Positions 1 to 64,000 of a stretch of DNA of 64,000 bases are shown here, piece after piece. The DNA lies in NCBI RefSeq assembly GCF_005943945.1, contig NZ_CP040710.1, positions 3,517,501-3,581,500 of the forward strand, in the 5' to 3' direction. The stretch's first letter is position 1. Each line of letters starts with the position of its first letter. A model generated the notes under the pieces. That model saw only the letters and a list, made by a program, of their open reading frames with translations, did not search any database and was not told where the DNA came from. Source of the DNA: Aggregatimonas sangjinii (lineage in GTDB: Bacteria; Bacteroidota; Bacteroidia; Flavobacteriales; Flavobacteriaceae). Both the position numbers and the translations under genes were made by a program.

Positions 1-899
1 CCATGATGATCGAGAGCCTACAAGGTTCCGTAAAACCCTTCTACAATGAACTGCATGCGTTGCGCCCTTTTAAGGGTAATGTGCATGTGGCCAAAAGGGT
101 AAAGCGATTGCTAAAAGGTTCGGAAATCATGGAAGACCATATCGATTGCGAACGTGTTCAGGACCCTTACTCCTTACGTTGTATTCCACAGGTACATGGT
201 GCCTCTAGAAATACATGGTTGCATTTAAAGGAGCTTCTTGAAATTGAACTGAATTCGGTCACCGACAACCCGGTCATCTTTGATAAGGAGCTGACGATTA
301 GCGGTGGCAATTTTCATGGCCAACCCCTGGCTATGGCCTTGGATTATGCCTGTCTGGCCGCTTCCGAACTCGGGAATATTTCGGACCGTAGAATTTATTT
401 GGCGCTCGAGGGCAATAGCCCCGGTGTCCCTAAACTACTCATGAAAGATACCGGTATCAATTCGGGTTATATGATCTTGCAATATACCACGGCTGCATTG
501 GCGAGTGAAAATAAAGGCCTATGTTTTCCCTCAAGCGCCGATAGCATTCCCACTTCCTTAGGACAGGAAGACCATGTGAGCATGGGTTCGATCAGTGGGC
601 GAAAAGCCTTGCAAGTAATCGGTAATGTGAAAAAAATATTGGCCATAGAACTGCTGACCGCAGCGCAGGCCTTTGAGTTCAGAAAACCGATGAAGTCCGG
701 AATTTTCTTGGATGAAATTCATAAGGAAATCCGTAAAAGAGTTCCTTTCGCGACCATGGACCGTGTTTTTGCCGATGATATCGAAATCGGTATTCAAATG
801 ATCGAGGAAGAATTCGTGCTTGCCATCATCGAAAGAGTCAGAAAACAAAAAGGAATATCTTTGAACACCACCTATTCGGGTGAGTTCGAGAACTATTGA
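1..899 (+). CDS. hutH: Histidine ammonia-lyase, C-terminal part (5' end outside window)
   Basis: This enzyme deaminates L-histidine to urocanate and ammonia, the first step of histidine catabolism. About 299 codons are visible, roughly the last 60% of a family member of about 500 residues; the MIO cofactor loop (Ala-Ser-Gly) would lie before the window. Visible family signatures include QDPYSLRCIPQVHG, the NSVTDNP stretch, GGNFHGQP, and SIPTSLGQEDHVSMG near the middle of the fragment. The frame is open through base 1, so the methionine near position 3 is internal. The gene is followed after 48 bases by hutI on the same strand, and the hutH-hutI-hutU-hutG order makes the assignment firm. Confidence 0.95.
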   Translation, partial: MMIESLQGSVKPFYNELHALRPFKGNVHVAKRVKRLLKGSEIMEDHIDCERVQDPYSLRCIPQVHGASRNTWLHLKELLEIELNSVTDNPVIFDKELTISGGNFHGQPLAMALDYACLAASELGNISDRRIYLALEGNSPGVPKLLMKDTGINSGYMILQYTTAALASENKGLCFPSSADSIPTSLGQEDHVSMGSISGRKALQVIGNVKKILAIELLTAAQAFEFRKPMKSGIFLDEIHKEIRKRVPFATMDRVFADDIEIGIQMIEEEFVLAIIERVRKQKGISLNTTYSGEFENY

Positions 900-947
900 A
901 TTGAATCAAAAGACGAGGTACTACTTACCCAGTACTAAAAATAAACC

Positions 948-2201
948 ATGAACAACTACCAATTTATAGGCCCCTTTAAGCAACTGCTCCCCATGTCTGG
1001 CTTGCCGCTCAAAGGAGCACTTTCTGACGGTCAGCTTCCTGTAATCGAAAACGCGGGAATGCTTCTAGAAAATGACCGCGTATTAAAAATAGGTCCTTAT
1101 GATGCAATCCTTGCGGATGCCTCATCCCGAAAAGCGGACATCATAGCATTAAAGGGTGACCATGTTTGTATTCCTGGCCTTATCGATGCGCACACGCATA
1201 TCTGCTTTGGCGGAAGTCGGGCCAATGATTATGCCATGCGAAATGCGGGAAAATCCTATCTGGAAATTGCAAAAGCCGGGGGTGGCATTTGGGATACCGT
1301 GACCCAAACCAGAAAGGCGACCAAGGCCGAATTGGTCAAAAAAACGATCAAACGGGCCAAACAACATTTGAAAAACGGGGTCACCACCATAGAGGTAAAG
1401 AGCGGGTACGGCCTTTCGGTCGACGAAGAACTTAAAATGCTCAGGGCCATTCGGGAAGCCAACAAGGAACTTCCGATAGATTTGATTTCCACCTGTTTGG
1501 CCGCGCATATGTTGCCCAAGGATTTTGAAGGGGATGAAGAAAATTATTTAACGGAAATCGCTGAAAAACTATTTCCCGTTTTGAAGGAAGAAAAACTCAC
1601 CAATCGCATCGACGCTTTTATTGAAGAGAGTGCCTTTTACGAGGCTCAGATCACTCCATATTTTCAAAAAGCCCGGGAAATGGGGTTTGACATCACCGTA
1701 CATGCGGACCAATTTTCTACCGGCGGTAGCCAGGTCGCCGTCGCTTTCGGTGCGGTTAGTGCGGACCATTTGGAAGCCAGTACGCAGGCTGAAATCGAAC
1801 TATTGGCAAAAAGCAATGTCATCGCTACTGCGCTACCCGGTGCCTCTTTGGGCTTGGGGTGTGGCTTTACACCGGCCCGAAAAATATTGGACGCAGGCGG
1901 CGCTTTGGCCATAGCCAGTGACCACAACCCGGGTTCCGCACCTATGGGTGATTTGCTTACCCAAGCCGCTATCTTGGGCACTTTTGAAAAATTGACCAAT
2001 GCCGAAGTGCTGGCAGGCATTACCTATCGGGCGGCTGCGGCCTTGAATCTAAAAAACAGGGGGCAATTGGCTCTAGGGTTTTTAGCCGATTTCTGCTTAT
2101 TCCACACCAACGATTACAGAGAAATCCTTTACAACCAAGGCTCGTTTAAGCCGTGTGTGGTTTGGAAAAATGGGCAGGCCGTTTTTGATAAACATCAGTA
2201 G
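948..2201 (+). CDS. hutI: Imidazolonepropionase
   Basis: This cytoplasmic amidohydrolase opens the ring of 4-imidazolone-5-propanoate to give N-formimino-L-glutamate, the third step of histidine breakdown. The 417-residue length matches the family. Metal-site motifs are visible: DAHTHICFGG near residue 80, HADQF in the middle, and ASDHNPGSAP near residue 325. The ATG at 948 follows the hutH stop by 48 bases with no terminator between, so cotranscription is likely. The C-terminal half has the usual amidohydrolase features and nothing looks truncated. Confidence 0.95.
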   Translation: MNNYQFIGPFKQLLPMSGLPLKGALSDGQLPVIENAGMLLENDRVLKIGPYDAILADASSRKADIIALKGDHVCIPGLIDAHTHICFGGSRANDYAMRNAGKSYLEIAKAGGGIWDTVTQTRKATKAELVKKTIKRAKQHLKNGVTTIEVKSGYGLSVDEELKMLRAIREANKELPIDLISTCLAAHMLPKDFEGDEENYLTEIAEKLFPVLKEEKLTNRIDAFIEESAFYEAQITPYFQKAREMGFDITVHADQFSTGGSQVAVAFGAVSADHLEASTQAEIELLAKSNVIATALPGASLGLGCGFTPARKILDAGGALAIASDHNPGSAPMGDLLTQAAILGTFEKLTNAEVLAGITYRAAAALNLKNRGQLALGFLADFCLFHTNDYREILYNQGSFKPCVVWKNGQAVFDKHQ

Positions 2202-2248
2202 AAGTACAAAATTAGAAGTTAGAGATTAGGTATAAGTAAAAAAGGAAA

Positions 2249-4270
2249 ATGAGTCTAGATTTCAAATCACAAATTCTACGGGGGATACCTGCCAGTCTTC
2301 CAGAGAAAAGGGAATATGTTTACAGTGCGAACCACGCGCCAAAACGGAAAGACATTCTTTCTTTGGATGAGAAAAGGTTGGCGATTCGCAATGCCTTGCG
2401 TTATTTTCCGGAAGCATGGCATCAAGAACTGGCCCAGGAATTTGCGACCGAATTACAGGCGCATGGGCGTATCTACATGTATCGGTTCAAGCCGGAATAC
2501 GACATGTACGCTCGGCCAATCGGCGAATACCCGGCCCTATCGCTTCAAGCCGCCGGTATTATGCTGATGATCCAAAATAATTTAGACCCGGCGGTGGCAC
2601 AACACCCCGAGGAACTCATCACCTATGGGGGTAACGGTGCGGTATTCCAAAATTGGGCGCAGTACCTATTGACCATGCGGTATTTGGCCATGATGAGCGA
2701 GGAGCAGACGTTACACGTTTATTCCGGACATCCAATGGGCCTGTTTCCTTCTTCAAAAGAAGCGCCTCGCGTTGTAGTGACCAACGGGATGATGATCCCC
2801 AACTATTCGCGACCGGACGACTGGGAGAAATACAATGCGCTGGGGGTGACCCAATACGGACAGATGACCGCTGGCTCCTACATGTACATTGGCCCCCAGG
2901 GCATCGTTCATGGTACCGCCATTACGGTAATGAACGCTTTTCGAAAGGTCTTACAAAGGAATGAAAATCCCGCAGGGAAACTATTCCTGACCGCAGGGCT
3001 GGGCGGTATGAGCGGTGCACAGCCTAAAGCGGGAAATATCGCAGGCTGCATCACTATTTGCGCAGAAGTAAATCCGGCGGCGGCAAAAAAAAGGCACGAA
3101 CAAGGTTGGGTCGATGAATTATTGGACGATATGGAAGAGCTGGTTTCCCGAACCAAAAAGGCAATTAAAGAGAAAGAAACAGTTTCCCTGGCGTTTATAG
3201 GAAATGTAGTGACCGTCTGGGAAAAATTTGATGAGGCCGATATCTTTATTCACCTCGGCTCTGATCAAACCTCTTTGCACAACCCGTGGGCGGGCGGGTA
3301 TTATCCGGTCGATTATTCATTTGAAGAAGCCAACGATTTGATGAGTGAAAGCCCTGACCTGTTTAAAGAAAAGGTACAGGAATCGCTTAGACGCCATGCC
3401 CAAGCCATTAACAACCACACTGCAAAGGGCACCTATTTCTTCGATTACGGCAATGCGTTTCTGTTGGAGGCCTCCAGGGCAGGAGCGGATATCATGGCGG
3501 AGAATACCATCGATTTTAAATACCCTTCTTATGTTCAGGATATTTTGGGTCCTATGTGTTTTGACTACGGATTCGGACCCTTCCGTTGGGTATGCACTTC
3601 GGGAAATCCCGAAGATTTGCGAAAGACAGATACCATTGCCCTAAAGGTTATGGAACAAATCAAAGCGGAAGCTCCGGAAGAAATTCAGCAGCAAATGCAG
3701 GACAACATTAAGTGGATAACTGAGGCGGAAAACAACCGATTGGTAGTAGGTTCCCAGGCCAGGATTCTATATGCCGATGCAGAAGGTCGTGCTAAAATTG
3801 CGGAGGCCTTCAACAAAGCCATTCGGTCTGGGAAAATTCAGGGGCCCATAGTTTTGGGACGGGACCACCACGATGTGAGCGGTACCGATTCCCCTTTCCG
3901 GGAAACAAGTAATATTTACGACGGCAGCAAGTTCACTGCCGACATGGCCATTCATAACGTTATTGGAGATAGTTTTCGTGGCGCTACCTGGGTGAGCATA
4001 CACAACGGTGGCGGCGTAGGTTGGGGCGAAGTGGTAAATGGCGGATTCGGCATGTTGCTCGATGGCTCGGAAGCGGCGTCAAAGCGATTGAAAAATATGC
4101 TATTTTACGACGTGAACAATGGTATTTCCCGACGCAGTTGGGCACGCAATGAAGAAGCCTTGTTCGCAATTAAAAGGGAAATGGCCCGTACACCGGCATT
4201 GAAGGTTACCCTACCGAATTTGGTAGATGATGCTTTATTGCACGGATTGTTCGATGAAGCGGTAACTTAA
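2249..4270 (+). CDS. hutU: Urocanate hydratase
   Basis: This enzyme hydrates urocanate to imidazolonepropionate using tightly bound NAD+ as an electrophile, the second step of the hut pathway. The NAD-binding signature GLGGMSGAQPKAG lies near residues 248-260, and the conserved ILGPMCFDYG...WVCTSG region near residues 430-450 carries the family cysteine. At 673 residues it is longer than the common bacterial form of about 555, which suggests the longer type found in Bacteroidota and eukaryotes (family knowledge, not computed). It lies 47 bases after hutI and 14 bases before hutG. No frame damage is seen. Confidence 0.95.
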   Translation: MSLDFKSQILRGIPASLPEKREYVYSANHAPKRKDILSLDEKRLAIRNALRYFPEAWHQELAQEFATELQAHGRIYMYRFKPEYDMYARPIGEYPALSLQAAGIMLMIQNNLDPAVAQHPEELITYGGNGAVFQNWAQYLLTMRYLAMMSEEQTLHVYSGHPMGLFPSSKEAPRVVVTNGMMIPNYSRPDDWEKYNALGVTQYGQMTAGSYMYIGPQGIVHGTAITVMNAFRKVLQRNENPAGKLFLTAGLGGMSGAQPKAGNIAGCITICAEVNPAAAKKRHEQGWVDELLDDMEELVSRTKKAIKEKETVSLAFIGNVVTVWEKFDEADIFIHLGSDQTSLHNPWAGGYYPVDYSFEEANDLMSESPDLFKEKVQESLRRHAQAINNHTAKGTYFFDYGNAFLLEASRAGADIMAENTIDFKYPSYVQDILGPMCFDYGFGPFRWVCTSGNPEDLRKTDTIALKVMEQIKAEAPEEIQQQMQDNIKWITEAENNRLVVGSQARILYADAEGRAKIAEAFNKAIRSGKIQGPIVLGRDHHDVSGTDSPFRETSNIYDGSKFTADMAIHNVIGDSFRGATWVSIHNGGGVGWGEVVNGGFGMLLDGSEAASKRLKNMLFYDVNNGISRRSWARNEEALFAIKREMARTPALKVTLPNLVDDALLHGLFDEAVT

Positions 4271-4284
4271 AGTCAAAAACCAGT

Positions 4285-5241
4285 ATGAATAGATATATCG
4301 CTACCAAGCCCGAAATATATATCGGTCGAGAATCGAATCGGCAGCTATACTTGCACCAAAAAATACGTTGTGTCGATTTGGAACAGGAATGGAATCTATC
4401 CAATGAGAAATCTATTGGTCTCTTAGGGTATGCCTGTGATGCGGGGGTTAAAAGGAACCAAGGCCGTAAAGGTGCTGCGAAAGGACCAAATGCCATCAGA
4501 AAAGTGTTGGGCAAAATGCCCAATCATCTTGCTGAAAACGTTGTTTTTTCAGATTTCGGCACCATTAAAGGACCTGCCGACGAGATGGAAAATGCACAAG
4601 CATTATTAGCTTCCAAAACAAGCCATTTACTTCAGATGAATGTGTTTCCAATACTGTTGGGGGGTAGCCACGATATTGCCTATGGTCATTACAATGGTTT
4701 AAAAACCCCTATGGGATCGGATAAAACCATTGGCATCATTAACTTTGACGCCCATTTTGATCTTCGCTCCAACGAAAGCGGAAACAACTCCGGTACCCCG
4801 TTTTACCAAATAGCCCAAGATTGCCAGACAGAAGGTAAACCGTTCCACTATTTGGCTTTAGGCATTCGCCAAGACGCCAATGACAAGCTGCTTTTTGAAA
4901 CTGCCTCAACGTTGGGTGTAGACTATGTTGAAAATAGGAATTTTGATCTCAGCCATTTCACAACAGTAGAAAACGCACTTGATAAATTCATTGAGCGTGT
5001 AGACCATATATACGTGACTATAGATTTAGACGGATTCTCATCTGCCTATTCCCCAGGGGTGAGTGCCCCTTCTCCCATGGGTTTTTCCCCGGACATCGTG
5101 CTAAAGTGCTTGGAAAAAATTATTACATCAAAAAAATTGCAGAGTCTTGATCTGGCGGAAATGAATCCGAAGTACGACATCGACAATCAAACTGCTAAAT
5201 TGGCCGCAAGTCTGATTCACTTTGTAATTCATTCGATTTAG
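4285..5241 (+). CDS. hutG: Formimidoylglutamase (arginase/ureohydrolase family)
   Basis: The enzyme hydrolyses N-formimino-L-glutamate to glutamate and formamide and so completes the four-step hut route. Arginase-family manganese ligand motifs are present: GGSHD near residue 126, NFDAHFD near residue 152 and TIDLDGFS near residue 244, followed by the SPGVSAPSPMG stretch. Length (318 residues) is normal. It is the last gene of the operon, 14 bases after hutU. Position and motifs together favour HutG over agmatinase or arginase. Confidence 0.93.
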   Translation: MNRYIATKPEIYIGRESNRQLYLHQKIRCVDLEQEWNLSNEKSIGLLGYACDAGVKRNQGRKGAAKGPNAIRKVLGKMPNHLAENVVFSDFGTIKGPADEMENAQALLASKTSHLLQMNVFPILLGGSHDIAYGHYNGLKTPMGSDKTIGIINFDAHFDLRSNESGNNSGTPFYQIAQDCQTEGKPFHYLALGIRQDANDKLLFETASTLGVDYVENRNFDLSHFTTVENALDKFIERVDHIYVTIDLDGFSSAYSPGVSAPSPMGFSPDIVLKCLEKIITSKKLQSLDLAEMNPKYDIDNQTAKLAASLIHFVIHSI

Positions 5242-5404
5242 CTAGCTTCTTTAGAGACGCTCATCTACAAAATGGCTTCCAAGCGAATTTCAATCCCCGT
5301 CAAACAAAAAATCTTTAAAAGTTCACTATAAAGTCCAAATCATGCTTTTTATCGTAAGCATTAACCAATCAACGATAATTTAGAACAGTAAATCGTTTGT
5401 GATT

Positions 5405-5412
5405 TAAATTTG
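5405..5412 (+). promoter_or_regulatory. Candidate -7 promoter element (TAAATTTG)
   Basis: The octamer matches the Bacteroidota -7 consensus TAnnTTTG and lies about 93 bases before the small ORF at 5505. No convincing -33 TTG at the usual spacing was found, so this is only a candidate. Confidence 0.3.
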
Positions 5413-5504
5413 CAGAAACACTAACCACTAATCGCATCGTACCATCAATTTGGAGTACATGGGTTTGTGGCTATATATCCTAAATAGACTCAACATTCCC
5501 CCCT

Positions 5505-5675
5505 ATGGAAAGAACACGTTCAAAAGCCAAAGTTGCGAAAGCCGAAGAAAATTGGAAACGCTTGCAAGAATTGCGAAAGAAAGAGGAAGAGATTAGAAAA
5601 GCATCCAAGCTTAAAAAGGTGTCCGAAAAAGACAGTAATCCCGAAGATTCCTCCCCACTTAAAGAAATTGCCTAA
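5505..5675 (+). CDS. Small highly charged protein, 56 aa, unknown function
   Basis: A 56-codon ATG-to-TAA frame that I do not recognise. The product is very rich in Lys, Glu and Arg (it begins MERTRSKAKVAKAEENWK) and should form a continuous charged helix or coiled coil over residues 5-45 with a disordered C-terminus. It has no signal peptide or membrane segment. A TAAATTTG -7 element lies upstream at 5405. It occupies the otherwise gene-free stretch after hutG. An overlapping ORF in another frame looks like its shadow. Composition favours a real small protein, but conservation is unknown. Confidence 0.4.
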   Translation: MERTRSKAKVAKAEENWKRLQELRKKEEEIRKASKLKKVSEKDSNPEDSSPLKEIA

Positions 5676-5730
5676 TACCGGCCTTGTGTCCACATATTTT
5701 TCCTCTGTCTCATCCTAGAATATACTTCAT

Positions 5731-5760
5731 AAAAAAAGCCTCCCAACTTGGAAAGCCTTT
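5731..5760 (-). terminator. Rho-independent terminator, minus strand
   Basis: Read on the minus strand, AAAGGCTTTCC pairs with GGGAGGCTTTT (with G-U wobbles) around an AAGTT loop and runs into seven T residues. It would end a minus-strand transcript entering from about 5800, where no protein gene exists, and so defines the 3' end of the small RNA candidate described here. Confidence 0.55.
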
Positions 5761-5800
5761 CATTGGCTCGAAACTAAAAAGATTCGAGTCACAACACAAC
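5731..5800 (-). ncRNA. Candidate small RNA, about 65-70 nt
   Basis: Three elements line up on the minus strand within 85 bases: a -7 promoter box TATATTTG (complement of 5805-5812), a hairpin with arms CTCGAA/TTCGAG (5783-5788 and 5767-5772), and the terminator at 5731-5760. No ORF fits inside. A tRNA reading was tested because GATTCGAGTC resembles a T arm, but no acceptor or anticodon stem exists. Size, promoter, stem and terminator fit an independent sRNA; its identity and target are unknown. Confidence 0.4.
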
Positions 5801-5804
5801 GGCA

Positions 5805-5812
5805 CAAATATA
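5805..5812 (-). promoter_or_regulatory. Candidate -7 promoter element for the small RNA
   Basis: On the minus strand this reads TATATTTG, an exact match to TAnnTTTG. Transcription starting about 7 bases on would give a roughly 65-70-nt RNA ending at the 5731 terminator. Confidence 0.35.
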
Positions 5813-6092
5813 ACAAAGGTTTTGAATTAAATGGCATTCGTGATGCACGAAACATCAAATCTAATTTTTAAAATAGTAGATTTAAGACGGCTTGTTATAT
5901 CGATAAAACGCTACTATTCTCGATTTGCCAAGTTGCCCTTATCGGTCGAAAAACCTGAATTAAGGATTAGCCACAAGCTGTTTGCACCTCGTCGAACTTC
6001 AACACCATAGAACGTGTAAAGAGCCATCACTAAGAAATCCATCCTAATTTTGGAATCTGTTTTAATCTCAAAACAGATACTTATAAAAGACG
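5813..6092. other. Intergenic stretch with no recognised gene
   Basis: AT-rich spacer before the lipoprotein gene at 6093. It should contain that gene's promoter, but I see no clear TAnnTTTG with a -33 partner, no RNA fold and no conserved frame. Confidence 0.5.
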
Positions 6093-7277
6093 ATGGTAAA
6101 AAAATACATCTTTTATGTTCTCATTGTCGGTCTTGCCGTTTCCTGCCAAAAAGAAGAATTGGTAACAAATCCCGTATCCATGGTCGAAACCGTCTTGCTA
6201 CCGGAGGAAGAAAAAAACAGTGGTATTGAAAGGAATGATACGGAACCTATTCTCAACTGGATCGATCATCTTCAAGCTACGAACGGCCTATTGACCAGCT
6301 CGGAAAATCAGGATTTCGTATCGCTTTACGACAACGCCTTGGCTGCCATATTTTTCATTCAACAGGGAGAGTTGCATAAAGCGGAATCAGTATTGGATTT
6401 CTTCGCAAATAGCATAGAAAATGAGTTCGGAATAGATTCAGGCGGATTCTATCAATTTAGAAATAAAGCCGGTGAAAACGGAAGCCGTAAATGGTTGGGC
6501 GACAATGCTTGGTTACTTATGGCAATCCGTCATTATCATCAGGCCAGCAATTCGCAAAAATACGCCCTCATGGCCGATAAGCTCGAAAACTGGATCCGGT
6601 CTTTGCAAGATGTGGACGGTGGTCTTTTCGGAGGTTACAATGAAAATGGTACGGCAATCCCTAAAGTGACCGAAGGCATCCTTACTGCTTACAATGCCAT
6701 TCCCGGCTATGATGACTTTCATAAGAATATTCTCCACTATTTGCAAAACGACCGTTGGGACGCGAAGCTGCAGAATCTTGTCGCTTGGCCGGACAATGAA
6801 AGCTATACCAATGCACTCGATGTTCTGGCTTTAAGTCAAAGTATTTTATCAGATTTTCCAATTAACAGTCTAGATGCTGCTGATACCCTTTTCCTTACAT
6901 CACAAACCAGTACACTTTCAGGCCAGGAGGTTACAGGCTATTGTTTTGACGAGGACAAAGACGTCATCTGGTTAGAGGGTACCGCCCAAATGGCTGTCGC
7001 ATTTCAGACTATCGGAAATCAAGAAAAATCTCAAGAACTACTAACGCAAATCGAAAAGACATTTATTCGAAGTTTTGAAATGAATAGTGCTAAAGGAATC
7101 CCCTATGTGACCAATCACGGAACTAATTACGGAGCTACGATCCTATGGGATCATGCCGATATTACCCCTGCCTTATCATCGACCGTATGGTACCTTTTTG
7201 CGCAAATGAATTTTAACCCTTTACTTCTTGGCAAGCAAAAAAATATGCCTGAGGCGGATAAATTCTGGCTCCCTTGA
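6093..7277 (+). CDS. Lipoprotein with alpha/alpha-toroid glycosidase-like fold
   Basis: The N-terminus has a short signal ending in a lipobox (AVSC near residue 18), so the protein is probably lipid-anchored in the envelope. The rest is helical, with repeating helix-hairpin segments and glycine/aromatic loops (GGFYQFRN, WLGDNAWLLMAIRHY, DGGLFGGY, VIWLEGTAQMA, TNHGTNYG) that resemble six-hairpin glycosidase-like or phosphorylase-like toroids. I cannot assign a CAZy family or substrate. Acidic residues in the WLGDNAW and IWLEGT loops are plausible catalytic candidates by analogy only. It is separated from the downstream globin by 57 bases on the same strand. Confidence 0.55.
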   Translation: MVKKYIFYVLIVGLAVSCQKEELVTNPVSMVETVLLPEEEKNSGIERNDTEPILNWIDHLQATNGLLTSSENQDFVSLYDNALAAIFFIQQGELHKAESVLDFFANSIENEFGIDSGGFYQFRNKAGENGSRKWLGDNAWLLMAIRHYHQASNSQKYALMADKLENWIRSLQDVDGGLFGGYNENGTAIPKVTEGILTAYNAIPGYDDFHKNILHYLQNDRWDAKLQNLVAWPDNESYTNALDVLALSQSILSDFPINSLDAADTLFLTSQTSTLSGQEVTGYCFDEDKDVIWLEGTAQMAVAFQTIGNQEKSQELLTQIEKTFIRSFEMNSAKGIPYVTNHGTNYGATILWDHADITPALSSTVWYLFAQMNFNPLLLGKQKNMPEADKFWLP

Positions 7278-7334
7278 ACAAGCCTTAAGTAAGTCATCAA
7301 CTTTATTCCTTACCTTGACGATTATACACTATAA

Positions 7335-7727
7335 ATGTCTGCTAAAGCCGATATAGCAAATAGGTCCGAAATCGCCCTTTTGGTTCGTACCTTCTATTCG
7401 AAAATCAGAAAACATTCCGAACTTGGGCCTATTTTTGAAACGGTCATCACCGACTGGGAAGAACACTTTGAATTGCTTACCGATTTTTGGGAAACGCAGC
7501 TCTTCCTGAAACGCAAATACCACGGCAATCCGGTCACCGTACATCAAGAGGTCGATAAAAAAGTGAATCATACGGTTACCTCAGAACATTTCGGTCAATG
7601 GCTCAACCTCTGGTTTGAAACCTTGGACGAACTTTTCGAGGGCGAAAACACTTGGATTGTCAAAAACCGCGCTCAAAAAATGAGTACGATGTTGTTCATG
7701 AAAATTTTCGAGGCGAGAAAATTATGA
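7335..7727 (+). CDS. Group III truncated hemoglobin
   Basis: A 130-residue single-domain globin of the TrHb3 class. Visible features are the FYSKIRKHSELGPIFE segment near residues 24-40, the WEEHFELLTDFWETQLF stretch and YHGNPVTVHQ, where the proximal-side region lies in this class. TrHb3 proteins are cytosolic heme proteins linked to oxygen or NO chemistry, but their roles vary, so only the fold is claimed. It follows the toroid lipoprotein by 57 bases. A 7-bp tandem repeat begins just after the stop. Confidence 0.85.
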   Translation: MSAKADIANRSEIALLVRTFYSKIRKHSELGPIFETVITDWEEHFELLTDFWETQLFLKRKYHGNPVTVHQEVDKKVNHTVTSEHFGQWLNLWFETLDELFEGENTWIVKNRAQKMSTMLFMKIFEARKL

Positions 7728-7733
7728 TTAGGG

Positions 7734-7768
7734 AATAGAGAATAGAGAATAGAGAATAGAGAATAGAG
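7734..7768. repeat. Tandem repeat, five perfect copies of AATAGAG
   Basis: Five uninterrupted 7-bp units follow the globin stop codon, with a sixth imperfect start at the 3' side. The array lies in the convergent space before the GH109-like gene, so copy-number change would not alter a protein. Confidence 0.9.
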
Positions 7769-7875
7769 AAAGTAAAAAACTACACTTCTAAACGATATCC
7801 TTTATTTGCCAAATTCCCTCTTTGTCTTGATTCTTGTCTCTTGTTTCTAGGCTCTTATTCCATATTCCAGTAAGG

Positions 7876-9237
7876 CTAATAGCTCTCCTTGATCCATTGG
7901 TACGGTTGTCGCTTTATCCACATACCCCGTGTAAAATCGGGAAAGTCCTGAGGTTCGCCGTTGTTCGCAATAGAGGCTTCCGACAAGGGGGTTACGGCAC
8001 TCCACGCAGCCGCGTCATACGCATCCAGTGGTGGTGCAATGTTCGCTTTGGCAGATTCAACGAAAGAATTCAGTACAAAGAAATCCATGCCCCCATGGCC
8101 GGCATCCAGGGCGTACTCCCCAAACTTTTGCCATAACGGATGATCGTATTTTTTAAGCCATTCGGTATCGGCATCCCAACTGTGCGCCTCTTTTGATTGG
8201 CCTTCGATATAAATTCTATCGCCGTCATTTTCCCACAAACCGTTAGCGCCTTGCACCCGAAATCCTAAGGAATATGGTCTTGGCAAATTGCAATCATGGG
8301 TTATGATAATCGTCTCGCCATTGGCAGTGTCGATGGTAGAGGTAATTACATCGCCCTGCCTAAACTTTACCTTTGTGTTCGGATGGTCCTCCCCTCCGAC
8401 TTGCACGATATAATTATGCAATCCTATGCCCTTCGTGGCGTGCGAGGTCATCGATACAAATCGATTGCCCCTGTTGATGTCTGCCATCACCGCAATCGGA
8501 CCAACGCCATGAGTAGGGTATACATCGGCATTGCGCTTTACCGAATGCTCTGTACGCCATCTCGCTTCAGAAATACCCTTTTCCCCAAACTCGGCCCCTT
8601 TACCATAAGCGGTTTTTCCATCATTGAATTTTACATGGCGCAAATCGTGTTGGTACCCACATCTAAAATGTACCAGCTCTCCAAAGACATTTTGCTTCAC
8701 CATATTCAAAACGGCCATGATATCGCGTCGGTAGTTTACGTTCTCCAAAATCATCATGTGGTTGCCCGTTTGTTCGTGAACATTCACCAGGTCCCAACAC
8801 TCTTCCATCGTATTGGCCGCAGAGACTTCAACACCTGCGTACTTTCCAGCTTTCATGGCATCAACGGTCATTCGTACATGCCATAACCATGGGGTAGCAA
8901 TGATAACAGCATCAACTTCCTTTAGCGCCAAAAGATTCCGGTAATCCAAGTCGTTGCTCCCAAAGGTTTTTGGGGCCTTCCCACCCGCTTTGGCGATTTT
9001 ATCTTTTGCTATGGCTATACGATCTGCGTCGATATCGCATACCGCGGTCACATTTACGTCCTTACGCAAAAGCAGGTTCTCGAGATGGTTCGTACCCCGC
9101 AGTCCTGCACCAATGAGTGCCACGTTTAATTTATTATTTTGGTTAGTATCGAACATGCTGTAGGTGAGGTTGGGGGCCAAAGCAGTCCCAGCACCTATCA
9201 GCGCTGATTTTCGAATAAATTTTCGTCTAGAATTCAT
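7876..9237 (-). CDS. Gfo/Idh/MocA-family protein, GH109-like (alpha-N-acetylgalactosaminidase type)
   Basis: The start at 9237 is preferred over an upstream in-frame codon because it yields a twin-arginine signal (NSRRKFIRKSALIGAG) and the expected 453-residue length. An NAD-binding Rossmann motif (ALIGAGLRG) follows the signal. The segments MILENVNYRRD, WRTEHSVKRNADVYPTHGVGPIA and INRGNRF resemble GH109 enzymes, which cleave terminal alpha-GalNAc by an NAD-dependent redox mechanism. Ordinary Gfo/Idh oxidoreductases are the alternative. It is divergent from a nucleotidyltransferase/NahK-like kinase pair, consistent with salvage of a released amino sugar. Confidence 0.75.
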   Translation of the reverse strand: MNSRRKFIRKSALIGAGTALAPNLTYSMFDTNQNNKLNVALIGAGLRGTNHLENLLLRKDVNVTAVCDIDADRIAIAKDKIAKAGGKAPKTFGSNDLDYRNLLALKEVDAVIIATPWLWHVRMTVDAMKAGKYAGVEVSAANTMEECWDLVNVHEQTGNHMMILENVNYRRDIMAVLNMVKQNVFGELVHFRCGYQHDLRHVKFNDGKTAYGKGAEFGEKGISEARWRTEHSVKRNADVYPTHGVGPIAVMADINRGNRFVSMTSHATKGIGLHNYIVQVGGEDHPNTKVKFRQGDVITSTIDTANGETIIITHDCNLPRPYSLGFRVQGANGLWENDGDRIYIEGQSKEAHSWDADTEWLKKYDHPLWQKFGEYALDAGHGGMDFFVLNSFVESAKANIAPPLDAYDAAAWSAVTPLSEASIANNGEPQDFPDFTRGMWIKRQPYQWIKESY

Positions 9238-9380
9238 AGTGCTGTTTTTAAGTTTGGAAGTAGAATACGATTTGCAATCACATTCCGTTAAAATATAAAA
9301 TTCCAAACTCATTTAGTTTCAAAAAGGATGTTTTTATAGGAAACTAGTGGGTCAACGCCCTTTATTTTGAATCAAAAAAC

Positions 9381-9388
9381 TACTTTTG
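9381..9388 (+). promoter_or_regulatory. Candidate -7 promoter element (TACTTTTG)
   Basis: Matches TAnnTTTG about 20 bases before the nucleotidyltransferase start, within a small palindrome ACTACttttGTAGT. No well-spaced -33 TTG is seen. It could drive the 9408-11365 pair. Confidence 0.35.
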
Positions 9389-9407
9389 TAGTATAAATAC
9401 CATATTC

Positions 9408-10292
9408 ATGACATTACTTTTAATGGCCGCAGGAAGCGGAAGCCGATACGGAAAACTGAAACAATTCGATGATTTAGGTCCAGAAGGGGAATTCTTAATG
9501 GAGTTCGCCATCTACGACGCCCTTAAAAACGGATTTGACCACATCGTGGTAATCACAAAAAAAGACAATGTTAATTTCCTACAGGAGCATTTAGAAGACA
9601 GATTGCCCTCCGATGTGAGGTTAGATGTTTTGGCACAAGAAATCACCGATTTGCCCTACGGTGTTGTTTTCACTGGAGAGCGACCAAAACCATGGGGAAC
9701 GGCCCATGCCGTTTGGACCGCTAGAAATGTCATAGATGCACCATTTTGTGTGATCAATGCCGATGATTTTTACGGACAATCCGCTTACGCCAACGCCGCA
9801 AAATTTATCAAGGAGCATCCCCAAGATGACCACTATGCCCTGATAGGGTACACCTTGAAAGACACCCTTTCGGAACACGGTACCGTTTCAAGAGGTGTTT
9901 GCATGACCGATGGCGACAATTTAATTTCAGTAGATGAACGATTAAAGCTGGCACAAGAGGGCGACAAGGTTATCGATGCCGATTCGGGTATGGAATATAC
10001 CGGTGACGAATTGGCCAGTATGAACTTTTGGATATGTCGTCCCGCTATCTTCGATGAAATCGAGACCGAATTTCGCGAGTTTTTAGAAGATGATCATATG
10101 ATCAGAACCAGCGAACTTTACATCCCAAAAACGATTCAGAATTTATTGCAGGCAGGTAAGGCTAAAGTGAAAGTGGTGCCATCGCAAGACAATTGGTTTG
10201 GAGTAACCTATGCCAGTGACAGGGAAGTTGCGGTCAAAAGCCTACAACAAAAAACGAACGAGGGACAGTACGTGTCTCCCTTATGGCAATAG
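9408..10292 (+). CDS. Sugar-phosphate nucleotidyltransferase
   Basis: A 294-residue protein with the N-terminal NTP-transferase signature LLLMAAGSGSRYGKLKQF (residues 3-20) and an acidic metal site in the VINADDFYGQ segment near residue 120. Such enzymes make an NDP-sugar from a sugar 1-phosphate. Its stop overlaps the start of a NahK-like kinase by 10 bases, so the likely substrate is the kinase product, a hexosamine 1-phosphate. Nucleotide and sugar specificity cannot be read from sequence. GlmU- and mannose-1-phosphate guanylyltransferase-like alternatives are not excluded. Confidence 0.75.
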   Translation: MTLLLMAAGSGSRYGKLKQFDDLGPEGEFLMEFAIYDALKNGFDHIVVITKKDNVNFLQEHLEDRLPSDVRLDVLAQEITDLPYGVVFTGERPKPWGTAHAVWTARNVIDAPFCVINADDFYGQSAYANAAKFIKEHPQDDHYALIGYTLKDTLSEHGTVSRGVCMTDGDNLISVDERLKLAQEGDKVIDADSGMEYTGDELASMNFWICRPAIFDEIETEFREFLEDDHMIRTSELYIPKTIQNLLQAGKAKVKVVPSQDNWFGVTYASDREVAVKSLQQKTNEGQYVSPLWQ

Positions 10293-11365
10293 CATCAAAT
10301 ACGGACGAAGCGCTTAGTGCAATATTAGGGCAATTTAAAATCCCCGAGGACAACTACACTTTTCAGGCAATGACCAGTGGCCTGATCAATGACACCTTTT
10401 TGGTTTCGAATGCCGTTCGCCCGATTTATGTGCTACAGCGAATCAATCATGTGGTCTTTGAAAATGTCTCCGGCCTTATGGGCAATTTTCAAAATGCGCT
10501 TCACCATCTAAGGGGTAGCGACTATACACAACTCGATCTGGTACCGACCAAAGAAGGTGGTTCTTATTACGAGCGAAAAGATGAACCCATATCGTACTGG
10601 AGGTTAATAGGTTTTTTAGAAAACACACGCACCTATGATACCGCTCCCAATGAAGAAGTCGCTTTCGAGGCGGGACGTATTATCGGCAAGTTTCATGTGC
10701 TTTTACAAAAGGCCGACCCTTCCCAATACATCGAGACCATACCTCGCTTTCATGAACTTGAATTGCGCAGCGATCAATTTTTCGAAGCCTTGGGTTCTGC
10801 ATCTTCAGATCAGCTAAAAATGGCGGGTAATGCTATTTCATTCGCGAAGGAGACATTCGGGAAACTTCTCACCATGCAAGTGAATGATCTTCCCATTCGC
10901 GTTTGTCATAACGACACAAAGCTGAACAACATCCTATTCTCCGAAACTACCCAAAAAGCGCTGTGCCTGATAGATCTGGACACCCTGATGTGCGGTCGCT
11001 TCTCATATGATTTCGGAGATGCCGTACGCACCATTGCCAATACAGCTTCCGAAGATGAAGAAGATCATTCCAAAATCAATTTTCAAAAACCGCTTTTCAA
11101 AGCACTGGTGATGGGTTTGGCCAGCAATGGTGCCTTTCTCTCCGACAAGGAAATACAGTCATTAGCAAGCGGAGCGGTGCTTATGCCGTTCCTACACGGT
11201 CTTCGCGCCTTGACCGATTATCTTAACAATAATAAATACTACAAGGTCAGCTACGAAAATCAAAACCTAGACCGTTCGGCGAGTTTATTTGCCTTTACCG
11301 AGAAGGCCCTCGATCACTTGGTATACATGAAAGAGGTAACTAGGGAAAATTTGGTTTCGTTATAG
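10283..11365 (+). CDS. NahK-like N-acetylhexosamine 1-kinase (aminoglycoside phosphotransferase fold)
   Basis: A 360-residue kinase of the choline/aminoglycoside phosphotransferase fold. The N-terminal segment SGLINDTFLV, the YVLQRINHVVF motif and the catalytic core VCHNDTKLNNILF followed by LIDLDTLMCGRFSYDFGD resemble NahK, the anomeric kinase of GlcNAc/GalNAc in the bifidobacterial lacto-N-biose pathway. The HND aspartate would be the catalytic base and DLD a magnesium ligand. The gene overlaps the nucleotidyltransferase by 10 bases, indicating translational coupling. Other sugar kinases of the fold remain possible. Confidence 0.75.
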   Translation: MAIASNTDEALSAILGQFKIPEDNYTFQAMTSGLINDTFLVSNAVRPIYVLQRINHVVFENVSGLMGNFQNALHHLRGSDYTQLDLVPTKEGGSYYERKDEPISYWRLIGFLENTRTYDTAPNEEVAFEAGRIIGKFHVLLQKADPSQYIETIPRFHELELRSDQFFEALGSASSDQLKMAGNAISFAKETFGKLLTMQVNDLPIRVCHNDTKLNNILFSETTQKALCLIDLDTLMCGRFSYDFGDAVRTIANTASEDEEDHSKINFQKPLFKALVMGLASNGAFLSDKEIQSLASGAVLMPFLHGLRALTDYLNNNKYYKVSYENQNLDRSASLFAFTEKALDHLVYMKEVTRENLVSL

Positions 11366-11420
11366 CGATTTTCGAAAAAGCTTACTCTCGCAACTGATAA
11401 TTTTCAAGACGCTAGCATGA

Positions 11421-12614
11421 CTATTCTATCAGGCCGAACTTGTACATACAGACCGAAGAATACACTTCACCTGGTTCTAAAACAGTCGAAGGAAAACCAG
11501 GTTGGTTGGGTGAGTCGGGATAGTGCTGCGTCTCCAAACAAAAAGCCCCTCGAAATGGATAGGGCTTTCCACTTTTGCCAATATCCTTTCCATTTAAAAA
11601 ATTACCCCCGTAGAATTGAATTGCGGGCTCGTTGGTATACACTTGCAAGGTTCTACCGCTTTTTGGAGCAACAACCTCTGCCGCAAGAACGAGTCCGTTT
11701 TCATCGGTAGGACCTTGGTTCAGCACGAAATTATGGTCGTAACCCTTGGCAAAAAGCAATTGTTCGTCTCCCGATTCAATATCACGCGCGATGGATTTCA
11801 TCTGGCGAAAGTCAAAAGGCGTTCCTGCTACTTTTTTAATTTCGCCCGTAGGGATGAGACCAGCATCAACAGGGGTAAAAGCATCGGCATTGATCCTCAT
11901 CTCATGATTATCAACAGTGCCGTTGCCCTCCCCTTCGAGATTAAAAAAGGAGTGATGCGTAAGGTTGAGTACCGTGGTTTTATCCGTTGTAGCGGTATAC
12001 TTAATATTCAATTCGTTCTCGTCGGATAAGGTATAAGTTACTTTTACTTTAAGGTTGCCCGGGTAGCCTTCCTCCATATCGGGAGAAGTCCTTTCAAACT
12101 CGATTTCGCTATTTGATAGTTGGTTGGCATCCCATACCACTGCGTGAAAACCCTTGATACCTCCGTGAAGATGATTTCCGTTGTTGTTCTGCGCCAGAGT
12201 GTATTCGGTACCATCTAATGTAAATTTACCCTCTGCAATACGGTTTCCATACCGGCCGATAACAGAGCCCATGTAAGCACCTCCACCATTTATATACGCA
12301 TCAATAGTGTCAAACCCCAGGACCACATCCTCAAAATTTCCGTTTTTATCGGGCAGATATAGCGCTACCAAATGCTGACCGTAATCGGTAAAGGTAATTT
12401 CGACCCCATTATCGTTCTTCAACGTGTATAGACCAGTTTGCTTTCCATCGATTTCGATGGTGAAATTTTCTGTCTTTAAAGAGTGTAAAGTGGTAGGATT
12501 ACTTTTATTTTCCGGTACTCCGACTTTCTTCTTTTCTTGCATACATGAAACTAAAATGAGTAGGAAGCAAATCGAAACACTGACCGCCATTCTAGTTGTC
12601 GCCTGATAACGCAT
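11421..12614 (-). CDS. galM: Aldose 1-epimerase (mutarotase), lipoprotein
   Basis: A GalM-family beta-sandwich enzyme interconverting alpha and beta aldose anomers. An N-terminal signal with lipobox LVSC near residue 24 predicts a lipid-anchored envelope protein, common for Bacteroidota mutarotases. Family motifs are the GRYGNRIAEGKF stretch near residue 125, NGNHLHGG, the THHSFFNLEG segment with catalytic histidines and a late glutamate region (CLETQHYPDSPN). It converges on the NahK-like kinase gene, leaving 55 bases between stops. A later in-frame methionine (residue 9) is an alternative start. Confidence 0.9.
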   Translation of the reverse strand: MRYQATTRMAVSVSICFLLILVSCMQEKKKVGVPENKSNPTTLHSLKTENFTIEIDGKQTGLYTLKNDNGVEITFTDYGQHLVALYLPDKNGNFEDVVLGFDTIDAYINGGGAYMGSVIGRYGNRIAEGKFTLDGTEYTLAQNNNGNHLHGGIKGFHAVVWDANQLSNSEIEFERTSPDMEEGYPGNLKVKVTYTLSDENELNIKYTATTDKTTVLNLTHHSFFNLEGEGNGTVDNHEMRINADAFTPVDAGLIPTGEIKKVAGTPFDFRQMKSIARDIESGDEQLLFAKGYDHNFVLNQGPTDENGLVLAAEVVAPKSGRTLQVYTNEPAIQFYGGNFLNGKDIGKSGKPYPFRGAFCLETQHYPDSPNQPGFPSTVLEPGEVYSSVCMYKFGLIE

Positions 12615-12790
12615 AGCTGCTTTTTTCTGATTTACTCCTCCGAAGTTCCCTTGGAACGCTCAGGTTTATCGATAAAAATATGGATTTTTTTATTGGTCTC
12701 TACACTTCATTCCCATCGAAATTGAATCAAATGCATGGCACTCCGGACTCCAATGTAATTTAAAATGTCATTATATTCATAGCTAGAACA

Positions 12791-13045
12791 TTGCACACCT
12801 TGCCCTTGTTTACCGGATTTGTGGCCTTTTATGTCGCATGGAAATTACGCCGCTACACACTGGACACCCGGGACGATTATTTTTTAGGAGGTAGGTCTTT
12901 GACCGAAATCGTCATTGCGGCCTCGCCTTTATTGACGTTTACACAGAAAGTAAAAAAATATACGACCTGGAAAATGAATCGACTAATACCGCTCTACTGC
13001 GGAAAAATACTTGGGCACCGGGCTAATTTACTGGTAGCGATTTAA
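12791..13045 (+). pseudogene. Remnant of a sodium:solute (SSS) sugar symporter
   Basis: The open frame begins at a TTG with no proper start and translates to a first-helix-like FTGFVAFYVAWKL followed by DDYFLGGRSLTEIVIAASPLLT, which matches the start of SGLT-type sodium/sugar symporters (typically DxYFLGGRSLTG). Similarity ends near residue 50, and the last 34 residues are unrelated. The intact protein would have over 500 residues, so almost all of it is missing. Its position beside galM and the hexosamine salvage genes suggests it was the uptake transporter of that locus. Confidence 0.6.
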
Positions 13046-13148
13046 AATACCCCTAATCGCTAAAATTCTGGATAGAAACTAGGTTGACTACAAAATTAGC
13101 GTAAGATAGAAAGTGAATTATTCAACCGGTACTATACTAAGCATGAAC

Positions 13149-15386
13149 CTACTTAACAAACCCATTTAGCTCTTCTTCTGTATACTCCATTCCAGAAACC
13201 GATTTCACCTCTCTAAGCTCCTTTATCCTTTCAGGTTTCAGTGCAGCCGGCCTATTTGAAAAAGCATTGGTCACATACGATATGATGTCCGCGATATCCT
13301 TATCCGAAATATCCTCGTTTCTGATGAGCCCGGGCATGGCCAAATTCATATCGTACAGTTCACCATTAACATGAACAGGGCCCTCTAAACCATGCAATAC
13401 GATAAGAGCCAAACGTTTCGCATCGGCCACATATTCGGAATTCATCAACGGTGGCGCCAAGCCATCGATACCCTGACCATTGGCGCCATGGCAAGAAGCA
13501 CAGATTTGGTAGAACATTTTAGCGCCCGCCGTACGATTGTCCTCGGCTAGGGATTTTCTAGAAAAAATCTGGTTTACGTTTCCGCTTTTTCGGTTCTCGA
13601 TAATTCGGCTGAGCCTATCTCCAAATTCGGATTCATTGAAAGACGTCAGTGTATTTAAACTTTTTAAAAATGTATCCTCTTCTCCGTCCAAACCGCTTAG
13701 AACTGCCTCTATGACAATCCGGTTCTGCTTGTGCTTATTGACCACCATCATCAAAGGCTCGAAAAACCTGTCGTTGTCAACGGCCATCCATTTACCCAAG
13801 GTACTGCCCAAGTACAAATCAATCGCTGCTTCCTCCCTTTCCAACAACTTTATAAAAAGCCGCTCCGCATTTTTAGCATTTTCGGTAGATGCAAAAGACT
13901 CCATCAAAACGATGGCATGTGCAATAGCCTGAGGCTTGCTCTTTTCAGCAACCTCGCTTAGCAATTCAAAAGTGAGCTCATCCCACGCTTCCAAAATGCG
14001 AAGGGCATGAATTTGCGCCCATTCATTTTCGGTATCCTGCGCTACATATTGCACCTCCTCCAGCACATGCTTCATCTCTTTGAATACCAAATAGTGCTGT
14101 GCGCGATTGCGCACCCATCCGTTTTTGTGCGCGAGTAGGCCTACCAATTCAATTCCTTGTAAAGCATCGAAATCAGGTAGCGGCTTTTGGGCTCCATCAA
14201 TTTTCCTTACCTTCAATATGCGTCCGAAATCGGTTAAGGTGTCCAGACGATTGCCCTTGGTTTTCTCCTTCAGATACGGACTCAAATAGGCATGATGTCC
14301 TATCATTCCGCGATGCATGTCTACGATATACAAGCTGCCGTCGGGTCCATTGTTGAGATTCACCGGACGAAAACCTTCATCGGTCGAAGCAAGAAACTCT
14401 TTGCCCTCCCAAGCCTGTTCGGCTATGGTCGAATCTCCGGTAAAAGTGAGGATATTCCGTTTGATAAGATTTCCCTCCGGAATACAAACGAAAACGTTCT
14501 GGGCGTAGGATTCCGGAAAAACACCGCCCCGATACACTAACGGACTGCAGGCAGCGGTGGTTTTCAACAAGATACTATCCTTATTAAGCACCCCTTTGGC
14601 ATACCCTCGGTTGACGGTGGTGGCGTGCAAGGGGTATACACGTTGATCCTTGGTCAGCAATTGGTCCACACCCACTTTCGGAGTAAAATAGGTGTTCCTG
14701 ACCAAGCGATTGGGCAGCACATGGTCTCCCAAGAGTTGTCGGGAATTATCATTATAGTAGAGTCTTCCGAAATTATCGCTTGAAATGCCCCATTGTCCTC
14801 TAAAGGTAGTGGGCTCTTTTTTCCACACTCCGTTCTTGCGTTGGTACCTGAAATTAGATTTCGCATTGTAAATCCAATTATCGATGTTCAACAGCAAACC
14901 GTTGGGTTGATGTTCGGGATTGCCCTCGACCGCATAGATGGAATCTACCAATACACGGTTTGTAGGTTCGTCGTTCTCGATTTCTACAAACCATAAGTTC
15001 GGTGGTGCAGCGTACAATAGCCCGCCGTAGACGTGAGCCAATGCGCGGGGCATTACGAGACTATCGAGGAATGTTTTGGTATGATCGGCGACACCATCGC
15101 CATCCAGATCTTCGAGGATTTGAATACTGCCGACCGGTTTCTCCTCATCAGAACCTTGCATATCGTTCATATAGCCGGGCATCTGCGCTACCCATATCCT
15201 ACCCTGGGCGTCAAAATCCATTGCGACCGGAGCTTTCAGAAGGGGTTCTGCGGCTATCACTTGCAACTCAAACCCCTTTTCTAGGCGGTATTCGTCCAAA
15301 CCCACCTCGGTTTCATAAAATTCAACGGGCGGTGTTTGACAGGAAAAGACAAGACAACAAAAGAGAAGGCCTAGCGTGAATTTCAT
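13149..15386 (-). CDS. PVC-type lipoprotein: propeller dehydrogenase-like domain plus cytochrome c
   Basis: The methionine at 15386 is chosen because it gives a clean lipoprotein signal (FTLGLLFCCLVFSC). Residues about 30-420 form a beta-propeller-like putative membrane-bound dehydrogenase domain (EKGFELQVIAAEPLL, DFDAQGRIWVAQMPGY, EDLDGDGVADHT). A helical HEAT-like region follows to about residue 610. A monohaem cytochrome c domain ends the protein, with CASCH near residue 625 and a later methionine-rich segment (NLAMPGL) able to supply the sixth ligand. Such proteins are envelope redox enzymes; the substrate is unknown. Confidence 0.8.
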   Translation of the reverse strand: MKFTLGLLFCCLVFSCQTPPVEFYETEVGLDEYRLEKGFELQVIAAEPLLKAPVAMDFDAQGRIWVAQMPGYMNDMQGSDEEKPVGSIQILEDLDGDGVADHTKTFLDSLVMPRALAHVYGGLLYAAPPNLWFVEIENDEPTNRVLVDSIYAVEGNPEHQPNGLLLNIDNWIYNAKSNFRYQRKNGVWKKEPTTFRGQWGISSDNFGRLYYNDNSRQLLGDHVLPNRLVRNTYFTPKVGVDQLLTKDQRVYPLHATTVNRGYAKGVLNKDSILLKTTAACSPLVYRGGVFPESYAQNVFVCIPEGNLIKRNILTFTGDSTIAEQAWEGKEFLASTDEGFRPVNLNNGPDGSLYIVDMHRGMIGHHAYLSPYLKEKTKGNRLDTLTDFGRILKVRKIDGAQKPLPDFDALQGIELVGLLAHKNGWVRNRAQHYLVFKEMKHVLEEVQYVAQDTENEWAQIHALRILEAWDELTFELLSEVAEKSKPQAIAHAIVLMESFASTENAKNAERLFIKLLEREEAAIDLYLGSTLGKWMAVDNDRFFEPLMMVVNKHKQNRIVIEAVLSGLDGEEDTFLKSLNTLTSFNESEFGDRLSRIIENRKSGNVNQIFSRKSLAEDNRTAGAKMFYQICASCHGANGQGIDGLAPPLMNSEYVADAKRLALIVLHGLEGPVHVNGELYDMNLAMPGLIRNEDISDKDIADIISYVTNAFSNRPAALKPERIKELREVKSVSGMEYTEEELNGFVK

Positions 15387-15778
15387 AACAATGCGTATGC
15401 AAGCTTTTTTTGTAAAGATAAGGAAGGGGCGAGAATACGGCAAGATGGCTACGACTGTTTCAAATGGAGCGCTCTATTCGCTCATCTCGGCTACTTTCGG
15501 TTTTGCTAAAGTCTGCGATATTCCGCTTAACGGACGTATCCCTCATTAGCAATTACCTTTCTTCTTTGAACAGCATACCTTCTCCGAATGCTTTATTGCC
15601 TTACTTTAAAAAAGATTACAAAATTTATTTCACTTTAGACCAACAATGCTTCTGGAGAAAACGAAAAACCAAGAAAGAGTCCTTTTACGCAAGACATACC
15701 ATAGGATGACCGAAAGGATTTCTCAAAACCGGTTTCCTTAAATACTTTTTAGATGTTTTGAAAATCTACAAACAGACT
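15387..15778. other. Intergenic, no recognised feature
   Basis: Spacer upstream of the cytochrome lipoprotein gene and before the convergent side of the hydrolase gene. One 81-codon frame on the + strand has no recognisable composition or start and is not called. No hairpin terminator or RNA is evident. Confidence 0.5.
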
Positions 15779-16858
15779 TCAGTCATACATGGCCAACACT
15801 GCTATTTTCCGTGTCACTTCAGTTGGTGAATTGCAGCCGCAATTACTTAATCCGATAACGTAGATATCCGAATCAGGTATATAGACACCCATTGATTTGA
15901 AGCCGAAAATTGAGCCCCCATGCTCCAAACTTCGCGCGTTTTCTATCTTTTTGATATGCCAACCATAACCGTAGTCAATATGTTCGCCATTATTCAAGGT
16001 GTAGTTGGTAAATACTATATCGGCAGTCTCTTTACGAATTAGAAGGTTGTTTTTTATAGCTTCCTGCCATTTGAACATATCACCAGTGGTAGACATCAGG
16101 GAACCCGAAGAATAAGGTAAGCTAAAACTTATCATTTTGTTATTCGTATAGCCATCTTTATGGTGGTATCCCGAAGCTCTGTCCTGAATTACTTTGCTAT
16201 GACTTGCATACCGAGAGGCCTTCATTTCCAGTTCATTAAAAATATTCTCTTCGACAAAAGTGGCGTAATCCAGTCCGGTTATTTTTTCAATGATATAGCC
16301 CAATAAAATATATCCTGAATTATTGTATTTAAATTTTTCACCCGGAAGAAAATCAATAGGTTCATTTTTAAAAAAATCGATTAATTCCATAGGAGTCAAA
16401 TCTTGTTCTGCTATGGTATTTAATCCCTTGATGCTAGTAAACGATTTTATTCCAGATGTATGTGTCAACAAATGGTGTATTGTAATTGTGTTGCCATTAG
16501 TCGGGTAATCGGGAATATATTTCGTTATCTCGTCCTCCAGATTCAGTAAACCACTTTCCATGAGCATCATAATAGAAATCGCGGTGAATTGTTTTGTGAT
16601 AGACCCTATTTCGAAAACATTTCCGTTCTTCATGGGAACGGCCAACTCTAGATTTGAAAGACCGAACGCTTTGTGATAGATGATATTTCCATTTTTAGAT
16701 ATCAGAAATGTTGCTCCAGGCGCATTTGGGGGATATTTTTCAAGTAATATACTATCGATGGATGCTTCGAAAGTTTGGCCGTAAATAGCGGATTGATAAT
16801 TGAAGAATGTAATACTAATTATGGCGAGGAGATACTTGAAACACAGTGATTTTTTCAT
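15779..16858 (-). CDS. Beta-lactamase-fold serine hydrolase (class C / PBP4* type)
   Basis: Starting at 16858 gives a secretion signal (KKSLCFKYLLAIISITFF) and 359 residues. The catalytic triad of the family is present: SxxK as S86-ITK89, YxN within YNNSGY, and HGG within LEHGGSIFGF. The fold covers D-alanyl-D-alanine carboxypeptidases, esterases and class C beta-lactamases, so resistance cannot be inferred. It is periplasmic or surface-exposed. The gene has noticeably more A+T than the cytochrome gene beside it, a weak hint of different origin. Confidence 0.85.
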   Translation of the reverse strand: MKKSLCFKYLLAIISITFFNYQSAIYGQTFEASIDSILLEKYPPNAPGATFLISKNGNIIYHKAFGLSNLELAVPMKNGNVFEIGSITKQFTAISIMMLMESGLLNLEDEITKYIPDYPTNGNTITIHHLLTHTSGIKSFTSIKGLNTIAEQDLTPMELIDFFKNEPIDFLPGEKFKYNNSGYILLGYIIEKITGLDYATFVEENIFNELEMKASRYASHSKVIQDRASGYHHKDGYTNNKMISFSLPYSSGSLMSTTGDMFKWQEAIKNNLLIRKETADIVFTNYTLNNGEHIDYGYGWHIKKIENARSLEHGGSIFGFKSMGVYIPDSDIYVIGLSNCGCNSPTEVTRKIAVLAMYD

Positions 16859-16930
16859 TTTGATGAAATTAAAAACCACTTTCATCCCAATTGATAAAAG
16901 TGGCGTGTTGATTGATGAATCGTTTTCTTT

Positions 16931-17275
16931 TTACTTGTTATCCATAGCGCTGGTCATCTTAAAGCCGACGAACAAACCGATACCTGCCATTAAGAAGATG
17001 GTAGCGGGATAAATCGCATCGGTCTCTAAAGAGGAATAATGGTCTATAATCGATGCGATAAAAATTCCCGTACCAATACCCATGAGCAATAAGGCGAGGT
17101 TGAGGATCATGACCTTCCAAATTGGTGATCTTCCTTCGCCCCTCGCAAAGATACTGGCATCGGCACCCTTTTCGATAAGCGCCAATCGCTCCCTGTTTCT
17201 ACTGGTGATATACAAATAAAATATTCCGAAGATCGATCCGAAAAAGACAATGGGAATAATGATTTCTGGGTCCAT
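16931..17275 (-). CDS. Small membrane protein, DUF6249-like
   Basis: A 114-residue protein with three predicted membrane segments: residues about 5-24, 51-73 and 87-107. The loop after the first segment carries the conserved-looking SRNRERLALIEKGADASIF patch, typical of a Bacteroidota family I recall as DUF6249. It is transcribed away from an ECF sigma factor gene, and an inverted repeat AGGTTACA/TGTAACCT lies between them. This places it as a probable member of the same regulon. Confidence 0.65.
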   Translation of the reverse strand: MDPEIIIPIVFFGSIFGIFYLYITSRNRERLALIEKGADASIFARGEGRSPIWKVMILNLALLLMGIGTGIFIASIIDHYSSLETDAIYPATIFLMAGIGLFVGFKMTSAMDNK

Positions 17276-17341
17276 AACTGTTGATTTTTTAATTGATTAA
17301 CTTAATTGGATTCATCGGATATGACGATAGCTTTGAAAACG

Positions 17342-17384
17342 AGGTTACACTTTTATTCGATTATTTTTTTAATGGATGTAACCT
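17342..17384. promoter_or_regulatory. Inverted repeat between divergent DUF6249-like and ECF sigma genes
   Basis: Perfect 8-bp arms AGGTTACA (17342-17349) and TGTAACCT (17377-17384) are separated by an A/T-rich 27-base centre. The right arm lies 11 bases before the sigma ATG. Each arm read outward could be a -35-like element for one of the divergent genes, which would make this a symmetrical pair of sigma-dependent promoters; an operator or mRNA stem is the alternative. Confidence 0.45.
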
Positions 17385-17395
17385 ACAGCTAACAA

Positions 17396-18001
17396 ATGGC
17401 GTCCTATCAACAAATGAGCACTACAGACCAACCACTAATTGATGCTATCTTGGCAGGCGATACGCAATCGTTTGGCATTATCGTAGACCGTTACAAAGAT
17501 TTGGTCTTTACGCTCGCCCTGCGTATGCTCAAACATAGGGAAGAAGCCGAAGAGGTTTCACAGGATACTTTTATCAAGGTATTTCGTTCGCTCCATAAAT
17601 TTAGAGGCGAATCAAAATTGTCTACGTGGATTTATAAAGTAGCCTATTATACCTGTCTCGATCGCCTGAAAAAACAGAAAAGAACGCAACACGTCGTTGC
17701 CATAGACGAATATACCGAGCATCAGATCACAACGATCGATAACGCCTTGGACATGATGCAAAAAGAAGAGCGAAAAGAAGCTATTCAGGACTGCTTGAAA
17801 TTGCTTCCGAGTACCGACAGTGCGTTGATAACCCTATTTTATTTCGAGGAGTTATCGTTAGAGGAAATTTCAAAAATCGTAGATTTAACCGTAAATAATG
17901 TGAAGGTTAAATTGTTTAGAAGTCGAAAAAAGTTGACAGGCATATTGAGGGAAAGATTGGAACCGGAAATTATAGCAAATTATGAACGAGAAGGACAATA
18001 A
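17396..18001 (+). CDS. ECF-type RNA polymerase sigma factor
   Basis: A 201-residue sigma-70 family factor with only regions 2 and 4. Region 2 runs through FGIIVDRYKDLVFTLALRML and the -10-binding FRGESKLSTWIYKVAYYTCLDRLKK near residues 65-95. Region 4 (residues about 140-185) has the helix-turn-helix LSLEEISKIVDLTVNNVKVKLFRSRKKL. A second methionine at residue 7 could be the start. Its 3' end overlaps the next gene by 20 bases, as expected for a sigma factor with its membrane partner. Confidence 0.92.
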   Translation: MASYQQMSTTDQPLIDAILAGDTQSFGIIVDRYKDLVFTLALRMLKHREEAEEVSQDTFIKVFRSLHKFRGESKLSTWIYKVAYYTCLDRLKKQKRTQHVVAIDEYTEHQITTIDNALDMMQKEERKEAIQDCLKLLPSTDSALITLFYFEELSLEEISKIVDLTVNNVKVKLFRSRKKLTGILRERLEPEIIANYEREGQ

Positions 18002-18392
18002 AAAATTGGAAGAATTGGTCGATAAATTGATGAGGGAAACCGTTCTTGAAACGCCTTCAGCGGATTTTACGTCCAAAGTTTTGTCTCAAGTAGACTCCAT
18101 CGCCACTAGCGAGGTAACCACATACAGACCGTTAATTTCCAAATCCGTTTGGATCGGTCTCTGCGCTTTGCTTGTCGGTACCGTAATATATTCTTTCTTT
18201 AACACTACGGCAGAACCGAATTGGTTCGAGACCGTTGATTTCAGCGTTTTTACAAATAGCGGAATCGGTAATCAACTGTCCGATTTGGTATCTTCCAAAG
18301 CCATGTTCTATGCAGCGATACTATTTGCAAGCATGTTCGTCGTGCAGATATCTTTTCTCAAAAACCATTTCAACAGGCGCTTGAGGGTTTAG
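17982..18392 (+). CDS. Putative anti-sigma / sigma-associated membrane protein
   Basis: A 136-residue protein starting 20 bases inside the sigma factor gene, so translation is probably coupled. It has a charged cytoplasmic N-terminus (residues 1-50) and two membrane segments (about 53-72 and 106-126) joined by a periplasmic loop. No zinc-binding HxxxCxxC anti-sigma motif is present. The anti-sigma role is inferred from position and topology only. Confidence 0.6.
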   Translation: MNEKDNKKLEELVDKLMRETVLETPSADFTSKVLSQVDSIATSEVTTYRPLISKSVWIGLCALLVGTVIYSFFNTTAEPNWFETVDFSVFTNSGIGNQLSDLVSSKAMFYAAILFASMFVVQISFLKNHFNRRLRV

Positions 18393-18425
18393 CGTCGCTG
18401 TGACCCAATCCCAAGAAAACCGCGC

Positions 18426-21400
18426 TTACTTATCTGCGAGCACAGGATTTTTTGATTGTTCGGTATCGGAAACATCCACCGGTTTTACGGTTCTACCATT
18501 TACCATCAAGAGTCGCAAATCTTCTAAGGTCAAATACAAACAGGGAACGATAACCAGAATAATAGCCGTCGCGAACACGATTCCAAAGCCAAGCGAAATC
18601 GCCATGGGAATCAAGTAAAATGCTTGACTGGAGGTCTCTAAAATGATCGGGGCCAAACCACCGAACGTGGTCATGGTCGTCAGAATAATCGGGCGAAACC
18701 TCCGTAGGCCCGCCTCATGAATGGACTGGTAAATGGGATCGCCCTCTTTTCTGCGTTTATTGGCGTAATCGATCATGATCAGCGAATCGTTGACCACCAC
18801 TCCGGATAAGGCTATTACGCCCATCAAACTAACCAATGATAAGTCGTACCCCAATAGAATATGACCGATTACGGCACCTACGATACCGAAGGGAATCGCC
18901 GTCATTACGATCAAGGGCTGCAGATAACTGCTAAAGGCGATGGCCAGTAAGGCGTATATCAATAACATCGCGATAGAAAAGCCTGCTTTTAAGGTATTGG
19001 TACTTTCCCTCATATCGGCCTGGCTGCCTTCAAAGCTCCAGGTAATGCCGGGAAAATCGGCTCGCAATTGCGGTAAGGTTTCTTCCTGTACCGAAGCGAT
19101 AACACGGCCTACGGCATTGGCGGGTTCTACGTCCATTCCTACGTTCACCACCCTACGGCCATCCCTGCGATTGATACTACTAAAGGCTTCCCGCTGTTCA
19201 ACTTCCACTACATCCATAAGCGGTACTTCAACGCCGCTCGGCGTACGGATCAGAAATTTTTCCAGGTTTTTGATATCCTTGCGTTCCTCCATGGGTAATT
19301 TTACACGCACCTCGATCTCGTTCATCCCACGTAATTGCCGCATCGCCAAGGCTCCGAAAAATCCATCGCGGACCTGACGGCCCACCTCATCGGAGGTCAG
19401 CCCCAAGTTTCTACCTTGCGGTAGCAGCTTGAAGTCGTACTGCATTTTACCTTTATTATAATTGTCGGTTACATCGCGGGTATTCGAAAAAGCGCGCATG
19501 CGTTCTACAAAAGCGCTACTGGCCCGTGCCAACACGTCAATGTCCGAATGGCTCAAATCAATACTGATATCCTGTCTTGCTCCTCCAGGACCCCTCTCGG
19601 CCTCAAAAGTAATTTGGTCGACCCCTTCAATATCCCCGATATTATCCCGCCACAAGGCGATAACTTCCGCTGCGGTGATATCCCGCTGGTCGGGGGGCAG
19701 CATTACAATTTCCACATCGATAAAATTTTGCCCGCGTACATTGGTCTTAATGCCTTCGGCTACTTCATAAAGATTGTGTTCCTCGAACATCCGCTGGGTC
19801 GATTCCGAAATATCATGGGCAACCTTTGCCGCCTGATCTGGGGTCGTCCCTACCGGTAGGCGAACGCCCGCTTCGATTTCATCGGCCGCCACCTCCGGCA
19901 TCATAATCAGGCCCATATGCCCGCTATAGCCATAACCTCCGACTATGAGTAGCAAGGTTACCGCAGCGCTTAAGGTAATGTACCGATAGCGCAGGCACAA
20001 ATCGAGAAAGGGACGGTAACGTTTTTCAATAAATCCATCAAAACCCTTGGCGAACGCGCGTTGCCATCCTTCCAATTTAAGGACCCATTTGTTCTTACTT
20101 TCTTTGTTCTTCAGATGCCCCAAATGGGAAGGCAGGATAAAAAGGGCCTCGAGCAGGGAAACCGCTAAAATAACAATCACCACGGCTGGTAAAGGTTGCC
20201 AGAATTTCCCGGTTTCCCCGGGCATAAATAGCAGCGGGACGAAGGCGATAATGGTGGTAACGATACTAAAGACCACGGGCATCGAAACGTCTTTGGTTCC
20301 TGCAATGGCCGCCTGAATCGGACTCAGCCCTTTTTGCCGGTATTCGTAAACATTTTCCCCCACCACGATGGCGTCATCCACAACAATACCCAGCACTACT
20401 AGAAAACCGAACATAGAGATCATGTTCACGCTAATGCCGATGAGGGGCAACAAAATCATTCCGCCGATAAAGGAGACCGTCATGCCCATCATCACCCAAA
20501 AGGCTAGGCGGTACTCTAAGAAAAGTGTCAATATGATCAGTACGATAACGATGGCTAGTATCCCGTTTTCGGTCAGTAAGGAAAGACGTTCGCGATAATC
20601 GGCGGCGCGGTTGCTGTCGGTTCGGTACTTGATGCCGGGAGGCAATTGAAAGTCTTCTAGAATCTTATTGGTTACATCGGCGATTTTCAAAGGCGATTGG
20701 TCCCCAATCCGGAATATTCGCAGCTCCACATAATTTTGTTGATTGAATTGCCCGTGAAAACCCGTTTCCTCAAAACCATCGGTAATCGTAGCGATATCCT
20801 TTAAGGCGATTTTCGCGCCTTCTTCAGAAGATACTACGGTAATATCCCCATACTCTTTTGCCCATTGTTTCCGTTCCTGCATACGCAGCAGAATCTCTCC
20901 ACTCTGGGTCTGAACAGCCCCCGCCGGAACATCATTGCTACTCTGTTGAATGATATCGGCCACTTGCCCCAGCGTCAAATTATACTTCTGTAAGGTTCGT
21001 CGTGGAATTTCGATACGGGTTTCATAATCGGGCACGTTCCCCAATTCTACTTGTGTGATTTCGGGATTGTTTAGAAGGATTGTCCTCAATCGCTCCGCAA
21101 GTTGCCGTAAGGTCCATATATCGGCGGCACCATAGAGGCCTATTTGCAATACATCCCTTTGACGTGACTGCAATCGCACCTCGGGGCGTTCGATATCATC
21201 GGGAAACGTACGGATGCGATTGATGGCCTGATCGATATCCTGAAAAGCCTTCATTCGTTCCGAACCCGCCACCAGTTCGATACTGATCTGGCCAGAACCT
21301 TCATTGGCCTCCGACACGATTTCCTTGATGCCCTGAACCCCGCGCACGGCTTCTTCCACAGGTTGCAGCACGCCTTGTTCGACTTCCGCTGGGGAAGCTC

Positions 21401-21602
21401 CGGGATAGGCTACCGATACCTCGACAAAATCGAGTTGAAACTCCGGAAATACCTCCTTCTGAATGTTGTACATCGTAAAGAGGCCCCCGCCCAACAACAT
21501 CAGCATGAGCAAGTTCGTTGCAATCGAGTTCCGTGCCATGTAAGCAATGGCGCCTTCCTTTCGGATCGTCTTTTCTTTCCTTTTCTTTTCCATCTTGCCC
21601 AA
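18426..21602 (-). CDS. RND-family efflux permease (HAE1-like)
   Basis: The 1058-residue inner-membrane pump has the twofold RND layout: a first helix near residues 28-48, a large periplasmic loop, helices 2-6 (about 335-540), a second loop and helices 8-12 (about 870-1035). The proton-relay pair in helix 4 ([12 protein letters not shown], about residues 405-415) is intact. HAE1-type multidrug or lipid export is most likely, as aspartate pairs and loop length fit better than heavy-metal pumps. It starts five bases after the adaptor gene and is the last gene of the operon. Confidence 0.9.
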
Positions 21603-21607
21603 TTTTC

Positions 21608-22816
21608 TTACTTCTTCGTTTCTTGCTCTGGCTTATCGGTCGCAGTGCGCAGCCCGATACCATTGCTTACCGTGCTCAAATCGGTGACGACCACTTTTTC
21701 GCCATCTTCCAAACCTTTGCCGATGTAGGCGTAGGCATCATCGGTCAATACGATATCTACCTGACGTATTTCCAATTTTTCATCATTCATCACCCAAACG
21801 GTCTCATTGCTCCGGATATAATCGCGGCTAAGACGCACCACGTCCTTAATCGGGTCGGCTTGGATATTGACCTCCACGAAAGTGCCGATCATCAGCTTTG
21901 GCCTGCCCTTCAATTCATTGGTTGTCGCCAAAGGATCTTCGACTTTGACCAATACCCTGGCCAATCGCGTCTGGCCATCCAATGCACCTATCTGCCGGTC
22001 GAGATATCCTTCGCGATAACTATCGCTAGGCCATGCCGATGGGTTCTCGATCCTTACCGGAGCTCCCTTTTCGGTATCATCGTTCGGGAAGCTTAGCCAC
22101 TGCAATTTGGAAACAGGAACCGTTGCGGTGATCCAATATTCTTTTGTACCGACAATACGTCCCAAGATATCACCTTGAGCGACTAAGGAACCTTTGGCGA
22201 CATTCTGACTCAGAATATGGGCGTCAAACGGAGCGCGTATGGTCGTCCGCTCAAGGTTTAACCTCGCCTGGTCTACCGAGGCCTTTGCGGCGCCTATGGT
22301 CGCATTGACCGCGTTGAGCTGTGGTTTTCTCAGTACCAGTTGCCGCTCTTCTTCCGAAAGCGGATTGTCCCCAAAAAGGGAATCGTCGGCAATAAGCTGT
22401 AAATCCTGTTCCGCAATCTTTTGGCGACCCATCTCAGTGTCCAGCGTCGTCTGCGATTGCTGAAATTCGCTCTTGCGCAATTCGAGTGTGTTGCGGTAAT
22501 CGGCCGGATCGATCTGCAAAAGCACTTGATTTTTTTTGACGAAGCCACCGGGGGTAAATGCTGGGTCTCGACGAATGACTTGTCCCGAAACCAACGGACT
22601 CAAATCCACATCCTCAACGGGTTGTACCGTGCCCGTTGCTACGATGATGGGTTCGAAAGTGCCTTGTCTTACGGGAATTACATCGACCAGCATCGCCGTT
22701 TCAATCGATGCCCCTTCCCTTTTCGCCTCGGGCTCGGTAGAAAAAATAAGCGCGGTAATCACGATGCCACCACCGATAATGGCCAAACAAATCCACAATA
22801 TCTTTTTGCTATTCAT
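21608..22816 (-). CDS. RND periplasmic adaptor (membrane fusion protein)
   Basis: A 402-residue HlyD/AcrA-type adaptor with an N-terminal anchor ([20 protein letters not shown]). It shows the barrel-sandwich lipoyl motif halves ([18 protein letters not shown] and [24 protein letters not shown]) flanking an alpha-hairpin (about residues 110-180). It bridges the permease and the outer-membrane channel. The gene lies 17 bases after the channel gene and 5 bases before the permease gene. No substrate can be inferred. Confidence 0.9.
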
Positions 22817-22833
22817 ACCAACTGTTTACTTTT

Positions 22834-24228
22834 TTAATTTTCTATGGTTCGCCCAGTCTCAAAGCTTCCCGCCAATGCCCTGTACAAGCCAATGCGAACT
22901 TGAACTTGACGCAGTTGCGCGGCCACGTAATCCCTGCGCAATTGCTGTTCTTGATCTAAGCCAATCAGTACATCCAAATAGGGACTAAAGCCATTCAGGA
23001 ATTCGGTGCGCAATTGTTTGTTGCTTTTTTCCGCAAGTTCCAATTGTCGCCCTATGTTGACAGACCGTTGTTTCTGCATCACGTCTTGCACAAGTCCGTC
23101 TTCGACCTCCCGAAAGGCCTCTAGGGTAGTTTGTCCGTATTCGTAAAGTCGTTGTTGTTTGATTGCCTGGGCCTGAGTGGCCTCTGCTTTCAATTGCCCG
23201 CCGTAAAAAATGGGCGCCAACAAATTTCCCGCAATGGAATAGGCCCAATTTTCAAAAAGATCGGCAAAGTTATTGGCCCTCAGTTGTCCCCTGGCATTAA
23301 TCGAAATTCTCGGATACCTGTTTCGCACGGCCGAAGCCATATCTCTATCTGCAGCAAGCAGGAGCGCGTACGATTGTTGCAAATCGGGTCTACGACGCAC
23401 CAATTCCAAAGGCAGTCCAGCCTGAGGCAGGTCCGGTAAATCAGGTAAAGCAACCGCATCCAAAGCCAAGTCTTCCTGAGGCTGCCGACCTAAAAGAATA
23501 GCCAATTGATTTTCCAACAAACGTACATTGGTGCTAAAAATAATCTGCTGTTCGCGGGTGCTTTCCAATAGTTGTGCTTGTCTTAGAATATCTACCGCAC
23601 GTATTTGGCCGCCCACAAAACGAGAACGAATCAGTTTGATGATATTTTCATTGGTAGCGATTTGTTCTTGTGTAATTTTCAATTGCTCTTTTGCGGCCTG
23701 TAGCTGGTACCATGTGGTGGCAATCTCCGCGGAAAGCGATATGGCCGCAGTGCGGTAATCAAAGAGATTTGCCTCTGCCCTGAACTTTTCAGCTTGTACG
23801 GCGGTTCGTATACGGCCCCAAAGATCTACCTCATAAGAGGCCGATAGCCCCAACTGTGTATTTTCACCACCCCTAAAGTCATTGATAGGAAAATTCTCCG
23901 CGGTCTGCGCCGAGGCTTCTATTTGAGGCCATTTATTCGATGCTGCTCTAGATACGGTGGCCTTAGCCGCCAAAAATTGTTGCCATGTCGCCGCCAAATC
24001 AAAATTGGATTGCATTGCACTATCAATCAAAGTATTCAAACTTTCATCCTGAAAGACCGTCCACCATTTATCCTCCAAAACACTTTCGCCGGTATAGTAA
24101 AATTCCTTTACATCTTCAATCGGCAAGGCTACATTGGAAAAGCGAGGCGAACAAGCATAAAATAGGAGCAGTAGACTTGCAAAATACAAGACAAATCTCT
24201 TATTATCGCCTTTATAGTTCAATGACAT
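22834..24228 (-). CDS. Outer-membrane efflux channel lipoprotein (NodT/TolC family)
   Basis: A 464-residue channel subunit with a lipobox (LLFYAC near residue 26). Two outer-membrane efflux protein repeats follow; the first contains WWTVFQDESLNTLIDSAM and the second ELVRRRPDLQQSYALLLAADRD. Long coiled-coil helices build the periplasmic tunnel. It is the first gene of the minus-strand operon; channel-first order is common in Bacteroidota. The gene is intact. Confidence 0.9.
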   Translation of the reverse strand: MSLNYKGDNKRFVLYFASLLLLFYACSPRFSNVALPIEDVKEFYYTGESVLEDKWWTVFQDESLNTLIDSAMQSNFDLAATWQQFLAAKATVSRAASNKWPQIEASAQTAENFPINDFRGGENTQLGLSASYEVDLWGRIRTAVQAEKFRAEANLFDYRTAAISLSAEIATTWYQLQAAKEQLKITQEQIATNENIIKLIRSRFVGGQIRAVDILRQAQLLESTREQQIIFSTNVRLLENQLAILLGRQPQEDLALDAVALPDLPDLPQAGLPLELVRRRPDLQQSYALLLAADRDMASAVRNRYPRISINARGQLRANNFADLFENWAYSIAGNLLAPIFYGGQLKAEATQAQAIKQQRLYEYGQTTLEAFREVEDGLVQDVMQKQRSVNIGRQLELAEKSNKQLRTEFLNGFSPYLDVLIGLDQEQQLRRDYVAAQLRQVQVRIGLYRALAGSFETGRTIEN

Positions 24229-24752
24229 TTTATCTTGATAAAATAATTATTCCACCCTAACATGGAGATGTAATTGGTTGTTTTCCTAAGTTAGGTGTTT
24301 TATGCTATTTTAAATACCTCTAAAAACTATATTTTTTTATGACGGTATCGACAGCTTCAATACGTGGAGCTTTAATGACGTTGATTTTCGTTAGTTCTTA
24401 GGATATCAATAGCAGTAAAGAGAGAATTTATATCTGGAGTAAAGAGCGTTGATCAGGCAATGTGTGAAGGATGCAGTAGGCTGTACACAATTAAACTTCC
24501 ATACCATAATATGGGTTCTAGTTTCGTTTGTCACGCCTCAAATGCTTTATCAAAGCTGGGAGCATACGACCAATTCTTATCGAATTATGCTATGCTGAAG
24601 TTTATGACCAGCGACCTGCGCGGCGCTTAGAGTGAGTTTGGTATCATCTCGCTTTCCCCACGATATAAAATGGACACCATTGTCTATTCATGATGGACTC
24701 GTATGGCATGATAGTACAGGATAGTCCCGGTACTATTATATGATAATTTTAA
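24229..24752. other. Intergenic, no recognised feature
   Basis: About 520 bases between the efflux operon (leftward) and the polysaccharide lyase gene (rightward), so both promoters should be here. No ORF of gene-like composition, no terminator hairpin and no clear -7/-33 pair were found. It may be degenerated former coding sequence. Confidence 0.5.
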
Positions 24753-26036
24753 ATGATGAATCATTCTTTAAAATCGATATCCTTCAAGAGCTTTTCTGTC
24801 ATAGTACTTTTTATCGGAATCTGGACAGTCGCTTATGCCACCAATTTTTCAAGTGGTAAGGTGGCCGGGTTTCAGAGCGTGCATCTTTCCAAAACCAAAA
24901 ACCTGACCGTTCTTCACATAAAGGCACTCCTTCATGTAAAAAAAGCCTTAAAAGAGGGGAATGAATATTACAAACCGGCCTTGAGCACATTGCTTAGAGC
25001 TGCGGATAAGGCCCTGAACAGCGGCCCTTATAGCGTTACAAATAAATCAAGAACGCCGATAAGCGGTGACAAAAAAGACTATTTGAGCATCGGGTATTAT
25101 TGGTGGCCAGATCCACAAAAACCCGATGGTTTGCCTTGGGTACGCAAAGACGGCCAAAAGAACCCCTCCGTGGATGGCGACGGGTACGATTTGAAACGGA
25201 AAAATAAAATGTTCAACAATACCTATCGGTTGGCACTGGCCCATTTCTTCACAGGCAATCGCGAATATGCCGACAAGGCCATAGAACTTTTAAAGGTATG
25301 GTTCCTAAACCCGGAAACCAGTATGAACCCCAACTTGAACTATGCACAAGGCATTCCCGGAAAAAACCATGGTAGGGGCATTGGAATAATCGAATTCATA
25401 GGCATTTTGGATATTATTACCGCCATAGAACTTTTAGAACAAAATGACACTTTAGATACTAGAACAAGCCAAGGACTACGCCATTGGACGGCCGCATACC
25501 TCAACTGGTTGCAAAAGAGCGAAAACGGGGTTTTCGAAAAAAATACTAAGAACAATCACAGCACTTGGTACGACGCCCAAGAAGTAGGCCTACTTCTTTT
25601 TTTAAATCGGGCGGATGAGGCCAAGGCCGTTCTTGAAAAGGCAAAAGAAATCAGGATTCCCACCCAGATTACCGCAGACGGCCGGCAGCCGCTGGAACTT
25701 GCGAGAAAAAGACCGCTACACTATAGTATTTATAACCTCATGGCCTTTACGCACTTGGCGAATTTCGGAAAAAAGTTGGAGGTAGACCTATGGAATTATA
25801 CGCCAACGAATGGCGGAGGTATCAAAAGGGCATTTGACTTCCTATACCCCTTTGCCACCCGCGAAAAGGAATGGGAGTTGGCAGAAATTTCAAGCTTGGA
25901 TAAGGAAATTGCAATCCTACAGGAGCTATTCTTAATGGCTGGCAGCACTTTTAACGTTCAAGCGTATTGCGAAATCGATAAAATTAAAGACGTCCAAGAT
26001 GGTTTGATTCTACTCGTATATCCTTGCCCATTGTAA
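24753..26036 (+). CDS. Alginate-lyase-domain polysaccharide lyase (PF05426 type)
   Basis: A secreted 427-residue protein with a signal around residues 12-30. The body is an alpha/alpha toroid with hallmark segments DYLSIGYYWWPDPQKPDGLPWVR (residues about 110-132; shown in part), NNTYRLALAHFFTGN and a catalytic-looking NNHSTWYDAQ near 266-275. PF05426 enzymes cleave uronate-containing glycans by beta-elimination (alginate, glucuronan). Which substrate this one takes is unclear; the PL38-like reading is from memory. It is followed by two sulfatase genes on the same strand, pointing to a sulfated uronate polysaccharide. Confidence 0.8.
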   Translation: MMNHSLKSISFKSFSVIVLFIGIWTVAYATNFSSGKVAGFQSVHLSKTKNLTVLHIKALLHVKKALKEGNEYYKPALSTLLRAADKALNSGPYSVTNKSRTPISGDKKDYLSIGYYWWPDPQKPDGLPWVRKDGQKNPSVDGDGYDLKRKNKMFNNTYRLALAHFFTGNREYADKAIELLKVWFLNPETSMNPNLNYAQGIPGKNHGRGIGIIEFIGILDIITAIELLEQNDTLDTRTSQGLRHWTAAYLNWLQKSENGVFEKNTKNNHSTWYDAQEVGLLLFLNRADEAKAVLEKAKEIRIPTQITADGRQPLELARKRPLHYSIYNLMAFTHLANFGKKLEVDLWNYTPTNGGGIKRAFDFLYPFATREKEWELAEISSLDKEIAILQELFLMAGSTFNVQAYCEIDKIKDVQDGLILLVYPCPL

Positions 26037-26070
26037 TTTCATTCCGCTATTTTAACTTGAATCAATACAT

Positions 26071-27558
26071 ATGAATTTATTCAAAGTAGCTACGATACTC
26101 CTTGTTCTTTTTTCCTCTTGCAAGGAAGCTGAGCCCGATAAGGAAAAAGACCGGAGGCCTTTGAACATTCTTTTCATCGCAGTCGACGATTTGAGAACGG
26201 AGTTGAATTGTTATGGTGCCAAACATATCAAATCACCCAACATCGACCGTTTGGCCAACAACGGGATATGTTTTACCAAAGCGCATGTACAGCAGGCGAT
26301 CTGTATGGCGTCCCGTGCTTCGCTCTTAACGGGAATCAGGCCCGAAAGACACGGTATCTACACAGGAGAGTCCGTCACTGATATCTTACCGGAGGTGTTG
26401 ACCATGAACAAATTTTTCGCCCAAAACGGTTATGAGATTGCCTCCTTGGGCAAAATCTACCACCACGGGGAAGATACCAAAAAGCAATTCGGGGATGATT
26501 ATATAGCCCCGAATCCCACTTGGAGAGGATTGGGCTATGTTACCGAGAAAGCAATCGCCCAAATGAAGTTGACGGAAAAAGAAGGCCGCGGTCCGGCCTA
26601 CGAAGCTGCCGATGTGCACGATACGCTATACCAAGATGGACTCAATACTCTGAACGCCATGCGCAAATTAGAAGAGCTGCAAAAAATAGACAAGCCCTTT
26701 TTCATGTCCATTGGCCTGGTCAAACCACATCTTCCCTTTGTAGCGCCCCAGAAATATTGGGATATGTACCCAGAGGAGAGCGTTATATTATCGAAGTTCC
26801 AGGAACGACCGAAGCATACGAGCAAATATACGGTACGGCCCGGAGGTGAACTGACCAACTATTATGGTATGCCAACAGCGTTCGAGGATATCGCCGACTC
26901 AACCGCCATCACCCTGAGAAGAGGGTACTACGCCAGTGTTTCCTATGCCGATGCCCAAGTAGGAAAGCTAATGGACAAACTCGATGAACTTGATTTAAGG
27001 GAGCATACCGTTGTCGTGTTATGGGGCGATCATGGTTACAAGCTGGGGGATTATGGGAGCTGGTGTAAATGGTCGAATATGAATATCGATACCAACGTCC
27101 CGTTCATTTTTAGTGTTCCCCATGGTAAAAAAGGGGTCACGTACGACCAGTCGGTAGAAGTCTTAGACCTATATCCCACTTTGGCCGAGCTTTGCAAGCT
27201 AACGCCCCCATCCCATTTAGAAGGCAAAAGTTTAGTACCCATCCTCGACGACCCCGAATCGGAGCCGGGACAAAAGTCCTATGCATTCAGTATTTGGCCC
27301 GATAATCGGTGGAATTATGATAAAACCGTTATGGGGTATTCCGTTTCGGACGATCGATACAACTATGTTGAATGGGTACAATTAAAAACGGGAGAGGTAC
27401 TAGAACGCGAATTGTACGACCATGAGAAAGATCCTATGGAAACCAGTAATGTCATTTCCGAAGTCCAGTACAAAGAGGTCATTAACGAACTCGCTGAAAA
27501 AGTGAAGTTAAAAAAGGAGGCTACAGACCATGATCATGGTTTTAAAAACCTTAGGTAA
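26071..27558 (+). CDS. S1-family sulfatase lipoprotein, iduronate-2-sulfatase-like
   Basis: A 495-residue sulfatase with lipobox LFSSC (Cys17). The formylglycine motif is C78-M-A-S-R82, the C-x-A/P-S-R form matured by a formylglycine-generating enzyme not present in this window. Metal ligands fit AVDDLRTEL and VVLWGDHGYKLGD. The overall layout (NCYGAKHIKSPNIDRLA, ICFTKAHVQQAICMASRASLLTG in part) resembles iduronate-2-sulfatase, S1_7-like. It lies 34 bases after the lyase gene and 28 before another sulfatase. Confidence 0.85.
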   Translation: MNLFKVATILLVLFSSCKEAEPDKEKDRRPLNILFIAVDDLRTELNCYGAKHIKSPNIDRLANNGICFTKAHVQQAICMASRASLLTGIRPERHGIYTGESVTDILPEVLTMNKFFAQNGYEIASLGKIYHHGEDTKKQFGDDYIAPNPTWRGLGYVTEKAIAQMKLTEKEGRGPAYEAADVHDTLYQDGLNTLNAMRKLEELQKIDKPFFMSIGLVKPHLPFVAPQKYWDMYPEESVILSKFQERPKHTSKYTVRPGGELTNYYGMPTAFEDIADSTAITLRRGYYASVSYADAQVGKLMDKLDELDLREHTVVVLWGDHGYKLGDYGSWCKWSNMNIDTNVPFIFSVPHGKKGVTYDQSVEVLDLYPTLAELCKLTPPSHLEGKSLVPILDDPESEPGQKSYAFSIWPDNRWNYDKTVMGYSVSDDRYNYVEWVQLKTGEVLERELYDHEKDPMETSNVISEVQYKEVINELAEKVKLKKEATDHDHGFKNLR

Positions 27559-27586
27559 GCATTGAAATCCTATACTAGAAATAAGT

Positions 27587-29074
27587 TTGAACATGAAAAA
27601 AATACTCTTCTCGCTATTTGTATCGGGGATTGTTAGCTTACTTGCTGTCAGTTGTGCCCAAAACAAGGCCGAAGGCGGCAAACAGGAGAGGCAAGCCTTA
27701 CCGAGCGAAAAACCAAATCTTATTTTTTACCTCTCCGATGATCAAGACGTCTATGATTACGGATGTTATGGAAACGACAAGGTAAAAACACCAAGTGTTG
27801 ACCGTTTGGCATCCGAGGGGATGCTATTTACCAACGCATTTACGGGCCAAGCCATCTGCGCCCCGAGTAGATCTCAATTGCTTACAGGAAAATATCCGCT
27901 TAAAAACGGCTGCTTTGCCAACCATACCCGCACCAAGCCCGATATTGAAAGTATCACCAAACATATGCGCGATTTGGGCTACGAGGTAGTACGGGCAGGC
28001 AAAAGCCATATCGCCCCAAAAAAGGTGTACGATTGGGACGTGGAATGGAATCCCATAGAAAAACCCACCGGCCCGAGAAAATACATCCCTCTTGATAGCA
28101 TCGAGCAGTATTTCAAAACGGCCAAAAAACCTTTCTTCATGCTTATCGCATCGGGATATCCGCATGCGGAGTACTATGATGTAGCGAATGCTAAGGCCGA
28201 AGCTATCAAATGGTTTCCTTTTAACGCGCATAAAAAAGATAACCCAGGGATGATAAAAAGTAAAGCCGGCTATTACCGAAGTATCGAAGAAGATGACAAA
28301 CAATTACGTTCGGTATTGGAGCTTGTCGACACTTATTTGGATGTCAAGAATACCCTTTTCATCTACAGTGCCGACCATGGGGTATCGGGTAAATTCACCG
28401 TTCGGGACGTTGGCCTGAGAGTGCCGTTCATTGCACGCTGGCCGAACGTAATACGGCCCGGGGCTACATCGCACCAATTGATTCATTATACCGATGTGCT
28501 TCCTACCTTCATGCAAATTGCCGGCGGCAAAGCCACCGAGAACATGGATGGAAAAAGTTTCTTGCCGTTGCTCAGGGGAGAGGATATCGAGATCAACAAC
28601 TATATTTACGGGGTGAGCACCAATCAAAATATTCTAAGATCTGAAATTTTCCCTTCAAGAATGATTCGGAACAAACGCTTCAAGTACATCAGGAATTTCA
28701 ATGCTATGGAAGTATTAGATCAAAATTTGGGTGATAAACCCCAAGTAAATGCCTTTATCCAAAGAGGTGCTTTGGCCTTCAAGGACGTGCCTTTTGAGAA
28801 ACTATACGATTTGGAAAGCGACCCTTACGAACTGGATAATCTGATTAAAAGACCAGCATATCAGGATATCAAATACAGCTTAACGCACGATATGTTCGCT
28901 TGGATGAAAGAGCAAGGGGATTTCCTAACGGAAGAGATAGGCTATATGCCTATTATCACCCCACCCGGGAATCGCGGGGTAAAGCTTGATCAAAATACCC
29001 GAAAAAGAACAATTGCCGACTCCTTGAAAAACACCTTGCAAAAAGGGGACTATATTGTAATCGACCATTGGTAA
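27587..29074 (+). CDS. S1-family sulfatase lipoprotein
   Basis: A second 495-residue sulfatase of different subfamily, with lipobox AVSC (Cys23). Its formylglycine site is C91-A-P-S-R95. Metal and substrate elements are YLSDDQDVYDYGC near residue 50 and YSADHGVSGKF near residue 265. It probably removes sulfate from the same glycan as its neighbours, but subfamily and linkage are unassigned. The next gene, a pirin, starts about 100 bases later. Confidence 0.85.
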   Translation: MNMKKILFSLFVSGIVSLLAVSCAQNKAEGGKQERQALPSEKPNLIFYLSDDQDVYDYGCYGNDKVKTPSVDRLASEGMLFTNAFTGQAICAPSRSQLLTGKYPLKNGCFANHTRTKPDIESITKHMRDLGYEVVRAGKSHIAPKKVYDWDVEWNPIEKPTGPRKYIPLDSIEQYFKTAKKPFFMLIASGYPHAEYYDVANAKAEAIKWFPFNAHKKDNPGMIKSKAGYYRSIEEDDKQLRSVLELVDTYLDVKNTLFIYSADHGVSGKFTVRDVGLRVPFIARWPNVIRPGATSHQLIHYTDVLPTFMQIAGGKATENMDGKSFLPLLRGEDIEINNYIYGVSTNQNILRSEIFPSRMIRNKRFKYIRNFNAMEVLDQNLGDKPQVNAFIQRGALAFKDVPFEKLYDLESDPYELDNLIKRPAYQDIKYSLTHDMFAWMKEQGDFLTEEIGYMPIITPPGNRGVKLDQNTRKRTIADSLKNTLQKGDYIVIDHW

Positions 29075-29176
29075 ATCGATGGAGATAGCACGGCATTGGT
29101 CGATTTTCAGGGCTTACTTCCTAGATTGATTAGTACCTAAAACGATCGTACACCCGAAAATGCCTATTTTTAAAAC

Positions 29177-29890
29177 ATGAAAAAGACGATTCACACAGCA
29201 GATTCAAGAGGTCAGGCCAATCACGGTTGGCTCAAGAGTGCCCACTCTTTCAGCTTTGCCAATTACCACGATCCGGAGCGAATGGGTTTTGGGGTTTTGC
29301 GCGTGTTGAACGATGACCATGTGGCGGCAGGAATGGGTTTTGGCACCCATGGTCATAGCAATATGGAAATCATATCGATTCCGTTGAAAGGCGATTTGGA
29401 ACACCAGGATAATATGGGCAACACCACGATAATTCGAGAAGGCGATATTCAGGTGATGTCGGCAGGTACGGGCGTGCAGCATAGCGAACACAATCACAGT
29501 AAGGAAGAAGCGGTGGAATTCCTTCAGATTTGGGTCATTCCTAATAAGGCCAATGTTTCCCCGCGGTATGATCAAATCAGCCTAGAGCAAATCGCCGTAG
29601 AAAACGAACTTTACCAGATTTTATCGCCGCACCAAGATGATGATGGGGTTTGGATCCATCAGGATGCCTGGTTTCATTTAGGGCAATTCGATTCGGCAAA
29701 AAAGTTTCATTACCACCTTAAAAAATCGGGCAATGGCGTTTACATTTTTATCCTCGAAGGGGAAGGTACCATTGCAGGTGAAAAATTGATGGCCCGTGAT
29801 GCCATCGGTATCGAGGGTACCGACGCTGTTGCATTCGAAGTAAATACGGGTACCCGATTGCTCGTGATGGAAATTCCTATGACCAATTAA
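29177..29890 (+). CDS. Pirin-family bicupin protein
   Basis: A 237-residue pirin. The N-terminal cupin has the metal-site motif GFGTHGHSNMEIISI (about residues 53-67) and the second histidine/glutamate region GVQHSEHN (about 98-105); the C-terminal cupin is shorter. Pirins bind iron and include quercetin dioxygenase-like enzymes and transcription cofactors. The physiological role cannot be read here. It is 102 bases after the sulfatase gene and may be separately transcribed. Confidence 0.88.
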   Translation: MKKTIHTADSRGQANHGWLKSAHSFSFANYHDPERMGFGVLRVLNDDHVAAGMGFGTHGHSNMEIISIPLKGDLEHQDNMGNTTIIREGDIQVMSAGTGVQHSEHNHSKEEAVEFLQIWVIPNKANVSPRYDQISLEQIAVENELYQILSPHQDDDGVWIHQDAWFHLGQFDSAKKFHYHLKKSGNGVYIFILEGEGTIAGEKLMARDAIGIEGTDAVAFEVNTGTRLLVMEIPMTN

Positions 29891-30253
29891 ATTATTTTCT
29901 TGACCTCTACTCAGGTTTAGTACTGGTGCGAACCGATGAATGCAGCCCCTTTACCGATTTATCGTTCTTCGTATCATCTACAATTATGATGTGTTAAAGG
30001 TTTCAAATGACCCAAGAAGCCGAGTAAAGTCAATTCCGATTTTAGAATCGTTGGCTATCCTATCGGTGGCAACTTATCTTCCACAATACGTCTGTCACGT
30101 CTTGAAAGGATGAGTTCCCGAATCCAATCTTAGATACGATGTTAAATATGCAAAGGTTGTAAAGAGGAGGCAATGAATAACTAAATCATACACCTCAACA
30201 TAAAAGCTTTATGCATTTCGATGGGAGGTCTTTGAATTGGGATACTGCAAGAT
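29891..30253. other. Intergenic between convergent genes, no recognised feature
   Basis: About 360 bases between the pirin and regulator stop codons. Short frames here have stops throughout. I did not find a strong terminator hairpin with a T-run. Confidence 0.5.
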
Positions 30254-31720
30254 TTAATCGGAGATGTCACCATTTTCGAAGGATGTCTTCAACACGTTTC
30301 TCACCTTCCGCCACAGGTTCTTCGATTCCAGGCTCTGCTGTCCGATATCACCCATAAGGTGACCAAGACCCAGTTCTTGGGTATTTCCATCATGTGGTAT
30401 TGTCAAAACGCCTTCATCCGATATCATGGCCATGTCCCATTCCGTAAAATCCCGTGAAGGCTTCGAACCTTTCCATATCGTCTGCACATCGAAATGTCTA
30501 GAATCTTTCTTTATCTTTTCATAGAGTTCCAGTACGTCCCTTCTAGGCCCCTCGATCAGCTGAAAGAATACATTTCTATGGTAAATCAAGCTCCCCGTAA
30601 TATCTAGGGAATTGTTATTGCTTTTGGAAGTCATAAGGATATCCCCCACGGTCTCTCCATCGACATCTGGCTTGGCCATAGACCGATAGGAAATCTCATA
30701 GAGCAAATTGTCCTTACGCAATGTGTTTCTGTAGTCACTGGGAAGCACCCCGTATCTGTCCTGAAACTGTTTGGAAAAAAAACTTCTGCTCGTATAACCC
30801 ACTTTGTAACAAATCTGGGAAACGTTCATGTCCGTTTCATTGAACAACTCACGCGCACGCTCCAAACGTATGTTCGCCGTATACTTATTGATCGAATGAC
30901 CGTAAAGAAAGCGCACTCCGCTTTGGAGCTTTTTCGGGCTAAGGCCGGTTCTTCTGGAGAGTTCCTTCACGGGTAATTTTTCACCAATATTCTCCTTAAT
31001 GTAATCGCCCATTAAAGCAATACCCGAAAGCTCCTCTTTTGTGAGGTCGGGCTGTAGACTTTCAGTATCTATATCGTGGTCATGCGCCGCTATCTGGGAG
31101 GCAAGCATACCTAAAATTGCCGATTCGACCAGCAATCTGCCGACCAGATCTGTTCTTTTGTTTTTAACGATTCTTTCTGTGTAAAACCCTGTCCTGAAAT
31201 CGATATTACCAAAATACCGGTAGGATTGCTTTGCATTCGCCTCCCCGAATATTTCGGAAAGATGGGCCTTTAATTGCGTCTTGGTATTTGATCTCCGATT
31301 ATCCAACTTGTTTGGCTCAATAATCAAGAAGCAGCTTTCGAATCGGATTTTTCCCGGAATTTTGAACTGTGCTTTGGAGTCGGGTTCGCCGGAGAGTATA
31401 AAATTCTGGCGCTCGCCTATCTTTTTAGCCATGCCCTCGTTCGGAAATTTCGTCATTTGGTACCCGGAGAGATGATAGCCGAAATAGAATAAGCGATTCT
31501 TGGAGAAATTCAGATCGATTGTATAATCTCTGGTAAACTCGATATTGTAAATCCAAGCGGTGAGCCCGGGAAACACCTCGTAAAGGCTAATATAGCCCTT
31601 ACCGTTACCATTGTTCAACGATAGTTTTGCCGCACCGAGATCCTCCAGCAAATCTCCGTTCAGGTTGACAGCAAACTGCCGCAACATTTCCAGTGGGTTT
31701 TTTTCCTTTAAATCCAACAT
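30254..31720 (-). CDS. AraC-family transcription regulator with C-terminal BLUF photosensor domain
   Basis: A 488-residue fusion. Residues 1-230 are an unclassified N-terminal region. Residues about 237-335 are an AraC double helix-turn-helix (LPVKELSRRTGLSPKKLQ, then MNVSQICYKVGYTSRSFFSKQF). Residues about 338-435 are a BLUF domain. The flavin-binding residues of AppA (Tyr21, Asn45, Gln63, Trp104, Met106) correspond to Tyr345, Asn369, Gln387, Trp428 and Met430 with identical spacing. This predicts blue-light control of DNA binding or of a light-regulated regulon. Target genes are unknown. No photosynthesis gene is nearby; the closest neighbour is the pirin and sulfatase cluster on the opposite strand. 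Confidence 0.88.
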   Translation of the reverse strand: MLDLKEKNPLEMLRQFAVNLNGDLLEDLGAAKLSLNNGNGKGYISLYEVFPGLTAWIYNIEFTRDYTIDLNFSKNRLFYFGYHLSGYQMTKFPNEGMAKKIGERQNFILSGEPDSKAQFKIPGKIRFESCFLIIEPNKLDNRRSNTKTQLKAHLSEIFGEANAKQSYRYFGNIDFRTGFYTERIVKNKRTDLVGRLLVESAILGMLASQIAAHDHDIDTESLQPDLTKEELSGIALMGDYIKENIGEKLPVKELSRRTGLSPKKLQSGVRFLYGHSINKYTANIRLERARELFNETDMNVSQICYKVGYTSRSFFSKQFQDRYGVLPSDYRNTLRKDNLLYEISYRSMAKPDVDGETVGDILMTSKSNNNSLDITGSLIYHRNVFFQLIEGPRRDVLELYEKIKKDSRHFDVQTIWKGSKPSRDFTEWDMAMISDEGVLTIPHDGNTQELGLGHLMGDIGQQSLESKNLWRKVRNVLKTSFENGDISD

Positions 31721-31900
31721 TTCTTTTGGGGACAGAGTTCAAATATATTAAAAACAGCACAAAAATCCATTAATATCAATTGATTTAGTATTGCCCTTTT
31801 AACGACTCTCTCTTACGGCGGGCGGGCCTCTCGCTCCTCTTATTTGAAGGGGATTGAATCCATAAAACAAGAAAAATTTCCAATTTATTAGAGATTTTAT

Positions 31901-32021
31901 AGCGATCTGGACGGGACTCCCTCCTACGGCGGACAAACTTCTCGTCCCTCCAATTTTTTCTCTTGAACAAACTCCATAAAAAAGCCCCAACAAATATTGA
32001 GGCTTATTGCGGTCTGGACGG
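31901..32021. repeat. Left 121-bp direct repeat of the island (attL-like)
   Basis: Matches 38919-39039 at about 95% identity with no gaps, at constant offset 7018. It ends in GGTCTGGACGG, the last 11 bases of the tRNA-Asp gene. It includes a copy of the tRNA terminator (31978-32004). The sequence diverges sharply immediately afterwards, at the expected insertion boundary. Confidence 0.85.
31904..31919 (-). repeat. Partial tRNA-Asp 3' end, degenerate copy
   Basis: Reads GATCTGGACGGGACTC on the + strand, against GGTCTGGACGGGACTC in the intact tRNA-Asp (39029-39044). It looks like a scar of an earlier insertion at the tRNA. A second such copy lies at 38922-38937. Confidence 0.6.
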
Positions 32022-32176
32022 CCCCGAGGCTTCGGGGGAACTTTTCTTGAAAACGCCCTGGATTAAAAGGCTGCCAAGGGGTCGATTTTAAGGCGCACCG
32101 CGAGGCTCACCTTTTAACATAGGTTTAATATTCAAAGAAGTCCTGAATTCTGATTATTGGTAAAATTGTTTAAAGT

Positions 32177-32194
32177 CATACTTTATTTTAACTT
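32177..32194 (-). repeat. Cassette-end motif, copy 7 (degenerate)
   Basis: CATACTTTATTTTAACTT on the + strand, 15 of 18 identical to the consensus AATCCTTTATTTGAACTT. It lies about 16 bases beyond the stop of the YdeI-like gene, where the other copies fall at gene 3' ends. Confidence 0.5.
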
Positions 32195-32210
32195 TAATTT
32201 AGTCGACGGT

Positions 32211-32782
32211 TCAACTTCCAGGTAATTTTTCTCCTCTGGCCGAAAGGTTTACAATTTTGTCTATCCTATTCCTTCTTGTCTTATTCGTCTTTGCCAGTTT
32301 AACCCAGCGCAGGACAAATCGTTTGCTCGAGTCATTAATGTTATAAAAGAAATCCTTGGCTTCTTGCTTTCGCGAAAGCGCTGTTTCCAAATCATCTGGA
32401 ACAATCAGCTTGTCCACATCATCAAGAAAGTTCCAAAGACCACTTTTCTTACTATCTTCGATTGACAGGAAGCCCGCTTCCTCCATTTTGCCTTCATCAA
32501 TCAATCTGGCCGCTCGGTCTTTATACGTTTTGCTCCAATGCTGTACTTTTCTTGGTGAAATAAGCTGCATTGTACGTTCATCATCCAGTTTCATGCGCCT
32601 GCCGTCAATCCAGCCAAAGCACAACAATTCTTCCAGAACTAGGTCTCTATCGACGTATTTATCAGGAGTACTCTTTTTATAGGTAACCAAATACTCTCAT
32701 CTTGAGAATGATGTTCTTGCAGCCAGTTACGAAGCTGCTTCTTAGAAGCTATTTCGAGTTTTTCAAACTTATCTGGGTTCAT
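32211..32782 (-). pseudogene. YdeI/OmpD-associated-like protein, frameshifted
   Basis: The 3' frame (32211-32690) encodes YDEI-like WIDGRRMKLDDERTMQ..., and a separate frame from the ATG at 32782 encodes MNPDKFEKLEIASKKQ and continues to ESIW. They join at about 32690 where YdeI proteins have IW(L)VTYKK. The sequence reads ATTTGGTTACC; restoring one TTGG copy (ATTTGGTTGGTTACC) would rejoin the frames, which fits a 4-bp slippage deletion. YdeI/OmpD-associated proteins are small and poorly understood. It starts about 10 bases after the DUF1801-like gene. Confidence 0.7.
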
Positions 32783-32791
32783 TAATTTCTA

Positions 32792-33094
32792 TCAATGCAG
32801 TATACTCGCAATTAACGTTTCTATTTGTTCCCAATCTACCAAGGAACCTTCGGGAATTTCCAAATTTTCCGAGCTAGTGGTCGTCCCCCATCTTTGCGTC
32901 TTATCCAATTCCAAATGGGGAGTATTAAAGAAACAGAACTTGACTTTTTTTGAAAGCGGCACTAGCGAAACTACTAAATCCCCATTATGATGCCACATGG
33001 TTTGTTTCCATTTTTCAATGGGTTTTAGTTCTGGGAATTTTTCAGCTAATAAATTCTTAAAGCTTTCTTGAATAGTATGTTGTTTTGCACGCAT
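32792..33094 (-). CDS. DUF1801-like protein
   Basis: A 100-residue cytoplasmic protein. The KPIEKWKQTMWHHNGDLVVSL segment (shown in part) and LDWEQIETLI-like end resemble DUF1801/YdhG-type proteins. Function is unknown. It begins with ATG and is preceded by an AAAGGA element 6 bases upstream, part of the 18-nt cassette-end motif, which may serve as its ribosome binding site. The YdeI-like gene starts 10 bases after its stop with no motif between, so the two look like a single unit. Confidence 0.6.
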   Translation of the reverse strand: MRAKQHTIQESFKNLLAEKFPELKPIEKWKQTMWHHNGDLVVSLVPLSKKVKFCFFNTPHLELDKTQRWGTTTSSENLEIPEGSLVDWEQIETLIASILH

Positions 33095-33098
33095 AACT

Positions 33099-33116
33099 AA
33101 TCCTTTATTTGAACTT
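33099..33116 (-). repeat. Cassette-end motif, copy 6 (consensus)
   Basis: AATCCTTTATTTGAACTT on the + strand, located 9 bases past the stop of the 146-aa gene and immediately before the DUF1801-like start. On the minus strand the AAAGGA core precedes the ATG. Confidence 0.75.
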
Positions 33117-33125
33117 AGTTCTTTG

Positions 33126-33566
33126 TTAGTTAAAGTTTTTTAGTTCTATAATTTCCGCAGTTTGACCCGAGATTTTTAGAGTCCGTCCAGTTACAAAAGT
33201 GAAAATCAACGCTTCTAATTCTTCACTACTCTTTTTAAAATCAGTTGGTTCATCCATAATTTCATTACCCGAATAGCCGAATCCAAATAGGTCAGGAGTA
33301 TTTTTATCATTCTCCAAATGTTCGATAGGATAGTCATTATCATTTTCTTTAGTCCACACGCCTTTTACACCATCTATCTTTATACAAAACCAAACGGGAG
33401 CGGCTTCATTCACCCATTCCGCTTCTCTTTTTTCGTAAAACAACTTTATAGATTTACTATCATTGATTGTTTCTGTCCACAAATAATCATTATGAAGATC
33501 TATCCAAATATCACCATAGGAAATTTCAGTAAAAGATGATTCAATAGTGAAATTTTTGAGATTCAT
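33126..33566 (-). CDS. Unknown protein, 146 aa
   Basis: I do not recognise this protein. It is acidic, aromatic-rich and lacks a signal or membrane helix, so it is probably cytoplasmic. It looks like alternating beta-strands (YGDIWIDLHNDYLW, PVWFCIKIDGVKGVW) with a C-terminal hydrophobic strand (EALIFTFVTGR). It ends 9 bases before cassette-end motif copy 6 and starts after a spacer carrying the palindrome TTACTATATAGTAA. Its orientation is that of the other island cassettes. Confidence 0.6.
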   Translation of the reverse strand: MNLKNFTIESSFTEISYGDIWIDLHNDYLWTETINDSKSIKLFYEKREAEWVNEAAPVWFCIKIDGVKGVWTKENDNDYPIEHLENDKNTPDLFGFGYSGNEIMDEPTDFKKSSEELEALIFTFVTGRTLKISGQTAEIIELKNFN

Positions 33567-33583
33567 TAAATTGTAAATAACGA

Positions 33584-33597
33584 TTACTATATAGTAA
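33584..33597. repeat. Perfect 14-bp palindrome TTACTATATAGTAA
   Basis: Lies in the 94-base gap between the MltG and 146-aa genes, about 18-31 bases upstream of the latter's ATG. It could be an operator for that gene; no other copy was noticed in the window. Confidence 0.35.
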
Positions 33598-33638
33598 CAA
33601 GTTGCCGTATTTCTATTTTGAACTTACTTCGATTTAAG

Positions 33639-33656
33639 AATCCTTTATTTGAACTT
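33639..33656 (-). repeat. Cassette-end motif, copy 5 (consensus)
   Basis: AATCCTTTATTTGAACTT on the + strand, five bases beyond the mltG stop. A partial second copy (TATTTTGAACTT) lies about 25 bases further downstream. Confidence 0.75.
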
Positions 33657-33660
33657 TACA

Positions 33661-34710
33661 TTATTTCCCTCGTTGGCCAGACAACCACTTTTGATAATCA
33701 GCTTTGCCCTTAGCAAACTCACTTGCACTGGAGTAAAAGTGATGTGAACCATCGTTGGCCTCTACATTTAGAACATAATAAATATTTTCCGTCTTTGCTG
33801 GATTTAGGGCCGCTTCAATAGCCGTCTTGCTAGGCGAACTGATAGGGCCAGGTGGCAATCCACGAATCTTTCGAGTATTGTAAGGATGGTCTACTTCAAC
33901 ATCACTTTTGTGAATTATGCCATCCCAACGGCCGAGCAGTTTGGCAATGTATACATTGGTAGCATCAATTCCCAGGGGAATTCCCCGTTCAAGACGATTA
34001 TAAATTACAGAAGCAACCAAATCGCGCTCAGCATCAATCTTTGACTCATTTTCAATAAGACTTGCGATTATAACAATCTCTTGCTTTGTTCTTCCCATCT
34101 CCAGTGCCAATCCATCCCATTCCGTAAGCCAAACTGATTTAAATTGTTGCACTATTTTAGCAATTACCTCCTTGGGGTGAGCATCCAATTTAAACTCGTA
34201 AGTTGTAGGGTAAAGGTAGCCTTCAAGATTTTGTGCTTTTGAATCAATATCTTCAATTAAGCTAGTATCATCCATCAATAACAGCACCTCCTTTTCAGTC
34301 ATCAATGGTTCTACCGGAAATTCTTTAACAATACGTTTGGCAATCTCGAAGCGCGTCCAGCCTTCTGGAATAGTAAGTGTTTTGGTGCGTTTTCTTCCGG
34401 TCTTAAGTAGGTTAATTACTTCTATAGGGCTTATTGGAGATGGGAATTGGTAATCACCTGCTTCCATCCTAGCATCGCTATTAAAGAATCGTAAATATAT
34501 CTTAGTTGCAAGAGGTGCTTGGAGAATATTTTGTTCGCCCAACATTTCAAGGATACTATTAGAAGGAGTGCCTTGTTTGATTGTAATATAATTATCAGAA
34601 TTACTATGGCTTATAGGGCTATTTAGGATATTGTAAAACCAAAAAAAGAATCCACCAGCAATTAAGACGATCAATATTAAAATTACCTTCAGAGGGCGAG
34701 TGAATTTCAT
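33661..34710 (-). CDS. Endolytic transglycosylase MltG-like
   Basis: A 349-residue single-pass membrane protein with an N-terminal anchor (residues about 8-26), a LysM-like region and the YceG catalytic domain. IIASLIENESKIDAERDLVAS aligns with the active-site block of E. coli MltG; Glu220 sits where the E. coli catalytic Glu218 is (from memory). MltG cleaves nascent glycan strands and so terminates peptidoglycan polymerisation. Having an mltG on an island beside cassette-like genes is unusual. Whether another copy exists elsewhere cannot be seen. Confidence 0.88.
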   Translation of the reverse strand: MKFTRPLKVILILIVLIAGGFFFWFYNILNSPISHSNSDNYITIKQGTPSNSILEMLGEQNILQAPLATKIYLRFFNSDARMEAGDYQFPSPISPIEVINLLKTGRKRTKTLTIPEGWTRFEIAKRIVKEFPVEPLMTEKEVLLLMDDTSLIEDIDSKAQNLEGYLYPTTYEFKLDAHPKEVIAKIVQQFKSVWLTEWDGLALEMGRTKQEIVIIASLIENESKIDAERDLVASVIYNRLERGIPLGIDATNVYIAKLLGRWDGIIHKSDVEVDHPYNTRKIRGLPPGPISSPSKTAIEAALNPAKTENIYYVLNVEANDGSHHFYSSASEFAKGKADYQKWLSGQRGK

Positions 34711-34726
34711 CTCAGGCTATTTTTAC

Positions 34727-34744
34727 TATCCTTTAATTGAACTT
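34727..34744 (-). repeat. Cassette-end motif, copy 4
   Basis: TATCCTTTAATTGAACTT on the + strand, overlapping the toxin stop codon and last codons. It sits after the toxin only; none separates toxin from antitoxin. Confidence 0.7.
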
Positions 34745-35038
34745 AAGTAATTCACTCATCTTTTCAGGGTCATCAAAATTCCCCCAGAAGTATTCAATCT
34801 CAATTATGTCGTCCAAGATTCGATAAAACATAGTTGTATGTTTTGTGATAAATGCTTCTCGACTGATAGTATCATATTGAGAAACCTTGAACATTTCCGG
34901 ATTCTTCCGGATCAACGTGATAGTATGGTCTACCATATCAACAAAATTCGTTGCAATCTCAACGATCCAAATATCCAATAGGTAATCGACTATTCCGTTG
35001 AAGGACTGGTCTGCCTTTCTAGTCCACCTCACATTCAT
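34733..35038 (-). CDS. ParE/RelE-type toxin
   Basis: A 101-residue basic and aromatic protein with the ParE/RelE-superfamily pattern: an N-terminal strand then helical hairpin (TRKADQSFNGIVDYLLD) and a C-terminal strand pair (MFYRILDDIIEIEYFWGN). Its start overlaps the antitoxin stop by 4 bases. ParE toxins poison gyrase whereas RelE toxins cut mRNA on ribosomes; which applies here is not determined. The module likely stabilises the island. Confidence 0.7.
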   Translation of the reverse strand: MNVRWTRKADQSFNGIVDYLLDIWIVEIATNFVDMVDHTITLIRKNPEMFKVSQYDTISREAFITKHTTMFYRILDDIIEIEYFWGNFDDPEKMSELLKFN

Positions 35039-35346
35039 GCACGCAGCTTTTTACGTACATCATGCATAACCTCCATGTGGGCCTTTGTTCTACCATTCTT
35101 GCTATCCTCACGGCTAGTCCTCAAAGCTTCCTTGATCTCGAAGGCCTTGGCTTCTTCAGGAAAAAGAATATTACTAAGAATTACCATTTCATCAATAGTA
35201 AAACTCTTCTTCTTCACCTTGTTGTAGAATGTAGCACGGGAAATCCCAAGTTGCTCAATCAAGTACTCTTTCTTGAATTTACTGTCATCGATGTAACAAC
35301 CAATATTTTCCAATAAATTCTGGTATCCGTATACAATGTCTAACAT
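35035..35346 (-). CDS. Antitoxin with helix-turn-helix
   Basis: A 103-residue protein upstream of and overlapping the toxin. Residues about 30-60 contain a helix-turn-helix (LIEQLGISRATFYNKVKKKS) and the C-terminus is charged and probably disordered until bound by the toxin (EALRTSREDSKNGRTKAH). It probably neutralises the toxin and represses the operon by binding upstream, as most type II antitoxins do. Confidence 0.65.
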   Translation of the reverse strand: MLDIVYGYQNLLENIGCYIDDSKFKKEYLIEQLGISRATFYNKVKKKSFTIDEMVILSNILFPEEAKAFEIKEALRTSREDSKNGRTKAHMEVMHDVRKKLRA

Positions 35347-35425
35347 TATGACGTATTTTATTATCCTATATTAGACTAATATACTAAATTAATTGGACAT
35401 TTTTATAAATATCCTTTAGGAAAAC

Positions 35426-35443
35426 AATCGTTTATTTGAATTT
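35426..35443 (-). repeat. Cassette-end motif, copy 3
   Basis: AATCGTTTATTTGAATTT on the + strand, overlapping the end of the YcxB-like gene. The minus-strand core is AAACGA rather than AAAGGA. Confidence 0.7.
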
Positions 35444-35938
35444 TGTTGAAACAAGTCTTTTTAGGTTATTGAATTCCAGCGGACTCATGGATTTCGCAGG
35501 AATAATAAAATTTTCAGTTCCAAGTAACCATATATGCGAGTCAAATATCTTCACTCTTTTAAAATTGGACCATTTTTCAATCGTCTCTTCATTATCTTGA
35601 ATGATTGAAAAATATTCATCGGTAACCACTATTTTGTGGCTTTCATACTTTTCTTGAGAGTCAAGGTATTCTTTTATTTGACGCCTCCATTTTCTAACAG
35701 CCATAGCTCGATCCACGTAAACGAATAGGAAGATTGCAATAATTACTAATGAAAAAGCAAAGAAGTCATAATTATTCTTGACAACGGAATAAATACAAAG
35801 TCCCAACAACACAAAACCAGCTATTAATAGATTTCTAAAGGATGATTTTGTTCACTCATCTTTAACATAGTTACCGCGTCCGTTGATGAAATAAAGCTCT
35901 TCGAAATCTTTCCTCTTAAAAGTAAGTGCTATTTCCAA
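35432..35938 (-). pseudogene. YcxB-like membrane protein with in-frame stop
   Basis: The frame reads from TTG at 35938 (AAAGGA nine bases upstream supports this start) through LEIALTFKRKDFEELYFINGRGNYVKDE, hits TGA at 35852-35854, and continues SSFRNLLIAGFVLLGL and the hydrophobic segment to a YcxB-like C-terminus (AKSMSPLEFNNLKRLVSTK). The TGA most simply replaces a TGG tryptophan. If translated whole it would have two membrane helices and a PH-like tail. Inactivation, stop readthrough or an assembly error are all possible. Confidence 0.6.
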
Positions 35939-35945
35939 TTTTGAT

Positions 35946-35963
35946 TATCCTTTATTTAGATTT
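35946..35963 (-). repeat. Cassette-end motif, copy 2 (degenerate)
   Basis: TATCCTTTATTTAGATTT on the + strand, 14 of 18 identical, located 30 bases beyond the zinc-ribbon stop and directly before the YcxB start. Confidence 0.6.
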
Positions 35964-35994
35964 TAATCAACTAAAAAAATAAATCATTTGAAGG

Positions 35995-36156
35995 CTAATT
36001 CCTAAACTCTTTAGAGCAATCAAAACAAAAGAAACCTCTTTTTTTAAACAATAAAGGGAAGCCTAACAACAAGACCGAAATAGCCCAGTCCTTTCTTGAA
36101 AAATAGGGATTCGAAATCTCATTCCCATTACAATATGGACATCTAAATTGACTCAT
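35995..36156 (-). CDS. Small zinc-ribbon protein, 53 aa
   Basis: A 53-codon ATG-to-TAG frame. The product MSQFRCPYCNGNEISN... has two cysteine pairs, C6-x2-C9 and C44-x2-C47, flanking a hydrophobic central segment (WAISVLLLGFPLLF), so it reads as a zinc ribbon with a membrane or packing helix. Motif copies lie on both sides, as expected for a cassette gene. I do not know its function. Confidence 0.6.
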   Translation of the reverse strand: MSQFRCPYCNGNEISNPYFSRKDWAISVLLLGFPLLFKKRGFFCFDCSKEFRN

Positions 36157-36165
36157 AAAAAAAAT

Positions 36166-36183
36166 AATCGTTTATTTGAACTT
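36166..36183 (-). repeat. Cassette-end motif, copy 1
   Basis: AATCGTTTATTTGAACTT on the + strand, immediately after the HNH stop. It differs from the consensus only at G for C in position 5. Confidence 0.75.
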
Positions 36184-36929
36184 TAATCATCAATTTTACT
36201 AAAACCTTCTTCTAAAACAATATCTCCAGATCTTGTTCTTAGAATAAGAGTTTTAGCATTTATGTATATAATTTCACTATCAAATGCTGCTTCATTTGTA
36301 TCCTCATAGGAAACCATGATTTTCTTGCCCTCTAGTTTATAAAGAAAATGTGTATTAAGTTCCTCTTGGCAGTCTAAAAAGGCAAATTGGATGTACCTCT
36401 TGTTAGTTGTAAATTCGATGTAATCTGGTTTGAAGTCTGGGCAACCATCACCTGAATGTATAACCTTGACAATAGATCTATTAACTGTTCTAGTTATATA
36501 TTTCCATTTACCTAACAACAGCTGATATAATCCAATTTCATTTTCTGGTAAAGGTGGTATATCTTTAAATAACCTAATTTGACCGACTTCTATATTTCCA
36601 CCTCTACCAATATATAATGGATTAGGTGACTTTTCCCTTTTTGCAGATACTTCTAAATAGAGTTTATCTCTATAGCTCCTAAGTTCTTTTATAGTATAAC
36701 CTTTGCTCTGACTTGTTTTACCATCAAATTTATCATGATGCACCAGGCATAACCAGGCAAGATTATTTAAACTACTATTCGTTCTATCACCATCAATATG
36801 TGCTATTTGGCCATATTTCTCTCTAAAATCATTGTCAATACCATAACAAAGACAACATTTTCTAGAACTTGACGTAAGTAATATTGTTTCAGTTTCCGCT
36901 TTAGTTATCGCCCTTTTTCCTTTTGCCAT
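36183..36929 (-). CDS. HNH-type nuclease-like protein
   Basis: A 248-residue protein whose first 70 residues form an HNH/zinc-finger: C25-x2-C28, AHIDGDRTNSSLNNLAWLC with C61, then HHDKFDG (H64, H65). This is the HNH endonuclease fold; catalytic activity is not proven. Residues 75-248 are an unassigned region of mostly beta pattern. It lies between the resolvase remnant and a zinc-ribbon gene, all on the minus strand, and is followed by a cassette-end motif. A restriction-like or anti-phage role is plausible but unproven. Confidence 0.65.
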   Translation of the reverse strand: MAKGKRAITKAETETILLTSSSRKCCLCYGIDNDFREKYGQIAHIDGDRTNSSLNNLAWLCLVHHDKFDGKTSQSKGYTIKELRSYRDKLYLEVSAKREKSPNPLYIGRGGNIEVGQIRLFKDIPPLPENEIGLYQLLLGKWKYITRTVNRSIVKVIHSGDGCPDFKPDYIEFTTNKRYIQFAFLDCQEELNTHFLYKLEGKKIMVSYEDTNEAAFDSEIIYINAKTLILRTRSGDIVLEEGFSKIDD

Positions 36930-36956
36930 TGTTTATATTATGACTCCTTAATATAT

Positions 36957-36974
36957 ATTCCTACATTTAAACTT
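36957..36974 (-). repeat. Cassette-end motif at recombinase end (degenerate)
   Basis: ATTCCTACATTTAAACTT on the + strand, 14 of 18 matching, overlapping the recombinase stop. It fits the pattern but is too diverged to be sure. Confidence 0.4.
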
Positions 36975-37577
36975 CTTGTTTATAGGGCCTCAACTTCCCA
37001 GCTGGATCTCTAATCCGTAAGTATTTGTAGTAGGTTGCCCTAGAAATATCCAATAGCTCGCAAATTTCAGTTACGGTCATTTTCCCTGTTTGAAATACTC
37101 CTCGCAAAGTACCGCTTTTTGTTGATTTTTCTTGCTCAATCTCTTTGGGGCGACCAAGATTTTGACACGACGTCTAGCGGATTACAAACCAGCCTTGGTG
37201 CGTTCGGTTATACGATCGCGTTCAAGTTGGGCATGCGCAGCGAACATATTAACTAAAATTTGGGATGCGCTGATTTTTGGTAGAATCTATGAAGGGTTCG
37301 GTAATACTCTTAAATTTCACACCTTTTTCTTCCAGTTCGTTCATTAACTTGATGAAATGTATCAAACTTCGCGCAAGGCGGTCCAATTTCTAGACTACGA
37401 TGGTATCTCCCTCTCGAACATACTGCCATAGTTTTTGGAGATTTTTGCGTTCTTATACTGCTCTTGAAACTTTATCGGTGTATATGTTTTCTGATCGATT
37501 CCTTCTTTTAAAAGCGCGTCGATCTGTAGATTCAACGACTAATCTGCATTACTTAGTCTCGCATACCCAAAAACCAT
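36967..37577 (-). pseudogene. Serine recombinase (resolvase/invertase family), decayed
   Basis: Reading from ATG 37577, fragments match a resolvase in order: VFGYARLSNAD (with the catalytic Ser), LNLQIDALLKEGID, the WKLDRLARSL-like block, LMNELEEKGVKFKSITEPFID, HAQLERDRITERTKAGL, then in another frame LGRPKEIEQEKSTKSG and the C-terminal HTH (MTVTEICELLDISRATYYKYL). Stops interrupt at the NAD*SLN, VV*KLD and AGL*SA positions and at least two frameshifts occur. The gene is dead. It sits at the upstream end of the co-oriented minus-strand gene array. Confidence 0.85.
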
Positions 37578-37763
37578 GTTCAAAGTTTGAAATTTAGACT
37601 ATTTAATTAGTACGGGGAAATGAACTTTTTAGAAGTAATGAACATTGGAACCTGGAATAGTTTAGATAAACGACCGTTTAATTATCATCTAGCTATTAAA
37701 TGCTAAGCAGATACAAATTGAGCCAAATAATCATTTTATTCAACTCATTTTTTTATTATTTTT

Positions 37764-37790
37764 GAGCCGAATATTATTCCTAATCGGCTC
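37764..37790. promoter_or_regulatory. Palindrome at the fic start (candidate operator)
   Basis: Perfect 7-bp arms GAGCCGA (37764-37770) and TCGGCTC (37784-37790); the right arm abuts the ATG at 37791. A -7 element TATTTTTG (37757-37764) overlaps the left arm. A half-site GAGCCAAATAAT lies at 37720. This geometry suggests repression by a DNA-binding protein, possibly the Fic protein's own C-terminal winged helix. Confidence 0.5.
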
Positions 37791-38882
37791 ATGAAATACA
37801 ATTGGCAACAGAAGGACTGGCCTAATTTTCAATACAAGACAGATGTTATTGAAGATTTACTGTATGATTTCGCGCAGCGAACTGGTCGTATCAGTGGAGT
37901 TTTAGAGGGTTTTTCAGAATCGGAGCAGACAGATGCTATGATAAACCTGATGGTTTCCGAGGCTATCAAAACCTCGGAGATTGAAGGCGAATATCTGAGC
38001 CGTAAAGACGTTATGTCCTCCATCAGAAGAAATTTAGGGTTAAATCCTGAACTCCCCATATCGAAAGATAAAAGAGTGGAAGGGATAACAGACTTAATGC
38101 TAGCCATCCGCAAACATTTTAAAGCTCCGCTCACTGAAAAGATACTATTTGGTTGGCATACCATGCTCATGAAAGGCAGTAAAGGAATCCAAGTTGGTCA
38201 GTGGCGTTCGCATGAAGAACCCATGCAAATAGTATCTGGAGCAATTGGCAGAGAAGTAGTTCATTTTGAAGCTCCACCTTCAAATACCGTTTCTTCTGAA
38301 ATGAGCAGGTTTATAACATGGTTCAATGAATCTCAAAATAGTATCAAAAAACCTATTATAAGGTCAGCTATCGCCCATCTGTATTTTGAAACCATACACC
38401 CTTTTGAAGATGGCAATGGCAGAATAGGTAGGGCTGTAGCTGAGAAGGCACTTTCTCAAAGTACTGGTCGTCCAGTTTTGTTCAGTCTTTCCAAATCCAT
38501 CGAAAGCAATAAGACCAATTATTACGATGCTTTGAAAGCAGCTCAGCGTTCCAATGAAATCACCGATTGGATAAATTACTTTGTCAAAACGGTGTTGGAT
38601 GCTCAAATCGATGCTGAGCAAGAAATCGAGTTTGCTTTAATGAAAACCAAGTTCTTTGACCAAAACAAAGATGAACTCAACGAGCGTCAACAAAAAGTTG
38701 TTCGCAGAATGCTGGAAGAAGAGCACCAAGGTTTTGAAGGGGGGATGAACGCTCGTAAATATGTATCACTTGCAAAGACTTCGAAAGCAACCGCTACAAG
38801 GGATTTGCAAGATTTGGTGGCTAAGGGAATTTTTAAGCCTATAGGTGGTGGTCGCAGTACTAGGTATGAAATCAAAATTTGA
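37791..38882 (+). CDS. Fic-family AMPylase-like protein with C-terminal winged helix
   Basis: A 363-residue Fic protein. The active-site loop H203-PFEDGNGRIGR214 is complete, including the invariant histidine. Upstream, T61-SEIE65-G66 fits the (S/T)xxxE(G/N) inhibitory helix, which places the antitoxin-like element in the same chain. The C-terminus (residues about 290-363; LNERQQKVVRRMLEE and KATATRDLQDLVAKGIF) is a winged helix-turn-helix. Fic enzymes usually attach AMP to protein targets. It is the only island gene on the + strand and carries a palindrome at its start codon. Confidence 0.9.
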   Translation: MKYNWQQKDWPNFQYKTDVIEDLLYDFAQRTGRISGVLEGFSESEQTDAMINLMVSEAIKTSEIEGEYLSRKDVMSSIRRNLGLNPELPISKDKRVEGITDLMLAIRKHFKAPLTEKILFGWHTMLMKGSKGIQVGQWRSHEEPMQIVSGAIGREVVHFEAPPSNTVSSEMSRFITWFNESQNSIKKPIIRSAIAHLYFETIHPFEDGNGRIGRAVAEKALSQSTGRPVLFSLSKSIESNKTNYYDALKAAQRSNEITDWINYFVKTVLDAQIDAEQEIEFALMKTKFFDQNKDELNERQQKVVRRMLEEEHQGFEGGMNARKYVSLAKTSKATATRDLQDLVAKGIFKPIGGGRSTRYEIKI

Positions 38883-38921
38883 CAACTAAAAAAGCTGCCA
38901 ATTACTTGAGGGCTTTTTAGC

Positions 38922-38937
38922 GGTCCGGACGGGACTC
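38922..38937 (-). repeat. Partial tRNA-Asp 3' end, degenerate copy
   Basis: GGTCCGGACGGGACTC on the + strand, 107 bases before the equivalent tRNA segment. It differs from the intact tRNA at one position in 16. It marks an earlier insertion scar at the same site. Confidence 0.6.
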
Positions 38938-38995
38938 CCTCCTACGGCGGGTAAACTTCTCGTCCCTCCAATTTTTTCTCTTAAACAAACTCCAT

Positions 38996-39022
38996 AAAAA
39001 AGCCCCAACAAATGTTGAGGCT
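38996..39022 (-). terminator. tRNA-Asp terminator
   Basis: On the minus strand AGCCTCAACA pairs with TGTTGGGGCT around a two-base loop and is followed by a T-run. It begins just after the tRNA 3' end. Confidence 0.8.
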
Positions 39023-39027
39023 TATTG

Positions 39028-39101
39028 CGGTCTGGACGGGACTCGAACCCGCGACCCCCTGCGTGACAGGCAGGTATTCTAACCAACTGAACTACCAGAC
39101 C
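39028..39101 (-). tRNA. tRNA-Asp (anticodon GTC)
   Basis: A 74-base cloverleaf: acceptor arms GGTCTGG/CCAGACC with discriminator G, anticodon stem CCTGC/GCAGG with loop CTGTCAC, and T arm GCGGGTTCGAGTCCCGT. The GTC anticodon and discriminator G fit aspartate identity. CCA is not encoded. Its 3' end is the island's insertion target. Confidence 0.95.
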
Positions 39102-39242
39102 AATAATCTTATCCGCCTTTGGCGAACTTCCGCAACAGCGGAATTCAAATCTTGTTCAAATGCCCACCTCTCGGTAAGCGACTGCAAATATACATTGCTA
39201 TTTCTATTGCACAAACAATTTTCTTTAAAAAAGAAGCGGCAC

Positions 39243-40172
39243 CTAGAGAAATTTCTGGCGCTCGGTCATGTAGGTGTTGAAAATGGTCGAGAAATCGCCT
39301 TTAACGTCCACCTCGACGTATTTGATGCGGTACTGGGCACATTTCATTTTTAAGGCTTGAAAATAGGCGCCGACCGATTTTTCATAGGCCTCCTTGATGT
39401 TGTCGGAATATAAATCGATATGCTCGCCGGTCTCTACATCAATATAACGCTTTGGGGTATTTTCAAAATTGAAACGCGACTCCTTATCCTTATCCAACAA
39501 ATGAAAGAGAATGACCTCGTGCTTGTTGTACTTCAAATGCCGCAGCGCATCGAAAAGCTTTTCATCATCGGTAGCGGTCTGAAACATATCGGTAAACAGA
39601 AAAATAAGGCTCCTTCGCTTTATCTTTTCTGCGATCAAATGCAAATAGGTGTAGGTTTCGGTGGCTTTTGCCGGCTTGGCCTGCATACTGATTTCGGAAA
39701 GCTTGGCCAATAGCATTTGGTGATGACGTTCGCTGCCCTTTTCAGGTGTATACAAATGATATTCATCTGAATACACGCTGAGTCCGACCGCATCGCGCTG
39801 TCGCTTTAGAATATTCATCAAGGCCGCGATGGCCAAAACTCCGAATCCGATTTTGTTAAGATTCCCGATACCCAACTGCTTTACTTCGGGATAATACATC
39901 GATGCCGAACTGTCCAGAATCATATGACATCTGAGATTGGTCTCCTCTTCGTAGCGCTTGGTATACAGCTTATCCGTTTTGGCGAAGAGCTTCCAATCGA
40001 TGTGCTTGGTACTCTCGCCATTATTATAGATTTTATGCTCCGCGAATTCAGCGGAAAAGCCGTGAAACGGACTCTTATGAATACCACTGATGAATCCTTC
40101 GACTACCTGATTCGCCGTAAGTTCAAGATTCTGGAATAGGGATGTCTTGTTTAATTCGGATTGGAGATTCAT
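39243..40172 (-). CDS. DUF58-domain protein (vWA-like)
   Basis: A 309-residue DUF58 protein. The KHIDWKLFAKTDKLYTKRYEEE block (shown in part) is the DUF58 signature; a vWA-like MIDAS motif follows as D87-S-S89-A-S91. In Bacteroidota it usually sits with a MoxR AAA+ ATPase and BatA/B proteins of an envelope stress or aerotolerance locus, but no MoxR gene is seen here. Cytoplasmic. Structural completeness is normal. Confidence 0.85.
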   Translation of the reverse strand: MNLQSELNKTSLFQNLELTANQVVEGFISGIHKSPFHGFSAEFAEHKIYNNGESTKHIDWKLFAKTDKLYTKRYEEETNLRCHMILDSSASMYYPEVKQLGIGNLNKIGFGVLAIAALMNILKRQRDAVGLSVYSDEYHLYTPEKGSERHHQMLLAKLSEISMQAKPAKATETYTYLHLIAEKIKRRSLIFLFTDMFQTATDDEKLFDALRHLKYNKHEVILFHLLDKDKESRFNFENTPKRYIDVETGEHIDLYSDNIKEAYEKSVGAYFQALKMKCAQYRIKYVEVDVKGDFSTIFNTYMTERQKFL

Positions 40173-40190
40173 AACGCTAAGATAGAAAAA

Positions 40191-40214
40191 GCCCCCTAAC
40201 CCCCGAAGGGGGAA
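40191..40214. repeat. C-rich palindromic element
   Basis: GCCCCCTAACCCCCGAAGGGGGAA. A related inverted unit is at 40272-40292 (TACCCCCTTTGGGGGTTAGGC) and another near 58324-58346, which suggests an interspersed REP-like element in this genome. Confidence 0.6.
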
Positions 40215-40230
40215 TAATTTAATTATTACG

Positions 40231-40260
40231 CAAAAAAAATCCTGCTTAGGGCAGGATTTT
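40231..40260 (-). terminator. trxA: Thioredoxin gene terminator
   Basis: Minus-strand stem AAATCCTGC/GCAGGATTT with loop CCTAA, followed by a run of Ts. It lies between the trxA stop and the DUF58 gene start, so it ends the trxA transcript; the loop side T/A run also allows weak bidirectional use. Confidence 0.8.
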
Positions 40261-40271
40261 CAGTCTTATAC

Positions 40272-40292
40272 TACCCCCTTTGGGGGTTAGGC
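40272..40292. repeat. C-rich palindromic element
   Basis: TACCCCCTTTGGGGGTTAGGC; the inverse partner of 40191-40214, together flanking the terminator hairpin. Confidence 0.55.
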
Positions 40293-40297
40293 GACCT

Positions 40298-40615
40298 TTA
40301 CAATACCGCGTCAATAGCGTCGGTATATACTTTCTTAGGTGACACGCCCACTTGTCTGCTCACGATTTCACCGTCTTTAAAGACCAATACCGTTGGTATG
40401 TTTCGAACGCCGTATTTAGCCGCAAATTCTTGGTTCGCGTCTACATCGACCTTACCAACGACCGCTTTACCTTCATATTCAGTACTTACTTCATCGATAA
40501 CCGGGCCGACCATTCTACAGGGTCCGCACCAAGCTGCCCAAAAATCAACGACTACTGGTTTATCACTTTTTAGTACTACTTCGTCAAAAGTAGCATCTGT
40601 TATTTCTAATGCCAT
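40298..40615 (-). CDS. trxA: Thioredoxin
   Basis: A standard 105-residue thioredoxin with active site W29-C-G-P-C33 in FWAAWCGPCRMVGPV and the cis-proline loop NIPTVLVFKDG. It reduces protein disulfides in the cytoplasm using thioredoxin reductase and NADPH. A TAACTTTG -7 element lies about 25 bases upstream (40639-40646 on the minus strand). A strong terminator follows, so it is probably monocistronic. Confidence 0.95.
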   Translation of the reverse strand: MALEITDATFDEVVLKSDKPVVVDFWAAWCGPCRMVGPVIDEVSTEYEGKAVVGKVDVDANQEFAAKYGVRNIPTVLVFKDGEIVSRQVGVSPKKVYTDAIDAVL

Positions 40616-40930
40616 TTTGTTTAATTTTTATAATTACACAAAGTTAGTCAAATATTCCGCTGTTTCCTTACCCTCTCCGTATTCCTTTTGACTATGCCGT
40701 CATCAGGGGAATTTATTGAAAGTAAGGCCGCTAAACTCAAATGCTTCGGCCTATGGAAATCATCACCTCGCAAGCAAAACCCCAATCGTGAATAGCACAA
40801 ACGGATGGCCGATTCAAAGTCACTTTATTTATTTCCTTTAATTTTTGCTGAATGAACTTCGTACAACCATCCTTTTTCCGAATTTCCATCGCACGTATGG
40901 TCGCTAATTGGATTCAAAAAAGTATAATTA
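40616..40930. other. Intergenic between trxA and dnaE
   Basis: Contains the trxA promoter side and the dnaE 3' end. A TAACTTTG -7 element (complement of 40639-40646) is the only feature recognised. No ORF, RNA or strong hairpin is evident. Confidence 0.5.
40639..40646 (-). promoter_or_regulatory. Candidate trxA -7 element (TAACTTTG)
   Basis: Exact TAnnTTTG match on the minus strand, 24 bases before the trxA ATG. A -33 partner at the expected distance is not evident. Confidence 0.4.
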
Positions 40931-43900
40931 CTAGTTCAATTTGTAATGCACCTGGTTTTCTTCCAACTGCTGCAACAATTCACTCGAGATCCGTACTTTC
41001 TGCTTTCTAGCCACCAAATTCACTTTTATTTTTTCTTCCATCTCGTACACCACGAAATTCAAGGTATGGTCGCCCTTATGCGATACCAAAGTATCTTTCA
41101 ATTGATGTACGTTCTCTTCCTGTAACTCGTTGATGTTTAATTTGATGGTCAGCTTCTTGGCATAGGCTTCCATCACTTCCTGCAAGAGTATAAAACTATT
41201 GAACTGCATTCTGGGGTCGCCTTTTTTGCCGGTGTCGCGGTTTACCCAGCCATCACGCACATACATTTTTACGTAGGCAAATGAATTGATCATCAAAAAG
41301 TGACGGAACTTTAAATATTCTTCCCCGAAAATGCGAAACTCGTGCGAATCGGTATAATCCTCCATGGTGAATAGCGCCCAGCCCTTTCCGTTTTTGGAAA
41401 TCCGATGCTGTACGTCGGTAATGACCCCGGCAAACGATAGCTCTCGGTTTACGTAGTTTTCCAATTCATTGGCACAGGTTACACTGGCATTACAAAAGGC
41501 ATTGATTTCTGTCTTAAAATCGTCTAACGGATGTCCGGAAATGTAGATACCGACCACTTCTTTTTCCCTACGAAGCTTTTCCATAGTGCCCCACTCCTCA
41601 CAGGGAGGTACTTCTGGTTCCGGAATCTGGGCCTCGCTGATGCCCCCGAACATATCCATCTGGCTGGAGTTCTTATTTTCCTGATATTTCGCGGCGGACT
41701 TGATCACTTTTTCCAAAAAGGTGATGCCATCCCCCTCGGTATGGAAATATTGTGCGCGATGTGTCGTACCGAAAGAATCGAATCCGCCGGCTACGGCCAA
41801 ATTCTCAAAGGCCTTTTTATTCGCTGCCCGAAGGTCGATACGTTTGGCCAAATCAAAAACGGAGGTATAATTGCCGTCTTTCTTACGATGCTCCACAATG
41901 GTCTCGACCGCCGAACGCCCGACCCCTTTGATGGCCCCCATCCCAAAACGGACGGCCCCTCTTTTGTTTACGGCAAATTTGTAGTACGATTCATTCACAT
42001 CGGGTCCCAGCACTTCCAATCCCATACGCTTGCATTCCTCCATAAAGAAGGTCACCTGTTTGATATCGTTCATATTATTACTCAATACCGCGGCCATGTA
42101 TTCGGCAGGGTAATGCGCTTTTAGATAGGCGGTCTGATAGGCGATATACGCATAACAGGTCGAATGGCTCTTGTTAAAGGCATAGGCGGCAAAGGCTTCC
42201 CAATCTTTCCATATTTTTTCGAGGGTCTCCTTCGGATGGCCGTTGGCTTCGCCCCCTTCCAAGAATTTGGGTTTCATTTTCTGGAGTACCGCGAAAATCT
42301 TTTTCCCCATCGCCTTTCGCAAAACATCGGCCTCGCCTTTCGAGAAACCGGCCAATTTCTGGGACAGCAGCATCACCTGCTCCTGATAAACGGTGATACC
42401 ATAGGTTTCCTTCAAGTACTCTTCCATATCGGGCAGGTCGTACTTGATTTCGGCCATTCCGTTCTTCCGTTGAATGAAATCGGGAATGTACTCCATCGGT
42501 CCCGGACGGTACAACGCATTCATGGCGATCAGGTCATCAAAAACGGAAGGTTTCAAGTCCTTCATGTGTTTTTGCATTCCCGGCGATTCGTATTGGAATA
42601 TCCCTACCGTATCCCCTCTTTGGAAAAGTGCGTAGGTCTTTTCATCGTCCAACGGAAAATCGTCCGGCACCAATTCGATGCCGTGTTTGGCCTTTACGAT
42701 CTTGACCGTATCCTTGATCAGGGTCAGGGTTTTCAATCCCAGGAAATCCATTTTTAACAGTCCTGCGCTCTCAACAACGGAGTTATCGAATTGAGTGACG
42801 TACAGATCGGAATCCTTGGCCGTCGCGACGGGTACGAAATTGGTAATATCGTCGGGCGTAATGATTACCCCACAGGCATGAATTCCCGTATTTCGCACCG
42901 AACCTTCCAACGTACGTGCCATTTTTACGGTCTGACCTTCCAAATCGTCGCCATCATGGATGTTGAGCAGTTGGTGGACTTTCTCCAAATCCTCGGCCCT
43001 GAATTTCTTTTTCAAATCGGCATCCGACTGCCCGAAAATCTTGCCTAGTTTAGACATGGTCGGAATCAACTTCGCGATCCTATCGGCATCGCCCAAGGGC
43101 AGATCGAGCACCCGCGCCGTATCGCGAATCGATGACTTCGCCGCCATGGTACCATAGGTGATGATCTGTGCGACTTGGTTAGCGCCATACTTCTTGATGA
43201 CGTAATCCATCACCCGACCCCTGCCTTCATCATCAAAATCGATATCGATATCGGGCATCGATACCCGCTCCGGATTCAAAAACCGCTCAAAAAGCAGATT
43301 GTACTTTAGGGGATCGATATTGGTGATCCACAAACAATAGGCAACTACCGAGCCGGCCGCTGAACCACGCCCCGGCCCTACCGAAACATCCATATTCCTG
43401 GCCTCGCGGATAAAATCCTCCGTAATCAAAAAATAACCGGGATAGCCTGAATTCTTGATGGTATCCAGTTCAAAATCGATACGTTCCGCTATTTCCGGCG
43501 TAATCTCTTCGTATCGCTTTTTAGCACCTTCATAGGTGATGTGTCGCAAATAGGCGTTTTCGCCCCGATTACCTCCATCTACAGCATCTTCCGCCACCTT
43601 GAATTCCTCGGGAATATCGAATTTGGGCAGTAATACATCGCGGGCGAGATCATAAGGCTCCACTTTATCGATGACCTCCTGAATGTTTAAAATAGATTCC
43701 GGAAGGTCTTCGAACATACGCTTCATCTCGTCCTGAGACTTAAAGTAGTACTCTTGGTTCGGCAGTCCGTAGCGGTAACCACGGCCCCGCCCGATCGGCG
43801 TGGCCTGCTTTTCACCATCTTTTACGCACAAGAGAATATCGTGGGCATCGGCGTCTTCCTTCGCGCAGTAGTAGGTGTTGTTCGTCGCCACCAGTTTGAC

Positions 43901-45316
43901 CTCGTGTTTTTGGGCCATCGGAACCAAGACCTTGTTGACCCGATCTTCATCTTCCTGCCCATGACGCATAATTTCGACATACAGGTCCTCCCCGAATTGT
44001 TCTTTCCACCATAGTAACGCGTCTTCTGCTTGATTTTCACCAACGTTGAGGATTTTTCCCGGTACCTCCCCATACAGGTTTCCGGTCAACACGATAATAT
44101 CCTCTTTGTACTGCGCTATTATATTTCGGTCGATTCGGGGTACGTAGTAAAATCCGTCGGTATAGGCAATGGACGACATTTTCGCCAGATTGTGATAGCC
44201 TTTTTTATTCTTGGCCAAAAGCACGATTTGGTAACCGTAGTCCTTTACACTTTTATTCGTATGGTCATCGCAGACGAAAAATTCGCAGCCGATGATGGGT
44301 TTGATTTCGTTTTCGGTCGGCTGCTCGCCATTTTCGACAGCCGCGGCATTTCGTTCTTTGACGGCAGTATTGTGGGCTTTGATTTCTTTGACAAAATGAA
44401 AGGCGCCCATCATATTGGCATGGTCGGTAATCGCGACCGCCGGCATGTTGGCCTCTGCGGTAACTTTTACCAAATCCCTTACCGAAATGGTAGACTGCAG
44501 TACCGAAAACTGTGAATGGTTGTGCAGATGGGCAAAAGAGGCTTCCTCTAGCGTTTGAATGTTCTTCTCGATCTCGGCTTCCGATACCCCATCCGTATCT
44601 TTTTCCCAGAGGGCATCGGCAATTTTCTTCGATGCTTTTTTAAGATTGATGTGCTTAAGGCCGATAAGTTGAATCGGTTGCGGATTCGCCTCTAAAAAAT
44701 CTTCGAAGTAACCGGGTTGAACGTCCAACTTTTCAAGGGGATAATGCTTTCTTCGAACGAGCTCCAAGAAACATCTGGTCGTAGCCTCTACATCGGCGGT
44801 GGCATTGTGCGCCTCCCCAAAAGGCTCCCCGAATAAATGCTGGTGCAACTCCGTTAAGGTGGGAAGTTTGAATTTTCCGCCACGCCCCCCTGGAATTTGA
44901 CAAAGGGTCGCCGTCTCCTCGGTACAGGTATCCAAAACCGGTAGTTCCTGCAAAGGGTTGGCCACCTTTAGCCTGTGGAACTCCGCACCCATAATATTCA
45001 GATCAAAGCCGACATTTTGCCCGACAATGAATTTCGTTTTCGACATGGCCGTATTGAACTTCTCCAAGACCTCTGCCAAGGGCACCCCCTTTTGCTCGGC
45101 CAGCTCGGTAGAGATACCGTGAATCTGCTCCGCATCATATGGAATATTGAAGCCATCTGGCCGCACCAAATAATCTTGATGCTCGATAACCTGACCCATC
45201 GCATCATGCAACTGCCAGGCGATTTGAATACAACGAGGCCAGTTGTCGGTGTCGGTGATAGGCGCATCCCATCTTTTAGGAAGGCCAGTGGTTTCGGTAT
45301 CGAAAATGAGGTACAT
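40931..45316 (-). CDS. dnaE: DNA polymerase III alpha subunit fused to a proofreading exonuclease domain
   Basis: A 1461-residue replicative polymerase. Residues 1-200 are a DnaQ-like 3'-5' exonuclease: FDTETTG with D6 and E8, then HNATADVEATTRCF for Exo III. A PHP domain follows from about 265 (FAHLHNHSQFSVLQ). The polymerase palm has the catalytic Asp triad region PDIDIDFDDEGRGR near 688-700 and later SVGPGRGSAAGS. A tudor/OB-like C-terminal region ends the chain. The fusion replaces a separate epsilon subunit and occurs in Bacteroidota. It is the replicative copy; the 55079 protein is a second, shorter alpha. Confidence 0.95.
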   Translation of the reverse strand: MYLIFDTETTGLPKRWDAPITDTDNWPRCIQIAWQLHDAMGQVIEHQDYLVRPDGFNIPYDAEQIHGISTELAEQKGVPLAEVLEKFNTAMSKTKFIVGQNVGFDLNIMGAEFHRLKVANPLQELPVLDTCTEETATLCQIPGGRGGKFKLPTLTELHQHLFGEPFGEAHNATADVEATTRCFLELVRRKHYPLEKLDVQPGYFEDFLEANPQPIQLIGLKHINLKKASKKIADALWEKDTDGVSEAEIEKNIQTLEEASFAHLHNHSQFSVLQSTISVRDLVKVTAEANMPAVAITDHANMMGAFHFVKEIKAHNTAVKERNAAAVENGEQPTENEIKPIIGCEFFVCDDHTNKSVKDYGYQIVLLAKNKKGYHNLAKMSSIAYTDGFYYVPRIDRNIIAQYKEDIIVLTGNLYGEVPGKILNVGENQAEDALLWWKEQFGEDLYVEIMRHGQEDEDRVNKVLVPMAQKHEVKLVATNNTYYCAKEDADAHDILLCVKDGEKQATPIGRGRGYRYGLPNQEYYFKSQDEMKRMFEDLPESILNIQEVIDKVEPYDLARDVLLPKFDIPEEFKVAEDAVDGGNRGENAYLRHITYEGAKKRYEEITPEIAERIDFELDTIKNSGYPGYFLITEDFIREARNMDVSVGPGRGSAAGSVVAYCLWITNIDPLKYNLLFERFLNPERVSMPDIDIDFDDEGRGRVMDYVIKKYGANQVAQIITYGTMAAKSSIRDTARVLDLPLGDADRIAKLIPTMSKLGKIFGQSDADLKKKFRAEDLEKVHQLLNIHDGDDLEGQTVKMARTLEGSVRNTGIHACGVIITPDDITNFVPVATAKDSDLYVTQFDNSVVESAGLLKMDFLGLKTLTLIKDTVKIVKAKHGIELVPDDFPLDDEKTYALFQRGDTVGIFQYESPGMQKHMKDLKPSVFDDLIAMNALYRPGPMEYIPDFIQRKNGMAEIKYDLPDMEEYLKETYGITVYQEQVMLLSQKLAGFSKGEADVLRKAMGKKIFAVLQKMKPKFLEGGEANGHPKETLEKIWKDWEAFAAYAFNKSHSTCYAYIAYQTAYLKAHYPAEYMAAVLSNNMNDIKQVTFFMEECKRMGLEVLGPDVNESYYKFAVNKRGAVRFGMGAIKGVGRSAVETIVEHRKKDGNYTSVFDLAKRIDLRAANKKAFENLAVAGGFDSFGTTHRAQYFHTEGDGITFLEKVIKSAAKYQENKNSSQMDMFGGISEAQIPEPEVPPCEEWGTMEKLRREKEVVGIYISGHPLDDFKTEINAFCNASVTCANELENYVNRELSFAGVITDVQHRISKNGKGWALFTMEDYTDSHEFRIFGEEYLKFRHFLMINSFAYVKMYVRDGWVNRDTGKKGDPRMQFNSFILLQEVMEAYAKKLTIKLNINELQEENVHQLKDTLVSHKGDHTLNFVVYEMEEKIKVNLVARKQKVRISSELLQQLEENQVHYKLN

Positions 45317-45585
45317 TATATATGTTTTTTATTCCATAGCGGAAGGAATGTGTTGAAACTGGCTTACCGTCAAAACAAAACGGCATTCCTTGTAGTAATT
45401 CTACCCTTGGGCATAAGAATACAGGATTCGTTTTATGGAATTTTTGATGGTAAAAAGTAACGATAAAAATACAATAATAGGGCAGTTTCAAAAAAGGGAG
45501 TTGTTAGGAGTTATCAACTTGCGGAATTTCGTTCTAAGCGAATCATGAACATTGGCTATATTTAGGGAAACACAACAACGAACCG

Positions 45586-47010
45586 ATGAAAATCCTTAAC
45601 AAACTTGCCGCGACACTATGTATTCCTTTTGTTATAGGGTGTGTAGAAAAGCAGCAGGACACTCACCAAAATGAGGGAAAAAACAAATTGAATTTCATTA
45701 TCATCTTTGCCGATGACCTAGGCTATGGGGACTTGAGCTCTTACGGCAATCCGACCATTCATACGCCCCATCTGGACCGTATGGCCCACGAAGGTCAAAA
45801 ATGGACCAACTTTTATGCAGGCGCCAGTGTTTGCACGCCCAGTAGGGCAGCCTTGCTCACGGGAAGACTTCCGGCACGAAGCGGTATGGCGAGCAACGAA
45901 CGTCGCGTGCTCTTTCCTGATTCCAAAAACGGATTACCGACTTCCGAAATCACCTTGGCCGAGCAATTGAAAACAGTCGGTTACAAAACCGCGGCTATCG
46001 GAAAATGGCATCTCGGACATAAAGAACCCTACCTGCCCACCAACCATGGATTCGATTATTACTTTGGTATCCCTTATTCCAATGATATGGATAAGATAGA
46101 CGGATTATTGCCGTATTGGGACTATTGTCATCAACCCAATGATTCCATAAAACCGGAACATTTTAATGTCCCCCTCTTGCGCAATACCGAAATTATCGAG
46201 TGGCCAGCGGATCAGCATTCCATCACCAAGCGCTATTCCGAGGAGGCTGTTTCCTTTATCAAAAAAAATAAAGACAAACCCTTTTTTGTGTATTTGGCGC
46301 ACAATCTACCTCACGTACCTTTATTCGTTTCCGAAGAAGCCGCCGGTAAAAGCAAGCGCGGCCTATATGGCGATGTGGTCGAAGAAATCGATGACGGAGT
46401 AGGAAAAATATTGGCTACCTTGAAAGATGAGGGGCTAGATGAGCGCACTATTGTCGTCTTCACCTCTGACAATGGTCCTTGGTTACCCTTTAAAAATAAC
46501 GGGGGCAGCGCCGGACCACTAAGAGCAGGAAAGGGCACTACTTGGGAAGGGGGCATGCGCGAACCGGGAATTTTTTGGGGACCGGGAAACATTGAACCAG
46601 GACTGGTCTCTGAAATCGGCTCTACTATGGATTTGTTCACCACCTTCAGCAAAATCGCCGGCGCCAAAATTCCCGATGATCGCATTATAGATGGTATTGA
46701 TTTGAGCGAAACCCTCTTGCATCTCGCCCCGAGCCCGAGAAACAGCATACTCTATTATCGGGGTACGGAATTGTATGCAGCGCGACTCGGTGATTTCAAA
46801 GCCCACTTTATTACAGAGGGTGCCTATGGGGAATTGGGAGCGCGGGCAGCACATCAAACGCCCATGCTGTATAATCTAAGTCACGATGTTGGGGAAAAAT
46901 ACGATATCGCCTCAAAGCATCCCGAAATTTTGCAACAGATTCAAGAACTGATTTCAGAACATAAAGCCAATCTGGTCGTCGGTGAGGATCAATTGGTTGA
47001 GAGGGAATGA
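45586..47010 (+). CDS. Arylsulfatase-type S1 sulfatase lipoprotein
   Basis: A 474-residue sulfatase with lipobox FVIGC (Cys19). The formylglycine motif is C83-T-P-S-R87, and metal ligands match FADDLGYGD (residues 41-49) and VFTSDNGPW. The GMREPGIFWGPG and WHLGH motifs place it with arylsulfatase A-like S1 enzymes. It is distant from the 26071 and 27587 sulfatases in both position and motif details, so it probably acts on a different substrate. It is alone on its strand; no lyase or SusCD pair is adjacent. Confidence 0.85.
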   Translation: MKILNKLAATLCIPFVIGCVEKQQDTHQNEGKNKLNFIIIFADDLGYGDLSSYGNPTIHTPHLDRMAHEGQKWTNFYAGASVCTPSRAALLTGRLPARSGMASNERRVLFPDSKNGLPTSEITLAEQLKTVGYKTAAIGKWHLGHKEPYLPTNHGFDYYFGIPYSNDMDKIDGLLPYWDYCHQPNDSIKPEHFNVPLLRNTEIIEWPADQHSITKRYSEEAVSFIKKNKDKPFFVYLAHNLPHVPLFVSEEAAGKSKRGLYGDVVEEIDDGVGKILATLKDEGLDERTIVVFTSDNGPWLPFKNNGGSAGPLRAGKGTTWEGGMREPGIFWGPGNIEPGLVSEIGSTMDLFTTFSKIAGAKIPDDRIIDGIDLSETLLHLAPSPRNSILYYRGTELYAARLGDFKAHFITEGAYGELGARAAHQTPMLYNLSHDVGEKYDIASKHPEILQQIQELISEHKANLVVGEDQLVERE

Positions 47011-47138
47011 AAGGCGTCATCCCATAAAGATTCACAAGTAACCGTATTCACAGGAGTTTTATGTCGATTCAAAACATGCGCTCCAAGGTTATAAAGTTTC
47101 TTAGGAATAAATACTGTTTTCATTTTTAATTTTCTTGG

Positions 47139-47168
47139 TTGCTACTTCAAATAGAAGTATTATATTTG
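47139..47168 (+). promoter_or_regulatory. Promoter of rpsP (TTG-N19-TATATTTG)
   Basis: TTG at 47139-47141, then 19 bases, then TATATTTG at 47161-47168, fits the Bacteroidota consensus TTG-N17-23-TAnnTTTG. A leader of about 115 bases with an imperfect hairpin (GAAAC...GTTTC) follows before the ATG at 47298. Confidence 0.6.
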
Positions 47169-47297
47169 CATCCGCTTTGAGAAACCCATTTTAAATGGAG
47201 TTTCGTTTGAGCGAACAGATTCCGGTCTTCGCTGGAATGGAAATAAAAGTAAAATGTATTAATAACCAGGGTCGGGCACCCTACAAATTAATGTGAT

Positions 47298-48071
47298 ATG
47301 CCAGTTAAGATTAGATTACAAAGACACGGAAAAAAAGGAAAGCCATTTTATTGGATCGTTGCTGCCGATAGCCGTGCAAAGAGAGATGGTAAATATTTGG
47401 AGAAATTAGGAACCTACAATCCGAATACCAATCCTGCTACAATCGATTTGAATTTAGACCATTCCGTTCAGTGGTTACAGAACGGGGCACAACCGACCGA
47501 TACGGCCCGAGCGATCTTGTCGTATAAAGGTGTGATGATGAAACATCATTTGTTGGGTGGATTGCGAAAAGGTGCCTTGACCGAAGAGCAAGTTGAAGAG
47601 AAATTCAACGCTTGGATGGAGCAGAAAGCAGGCCTGGTAGCTGCTAAAGTAGGTGGATTGGATAAGAAGAAAGCCGAGGCGAAAGCCGCTGCCTTGAAAG
47701 CAGAGAAAGAAGTAAACGAAAAACGTGCATTGGCCGCCGCTGAAGCGGAATTACCGGAAACCCCGGAAGCAGTAGATGCTGAAGAAGAGGTTGAGGCATT
47801 AGACGATGCCCCGAAACCAGAAGCGGATATTCCACAAAGCGAAAATACCGAAGGCAGTGCGGCAGCTGAGCCAGAAACGGAAGCAGTCGTTGAAACTCCT
47901 GAAGTCCCACAACCCGATGCCGACAATGCGGACCATACTCCTGTTGCTCCCGTAGTGGAAGAGGAAGTAGTGGAAGCGAATGACGATATGAAGAAAGCAC
48001 CTAGCGTAGAAGAGGTGATGGAAAACAGCGATGAGGAAGTAAAACCTGCCCCGTCGGCCGAGGAAGAATAA
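47298..48071 (+). CDS. rpsP: 30S ribosomal protein S16 with long C-terminal tail
   Basis: Residues 1-80 are a normal bS16 ([19 protein letters not shown]...). Beyond about residue 85 the chain continues to 257 with a charged lysine/alanine helix and an acidic, Pro/Glu/Val-rich, low-complexity tail. Typical S16 has 80-100 residues; extended forms occur in Bacteroidota. The tail may be extended-disordered on the ribosome surface. It is followed 15 bases later by rimM on the same strand. Confidence 0.95.
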
Positions 48072-48086
48072 AACACAAAGGAAGCG

Positions 48087-48614
48087 ATGCGAAAGGAAGA
48101 CTGTTTCTACCTAGGCAAGATCGTTTCTAAATATAGCTTTAAAGGTGAGGTGTTAGCAAAATTAGATGCCGACGAACCCGAGCTTTACGAAAATATGGAA
48201 TCAGTATTTGTCTCAATGCGCGGCAATCTGATTCCATTTTTTATTGACAACTGTCGGTTGCACAAATCCAGTTTATTGCGTATCGATTTCGAGGAGGTGA
48301 AATCAGAGGCCGAGGCCGACACGATTATGGGTTCCGAATTATACCTGCCAGTTTCCTTCCTGCCCGAATTAAAAGGTAACAAATTCTACTTTCACGAGAT
48401 TATCGGCTTTGCTATGAACGATGCCATTCACGGGGATATTGGCACGATAACCGGCGTGAACGACACCACTTCCCAAGCCCTTTTCGAAGTACAAAAGGGC
48501 GAGAAGCAATTGCTCATTCCTATTACGGATGAAATCATCACCGAAGTAAATCGGGAGAAGAAGACCATTTTTGTCAGTACTCCGGACGGACTCGTAGATT
48601 TATACCTATCCTGA
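48087..48614 (+). CDS. rimM: Ribosome maturation factor RimM
   Basis: A 175-residue two-domain protein: an N-terminal RimM domain (YLGKIVSKYSFKGEVLAKL) and a C-terminal PRC-barrel (KFYFHEIIGFAMND, LLIPITDEIITEV). It aids 16S rRNA processing and 30S head assembly, binding S19. It is cotranscribed with rpsP (15-base gap) and ends at a strong terminator. Confidence 0.93.
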   Translation: MRKEDCFYLGKIVSKYSFKGEVLAKLDADEPELYENMESVFVSMRGNLIPFFIDNCRLHKSSLLRIDFEEVKSEAEADTIMGSELYLPVSFLPELKGNKFYFHEIIGFAMNDAIHGDIGTITGVNDTTSQALFEVQKGEKQLLIPITDEIITEVNREKKTIFVSTPDGLVDLYLS

Positions 48615-48630
48615 CTTCAGACCTATAGCA

Positions 48631-48671
48631 AACAGGCCATTGCACCTTTCGGTACAATGGCCTGTTCGATT
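48631..48671. terminator. Bidirectional terminator
   Basis: Perfect 12-bp stem AACAGGCCATTG/CAATGGCCTGTT (48631-48642 and 48655-48666) with loop, then CGATTTTTA. It separates rimM and the minus-strand CHRD gene, whose stop is at 48694. Confidence 0.85.
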
Positions 48672-48693
48672 TTTATTATGTTATTATAGGATA

Positions 48694-50664
48694 TTAACCT
48701 GTAATATTGAATTGCCCTGTCATTGACGAATGGAATTGACAGTTGTAGAATAAGGTATCCGGGGCATTCATAGGCACGGTAAAACTAACCGTTCCCGTTT
48801 GCTCGCCGTTATTGGTTACCCCGTCATTATAGGCATTGGCATTCGTATTTCCTTGCGTGGTCTTGATAAAGAAAGGATGTCCTGAGGCATTCACCGTAAA
48901 TGTATAGGTTTTTCCCCTTTCCAAGGAGATATTAGGATTACTCGCTGCGGATAGTCCACCACCATCAAAAACATATGCACTAGTTCCTGTATTGGTTACG
49001 TCGAAGTTGACTGCATCTTCATCGTCATCCTCCTCATCATCATCGGCATTGGCGCCCACATCACCTTGCGCGATTAAAGTGGCCAGCTCATCAATGCTCA
49101 AATGTACGTTGATATAACCGTCTATGGCGACCATTCCTGCGTAATCGATTGCGTCTCCTGTATTGGCCAGTCCGTCCAAGCCGTTGAGCGCGGTAACGTT
49201 AGTCTGTAAAGACCCTGAGCCACCGTCAACACTTCCCAAGGAGACTATGATAGCCCCTGGAGCATTTGCAACGTTACCCATATGAATATGGGCAGGGTGG
49301 TCGTCTCCATCAGTGGTACCCTCCAAATCGATGGTCACCAAGGTTTCGCCGTTTACACGTTCCGCGAAATTGACGATTCCGAAAATCGATGCATTGGAAA
49401 CCGACGCAAGTTCATACTCCTTGCTTTCCCCGGTCAACTCGTTTTGACCAATGTCGCCTTGTGCAACTAGAGTTCCTAATTCATCTGCACTTAAATGTAT
49501 GTTGATGTAGCCGTCATATGCCAACACATCATCATAACCAAAGGCCGTATCATCATCAAGTGAAGCCAAGTTACTCGCACTAATACCTGTAGCGCCATTC
49601 ACCGGATTGAAGGTAAAAGCGATGTCCCCACCTTCGGCGGCGGTATTCCTGTGTATGTGTCCGGGATGCATCCCGTCTTCCGGTGTATTGCTTAATTCGA
49701 TAACCACTAAGGCTTCACCATTCACACGTTTTGTAAATGTCGCTGTACCTTCGATATCCTCGACTGCAACACTCCCCAAAGCATACGTTTTAGAATCAGT
49801 GGTCAATTCATTTTGACCGATATCCCCTTGGGCTACCAAAGTACCCAATTCGTCAGCACTTAAGTGAATATTGATGTAGCCATCATACGTTATGACGTCG
49901 TCATAACCAAAGGCAGTATCATCATCCAATCCAGCAACATTGGTCTTGCTGATTCCTGTAGCACCATTGACAGGGTTAAAGGTAAAGGCAATGTCGCCAC
50001 CTTCAACGGCCGTGTTCATATGGATGTGCCCGGGATGCATTCCGTCTTCCGGGGTATTGCTCAATTCGATAACCGCTAAGGCTTCGCCATTCACCCGTTT
50101 AGTGAAGGTAGCTGTACCTTCGATATCTTCTACGTCAACACTGCCCAAGGCATATGTCTTAGATTCGGCGGTCAATTCGTTCTGGCCGATGTCACCTTGA
50201 GCCACTAAAGTCCCTAAATCGTCGGCGCTAAGGTGTACATTAATGTATCCATCAAATTCCAAAAGGCCGTCATAGGTAATGGCGGTACCATCATCTAGAG
50301 TTGTAATGTTCGTGGAACTTTCCCCCGTATCACCGTTAACAGTGGTCAGGCTGAGCGCGATGTCCCCACCTTCGGCAGCAGTATTGAAATGGATGTGTGC
50401 GGGATGCATTCCCCCATTCGGCGTATTATCTAATTTTAGGTTTACGACCGTAGAATCGTTATCATAGGTGATAAAAGTTGCGGTACCTGAAATGTCCGGA
50501 TCTGCTACAGCTGCCAAGTCGTAGGTTTTGGAAGCTACTTCAGTTGCCATTTCGTCCATATCCGTTGGAGGAGTGGAAACGTCATCATCATTGTTACAAC
50601 CAACAAATAGTAGCGTACTTGCCAGTATTGTCAGCATTGGAAATCGTTTTAATCTTGCTTTCAT
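48694..50664 (-). CDS. Lipoprotein with four CHRD repeats and a C-terminal cupredoxin domain
   Basis: A 656-residue envelope protein with lipobox LLFVGC (Cys23). Four CHRD domains of about 125 residues follow, each starting with a KTYDL/KTYAL-like block and containing HPAHIH or HPGHIH and DGYINVHL. CHRD domains are named from chordin; their role in bacteria is unknown. The last 100 residues form a plastocyanin-like domain with candidate type 1 copper ligands H596, C642, H645 and M648 (YNCQFHSSMTGQF). Repeats 2 and 3 are about 90% identical, showing a recent duplication. Confidence 0.8.
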   Translation of the reverse strand: MKARLKRFPMLTILASTLLFVGCNNDDDVSTPPTDMDEMATEVASKTYDLAAVADPDISGTATFITYDNDSTVVNLKLDNTPNGGMHPAHIHFNTAAEGGDIALSLTTVNGDTGESSTNITTLDDGTAITYDGLLEFDGYINVHLSADDLGTLVAQGDIGQNELTAESKTYALGSVDVEDIEGTATFTKRVNGEALAVIELSNTPEDGMHPGHIHMNTAVEGGDIAFTFNPVNGATGISKTNVAGLDDDTAFGYDDVITYDGYINIHLSADELGTLVAQGDIGQNELTTDSKTYALGSVAVEDIEGTATFTKRVNGEALVVIELSNTPEDGMHPGHIHRNTAAEGGDIAFTFNPVNGATGISASNLASLDDDTAFGYDDVLAYDGYINIHLSADELGTLVAQGDIGQNELTGESKEYELASVSNASIFGIVNFAERVNGETLVTIDLEGTTDGDDHPAHIHMGNVANAPGAIIVSLGSVDGGSGSLQTNVTALNGLDGLANTGDAIDYAGMVAIDGYINVHLSIDELATLIAQGDVGANADDDEEDDDEDAVNFDVTNTGTSAYVFDGGGLSAASNPNISLERGKTYTFTVNASGHPFFIKTTQGNTNANAYNDGVTNNGEQTGTVSFTVPMNAPDTLFYNCQFHSSMTGQFNITG

Positions 50665-50803
50665 AAGTTATATGTTTGTTATCTAGAAAAGATACGTAGA
50701 ACTCGGAGCAAAGGTTTGCTTTTATCGATAAAATCTTAACGCTATAGAATAAAAGCTACCATTTTTATAATTATTTACTTACAATTTTTTAAAACACCCC
50801 TAT

Positions 50804-51517
50804 ATGCCCAATCCTTTTGCGTTCAAACAGTTTACAGTACATCAAGACCGTTGTGCCATGAAAATCGGTACAGACGGCGTGTTGCTCGGGGCATGGACTT
50901 CAGTTGAAACCAATCCTGATTCGGTGTTGGACATTGGCGCCGGCACTGGTCTTCTCGCTTTGATGATGGCCCAACGCTCTTCCGCAGAAACCATCGAAGC
51001 CCTTGAAATTATGGAAGCCGCCTACGAGCAATGTGTGGAAAATTTCGAGAATTCCCCTTGGGCCGACCGTTTATTCTGTTTTCACGCCGGTTTGGATGAG
51101 TTCGTAGCGGAGATTGATGAACCTTACGATTTAATTATTTGCAACCCGCCCTTCTATCCCGAATCGATTTCTAGTGGTGATGAAGCCCGCGATATGGCAC
51201 GCCAAAATCAATTCCTGCCTTTTGACGAACTCCTGCAAGGCGTTTCTCTATTACTAGACAAGCAAGGAACTTTCTCCACCATACTTCCGTTTGCCGAGGA
51301 AGATGATTTTTTAAAACTGGCCGCCGGATTTTCACTTTATCCCAAGCGGATAACGAGAGTAAAGGGCAACCCGTCAGCGGCATTCAAAAGGAGCTTGTTG
51401 GAATTCCGTTTTGAAAAAAGCATCCCAAAAATCAGTGAACTGGTTATTGAAGTGGGCAGGCATTCGTACACCGAGGAATACATCGCCCTTACCAAAGATT
51501 TTTATTTAAATATGTAA
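50804..51517 (+). CDS. trmN6: tRNA1(Val) (adenine37-N6)-methyltransferase-like
   Basis: A 237-residue SAM methyltransferase. Motif I is LDIGAGTGLLALMMAQ (about residues 42-57) and motif IV is the amino-methyltransferase N114-P-P-F117. The N-terminal FKQFTVHQDRCAMKIGTDGVLLGAW is characteristic of TrmN6/YfiC. TrmN6 modifies A37 of tRNA-Val; the family is broader than that. It is on the + strand upstream of an acyl-CoA dehydrogenase gene. Confidence 0.8.
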   Translation: MPNPFAFKQFTVHQDRCAMKIGTDGVLLGAWTSVETNPDSVLDIGAGTGLLALMMAQRSSAETIEALEIMEAAYEQCVENFENSPWADRLFCFHAGLDEFVAEIDEPYDLIICNPPFYPESISSGDEARDMARQNQFLPFDELLQGVSLLLDKQGTFSTILPFAEEDDFLKLAAGFSLYPKRITRVKGNPSAAFKRSLLEFRFEKSIPKISELVIEVGRHSYTEEYIALTKDFYLNM

Positions 51518-51532
51518 CATTCGCTCGGTCTA

Positions 51533-51559
51533 TTGTTATATTTTCTTTATTTATCTTTG
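51533..51559 (+). promoter_or_regulatory. Candidate promoter for the acyl-CoA dehydrogenase gene
   Basis: TATCTTTG (51552-51559) fits TAnnTTTG, with TTG at 51533-51535, 16 bases upstream. This spacing is slightly short but plausible. The ATG is at 51576. Confidence 0.4.
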
Positions 51560-51575
51560 ATAAAAATTTGCGACT

Positions 51576-52754
51576 ATGCGACCCGATTTATTTGAGGCCC
51601 CCGATTACTATAAGCTTGACGATTTACTTTCTGAAGAACATAAATTGGTTCGCGATGCCGCCCGGCAATGGGTAAAAAGGGATGTCTCCCCAATTATCGA
51701 GGAATATGCCCAAAAGGCGGAATTTCCCAAACAAATCATCAAGGGACTTGCGGAAATCGGTGCCTTCGGACCCTATATTCCAGAGGAATACGGCGGTGCT
51801 GGACTGGACCAAATCAGTTACGGCCTAATCATGCAGGAGATCGAGCGGGGCGATAGTGGCGTACGCTCGACGGCATCGGTACAGTCTTCTCTGGTCATGT
51901 ACCCCATTTACACTTATGGCAACGAAGCGCAACGCCAAAAATACCTTCCGAAATTGGCTTCCGGGGAATGGATGGGCTCTTTCGGATTGACCGAACCCAA
52001 CCATGGCTCGAACCCTGGGGGAATGGAAACCAAGTTCAAGGATATGGGAGACCATTACCTTTTGAACGGGGCAAAACTATGGATATCGAACTCTCCCTTC
52101 TGCGATGTCGCCGTCGTCTGGGCGAAAAACGAGGAAGGCCGTATTCATGGCCTTATCGTAGAACGTGCTATGGAAGGATTTTCCACTCCTGAAACACACA
52201 ATAAATGGTCGCTACGGGCATCCGCCACGGGAGAATTGATTTTCGACAACGTAAAAGTGCCCAAAGAAAATCTACTGGAAGGCAAATCCGGTTTGGGTGC
52301 ACCATTGGGTTGCCTGGATTCTGCGCGATACGGAATTTCATGGGGGGCCATCGGTGCTGCCATGGATTGTTATGATACCGCTTTACGGTATGCAAAAGAA
52401 CGCGTTCAGTTCGGGAAACCGATTGCGGCATTTCAATTGCAACAAAAGAAATTGGCCGAGATGATCACCGAGATTACCAAGGCACAGCTATTGGCCTTAC
52501 GCTTGGGCCAGCTTAAAAACGAAGGGCGCGCCACAACGGCCCAAATTTCTATGGCAAAACGAAACAATGTGGATATGGCCCTGAATATCGCACGTGAAGC
52601 ACGTCAAATCTTGGGAGGAATGGGCATTACCGGAGAATACAGTATCATGCGCCACATGATGAATTTGGAAAGCGTTATCACCTATGAGGGTACGCACGAT
52701 ATACACTTGTTGATTACAGGTGCCGATATTACCGGACATCAAGCCTTTAAATAA
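51576..52754 (+). CDS. Acyl-CoA dehydrogenase, glutaryl-CoA dehydrogenase-like
   Basis: A 392-residue FAD-dependent enzyme. The SVQSSLVMYPI and GSFGLTEPNHGSNPGGM segments form flavin and substrate pocket, and the catalytic base is Glu371 in ITYEGTHDIH. The pattern resembles glutaryl-CoA dehydrogenase, which links lysine/tryptophan degradation to crotonyl-CoA. Other acyl-CoA dehydrogenases are not excluded. No lysine pathway gene is near. Confidence 0.85.
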   Translation: MRPDLFEAPDYYKLDDLLSEEHKLVRDAARQWVKRDVSPIIEEYAQKAEFPKQIIKGLAEIGAFGPYIPEEYGGAGLDQISYGLIMQEIERGDSGVRSTASVQSSLVMYPIYTYGNEAQRQKYLPKLASGEWMGSFGLTEPNHGSNPGGMETKFKDMGDHYLLNGAKLWISNSPFCDVAVVWAKNEEGRIHGLIVERAMEGFSTPETHNKWSLRASATGELIFDNVKVPKENLLEGKSGLGAPLGCLDSARYGISWGAIGAAMDCYDTALRYAKERVQFGKPIAAFQLQQKKLAEMITEITKAQLLALRLGQLKNEGRATTAQISMAKRNNVDMALNIAREARQILGGMGITGEYSIMRHMMNLESVITYEGTHDIHLLITGADITGHQAFK

Positions 52755-52757
52755 GGA

Positions 52758-53147
52758 TTATTTTTTGTAGTAAGTGAAGGTTACTTCATCATCCGCAAGC
52801 TCCGGATTGTCGACAAAATTAAGTTGAAGCTGCTGGTTATCGACTTGATAACGGTACTGCACACCGTCGGGAAATGTTATTAAATTTCCTGCAACCGTAT
52901 AGTTGTATTTTCCGTCTTCCATCAGAAAGAAATTATCGTCCGTGCTTGAAACGGTCAATTTGCTTCCTTCAAAAGAAATACGATGGGTACTGAAATCGGT
53001 ATCGGGTTCAAAAAAGCAGAAACAGGAAACATTCTCCAACACCCAATTTCCTTCCAAATCAACATTAACGACTCCTTCCTCCGGATTGTCGGCCGAGCAA
53101 GAAACCGCTAAAATAGCAAGTAGTAGTATGGTGGTTATTTTCCGCAT
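52758..53147 (-). CDS. Lipocalin-like lipoprotein, unknown role
   Basis: A 129-residue lipoprotein with lipobox AVSC (Cys17). The rest is short beta-strands (GNWVLENVSCFCFF, KYNYTVAGNLITFPDG, QQLQLNFV) resembling a lipocalin-like barrel. Two cysteines flank a phenylalanine in CFCFF. I cannot assign a ligand. It converges with the dehydrogenase gene with only three bases between stop codons. Confidence 0.65.
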   Translation of the reverse strand: MRKITTILLLAILAVSCSADNPEEGVVNVDLEGNWVLENVSCFCFFEPDTDFSTHRISFEGSKLTVSSTDDNFFLMEDGKYNYTVAGNLITFPDGVQYRYQVDNQQLQLNFVDNPELADDEVTFTYYKK

Positions 53148-53291
53148 TCACTCAAAGTTAGCCTAAAAACCATTATGTAGTGGAAGGCCTATTTAAAAAC
53201 AACGTTAAATTTTCATAAGAAGTATATGAAAAACGCCTTTTTTCACCTTAAAAAACAAAAAAACGCCTTTTCGCAACAGAATTTGGAGTGT

Positions 53292-53427
53292 TCACATCAT
53301 TTATTTCCCCAAATCGGACTAAGCATGTAAGTTTACAGTGTTATTAAAAAAGAAGTATAATTTTTCATTTTCATATAGTGTTCTCGTAAAAGAGCTTGAT
53401 CTTCATTGATCAGGCTCTTTTTAGTTT
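53292..53427 (+). ncRNA. Candidate small RNA, copy 1
   Basis: A 136-base unit, repeated with about 90% identity at 53681-53815. It holds TAAGTTTA (a near -7 box, TAnnTTTG-like), then an A/T-rich segment with the shared TTTTTCATTTTCATATAGTG block, and ends in the terminator AGAGCTTGATC/GATCAGGCTCT plus T-run. It contains no ORF. Two copies with conserved terminator ends suggest tandem copies of one RNA rather than repeats of an unused terminator. Confidence 0.5.
53388..53425 (+). terminator. Terminator of small RNA copy 1
   Basis: Stem AGAGC-TGATC/GATCA-GCTCT around a TTCAT loop (one bulge/mismatch), followed by TTTTTAGTTTT. The strong T-run is on the + strand. Confidence 0.65.
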
Positions 53428-53680
53428 TACCCTTTTGGAACCATTTTACAGAAAAACGGAATCAATTGCTATTTAACTTCAAATTGATGCAGGTTTTTGT
53501 TCCTATACGGACGCAGATCGTTGTTTATCCATATGCGCTGCCACAGTTGTAGAAATCGCGTTATTTCTAATTTTCACAAGGCACGCTATAGGACCAAGAG
53601 ATACCATTTTCAAAAATACCGTTGGATGAGTATCGGTTGCACCACAGAATAATGGCTTCTCACCACACTTTTTAAGAGGC

Positions 53681-53815
53681 TCACATCATTTATTTCCCCA
53701 AGATGGTGTAAGCACCTAAGTTTACAGTGTTATTAAAAAAGAGTAAAATTTTTCATTTTCATATAGTGTTCTCGTAAAAGAGCTTGGTCTTTATTGATCA
53801 GGCTCTTTTTAGTTT
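53681..53815 (+). ncRNA. Candidate small RNA, copy 2
   Basis: Second copy of the unit at 53292, 389 bases downstream. Changes are mainly substitutions in the CCCCAAATCGGACTAAGCATG-like segment (shortened) and single bases in the stem. The terminator (53776-53815) and the AT-rich block are conserved. The flanks differ, so the unit has defined edges near TCACATCATTTATTTCCCCA. Confidence 0.5.
53776..53815 (+). terminator. Terminator of small RNA copy 2
   Basis: Stem AGAGC-TGGTC/GATCA-GCTCT (G-U wobbles) then TTTTTAGTTT; same form as copy 1. Confidence 0.65.
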
Positions 53816-53943
53816 GTACCTTGTTGGGAAGCAATGTGGAAGCTTGAAATCGCAACCTGACACATCATTTCATTGGTATAGGTAATCCCAACATAGCTCT
53901 CGGAATATATTCGGTCTGCCGCCCAACTAATGGCCGTAACATT

Positions 53944-54645
53944 CTACTCTTTGCTTTTAAATAGGCGCCCTATTTTATCAAAGAGGTTGGGTTTATCAAC
54001 AATGGCAATCTCGCCCATAATATAATCCTCCATCGTTAAAACTACCTTTAAGTCACTGGTTGCCTTATTGATAGCTATCGTTTTAGACCGATAACCGATA
54101 TGGAGCACCTCGAGTACCGCGTTTAATTTTAATGAATCCTGTGGAATGGTCAAGCTAAAATTTCCGTCAAAATCGGTTTGGGTTTCAATTCCGGAACCTT
54201 GTAATACGATTTTCACTCCGGGCAATGGCCCCTGACTGTCACTGACCTTCCCGGAAATGGTACTATCGTCCGTTGCAATTGGCTTTGTCCCAACATCATC
54301 CTGAACGGCGATCCTGCCCATGACGATTGCCGTCGGCGTAGGGGTGCGGTCTTGAGCGATTACCGGCGAAATTCCAGACAGCAAGGCTACCGAAGCCACT
54401 AAAATGCCACTGTGTTTTATAGCATTACCTTTTCGCGAACGAAGGGTACGGTTCAGTTGGTCCGGACGAAACCGACCACATAGCTCTGCTCCCGAATCGA
54501 GCTTTTGGGAAAGCATCGAGAATGAAGTATTCGAAAAATCAACGACTTCTTTTTTACAACTGTCGCATAGCCTGCCCTTTGCAGTAGCGGTCATATTTTC
54601 CCAATTTTCGTGACAAGGTTCCGGAATAGTGATGGTATACTTCAT
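53944..54645 (-). CDS. Carboxypeptidase-regulatory-like domain protein with N-terminal cysteine motif
   Basis: A 233-residue protein. The N-terminus has the Bacteroidota motif HENWENMTATAKGRLCDSCKKEVVDFS (shown in part), a putative zinc-binding or conserved cysteine region. A membrane segment (about residues 77-98; GILVASVALLSGISPVIAQ) is followed by a CarbopepD_reg domain near residues 130-200 (GKVSDSQGPLPGVKIVLQGSG, TDFDGNFSL). Such domains are structural and common in surface or secreted proteins. Function is unknown. Confidence 0.6.
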   Translation of the reverse strand: MKYTITIPEPCHENWENMTATAKGRLCDSCKKEVVDFSNTSFSMLSQKLDSGAELCGRFRPDQLNRTLRSRKGNAIKHSGILVASVALLSGISPVIAQDRTPTPTAIVMGRIAVQDDVGTKPIATDDSTISGKVSDSQGPLPGVKIVLQGSGIETQTDFDGNFSLTIPQDSLKLNAVLEVLHIGYRSKTIAINKATSDLKVVLTMEDYIMGEIAIVDKPNLFDKIGRLFKSKE

Positions 54646-55078
54646 AGTTTGACTGTTTAGACCTCAAAACTAAGAGACTGCCGACACATTAAAAACAAGC
54701 AATGAGGGAACCGACCTGTTGCATGAGGGAACGGGCTTTTACCAGTGTACCGAAGACCTTTTCCGCTTCGTAAAACTAAACCACTATGAATTAGACATTC
54801 ATAGGTTTAGAAGAGCAATGCCCGGAAAATCCAGGGTAATCAGGTAAATATGTTGTTTGGTAATTTTGGCCTATTAACCGAATAACCAAGAAACTCAATA
54901 ACCAGAATAATGAAGCTTTTTATAGAAACGAAAGCCTGTAATCTCCCCAGCCATCGGGAGCAGGGTTTCAACGAACAACGAGGAAATGAACCGGTCGAAC
55001 ACTTGGCATTTTTAAATTCGGTTTGGAAACTCTTTAAGCGATTCCCTATGAAAAGTTCTAGGTGGGCCTTTCCTGAAT
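54646..55078. other. Intergenic, no recognised feature
   Basis: About 430 bases between the carboxypeptidase-regulatory gene start and the polymerase gene end. One minus-strand frame of 80 codons here has no recognisable features. No promoter, RNA or terminator was identified. Confidence 0.5.
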
Positions 55079-58000
55079 TCAATTCCTTGCATCGGCTTTG
55101 TCCCTGTCCTCGTCCTTTTTCTTTTGCTGAAAAACTTTCACACTGGTCTTCATATCGGCATACCTGGGGTCGGGAACATAATGTTGTTTTTCCATTTTGA
55201 TGACCTCGATACTCAAAAACCCGAATTCGCTCACCACTTTGCCGTAAAAGCGATAGATGCCCCTGCCCCTAAAATGATATTTGGCAGCTACGGGCGGAAA
55301 AAGCACCGTATCAAAGACTTTACCCTGTTGATCGATCATTGTGGCAAAATGCATTCGCTTGCCGGTGTGGGTACTGGTATTCTTGACCGTGACCAGATAG
55401 CCATAAATGTCGATGTGATGGTCTAGAAAACGTTCGAGGTCTTTGACACAGCGCTTATTTTTCGGAGGGGTCGCCAGCAATTCAAACGGACTACACAAAC
55501 AAAAGCCCAAAAGCTCCAATTGCGTAAAGGCCATTTCGAGGTCGGTGGTATGCAATCGAGGAATCTTAAAATCCTGATGCTTGGGCGGAAACAACTTCGG
55601 ATGGTCTATTTTTACATTCTTATTGAGAAAGAGATGCGCTTTCCAAAGCAGTTGATGCTTGTTCACTCCCGTAAACCGAAATGCATCGATACGGATCAGA
55701 ATACTCGCTTGATCGACCGTGATAAAAACGCGGTCCAAAAAATCCTCTAATGAAACATAGCTACCATTCGCCGTTCTATCTTTTAAGATGCGTTCCGATA
55801 CGCGATCTTCCAATTCCCGCAAATATCCGAATCCGAGAAAAATAGCCGAGCCGTAAATAACATTGTTGTTAAAACTCCTATTGATACAGGGCGGATAAAT
55901 GGTGGCGCCCAGCATTCGAGCCTCGTGCACATAAAATTCGGACCGGTAAAAGCCACCACCGTTATTGAGCACGGCAACTATATATTCCAGCGGATAATAT
56001 GCCCTTAAAAACAAGGTCTGATAACTTTCTACGGCATAGGAGGCCGAATGCCCCTTGGCAAAGGCATAGCCTGCAAAACTGGCAATCTGTTCCCAAATCT
56101 CATGGATAAGGGTGTCGGCGTACCCCTTTTTTCGGCAGTTATCGATGAATTTCTCCTCGACCCGTTGAAACTCTTCCCGCGATCGGAATTTACCGCTCAT
56201 ACCACGACGCAGTACATCGGCCTCGCCCAGATCCAGCCCCGCAAAATGATGTGCTACTTTGATGACATCTTCCTGATATACCATGACCCCATAGGTGTCG
56301 GGCATGATATCGAGCATTACCGGATGTGCTTTTTCCTCGGCCCTGCCCTTGTTCCGATGACGAAGAATATATTCACGCATCATCCCGCTTTTTGCGACCC
56401 CTGGCCTGATAATGGAGCTTGCAGCGACCAATCCGAGATAGGTATCGACCTCTAATTTCTTTAGAAGCATACGCATGGCGGGCGACTCTACATAAAAACA
56501 CCCCATGCATTGTGCCGTTTTGACCAGATTATTGATCTTGGGATCTTTCTTGAATTTCTTGACATCATGAATATCAAAAGTGCCGCTGTCCTTAGGCTGA
56601 TTGTATGCGATTATCTCAAGGGATTCCTTGATTTTAGACAAGCCCCGTTGCCCTAAAATATCGTATTTATAGAGACCCACATCTTCGGCAATGACCATAT
56701 CGAACATCGTCGTCGCAAACCCCTTGGGCGGCAAATGTGTGGCCGAAAACCAATGCAAAGGCTTTTCACTGATCAAAATACCCCCGGCATGAATGCTCAG
56801 GTAATTGGGCATCCCCATAATCAAACGGCCGTATTTGATGACCAATCGGGATACCTCATCGAGTTGTGAAAGGGTATACCTGCCTTCGGCAAGAAAATCG
56901 ATTTCGCTTTTGGGGAGTCCGAATACCTTGCCTAACTCCCGAACAACACCTTTATGCTTGAAGGTGACATAGGTACCCAGAAGTGCCACATGATCGAACC
57001 TCTTAAAAATATACTCGGTCATCGTTGGCCGGTCCCGATGCGAAAAGTCGATATCAAAATCGGGCGGATTGGCGCGATACAGGTTCATAAAACGCTCGAA
57101 ATAAAGGTCGAGTTCCATCGGGTCTACATCGGTAATACGCAAAAGGTAGGCAACGATACTGTTCGCCCCACTACCTCTACCTACATAAAAGAAGCCCTGC
57201 TTTCGGGCATAGGTGACAATATCCCAATTGATGAGAAAATAGGAAACGAAGCCCATGCTTTTAATGAGTTCCAATTCTTTTTCCAAACGTTCGATGATGC
57301 CATCTCCCCCGTCCGGATATCGATAAGGCAGCCCTTCTTGGCACAATCGCTCGATCATTTTCTCATCATCCTGCTTTGTGGCCAAGTAGGTTTTAAGGTT
57401 CTGTGGTTCCCTTCCTTTTGAAAAATCGAAATGAATGGAGCAGGCATTCAATAATCGCTCGGTATTTTCCAAGATAAAAGCATACTCCGAAAAAACTGCC
57501 GCCAAGTTTTCCATCGGAAACATTTTCTCGTTCTCGTCTGCTTCCTCGGTCTTTTCCAACTTGCTCAACAAGATGTTGTTGTCGATGGCGCGCAGTAATC
57601 GATGCGCGTTAAAGTCCCCCTTATTGCGGAATGTAACGGGCTGCTGTACGACCAACCTATCCTTCAATTGTAGTAGTCTAGAAAAAGGTAGGCGCCTTAA
57701 ATCGGCAATGGAAACTCCGATATATTCATGTGCCGCAAAATCATATTGATTGTCCTTCACCACTTTTTCAAAAGGATACACGACATAGGCATGTTCGAAT
57801 TTCGGGGCGATGGGAGGTAGTTCTTTTGCTTGGTGCAAATGTTCGGAAAGGAAATCATTCAGCTCTAGATAACCTTCGTTGTTTTTGGCGATTCCCACAA
57901 AACAGCAATCGACACCGTTCCTAAAATCGATTCCAAGTATGGGCTTCACGTTATATTCTGGAGCCTTTCGCACAAAATTGAGTGCGGCCGAGGTATTGTT

Positions 58001-58084
58001 GATATCGGTCAGCACCAATTGCGTTACCCGGTTTTCCTGCGCCAGTTTCAGGAGTTCCAACTCCGAAAAGGTTCCGTATCGCAT
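55079..58084 (-). CDS. DNA polymerase III alpha-like error-prone polymerase
   Basis: A 1001-residue alpha-like polymerase without the exonuclease domain. The PHP domain starts at residue 1 (RYGTFSELELLKLAQENR) but is not the canonical metal-complete type. The palm has PDFDIDFSHRDRP near 336-348 and SVGRGSGANSIVAYLLR. It ends in an OB-fold (about 885-965). Size and lack of exonuclease match DnaE2/ImuC, which extends past lesions. It lies downstream of dinB on the minus strand, a common mutasome pair. Gene symbol is not assigned because the DnaE1/DnaE2 split is inference. Confidence 0.8.
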   Translation of the reverse strand: MRYGTFSELELLKLAQENRVTQLVLTDINNTSAALNFVRKAPEYNVKPILGIDFRNGVDCCFVGIAKNNEGYLELNDFLSEHLHQAKELPPIAPKFEHAYVVYPFEKVVKDNQYDFAAHEYIGVSIADLRRLPFSRLLQLKDRLVVQQPVTFRNKGDFNAHRLLRAIDNNILLSKLEKTEEADENEKMFPMENLAAVFSEYAFILENTERLLNACSIHFDFSKGREPQNLKTYLATKQDDEKMIERLCQEGLPYRYPDGGDGIIERLEKELELIKSMGFVSYFLINWDIVTYARKQGFFYVGRGSGANSIVAYLLRITDVDPMELDLYFERFMNLYRANPPDFDIDFSHRDRPTMTEYIFKRFDHVALLGTYVTFKHKGVVRELGKVFGLPKSEIDFLAEGRYTLSQLDEVSRLVIKYGRLIMGMPNYLSIHAGGILISEKPLHWFSATHLPPKGFATTMFDMVIAEDVGLYKYDILGQRGLSKIKESLEIIAYNQPKDSGTFDIHDVKKFKKDPKINNLVKTAQCMGCFYVESPAMRMLLKKLEVDTYLGLVAASSIIRPGVAKSGMMREYILRHRNKGRAEEKAHPVMLDIMPDTYGVMVYQEDVIKVAHHFAGLDLGEADVLRRGMSGKFRSREEFQRVEEKFIDNCRKKGYADTLIHEIWEQIASFAGYAFAKGHSASYAVESYQTLFLRAYYPLEYIVAVLNNGGGFYRSEFYVHEARMLGATIYPPCINRSFNNNVIYGSAIFLGFGYLRELEDRVSERILKDRTANGSYVSLEDFLDRVFITVDQASILIRIDAFRFTGVNKHQLLWKAHLFLNKNVKIDHPKLFPPKHQDFKIPRLHTTDLEMAFTQLELLGFCLCSPFELLATPPKNKRCVKDLERFLDHHIDIYGYLVTVKNTSTHTGKRMHFATMIDQQGKVFDTVLFPPVAAKYHFRGRGIYRFYGKVVSEFGFLSIEVIKMEKQHYVPDPRYADMKTSVKVFQQKKKDEDRDKADARN

Positions 58085-58168
58085 GCTGTAATATGTGTGA
58101 CAGTTTAGATAGATGGTAGATTGAGATTTTAGATGTTAGCTATTTGGTGTTTGGTGTTGAATGAAAAA

Positions 58169-58286
58169 CGTCTTCGCGAGGAGGCACGACGAAGCGATCT
58201 GTTGAATTATAGCACAAGTGTATCCGCGGTGCCCCTCGTACTAAATGAAACAGGTCGCTTCAGCCAAAAAAGGCCTCGCGAAAACG
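58169..58286. repeat. Long imperfect inverted repeat
   Basis: Left arm 58169-58203 (CGTCTTCGCGAGG...GAAGCGATCTGTT) and right arm 58249-58286 (AACAGGTCGCTTC...CCTCGCGAAAACG) are complementary over most of 32 bases with a short internal mismatch block. The loop is about 45 bases. It lies between dinB and the second polymerase gene. Such TTCGCGAGG elements resemble interspersed Bacteroidota repeats. Confidence 0.75.
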
Positions 58287-58323
58287 TAGGTTGTATGTTT
58301 TTACCCTCATACTTTAAATTGTT

Positions 58324-58346
58324 CCCCCTTTGGGGTTTAGGGGGCC
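58324..58346. repeat. C-rich palindromic element
   Basis: CCCCCTTTGGGGTTTAGGGGGCC, a relative of 40191-40214 and 40272-40292, located at the dinB stop codon. Confidence 0.55.
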
Positions 58347-59560
58347 TACTGCTTTCGATGCGCCAGCACGATCGGCGGCTGGCCATTGAACGGATTGTGC
58401 ATTCGCCCGATCGTCTTAGAGCCCATGGCCGAGGCCCGAATCACGCTTTTGTCGCCATAGCGGTTTCGAATCGCATCCAAAGCCTGATAGAGGTTTAAAG
58501 CTTCTTCGGTATCATCGAAGAGGTCGATTTGGTAATTGCCCGACACCAAATGGCTGAATCGAACGCCTATCAAACGCACTAACAGCCTTCGGTTATATAA
58601 GATCTTGAACATTTCAAGGATTTTCGGAATCAGGATATGGTCGGCGCTCGTATACGGTATGCGCAATTGTTTGGAGTACGTATTGAAATCGGAATACCGG
58701 ATCTTAACCATGATGCAGGCCGTCAACTTTTCACCACGTCGTAATTGATAGGCCAAGTTTTCGGTCATCGCGATCAGGATGCCTTTTAGTTTTACCACAT
58801 CAATAGTGTCTTTGTCGAACGTACGTTCGGTAGAAATGGATTTTCGTTCCCAGAAAGGGGTTACGGGAGTATTGTCGATACCATTGGCACGCTTCCAGAT
58901 TACTGTCCCGTTCTTACCGAGTACACGCTGCATCACATCCATGGGCATTTCCTGTACGGTACCTACTTTGCGAAGGCCTAAATTACGTAGGGTCTGATAG
59001 GTCTTATCGCCTACCATGGGAATTTTTTTGATGGAAAGTGGCGCCAAAAAGGTCTTCTCAAGGCCGTAATCGATTTTTAACTGATTGTTGGGTTTGGCCT
59101 CATTGGTGGCGACTTTCGATACCACCTTATTGACCGATAATCCGAAGGAAATGGGCAAGCCGGTCTCGTTTATGATTTTCCGGCGTAGTTCGGAGGCATA
59201 TTTATAGGAGCCGAAAAATCGATCCATTCCGCTTAGATCCGCATAGAACTCATCGATACTCGATTTTTCAAAAAGTGGTACATACTCCTTGATGATTTCG
59301 GTAACCAAATCGGAATGTTTACTGTAGGTACCCGCATTGCCTTTTATCGTTACCGCTTCGGGGCATAATTCCCGCGCCATTTTCATGGGCATGCCCGAAT
59401 GAATACCATACCCTCGGGTCTCGTAGCTACAAGCGGCCACTACGCCACGGTCGCTCAGCCCACCGACAAGGACCGGCTTGCCTTTTAAACGGCTATCTAT
59501 TTGGCGTTCTACCGATACGAAAAAAGTATCGAGATCTAGATGTAAGATTGTTTTGTTCAT
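58346..59560 (-). CDS. dinB: Y-family DNA polymerase IV
   Basis: A 404-residue Y-family polymerase. The catalytic acids are Asp9 (HLDLDTFFVSVE) and Asp103-Glu104 (SIDEFYADLSG). A steric region RGYGIHSGMPMKMA follows, and the little-finger DNA-binding domain (about 240-350) is present. It performs translesion synthesis. It is upstream of a second alpha-like polymerase on the same strand, separated by 261 bases of repeats. No lexA/umuD/imuA gene appears beside it. It may instead be an ImuB-like partner. Confidence 0.9.
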   Translation of the reverse strand: MNKTILHLDLDTFFVSVERQIDSRLKGKPVLVGGLSDRGVVAACSYETRGYGIHSGMPMKMARELCPEAVTIKGNAGTYSKHSDLVTEIIKEYVPLFEKSSIDEFYADLSGMDRFFGSYKYASELRRKIINETGLPISFGLSVNKVVSKVATNEAKPNNQLKIDYGLEKTFLAPLSIKKIPMVGDKTYQTLRNLGLRKVGTVQEMPMDVMQRVLGKNGTVIWKRANGIDNTPVTPFWERKSISTERTFDKDTIDVVKLKGILIAMTENLAYQLRRGEKLTACIMVKIRYSDFNTYSKQLRIPYTSADHILIPKILEMFKILYNRRLLVRLIGVRFSHLVSGNYQIDLFDDTEEALNLYQALDAIRNRYGDKSVIRASAMGSKTIGRMHNPFNGQPPIVLAHRKQ

Positions 59561-59633
59561 TGCTATCCTAAAAACGGATAGCTAATATATGGAATTATTC
59601 CTATTTTTTGGATTATATCCAATATATTACAAT

Positions 59634-59665
59634 AAAAAAACGTCCTGCATTGAGCAGGACGTTTA
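59634..59665 (-). terminator. Terminator of the small membrane protein gene
   Basis: Stem ACGTCCTGC/GCAGGACGT with a 5-base loop; on the minus strand it runs into seven Ts. It follows the 59697 stop and precedes dinB, so dinB needs its own promoter. Confidence 0.8.
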
Positions 59666-59696
59666 GTACTTAAATCGATTGAATAGTTAAGTGCTT

Positions 59697-59867
59697 TTAT
59701 ACAAACGCAAAGCCTGTAGCTATTCTAAAAAGCAATGCGTAGAGCCCCATTGCAATTAATGTGAAACTAAACCATGCGTAAATTTTCATGTAGTTTTTCA
59801 ACAAATAGTTTCCCAAATTTCTAAATCCTTCTAAATAAATTTCCCTAATAAGTAAAGTTGTCTTCAT
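59697..59867 (-). CDS. Small membrane protein, 56 aa
   Basis: A 56-codon ATG-to-TAA frame, MKTTLLIREIYLEGFRNLGNYL.... Residues about 30-54 are hydrophobic (WFSFTLIAMGLYALLFRIATG), giving a single membrane span with a basic N-terminal helix. It resembles a Bacteroidota family I recall as DUF6747, from memory. It ends at a strong terminator. No function is known. Confidence 0.6.
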   Translation of the reverse strand: MKTTLLIREIYLEGFRNLGNYLLKNYMKIYAWFSFTLIAMGLYALLFRIATGFAFV

Positions 59868-60094
59868 ATGCATTTCATTTTATATAGTCTACTGCAAAGA
59901 TGGTGCTAGATAGGAAGTTTAGTATATATAACAGCTAAAAGGATAAAAATTCAGTTGAAAGGAAACACCTTTGCAGCTTAACCGAATTGTATGCATTTTA
60001 AAGATCGTTTTTCACAGTAGCGACCGATTCTTCACATTTTGAAAGGAAATCTAATAGATTTTGCCCCTAGCGATACGAATAAGGTTGCAGGTAC

Positions 60095-60130
60095 AAAAAA
60101 CCCCGTTTCCTAAAATCGGAAACAGGGCTT
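60095..60130 (-). terminator. Terminator of the beta-barrel gene
   Basis: On the minus strand CCCTGTTTCC pairs with GGAAACGGGG (one wobble) around a short loop, followed by TTTTTTG. It is 34 bases beyond the stop at 60164. Confidence 0.8.
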
Positions 60131-60163
60131 TCAAACAAACCAACTCAAACCTTCGGTAATTTC

Positions 60164-60757
60164 TTATTGTCCGAATTTGTAGCCAAACGTGGCCAGAAGC
60201 ATCAAGTTTTTCAAATTGGAGGTATTGGTCGTAGAAATATCGAATAGACCGAATTCCGTTCCGATACCTACTTCGAAACTATCATTGAAAATGATTCCAA
60301 CGCCAGTATGGAAACCTAGATCTAAGCTTTTGAAATTATTGCCCGCAGTATTGCCGATCTCTAACCGCTCACCTGCAAGATTTGCGGAGACCAGCACCCC
60401 GACATTCAATCCGGCAGTAGCAAAAAAGTATCCCGAACCCCCCACTTCAAAAAATTCATAGCGCGCTCCCACAGGAAGGTCAAGGTAAAACAGATTGAAA
60501 TTTCCGGCAGCGGAAGAAGCTCCCTTCTTTGCGAAACCAAGTCCCGAACCTAGATAAAAGTCGTCGGTCAGATCAAACTCGATGGTGCCTCCTATCTTGA
60601 CTCCCAATGCCCTCCCAAACAGAGCATCGTCACCCGGGTCTGGGGACGTGATGTTCGCGAGCCCAATACCACCTCTAACACCAAAAATTTGTGCTTGGGT
60701 CGAAAAGCTTGCCATTACAACCATTAAAACCATAAGTACTTTTGCAGAATTTTTCAT
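60164..60757 (-). CDS. Outer-membrane beta-barrel protein
   Basis: A 197-residue protein with a signal peptide (about residues 1-22, cleavage near STQAQ). The remainder alternates hydrophobic/aromatic strands, as in the eight-stranded PF13568-type barrels: GVRGGIGLANI, FYLGSGLGFAKKGA, and a final aromatic LMLLATFGYKF. It is expected in the outer membrane. Substrate or role is unknown. The gene is divergent from a histidine kinase gene. Confidence 0.8.
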   Translation of the reverse strand: MKNSAKVLMVLMVVMASFSTQAQIFGVRGGIGLANITSPDPGDDALFGRALGVKIGGTIEFDLTDDFYLGSGLGFAKKGASSAAGNFNLFYLDLPVGARYEFFEVGGSGYFFATAGLNVGVLVSANLAGERLEIGNTAGNNFKSLDLGFHTGVGIIFNDSFEVGIGTEFGLFDISTTNTSNLKNLMLLATFGYKFGQ

Positions 60758-60947
60758 AGTCCGTATTTTTTGAAGATTATGGATTTTCGTGTTCTCGAAA
60801 CATCCGATTATTTAGATGGGAGAAAGGTATAGAGAAAGCCTATCCAGCGAAATACCCCCTAAGTTGTATTTTTTTCTACTGGTTTTCCAGTATATTGAAT
60901 TTTAGGTATTTATAGTACCATATAGATATAGTATATTGGCTTTAGCA

Positions 60948-62978
60948 ATGATGAAACACCGAAATCGAATGCGCGTTTTATTCCATCTAATTCTACTATA
61001 TCTACCCTTCAGTATTTCTGGCCAAATAGAAGGGGAACAGTATAGAGATAGCCTGCTTATGGAGCTGCAGCATTTAAAAAACCTCGAAAAAGAACAGCAA
61101 GACGCCGACATCATGAGTGACAAGGTAGCCCTCCTTTGTTTACTCGCGAGGGAATATGATGGCATTGATTCTACTAAAACCTTTGATTTCGCTTTCGAAG
61201 CGCTAAAAATCAGCGAGAAGCGCGAATACCGGATTGGCGTAATCGACGCCAATTTTACTTTGGGAAGGGCATTCATGTATATCGATCCCACCGAGGCCGC
61301 CGGTTATCTAGAGGAAGGGTATCTGCTGGCGGACAAACTTGTTAAAAACGATTCTTCGCAAAAACTATTAAAACTTTGGGCAAATGGGACCTATAATCTC
61401 GGCCTTAGCTATGGTTATATGGGAAAACACCAAAAGGAAATCGAGTTTACCAGCCAGGTAATTCCCGTTGTTGAAAAATTGGGAGATTCCCTTTTTCTAG
61501 CGAATATTTACACCAACCTAGGTGTGAAATACCTGAATCTAGTCAATCATAAAGATGGATATCACAGCTTGAGAAGAGGCCGGGAAATCTATAAATCGCT
61601 GAACGACCCACAGGAGACGACGTTTAATATCATTCAAATGGCAATGGCCTTCGAAGGTCTAGATTCTTTGGGTCAGATGAAGAAGACGTTGGCCGAAGCC
61701 AAAGTTCTTCTTGAAAAGTACCCCAATGTCTTCGACAAATTCAATTACAACCTACAAGAAAGCCAGTATTATCTGCGTACCGAACGACCGAAGAACGCCA
61801 TCGAATCACTTGACCGGATTCTAGGCCTGGTAGAGAACGATACAAACTCCAAACTGTACGGAATGGTAATGCAGCGCTATGCCAGAGCCTATAAAGGAAT
61901 ACAGGACTTTGAACGTGCTTCTGACTATGCTACGAAGTATATCGCCAACTCAAAAGCGACGCAAAGCGGAATGGGTTGGTTCGAAGGCCTTTATGAACGT
62001 TCGGAGTACCATGCCGCGGCCGAGCATTACGAAGATGCCTATAAAGATCTGTTATTGGCCGTTGATATCTACGATAGCCTGGAAACTATGAATACCATAG
62101 CCAAGCTTGAAGAACTAAATATCAAATTCGAGACTGCCGAACAGGAAAAAGAGATATTGGGCCTGAGAGTTAAAAACGAGGAAAAGAAATCGCATGCCTA
62201 TCTTTTAGGTGCTTTGGCCAGTATACTGGCCTTTATACTTTTCATAGGATATTATGCCTATAACCAAAAACTGAGAAAAGCGCGTAAGAAAGAGCTCAGG
62301 CAGGAAGCAGAGGTGAATTTGCTAAAACAGGAACAGCAGAACAAGATTTTTTCCGCTATGATAGAAGGGCAGGAGAAAGAACGCAAACGACTGGCCATAG
62401 ATCTTCACGACGGTCTTGGGGGAAGGCTAAGCGGTATTAGCATGAACCTTTCCAAGTTGGATAAGGACGAGCCCAAACAATATCCGAAGAAACAATTACA
62501 AAAGGTCATGAAGGACCTGGACGATTCGCTCACCGAGTTGCGAACCATAGCCAGGAACATGATGCCGGAAACCTTGGTGAAATTCGGACTTCAAGCAGCA
62601 TTGAAAGATTATTGCAGCAGCATGACCGGAAAGGACACCAAGGTAACACTGCAATTTTATGGTGGGGACAAAGGCATCGGAATACAACAGCAGGTAACGA
62701 TGTATCGGGTGATACAAGAACTGATCAACAACGCCATTAAGCATGCAAAGGCTTCGGAAGTTTTGGTGCAATATATGCGCGAGGGAAACAATGTGGACAT
62801 CACGGTCGAAGACAATGGTATCGGTTTTGAAAAAAATAAGAATAACACCCACGATAATGGAATGGGATTATCGAACTTACGAACCCGAGTAGCCTATTTA
62901 AAAGGGGACCTCGATTTTCATAGCGAAGTCAACGAAGGGACAACGGTTAACGTACATATCAATATCGATGCAGCATAA
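60948..62978 (+). CDS. TPR-containing sensor histidine kinase (HisKA_3)
   Basis: The ATG at 60948 (or 60951) is favoured over a TTG four codons upstream. After a signal (RVLFHLILLYLPFSISG) the N-terminal two thirds (about residues 40-390) are TPR-like helical repeats in the periplasm. One membrane helix (about 405-428; AYLLGALASILAFILFIGYY) and a coiled coil follow. The kinase core has the phosphoacceptor His near 487 in RLAIDLHDGLGG and a HATPase domain (VEDNGIGFE, GMGLSNLRTR). It is coupled to the regulator gene by an 11-base overlap. The signal sensed is unknown. Confidence 0.88.
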   Translation: MMKHRNRMRVLFHLILLYLPFSISGQIEGEQYRDSLLMELQHLKNLEKEQQDADIMSDKVALLCLLAREYDGIDSTKTFDFAFEALKISEKREYRIGVIDANFTLGRAFMYIDPTEAAGYLEEGYLLADKLVKNDSSQKLLKLWANGTYNLGLSYGYMGKHQKEIEFTSQVIPVVEKLGDSLFLANIYTNLGVKYLNLVNHKDGYHSLRRGREIYKSLNDPQETTFNIIQMAMAFEGLDSLGQMKKTLAEAKVLLEKYPNVFDKFNYNLQESQYYLRTERPKNAIESLDRILGLVENDTNSKLYGMVMQRYARAYKGIQDFERASDYATKYIANSKATQSGMGWFEGLYERSEYHAAAEHYEDAYKDLLLAVDIYDSLETMNTIAKLEELNIKFETAEQEKEILGLRVKNEEKKSHAYLLGALASILAFILFIGYYAYNQKLRKARKKELRQEAEVNLLKQEQQNKIFSAMIEGQEKERKRLAIDLHDGLGGRLSGISMNLSKLDKDEPKQYPKKQLQKVMKDLDDSLTELRTIARNMMPETLVKFGLQAALKDYCSSMTGKDTKVTLQFYGGDKGIGIQQQVTMYRVIQELINNAIKHAKASEVLVQYMREGNNVDITVEDNGIGFEKNKNNTHDNGMGLSNLRTRVAYLKGDLDFHSEVNEGTTVNVHINIDAA

Positions 62979-63603
62979 ACCTATTAGCGTACTGATCGTA
63001 GATGATCACCCGATGGTCATCGAAGGACTAAAAACCCTTTTGAGCGATGATGAACGGGTTGCCATAAAAACCCATTTTACCAACGGGCAAGACACCCTTG
63101 ATTTTTTGGAGACCGAAATCGTAGATGTGATTTTATTGGACGTAAACCTTCCCGATATCAATGGTGTGGAAATGGTAAAAATGATTCTGGACAAACGCGC
63201 GACCATCAATATTCTCGGCTTGAGCACCTACAGCGAACCGAGCATCATCAACCAAATGATCAAGAACGGTGTGAAAGGATACCTGCTGAAGAATGCCACT
63301 TCCGATGAACTGGTCACTGCGATTTCACAGGTTCACGAAGGTCATTTTTATTTTGGAAGCGAAGTACAAAAAATTTTGGCGGATTCGGTGACCCAGGAAA
63401 CGCAGGATATTCCAAAACTTACACGAAGGGAAACCCATATCCTAAAATTGATCGCCGAGGGTAAAACGACCAATACCATTGCGGAAGAACTTTTTATAAG
63501 TCCGCTTACGGTGGAAACCCATCGACGTAACCTCATGCAGAAAATGGAGGTTTCGAATGCGGCATCCCTTATCAAAATAGCGATAGAAAAAAAGTTGATT
63601 TAG
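62968..63603 (+). CDS. NarL/LuxR-type response regulator
   Basis: A 211-residue response regulator. The receiver has D12-D13, the phosphoacceptor D58 (LLDVNLPD) and a lysine in YLLKNA near residue 110. The C-terminal LuxR helix-turn-helix (about 148-208) includes LTRRETHILKLIAEGKTT and SPLTVETHRRNLM. It is the cognate partner of the upstream kinase by overlap. Target genes are not known. Confidence 0.9.
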   Translation: MQHKPISVLIVDDHPMVIEGLKTLLSDDERVAIKTHFTNGQDTLDFLETEIVDVILLDVNLPDINGVEMVKMILDKRATINILGLSTYSEPSIINQMIKNGVKGYLLKNATSDELVTAISQVHEGHFYFGSEVQKILADSVTQETQDIPKLTRRETHILKLIAEGKTTNTIAEELFISPLTVETHRRNLMQKMEVSNAASLIKIAIEKKLI

Positions 63604-63953
63604 CTACTATGGCACATTCCAAAAGTGCGTGAAGCTTCCCAAGAATCGACTGTGCGTCAATTTGGCCATTACCTTCCCGTAAAGTTTTAATGTAGTTTTA
63701 ATCGCTCCATAGCGAGATTTTCGTTACAAACCATCCAAATTAATACGGCATAAAAAAACCGTAGACCTACTTATTTTTGACTCCGTAACTTTTTGTCCAA
63801 GAAATTCCTTGCCCACATCATTCTACTAGAACCCTATTTTCATCCCTATTGCCTAAAACATATTTTAAAATGTAAACCTCCCGCAAATCAATCCCCCTAA
63901 TTCTTGAAATCTCACTATATTAGTCAGATACTTAAAATTGAAAACAACCCAAT
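63604..63953. other. Intergenic, no recognised feature
   Basis: About 350 A/T-rich bases between the response regulator and the partial gene at the window end. No promoter, terminator or RNA was recognised with confidence. Confidence 0.5.
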
Positions 63954-64000
63954 ATGCAATTCAAAACAATCAACTACACGAAAACACTAATTTTTGCGCT
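63954..64000 (+). CDS. Partial gene start, probable exported protein
   Basis: An ATG at 63954 is followed by MQFKTINYTKTLIFAL, which looks like a basic start then a hydrophobic signal. The rest is outside the window. Only the start and this N-terminus are claimed. Confidence 0.35.
   Translation, partial: MQFKTINYTKTLIFA

Follow-up and report, generated by a model that had tools for sequence, protein, structure and literature searches.

One gene in the window, by which we mean the whole stretch of 64,000 nucleotides of the Aggregatimonas sangjinii genome that was analysed, encodes an AraC-type regulator with an apparently complete short BLUF protein at its C-terminus, and this joined form is inherited and kept under constraint. 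The encoded protein, P0001, is likely a one-component blue-light transcription regulator, as predicted from its sequence and from comparison with its relatives. A photosensor and a DNA-binding domain lie within one chain in 25 distinct fusions, P0001 being one of them, and the architecture is real, conserved and probably functional. The sequence-only reading of this DNA had predicted a direct blue-light regulator and, as a prediction, this is supported by the conservation of the flavin pocket, the fixed length of the junction between both domains and the presence of a putative operator in front of the genes of relatives. As far as our literature search reaches, the AraC-BLUF architecture is new, within the known class of one-component blue-light regulators.

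P0001 is 488 amino acids long, starts with ATG and is encoded on the minus strand, on which the sequence-only reading was silent (Table 1). The sequence-only reading had placed an AraC DNA-binding domain in front of a BLUF domain, and Pfam confirms both. HTH_18 matches residues 254-332 (E 2.2e-19; 69.9 bits against a cut-off of 33.6), HTH_AraC is found with 31.9 bits against a cut-off of 26.6, and the profile search, which could have missed the BLUF domain, finds PF04940 at residues 340-431 over positions 1-92 of its 92 positions (E 1e-26; 93.3 bits against a cut-off of 25). The 25 fusions conserve this order. For residues 1-225 no Pfam family is listed, and EAL, GGDEF or cyclase domains are not found in P0001 at E up to 1, so that the protein is not of the BLUF-EAL or BLUF-cyclase type. 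The best PDB sequence relatives of residues 237-335 (approximate limits) are AraC-type domains, and the best PDB sequence relative of residues 340-436 is the BLUF domain of AppA (2bun; E 4.2e-13). The five flavin-pocket residues named earlier, Y345, N369, Q387, W428 and M430, are borne out by the letters of the protein and align with Y21, N45, Q63, W104 and M106 of AppA at spacings of 24, 18, 41 and 2.

Table 1. Features of the AraC-BLUF gene; positions refer to the 64,000-nucleotide window.
Feature	Position	Strand	Basis
AraC-BLUF fusion gene, 488 aa (P0001)	30254..31720	-	ORF and Pfam
N-terminal part, residues 1-225: jelly-roll-like beta domain (about 2-134) and helices 175-215	31046..31720	-	AlphaFold model, Foldseek matches to full AraC-type proteins (low TM-scores); no Pfam family
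AraC DNA-binding domain, residues 228-334 (HTH_18 254-332)	30719..31039	-	Pfam, PDB sequence matches, model
AraC-BLUF junction, residues 331-339; P327 to Y345 = 18 residues in 25/25 fusions	30704..30730	-	Alignment
BLUF domain, residues 340-432, with Y345, N369, Q387, W428, M430	30425..30703	-	Pfam, PDB matches, model, alignment
C-terminal helix, residues 466-480; W470 invariant in 25 fusions	30281..30325	-	Model and alignment
TATATTTG, exact TAnnTTTG match 27 nt before the ATG: candidate -7 element (single short match, weak alone); no direct-repeat operator adjoining	31740..31747	-	Sequence

An AlphaFold model was built from 12 aligned fusions and has a mean pLDDT of 77.7, with residues 442-465 being of low confidence. 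It displays, in this order, a beta-rich N-terminal domain, helices at residues 175-215, the AraC helices (228-334), the strands and helices of the BLUF domain (340-432) and a C-terminal helix (467-480). The top matches of a Foldseek comparison with the PDB were AraC-type regulators (ToxT, Rns) and the BLUF proteins AppA, PixD and BlrB. A structure prediction had been suggested for residues 330-440, and the predicted fold of residues 340-432 agrees with a BLUF domain; it matches isolated BLUF chains with TM-scores by target of 0.64-0.80 among the matches listed. The AraC matches have low TM-scores (0.19-0.38, rmsd about 18), and therefore the relative placing of the domains in the model is not to be trusted.

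The sequence-only reading had seen the architecture in a single protein; when Flavobacteriaceae and their phylum are surveyed, it recurs. After removal of duplicates, 25 distinct full-length AraC-BLUF fusions were collected, among others from Aquimarina, Zobellia and Dokdonia; the loci L045 and L050, which are copies of L024 and L025, were left out of the counts. A contig scan with three aligned fusions, using two peptide patterns and thus favouring near relatives, gave 15 loci, 11 of which encode a full fusion. Full fusions are present in Aquimarina amphilecti, A. latercula, two uncultured Aquimarina, Zobellia amurskyensis, Z. russellii and a Dokdonia MAG, as well as in two uncultured Flavobacteriaceae and in MAGs labelled Cytophagaceae and Algicola. 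Among the sampled genomes of the window's family, 11 of 397 carry a full-length fusion (E up to 1e-45) in a total of 14 copies, two each in G203, G377 and G185. The two fusion genes of G185 are arranged in tandem (L099 8402-11500); the pocket of the first is intact (YNQWM), while the second reads YKQCM and is perhaps a blind copy. A sample of 395 genomes of the phylum contained the fusion in three, namely G000 and G185, both already counted in the family sample, and G484, which belongs to a different family of the same class. On plasmids, no match to the fusion was found at E 1e-25.

BLUF domains as such are widespread in the family and were found by the PF04940 search in 111 of 299 genomes. 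Ten frames of more than 300 amino acids contained a BLUF domain among the matches listed; nine of these are AraC-BLUF fusions and one (G283) reads by eye like a BLUF-cyclase. Judged from these sequences, AraC-BLUF is the main multi-domain BLUF form of the Flavobacteriaceae among the matches listed. BLUF followed by a domain that by eye resembles an adenylyl or guanylyl cyclase, an arrangement of a known kind, was seen in L142 3854-4882 (G283) and in L057 2-1054.

Alignment of the 25 fusions revealed that the light-switch residues are strictly maintained. Tyr and Gln of the pocket are present in all 25 and Asn in 24, Trp is present in 21, and position 430 is occupied by Met (14 fusions) or Leu (11); one of the four fusions lacking W428 also lacks N369. 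In 41 BLUF proteins without an AraC part, Asn, Gln and Trp are present in all, and Tyr (with one gap) and Met in 40 each. The invariant Pro327 of the AraC domain and Tyr345 of the BLUF domain are separated by 18 residues in every fusion, despite a mean identity of only 19% over the junction residues 331-339. Between other invariant residues the length does vary, i.e. in the linker between the N-terminal domain and the AraC domain, in one stretch of the N-terminal domain and in the linker between BLUF and the C-terminal helix. The mean pairwise identity is 0.435 for the BLUF domain, 0.438 for the DNA-binding domain and 0.331 for the N-terminal domain. A dN/dS analysis found synonymous sites saturated in most comparisons. 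Trp470 in the C-terminal helix is invariant in the fusions, and the equivalent place in BLUF proteins without an AraC part is occupied by Trp in 27 and by Phe in nine of 41; position 469 is Phe in 34 and position 473 Val in 26 of the 41. These helix residues are common in unfused BLUF proteins as well, so that an AraC protein seems to have acquired an entire short BLUF protein at its C-terminus.

When 66 BLUF domains were placed in a tree, a branch with a support of 92/96 separated the 25 fused domains from all others; of 200 bootstrap trees, 94% recovered it. A second tree comprised 83 AraC parts, with three rows left out (one fusion copy cut at the edge of its locus and two that were mostly empty). 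Here the 25 fusions and four unfused AraC proteins form a clade with 100/100 support, in which the unfused proteins nest among the fusions. A clade of fusions only was rejected (AU p 0.011), in a test that presumes a group named beforehand and with L007 being a long branch. The unfused members are L037, encoded about 54 kb away in the window's own genome, L072, L068 and L007. No BLUF remnants adjoin L037, L105 (=L072) or L106 (=L068), the best tblastn matches having an E of 0.3 or worse. The simplest reading of these trees is one fusion event that was followed by losses of BLUF. The AraC part can apparently be useful without BLUF because four AraC proteins of the same clade lack it, and we counted this against our favoured explanation. 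In G002 (L007/L026), the AraC gene of the clade without BLUF (L026 8895-10360) is followed about 15 bp downstream on the same strand by a short BLUF gene, whose product falls outside the fused BLUF clade. This pair may be a reinvention of the fusion in trans, in a single case.

The upstream regions of the fusion genes contain a candidate operator. When the promoters of three Zobellia-type orthologues were aligned, two copies of ATA(A/G)CGTTAAA were found 19 bp apart, and a Gibbs search in the 150 bp upstream of the 25 fusion genes gave as general form TCRAWWWTGTTAW twice, mostly with a period of 21. The tied Gibbs score was 303.7 at period 21, compared with 222.8-279.2 at the other single periods tried (17, 15, 25 and 11). 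In 16 of 25 fusion genes, the held-out operator score was above that of at least 99% of 147 control upstream regions; close relatives were left out of each matrix, but site positions were found jointly, so that the hold-out is not fully blind. The period is 21 in twelve of these genes, 19 in three and 20 in one. The control 99% level was also exceeded by 13 of 59 unfused AraC genes. As controls served regions upstream of the remaining genes of these loci, from which 20 copies of fusion and AraC genes as well as exact duplicates had been excluded. Counted without a motif, direct repeats with at least 10/12 identities at lag 21 precede 7 of 25 fusions; among unfused AraC genes the count is 12 of 59, and among controls it is 4 of 147. 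In nine of the 25 fusion genes, including that of the window, no operator was recognisable in the 150 bp upstream, nor in 483-500 bp.

Eight of the 16 operator-bearing genes contain a TAnnTTTG-like element with at most one mismatch that starts exactly 20 bp after the second half-site, while every other offset from 0 to 35 has at most one such case. Among these eight genes, three belong to close relatives of the Zobellia type and two to the same genus, which leaves about five independent cases. TAnnTTTG is the -7 element of Bacteroidota. Since the -7-like element lies 20 bp past the second half-site, this half-site would cover the -33 region, which suggests a class-II arrangement and autoregulation.

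The site was also looked for on a larger scale. The complete genome G267 contains a single exact copy, in front of the fusion gene, and two further matches have three mismatches, which gives a total of three and equals that of the reversed control (three). A scan at 16 bits of 39 loci and the 64 kb of the window (795,519 bases) gave 39 matches: 17 before fusion genes, which are the training set, 11 before AraC genes, three before response-regulator genes, one before another gene and seven within genes or before none. An operator in the window was considered and dismissed, as one match at ≥15 bits was found against 0.5 expected and none lies before the fusion gene. With a loose operator pattern, the window's own genome gave four matches, as did the reversed control, and one of them precedes an unfused AraC gene. 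At a total equal to the control level, this genome also contains a direct-repeat site with a score of 22.2 (L229 1501-1534, C1:2054174), about 300 bp before a gene that by eye resembles a membrane transporter.

Two-component genes are common around the fusions. Within 6 kb, histidine kinases were found in 9 of 24 fusion loci and 2 of 40 controls, and response regulators in 7 of 24 and 1 of 40, respectively; since the controls were taken half-way along contigs from other genomes of the family and some fusion loci are near relatives, the p-values of 0.001 and 0.003 are optimistic. Kinases (7/40) and response regulators (5/40) are also somewhat commoner near short BLUF genes than in controls, so that the fusion is not alone in showing this enrichment. 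In the vicinity of fusions, ten response-regulator genes were scored for the repeat over 250 bp, compared with 150 bp in the controls, and those of L048 and L095 and a further gene of L046 exceeded every control. A single-domain response-regulator gene that adjoins the fusion in the Zobellia group has the repeat at about -100, with scores of 23.5 (L048), 12.9 (L046) and 10.2 (L093); the latter two orthologues, with the site at the same position, are reached by 2 and 4 of 147 controls. In G220, the single-domain response-regulator gene that adjoins the fusion has the repeat at -151 with a score of 19.8, and the second response-regulator gene of L046 scores 17.9, the maximum of the 147 controls being 13.6. 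In five of the ten genes, including all four of two phytochrome clusters, no site was found (19 to 124 of 147 controls scored as high).

In these two clusters, L024 3248-10551 (G001, a genome of the window's own genus) and L025 9623-16975 (G003), genes for a bacteriophytochrome kinase, a response regulator, a heme oxygenase, an AraC protein, a second response regulator and SRAP adjoin the fusion, which makes a red/blue light cluster possible. The AraC gene of the G003 cluster has the repeat (17.9), and its kinase, heme oxygenase and response-regulator genes lack it. At the window's locus, no operator was found within 483 bp upstream, the 6 kb around the fusion contain neither a kinase nor a response regulator, and a search of the window's own genome for a phytochrome gave no match; for the window's gene, therefore, only the conclusion at the protein level stands. 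The same genome has two further short BLUF genes and four matches to the FAD domain of photolyases and cryptochromes, one of them barely over the cut-off. A microbial rhodopsin was not found in it, in a search whose control gave no match either.

The sequence-only reading had guessed that the neighbouring pirin and sulfatase genes could be targets, and this guess is not supported. Neither is a recurrent neighbour with a convincing operator: pirin occurs within 6 kb in 1 of 24 fusion loci, that of the window alone, and in 0 of 40 controls, with an operator score of 0.5 that is reached by 51 of 147 controls; sulfatases occur in 3 of 24 fusion loci and 2 of 40 controls, and the two neighbouring sulfatase genes have scores of 9.1 and -0.5 that are reached by 5 and 67 of 147 controls. 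These scores, too, come from 250 bp, compared with 150 bp in the controls. Around short BLUF genes, a homologue of the window's pirin was present in 4 of 40 12-kb loci (L145-L184) and in 0 of 40 controls. Nor is there a convincing general association between genes for short BLUF and AraC proteins (5/40 BLUF loci versus 2/40 controls), although single cases such as G002 exist. In L028 13217-15644 and L027 11144-13567, an AraC gene, a gene of the formate/nitrite transporter family and a short BLUF gene form an apparent operon on one strand; Pfam identifies the transporter in L028 only, and the ORFs of L027 agree with it in order and size. The surrounding region of L028 (1885-18805) contains several AraC paralogues and genes for ferritin-like, DUF2652, DUF2254, hemerythrin, topoisomerase IB, MscS, TrkH and SRAP proteins and looks like a stress island; these assignments come from Pfam on L028, and L027, L033, L035 and L036 are similar by ORF order and sizes.

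In the mechanism that we propose, FAD in the BLUF pocket would absorb blue light, and a Tyr-Gln hydrogen-bond switch would then move the last BLUF strand and the C-terminal helix. This movement would re-orient the DNA-binding domains of a dimer on two direct-repeat half-sites, because BLUF starts about five residues past the last AraC helix and this length is constant in 25 fusions. Where a relative has a recognisable site, its protein would bind two copies of TCRAWWWTGTTAW, mostly with a 21-bp period, directly in front of its own -7 element. Binding might also take place before some neighbouring single-domain response-regulator genes, which would feed light into two-component signalling. As the operator is in a class-II position, the fusion protein is probably an activator of its own gene, and we lean slightly towards light being the ON state. 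That the fusions form a natural family of single-gene blue-light switches, in which BLUF is placed at invariant length C-terminal to the AraC DNA-binding domain, acts through a direct-repeat operator of 21 bp, which at its own promoter is in class-II position and which also precedes some neighbouring response-regulator genes, and couples blue light to two-component and, in two loci, bacteriophytochrome signalling, has in our judgement about an even chance of being correct.

Short BLUF proteins work through partners, as exemplified by PixD, which acts with PixE. BlsA is reported to act with Fur (PMC5955987). By analogy, the BLUF part of the fusion could recruit or release a partner, e.g. a response regulator, without moving its own DNA-binding domain, and the enrichment of response regulators and histidine kinases near the fusions would fit such an action in trans. 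We nevertheless regard it as unlikely, because the length-invariant junction argues for intramolecular coupling and because the operator in front of some response-regulator genes makes these look like targets. The BLUF part might instead sense flavin redox state or FAD availability, or redox and light together, with blue light being secondary in the cell. BLUF proteins bind FAD and AppA integrates redox and light; in addition, four fusions lack W428 and eleven have Leu in place of Met430. Such a redox role is improbable in view of the Tyr and Gln of the light switch, which no fusion has lost, and since the redox part of AppA is a separate SCHIC/Cys-rich region, whereas Pfam gives P0001 no further domain.

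The unfused members of the AraC clade, three of them without an adjoining BLUF remnant, and the changed pocket of the second tandem copy in G185 could also mean that BLUF is a leftover or a mere dimerisation or stability module, and that the N-terminal domain controls the regulator by binding a small ligand. A dispensable module is difficult to reconcile with a BLUF domain that is as conserved as the DNA-binding domain and more than the N-terminal domain, and with the invariant Tyr and Gln, and we consider this explanation very improbable. A one-component blue-light regulator is our preferred reading of P0001.

P0001 shares features with several known systems. AppA of Rhodobacter, the BLUF-SCHIC antirepressor of PpsR, is like P0001 in its BLUF pocket and fold, being its best PDB sequence match and a Foldseek match, but AppA lacks a DNA-binding domain and acts on PpsR, whereas P0001 combines BLUF with a DNA-binding domain in one chain. 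Short BLUF proteins (PixD, BlrB, Tll0078 and those of the Flavobacteriaceae) resemble the fused BLUF with its C-terminal helix, yet they are unfused, and the fused BLUF domains are a clade of their own among the 66 compared. AraC/XylS regulators with the folds of ToxT, Rns and MarA also have an N-terminal beta domain and a DNA-binding domain with two HTH motifs. They bind direct-repeat half-sites about two helical turns apart; a candidate direct-repeat operator, mostly with a 21-bp period, precedes 16 of the 25 fusion genes, that of the window not being among them. AraC proteins usually end after the DNA-binding domain, as do the 58 unfused ones in our tree, while in the fusion the photosensor follows it. 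EL222-type LOV-HTH proteins use another flavin domain than BLUF and also differ in their LuxR-type HTH and domain order. To our knowledge, the BLUF proteins that act on transcription do so through partners. Like P0001, EL222-type proteins combine a blue-light sensor and an HTH in one chain, as described in PMC4844311. The 2014 BLUF survey in section 2.2 of the same paper lists 64% short and 34% EAL-fused BLUF proteins. In Escherichia coli, too, a BLUF protein controls transcription in a heterotroph, as reported in PMC3509220; this system consists of two proteins, in which the BLUF-EAL protein BluF (YcgF) antagonises the MerR-like repressor BluR, whereas P0001 is a single AraC-type protein. No paper on an AraC-BLUF protein was found in our searches of an open-access library, in line with the earlier doubt about any well-described family, and the architecture may be catalogued in databases without comment.

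If our prediction is true, P0001 and its relatives would be the first BLUF proteins that bind DNA themselves, as far as the literature search reaches. They would constitute a light switch that needs one gene, one promoter and only FAD, is amenable to tests in E. coli and might be of use in optogenetics. For the Flavobacteriaceae, in which more than a third of the sampled genomes contain BLUF, the fusion makes it directly testable how blue light is converted into gene expression.
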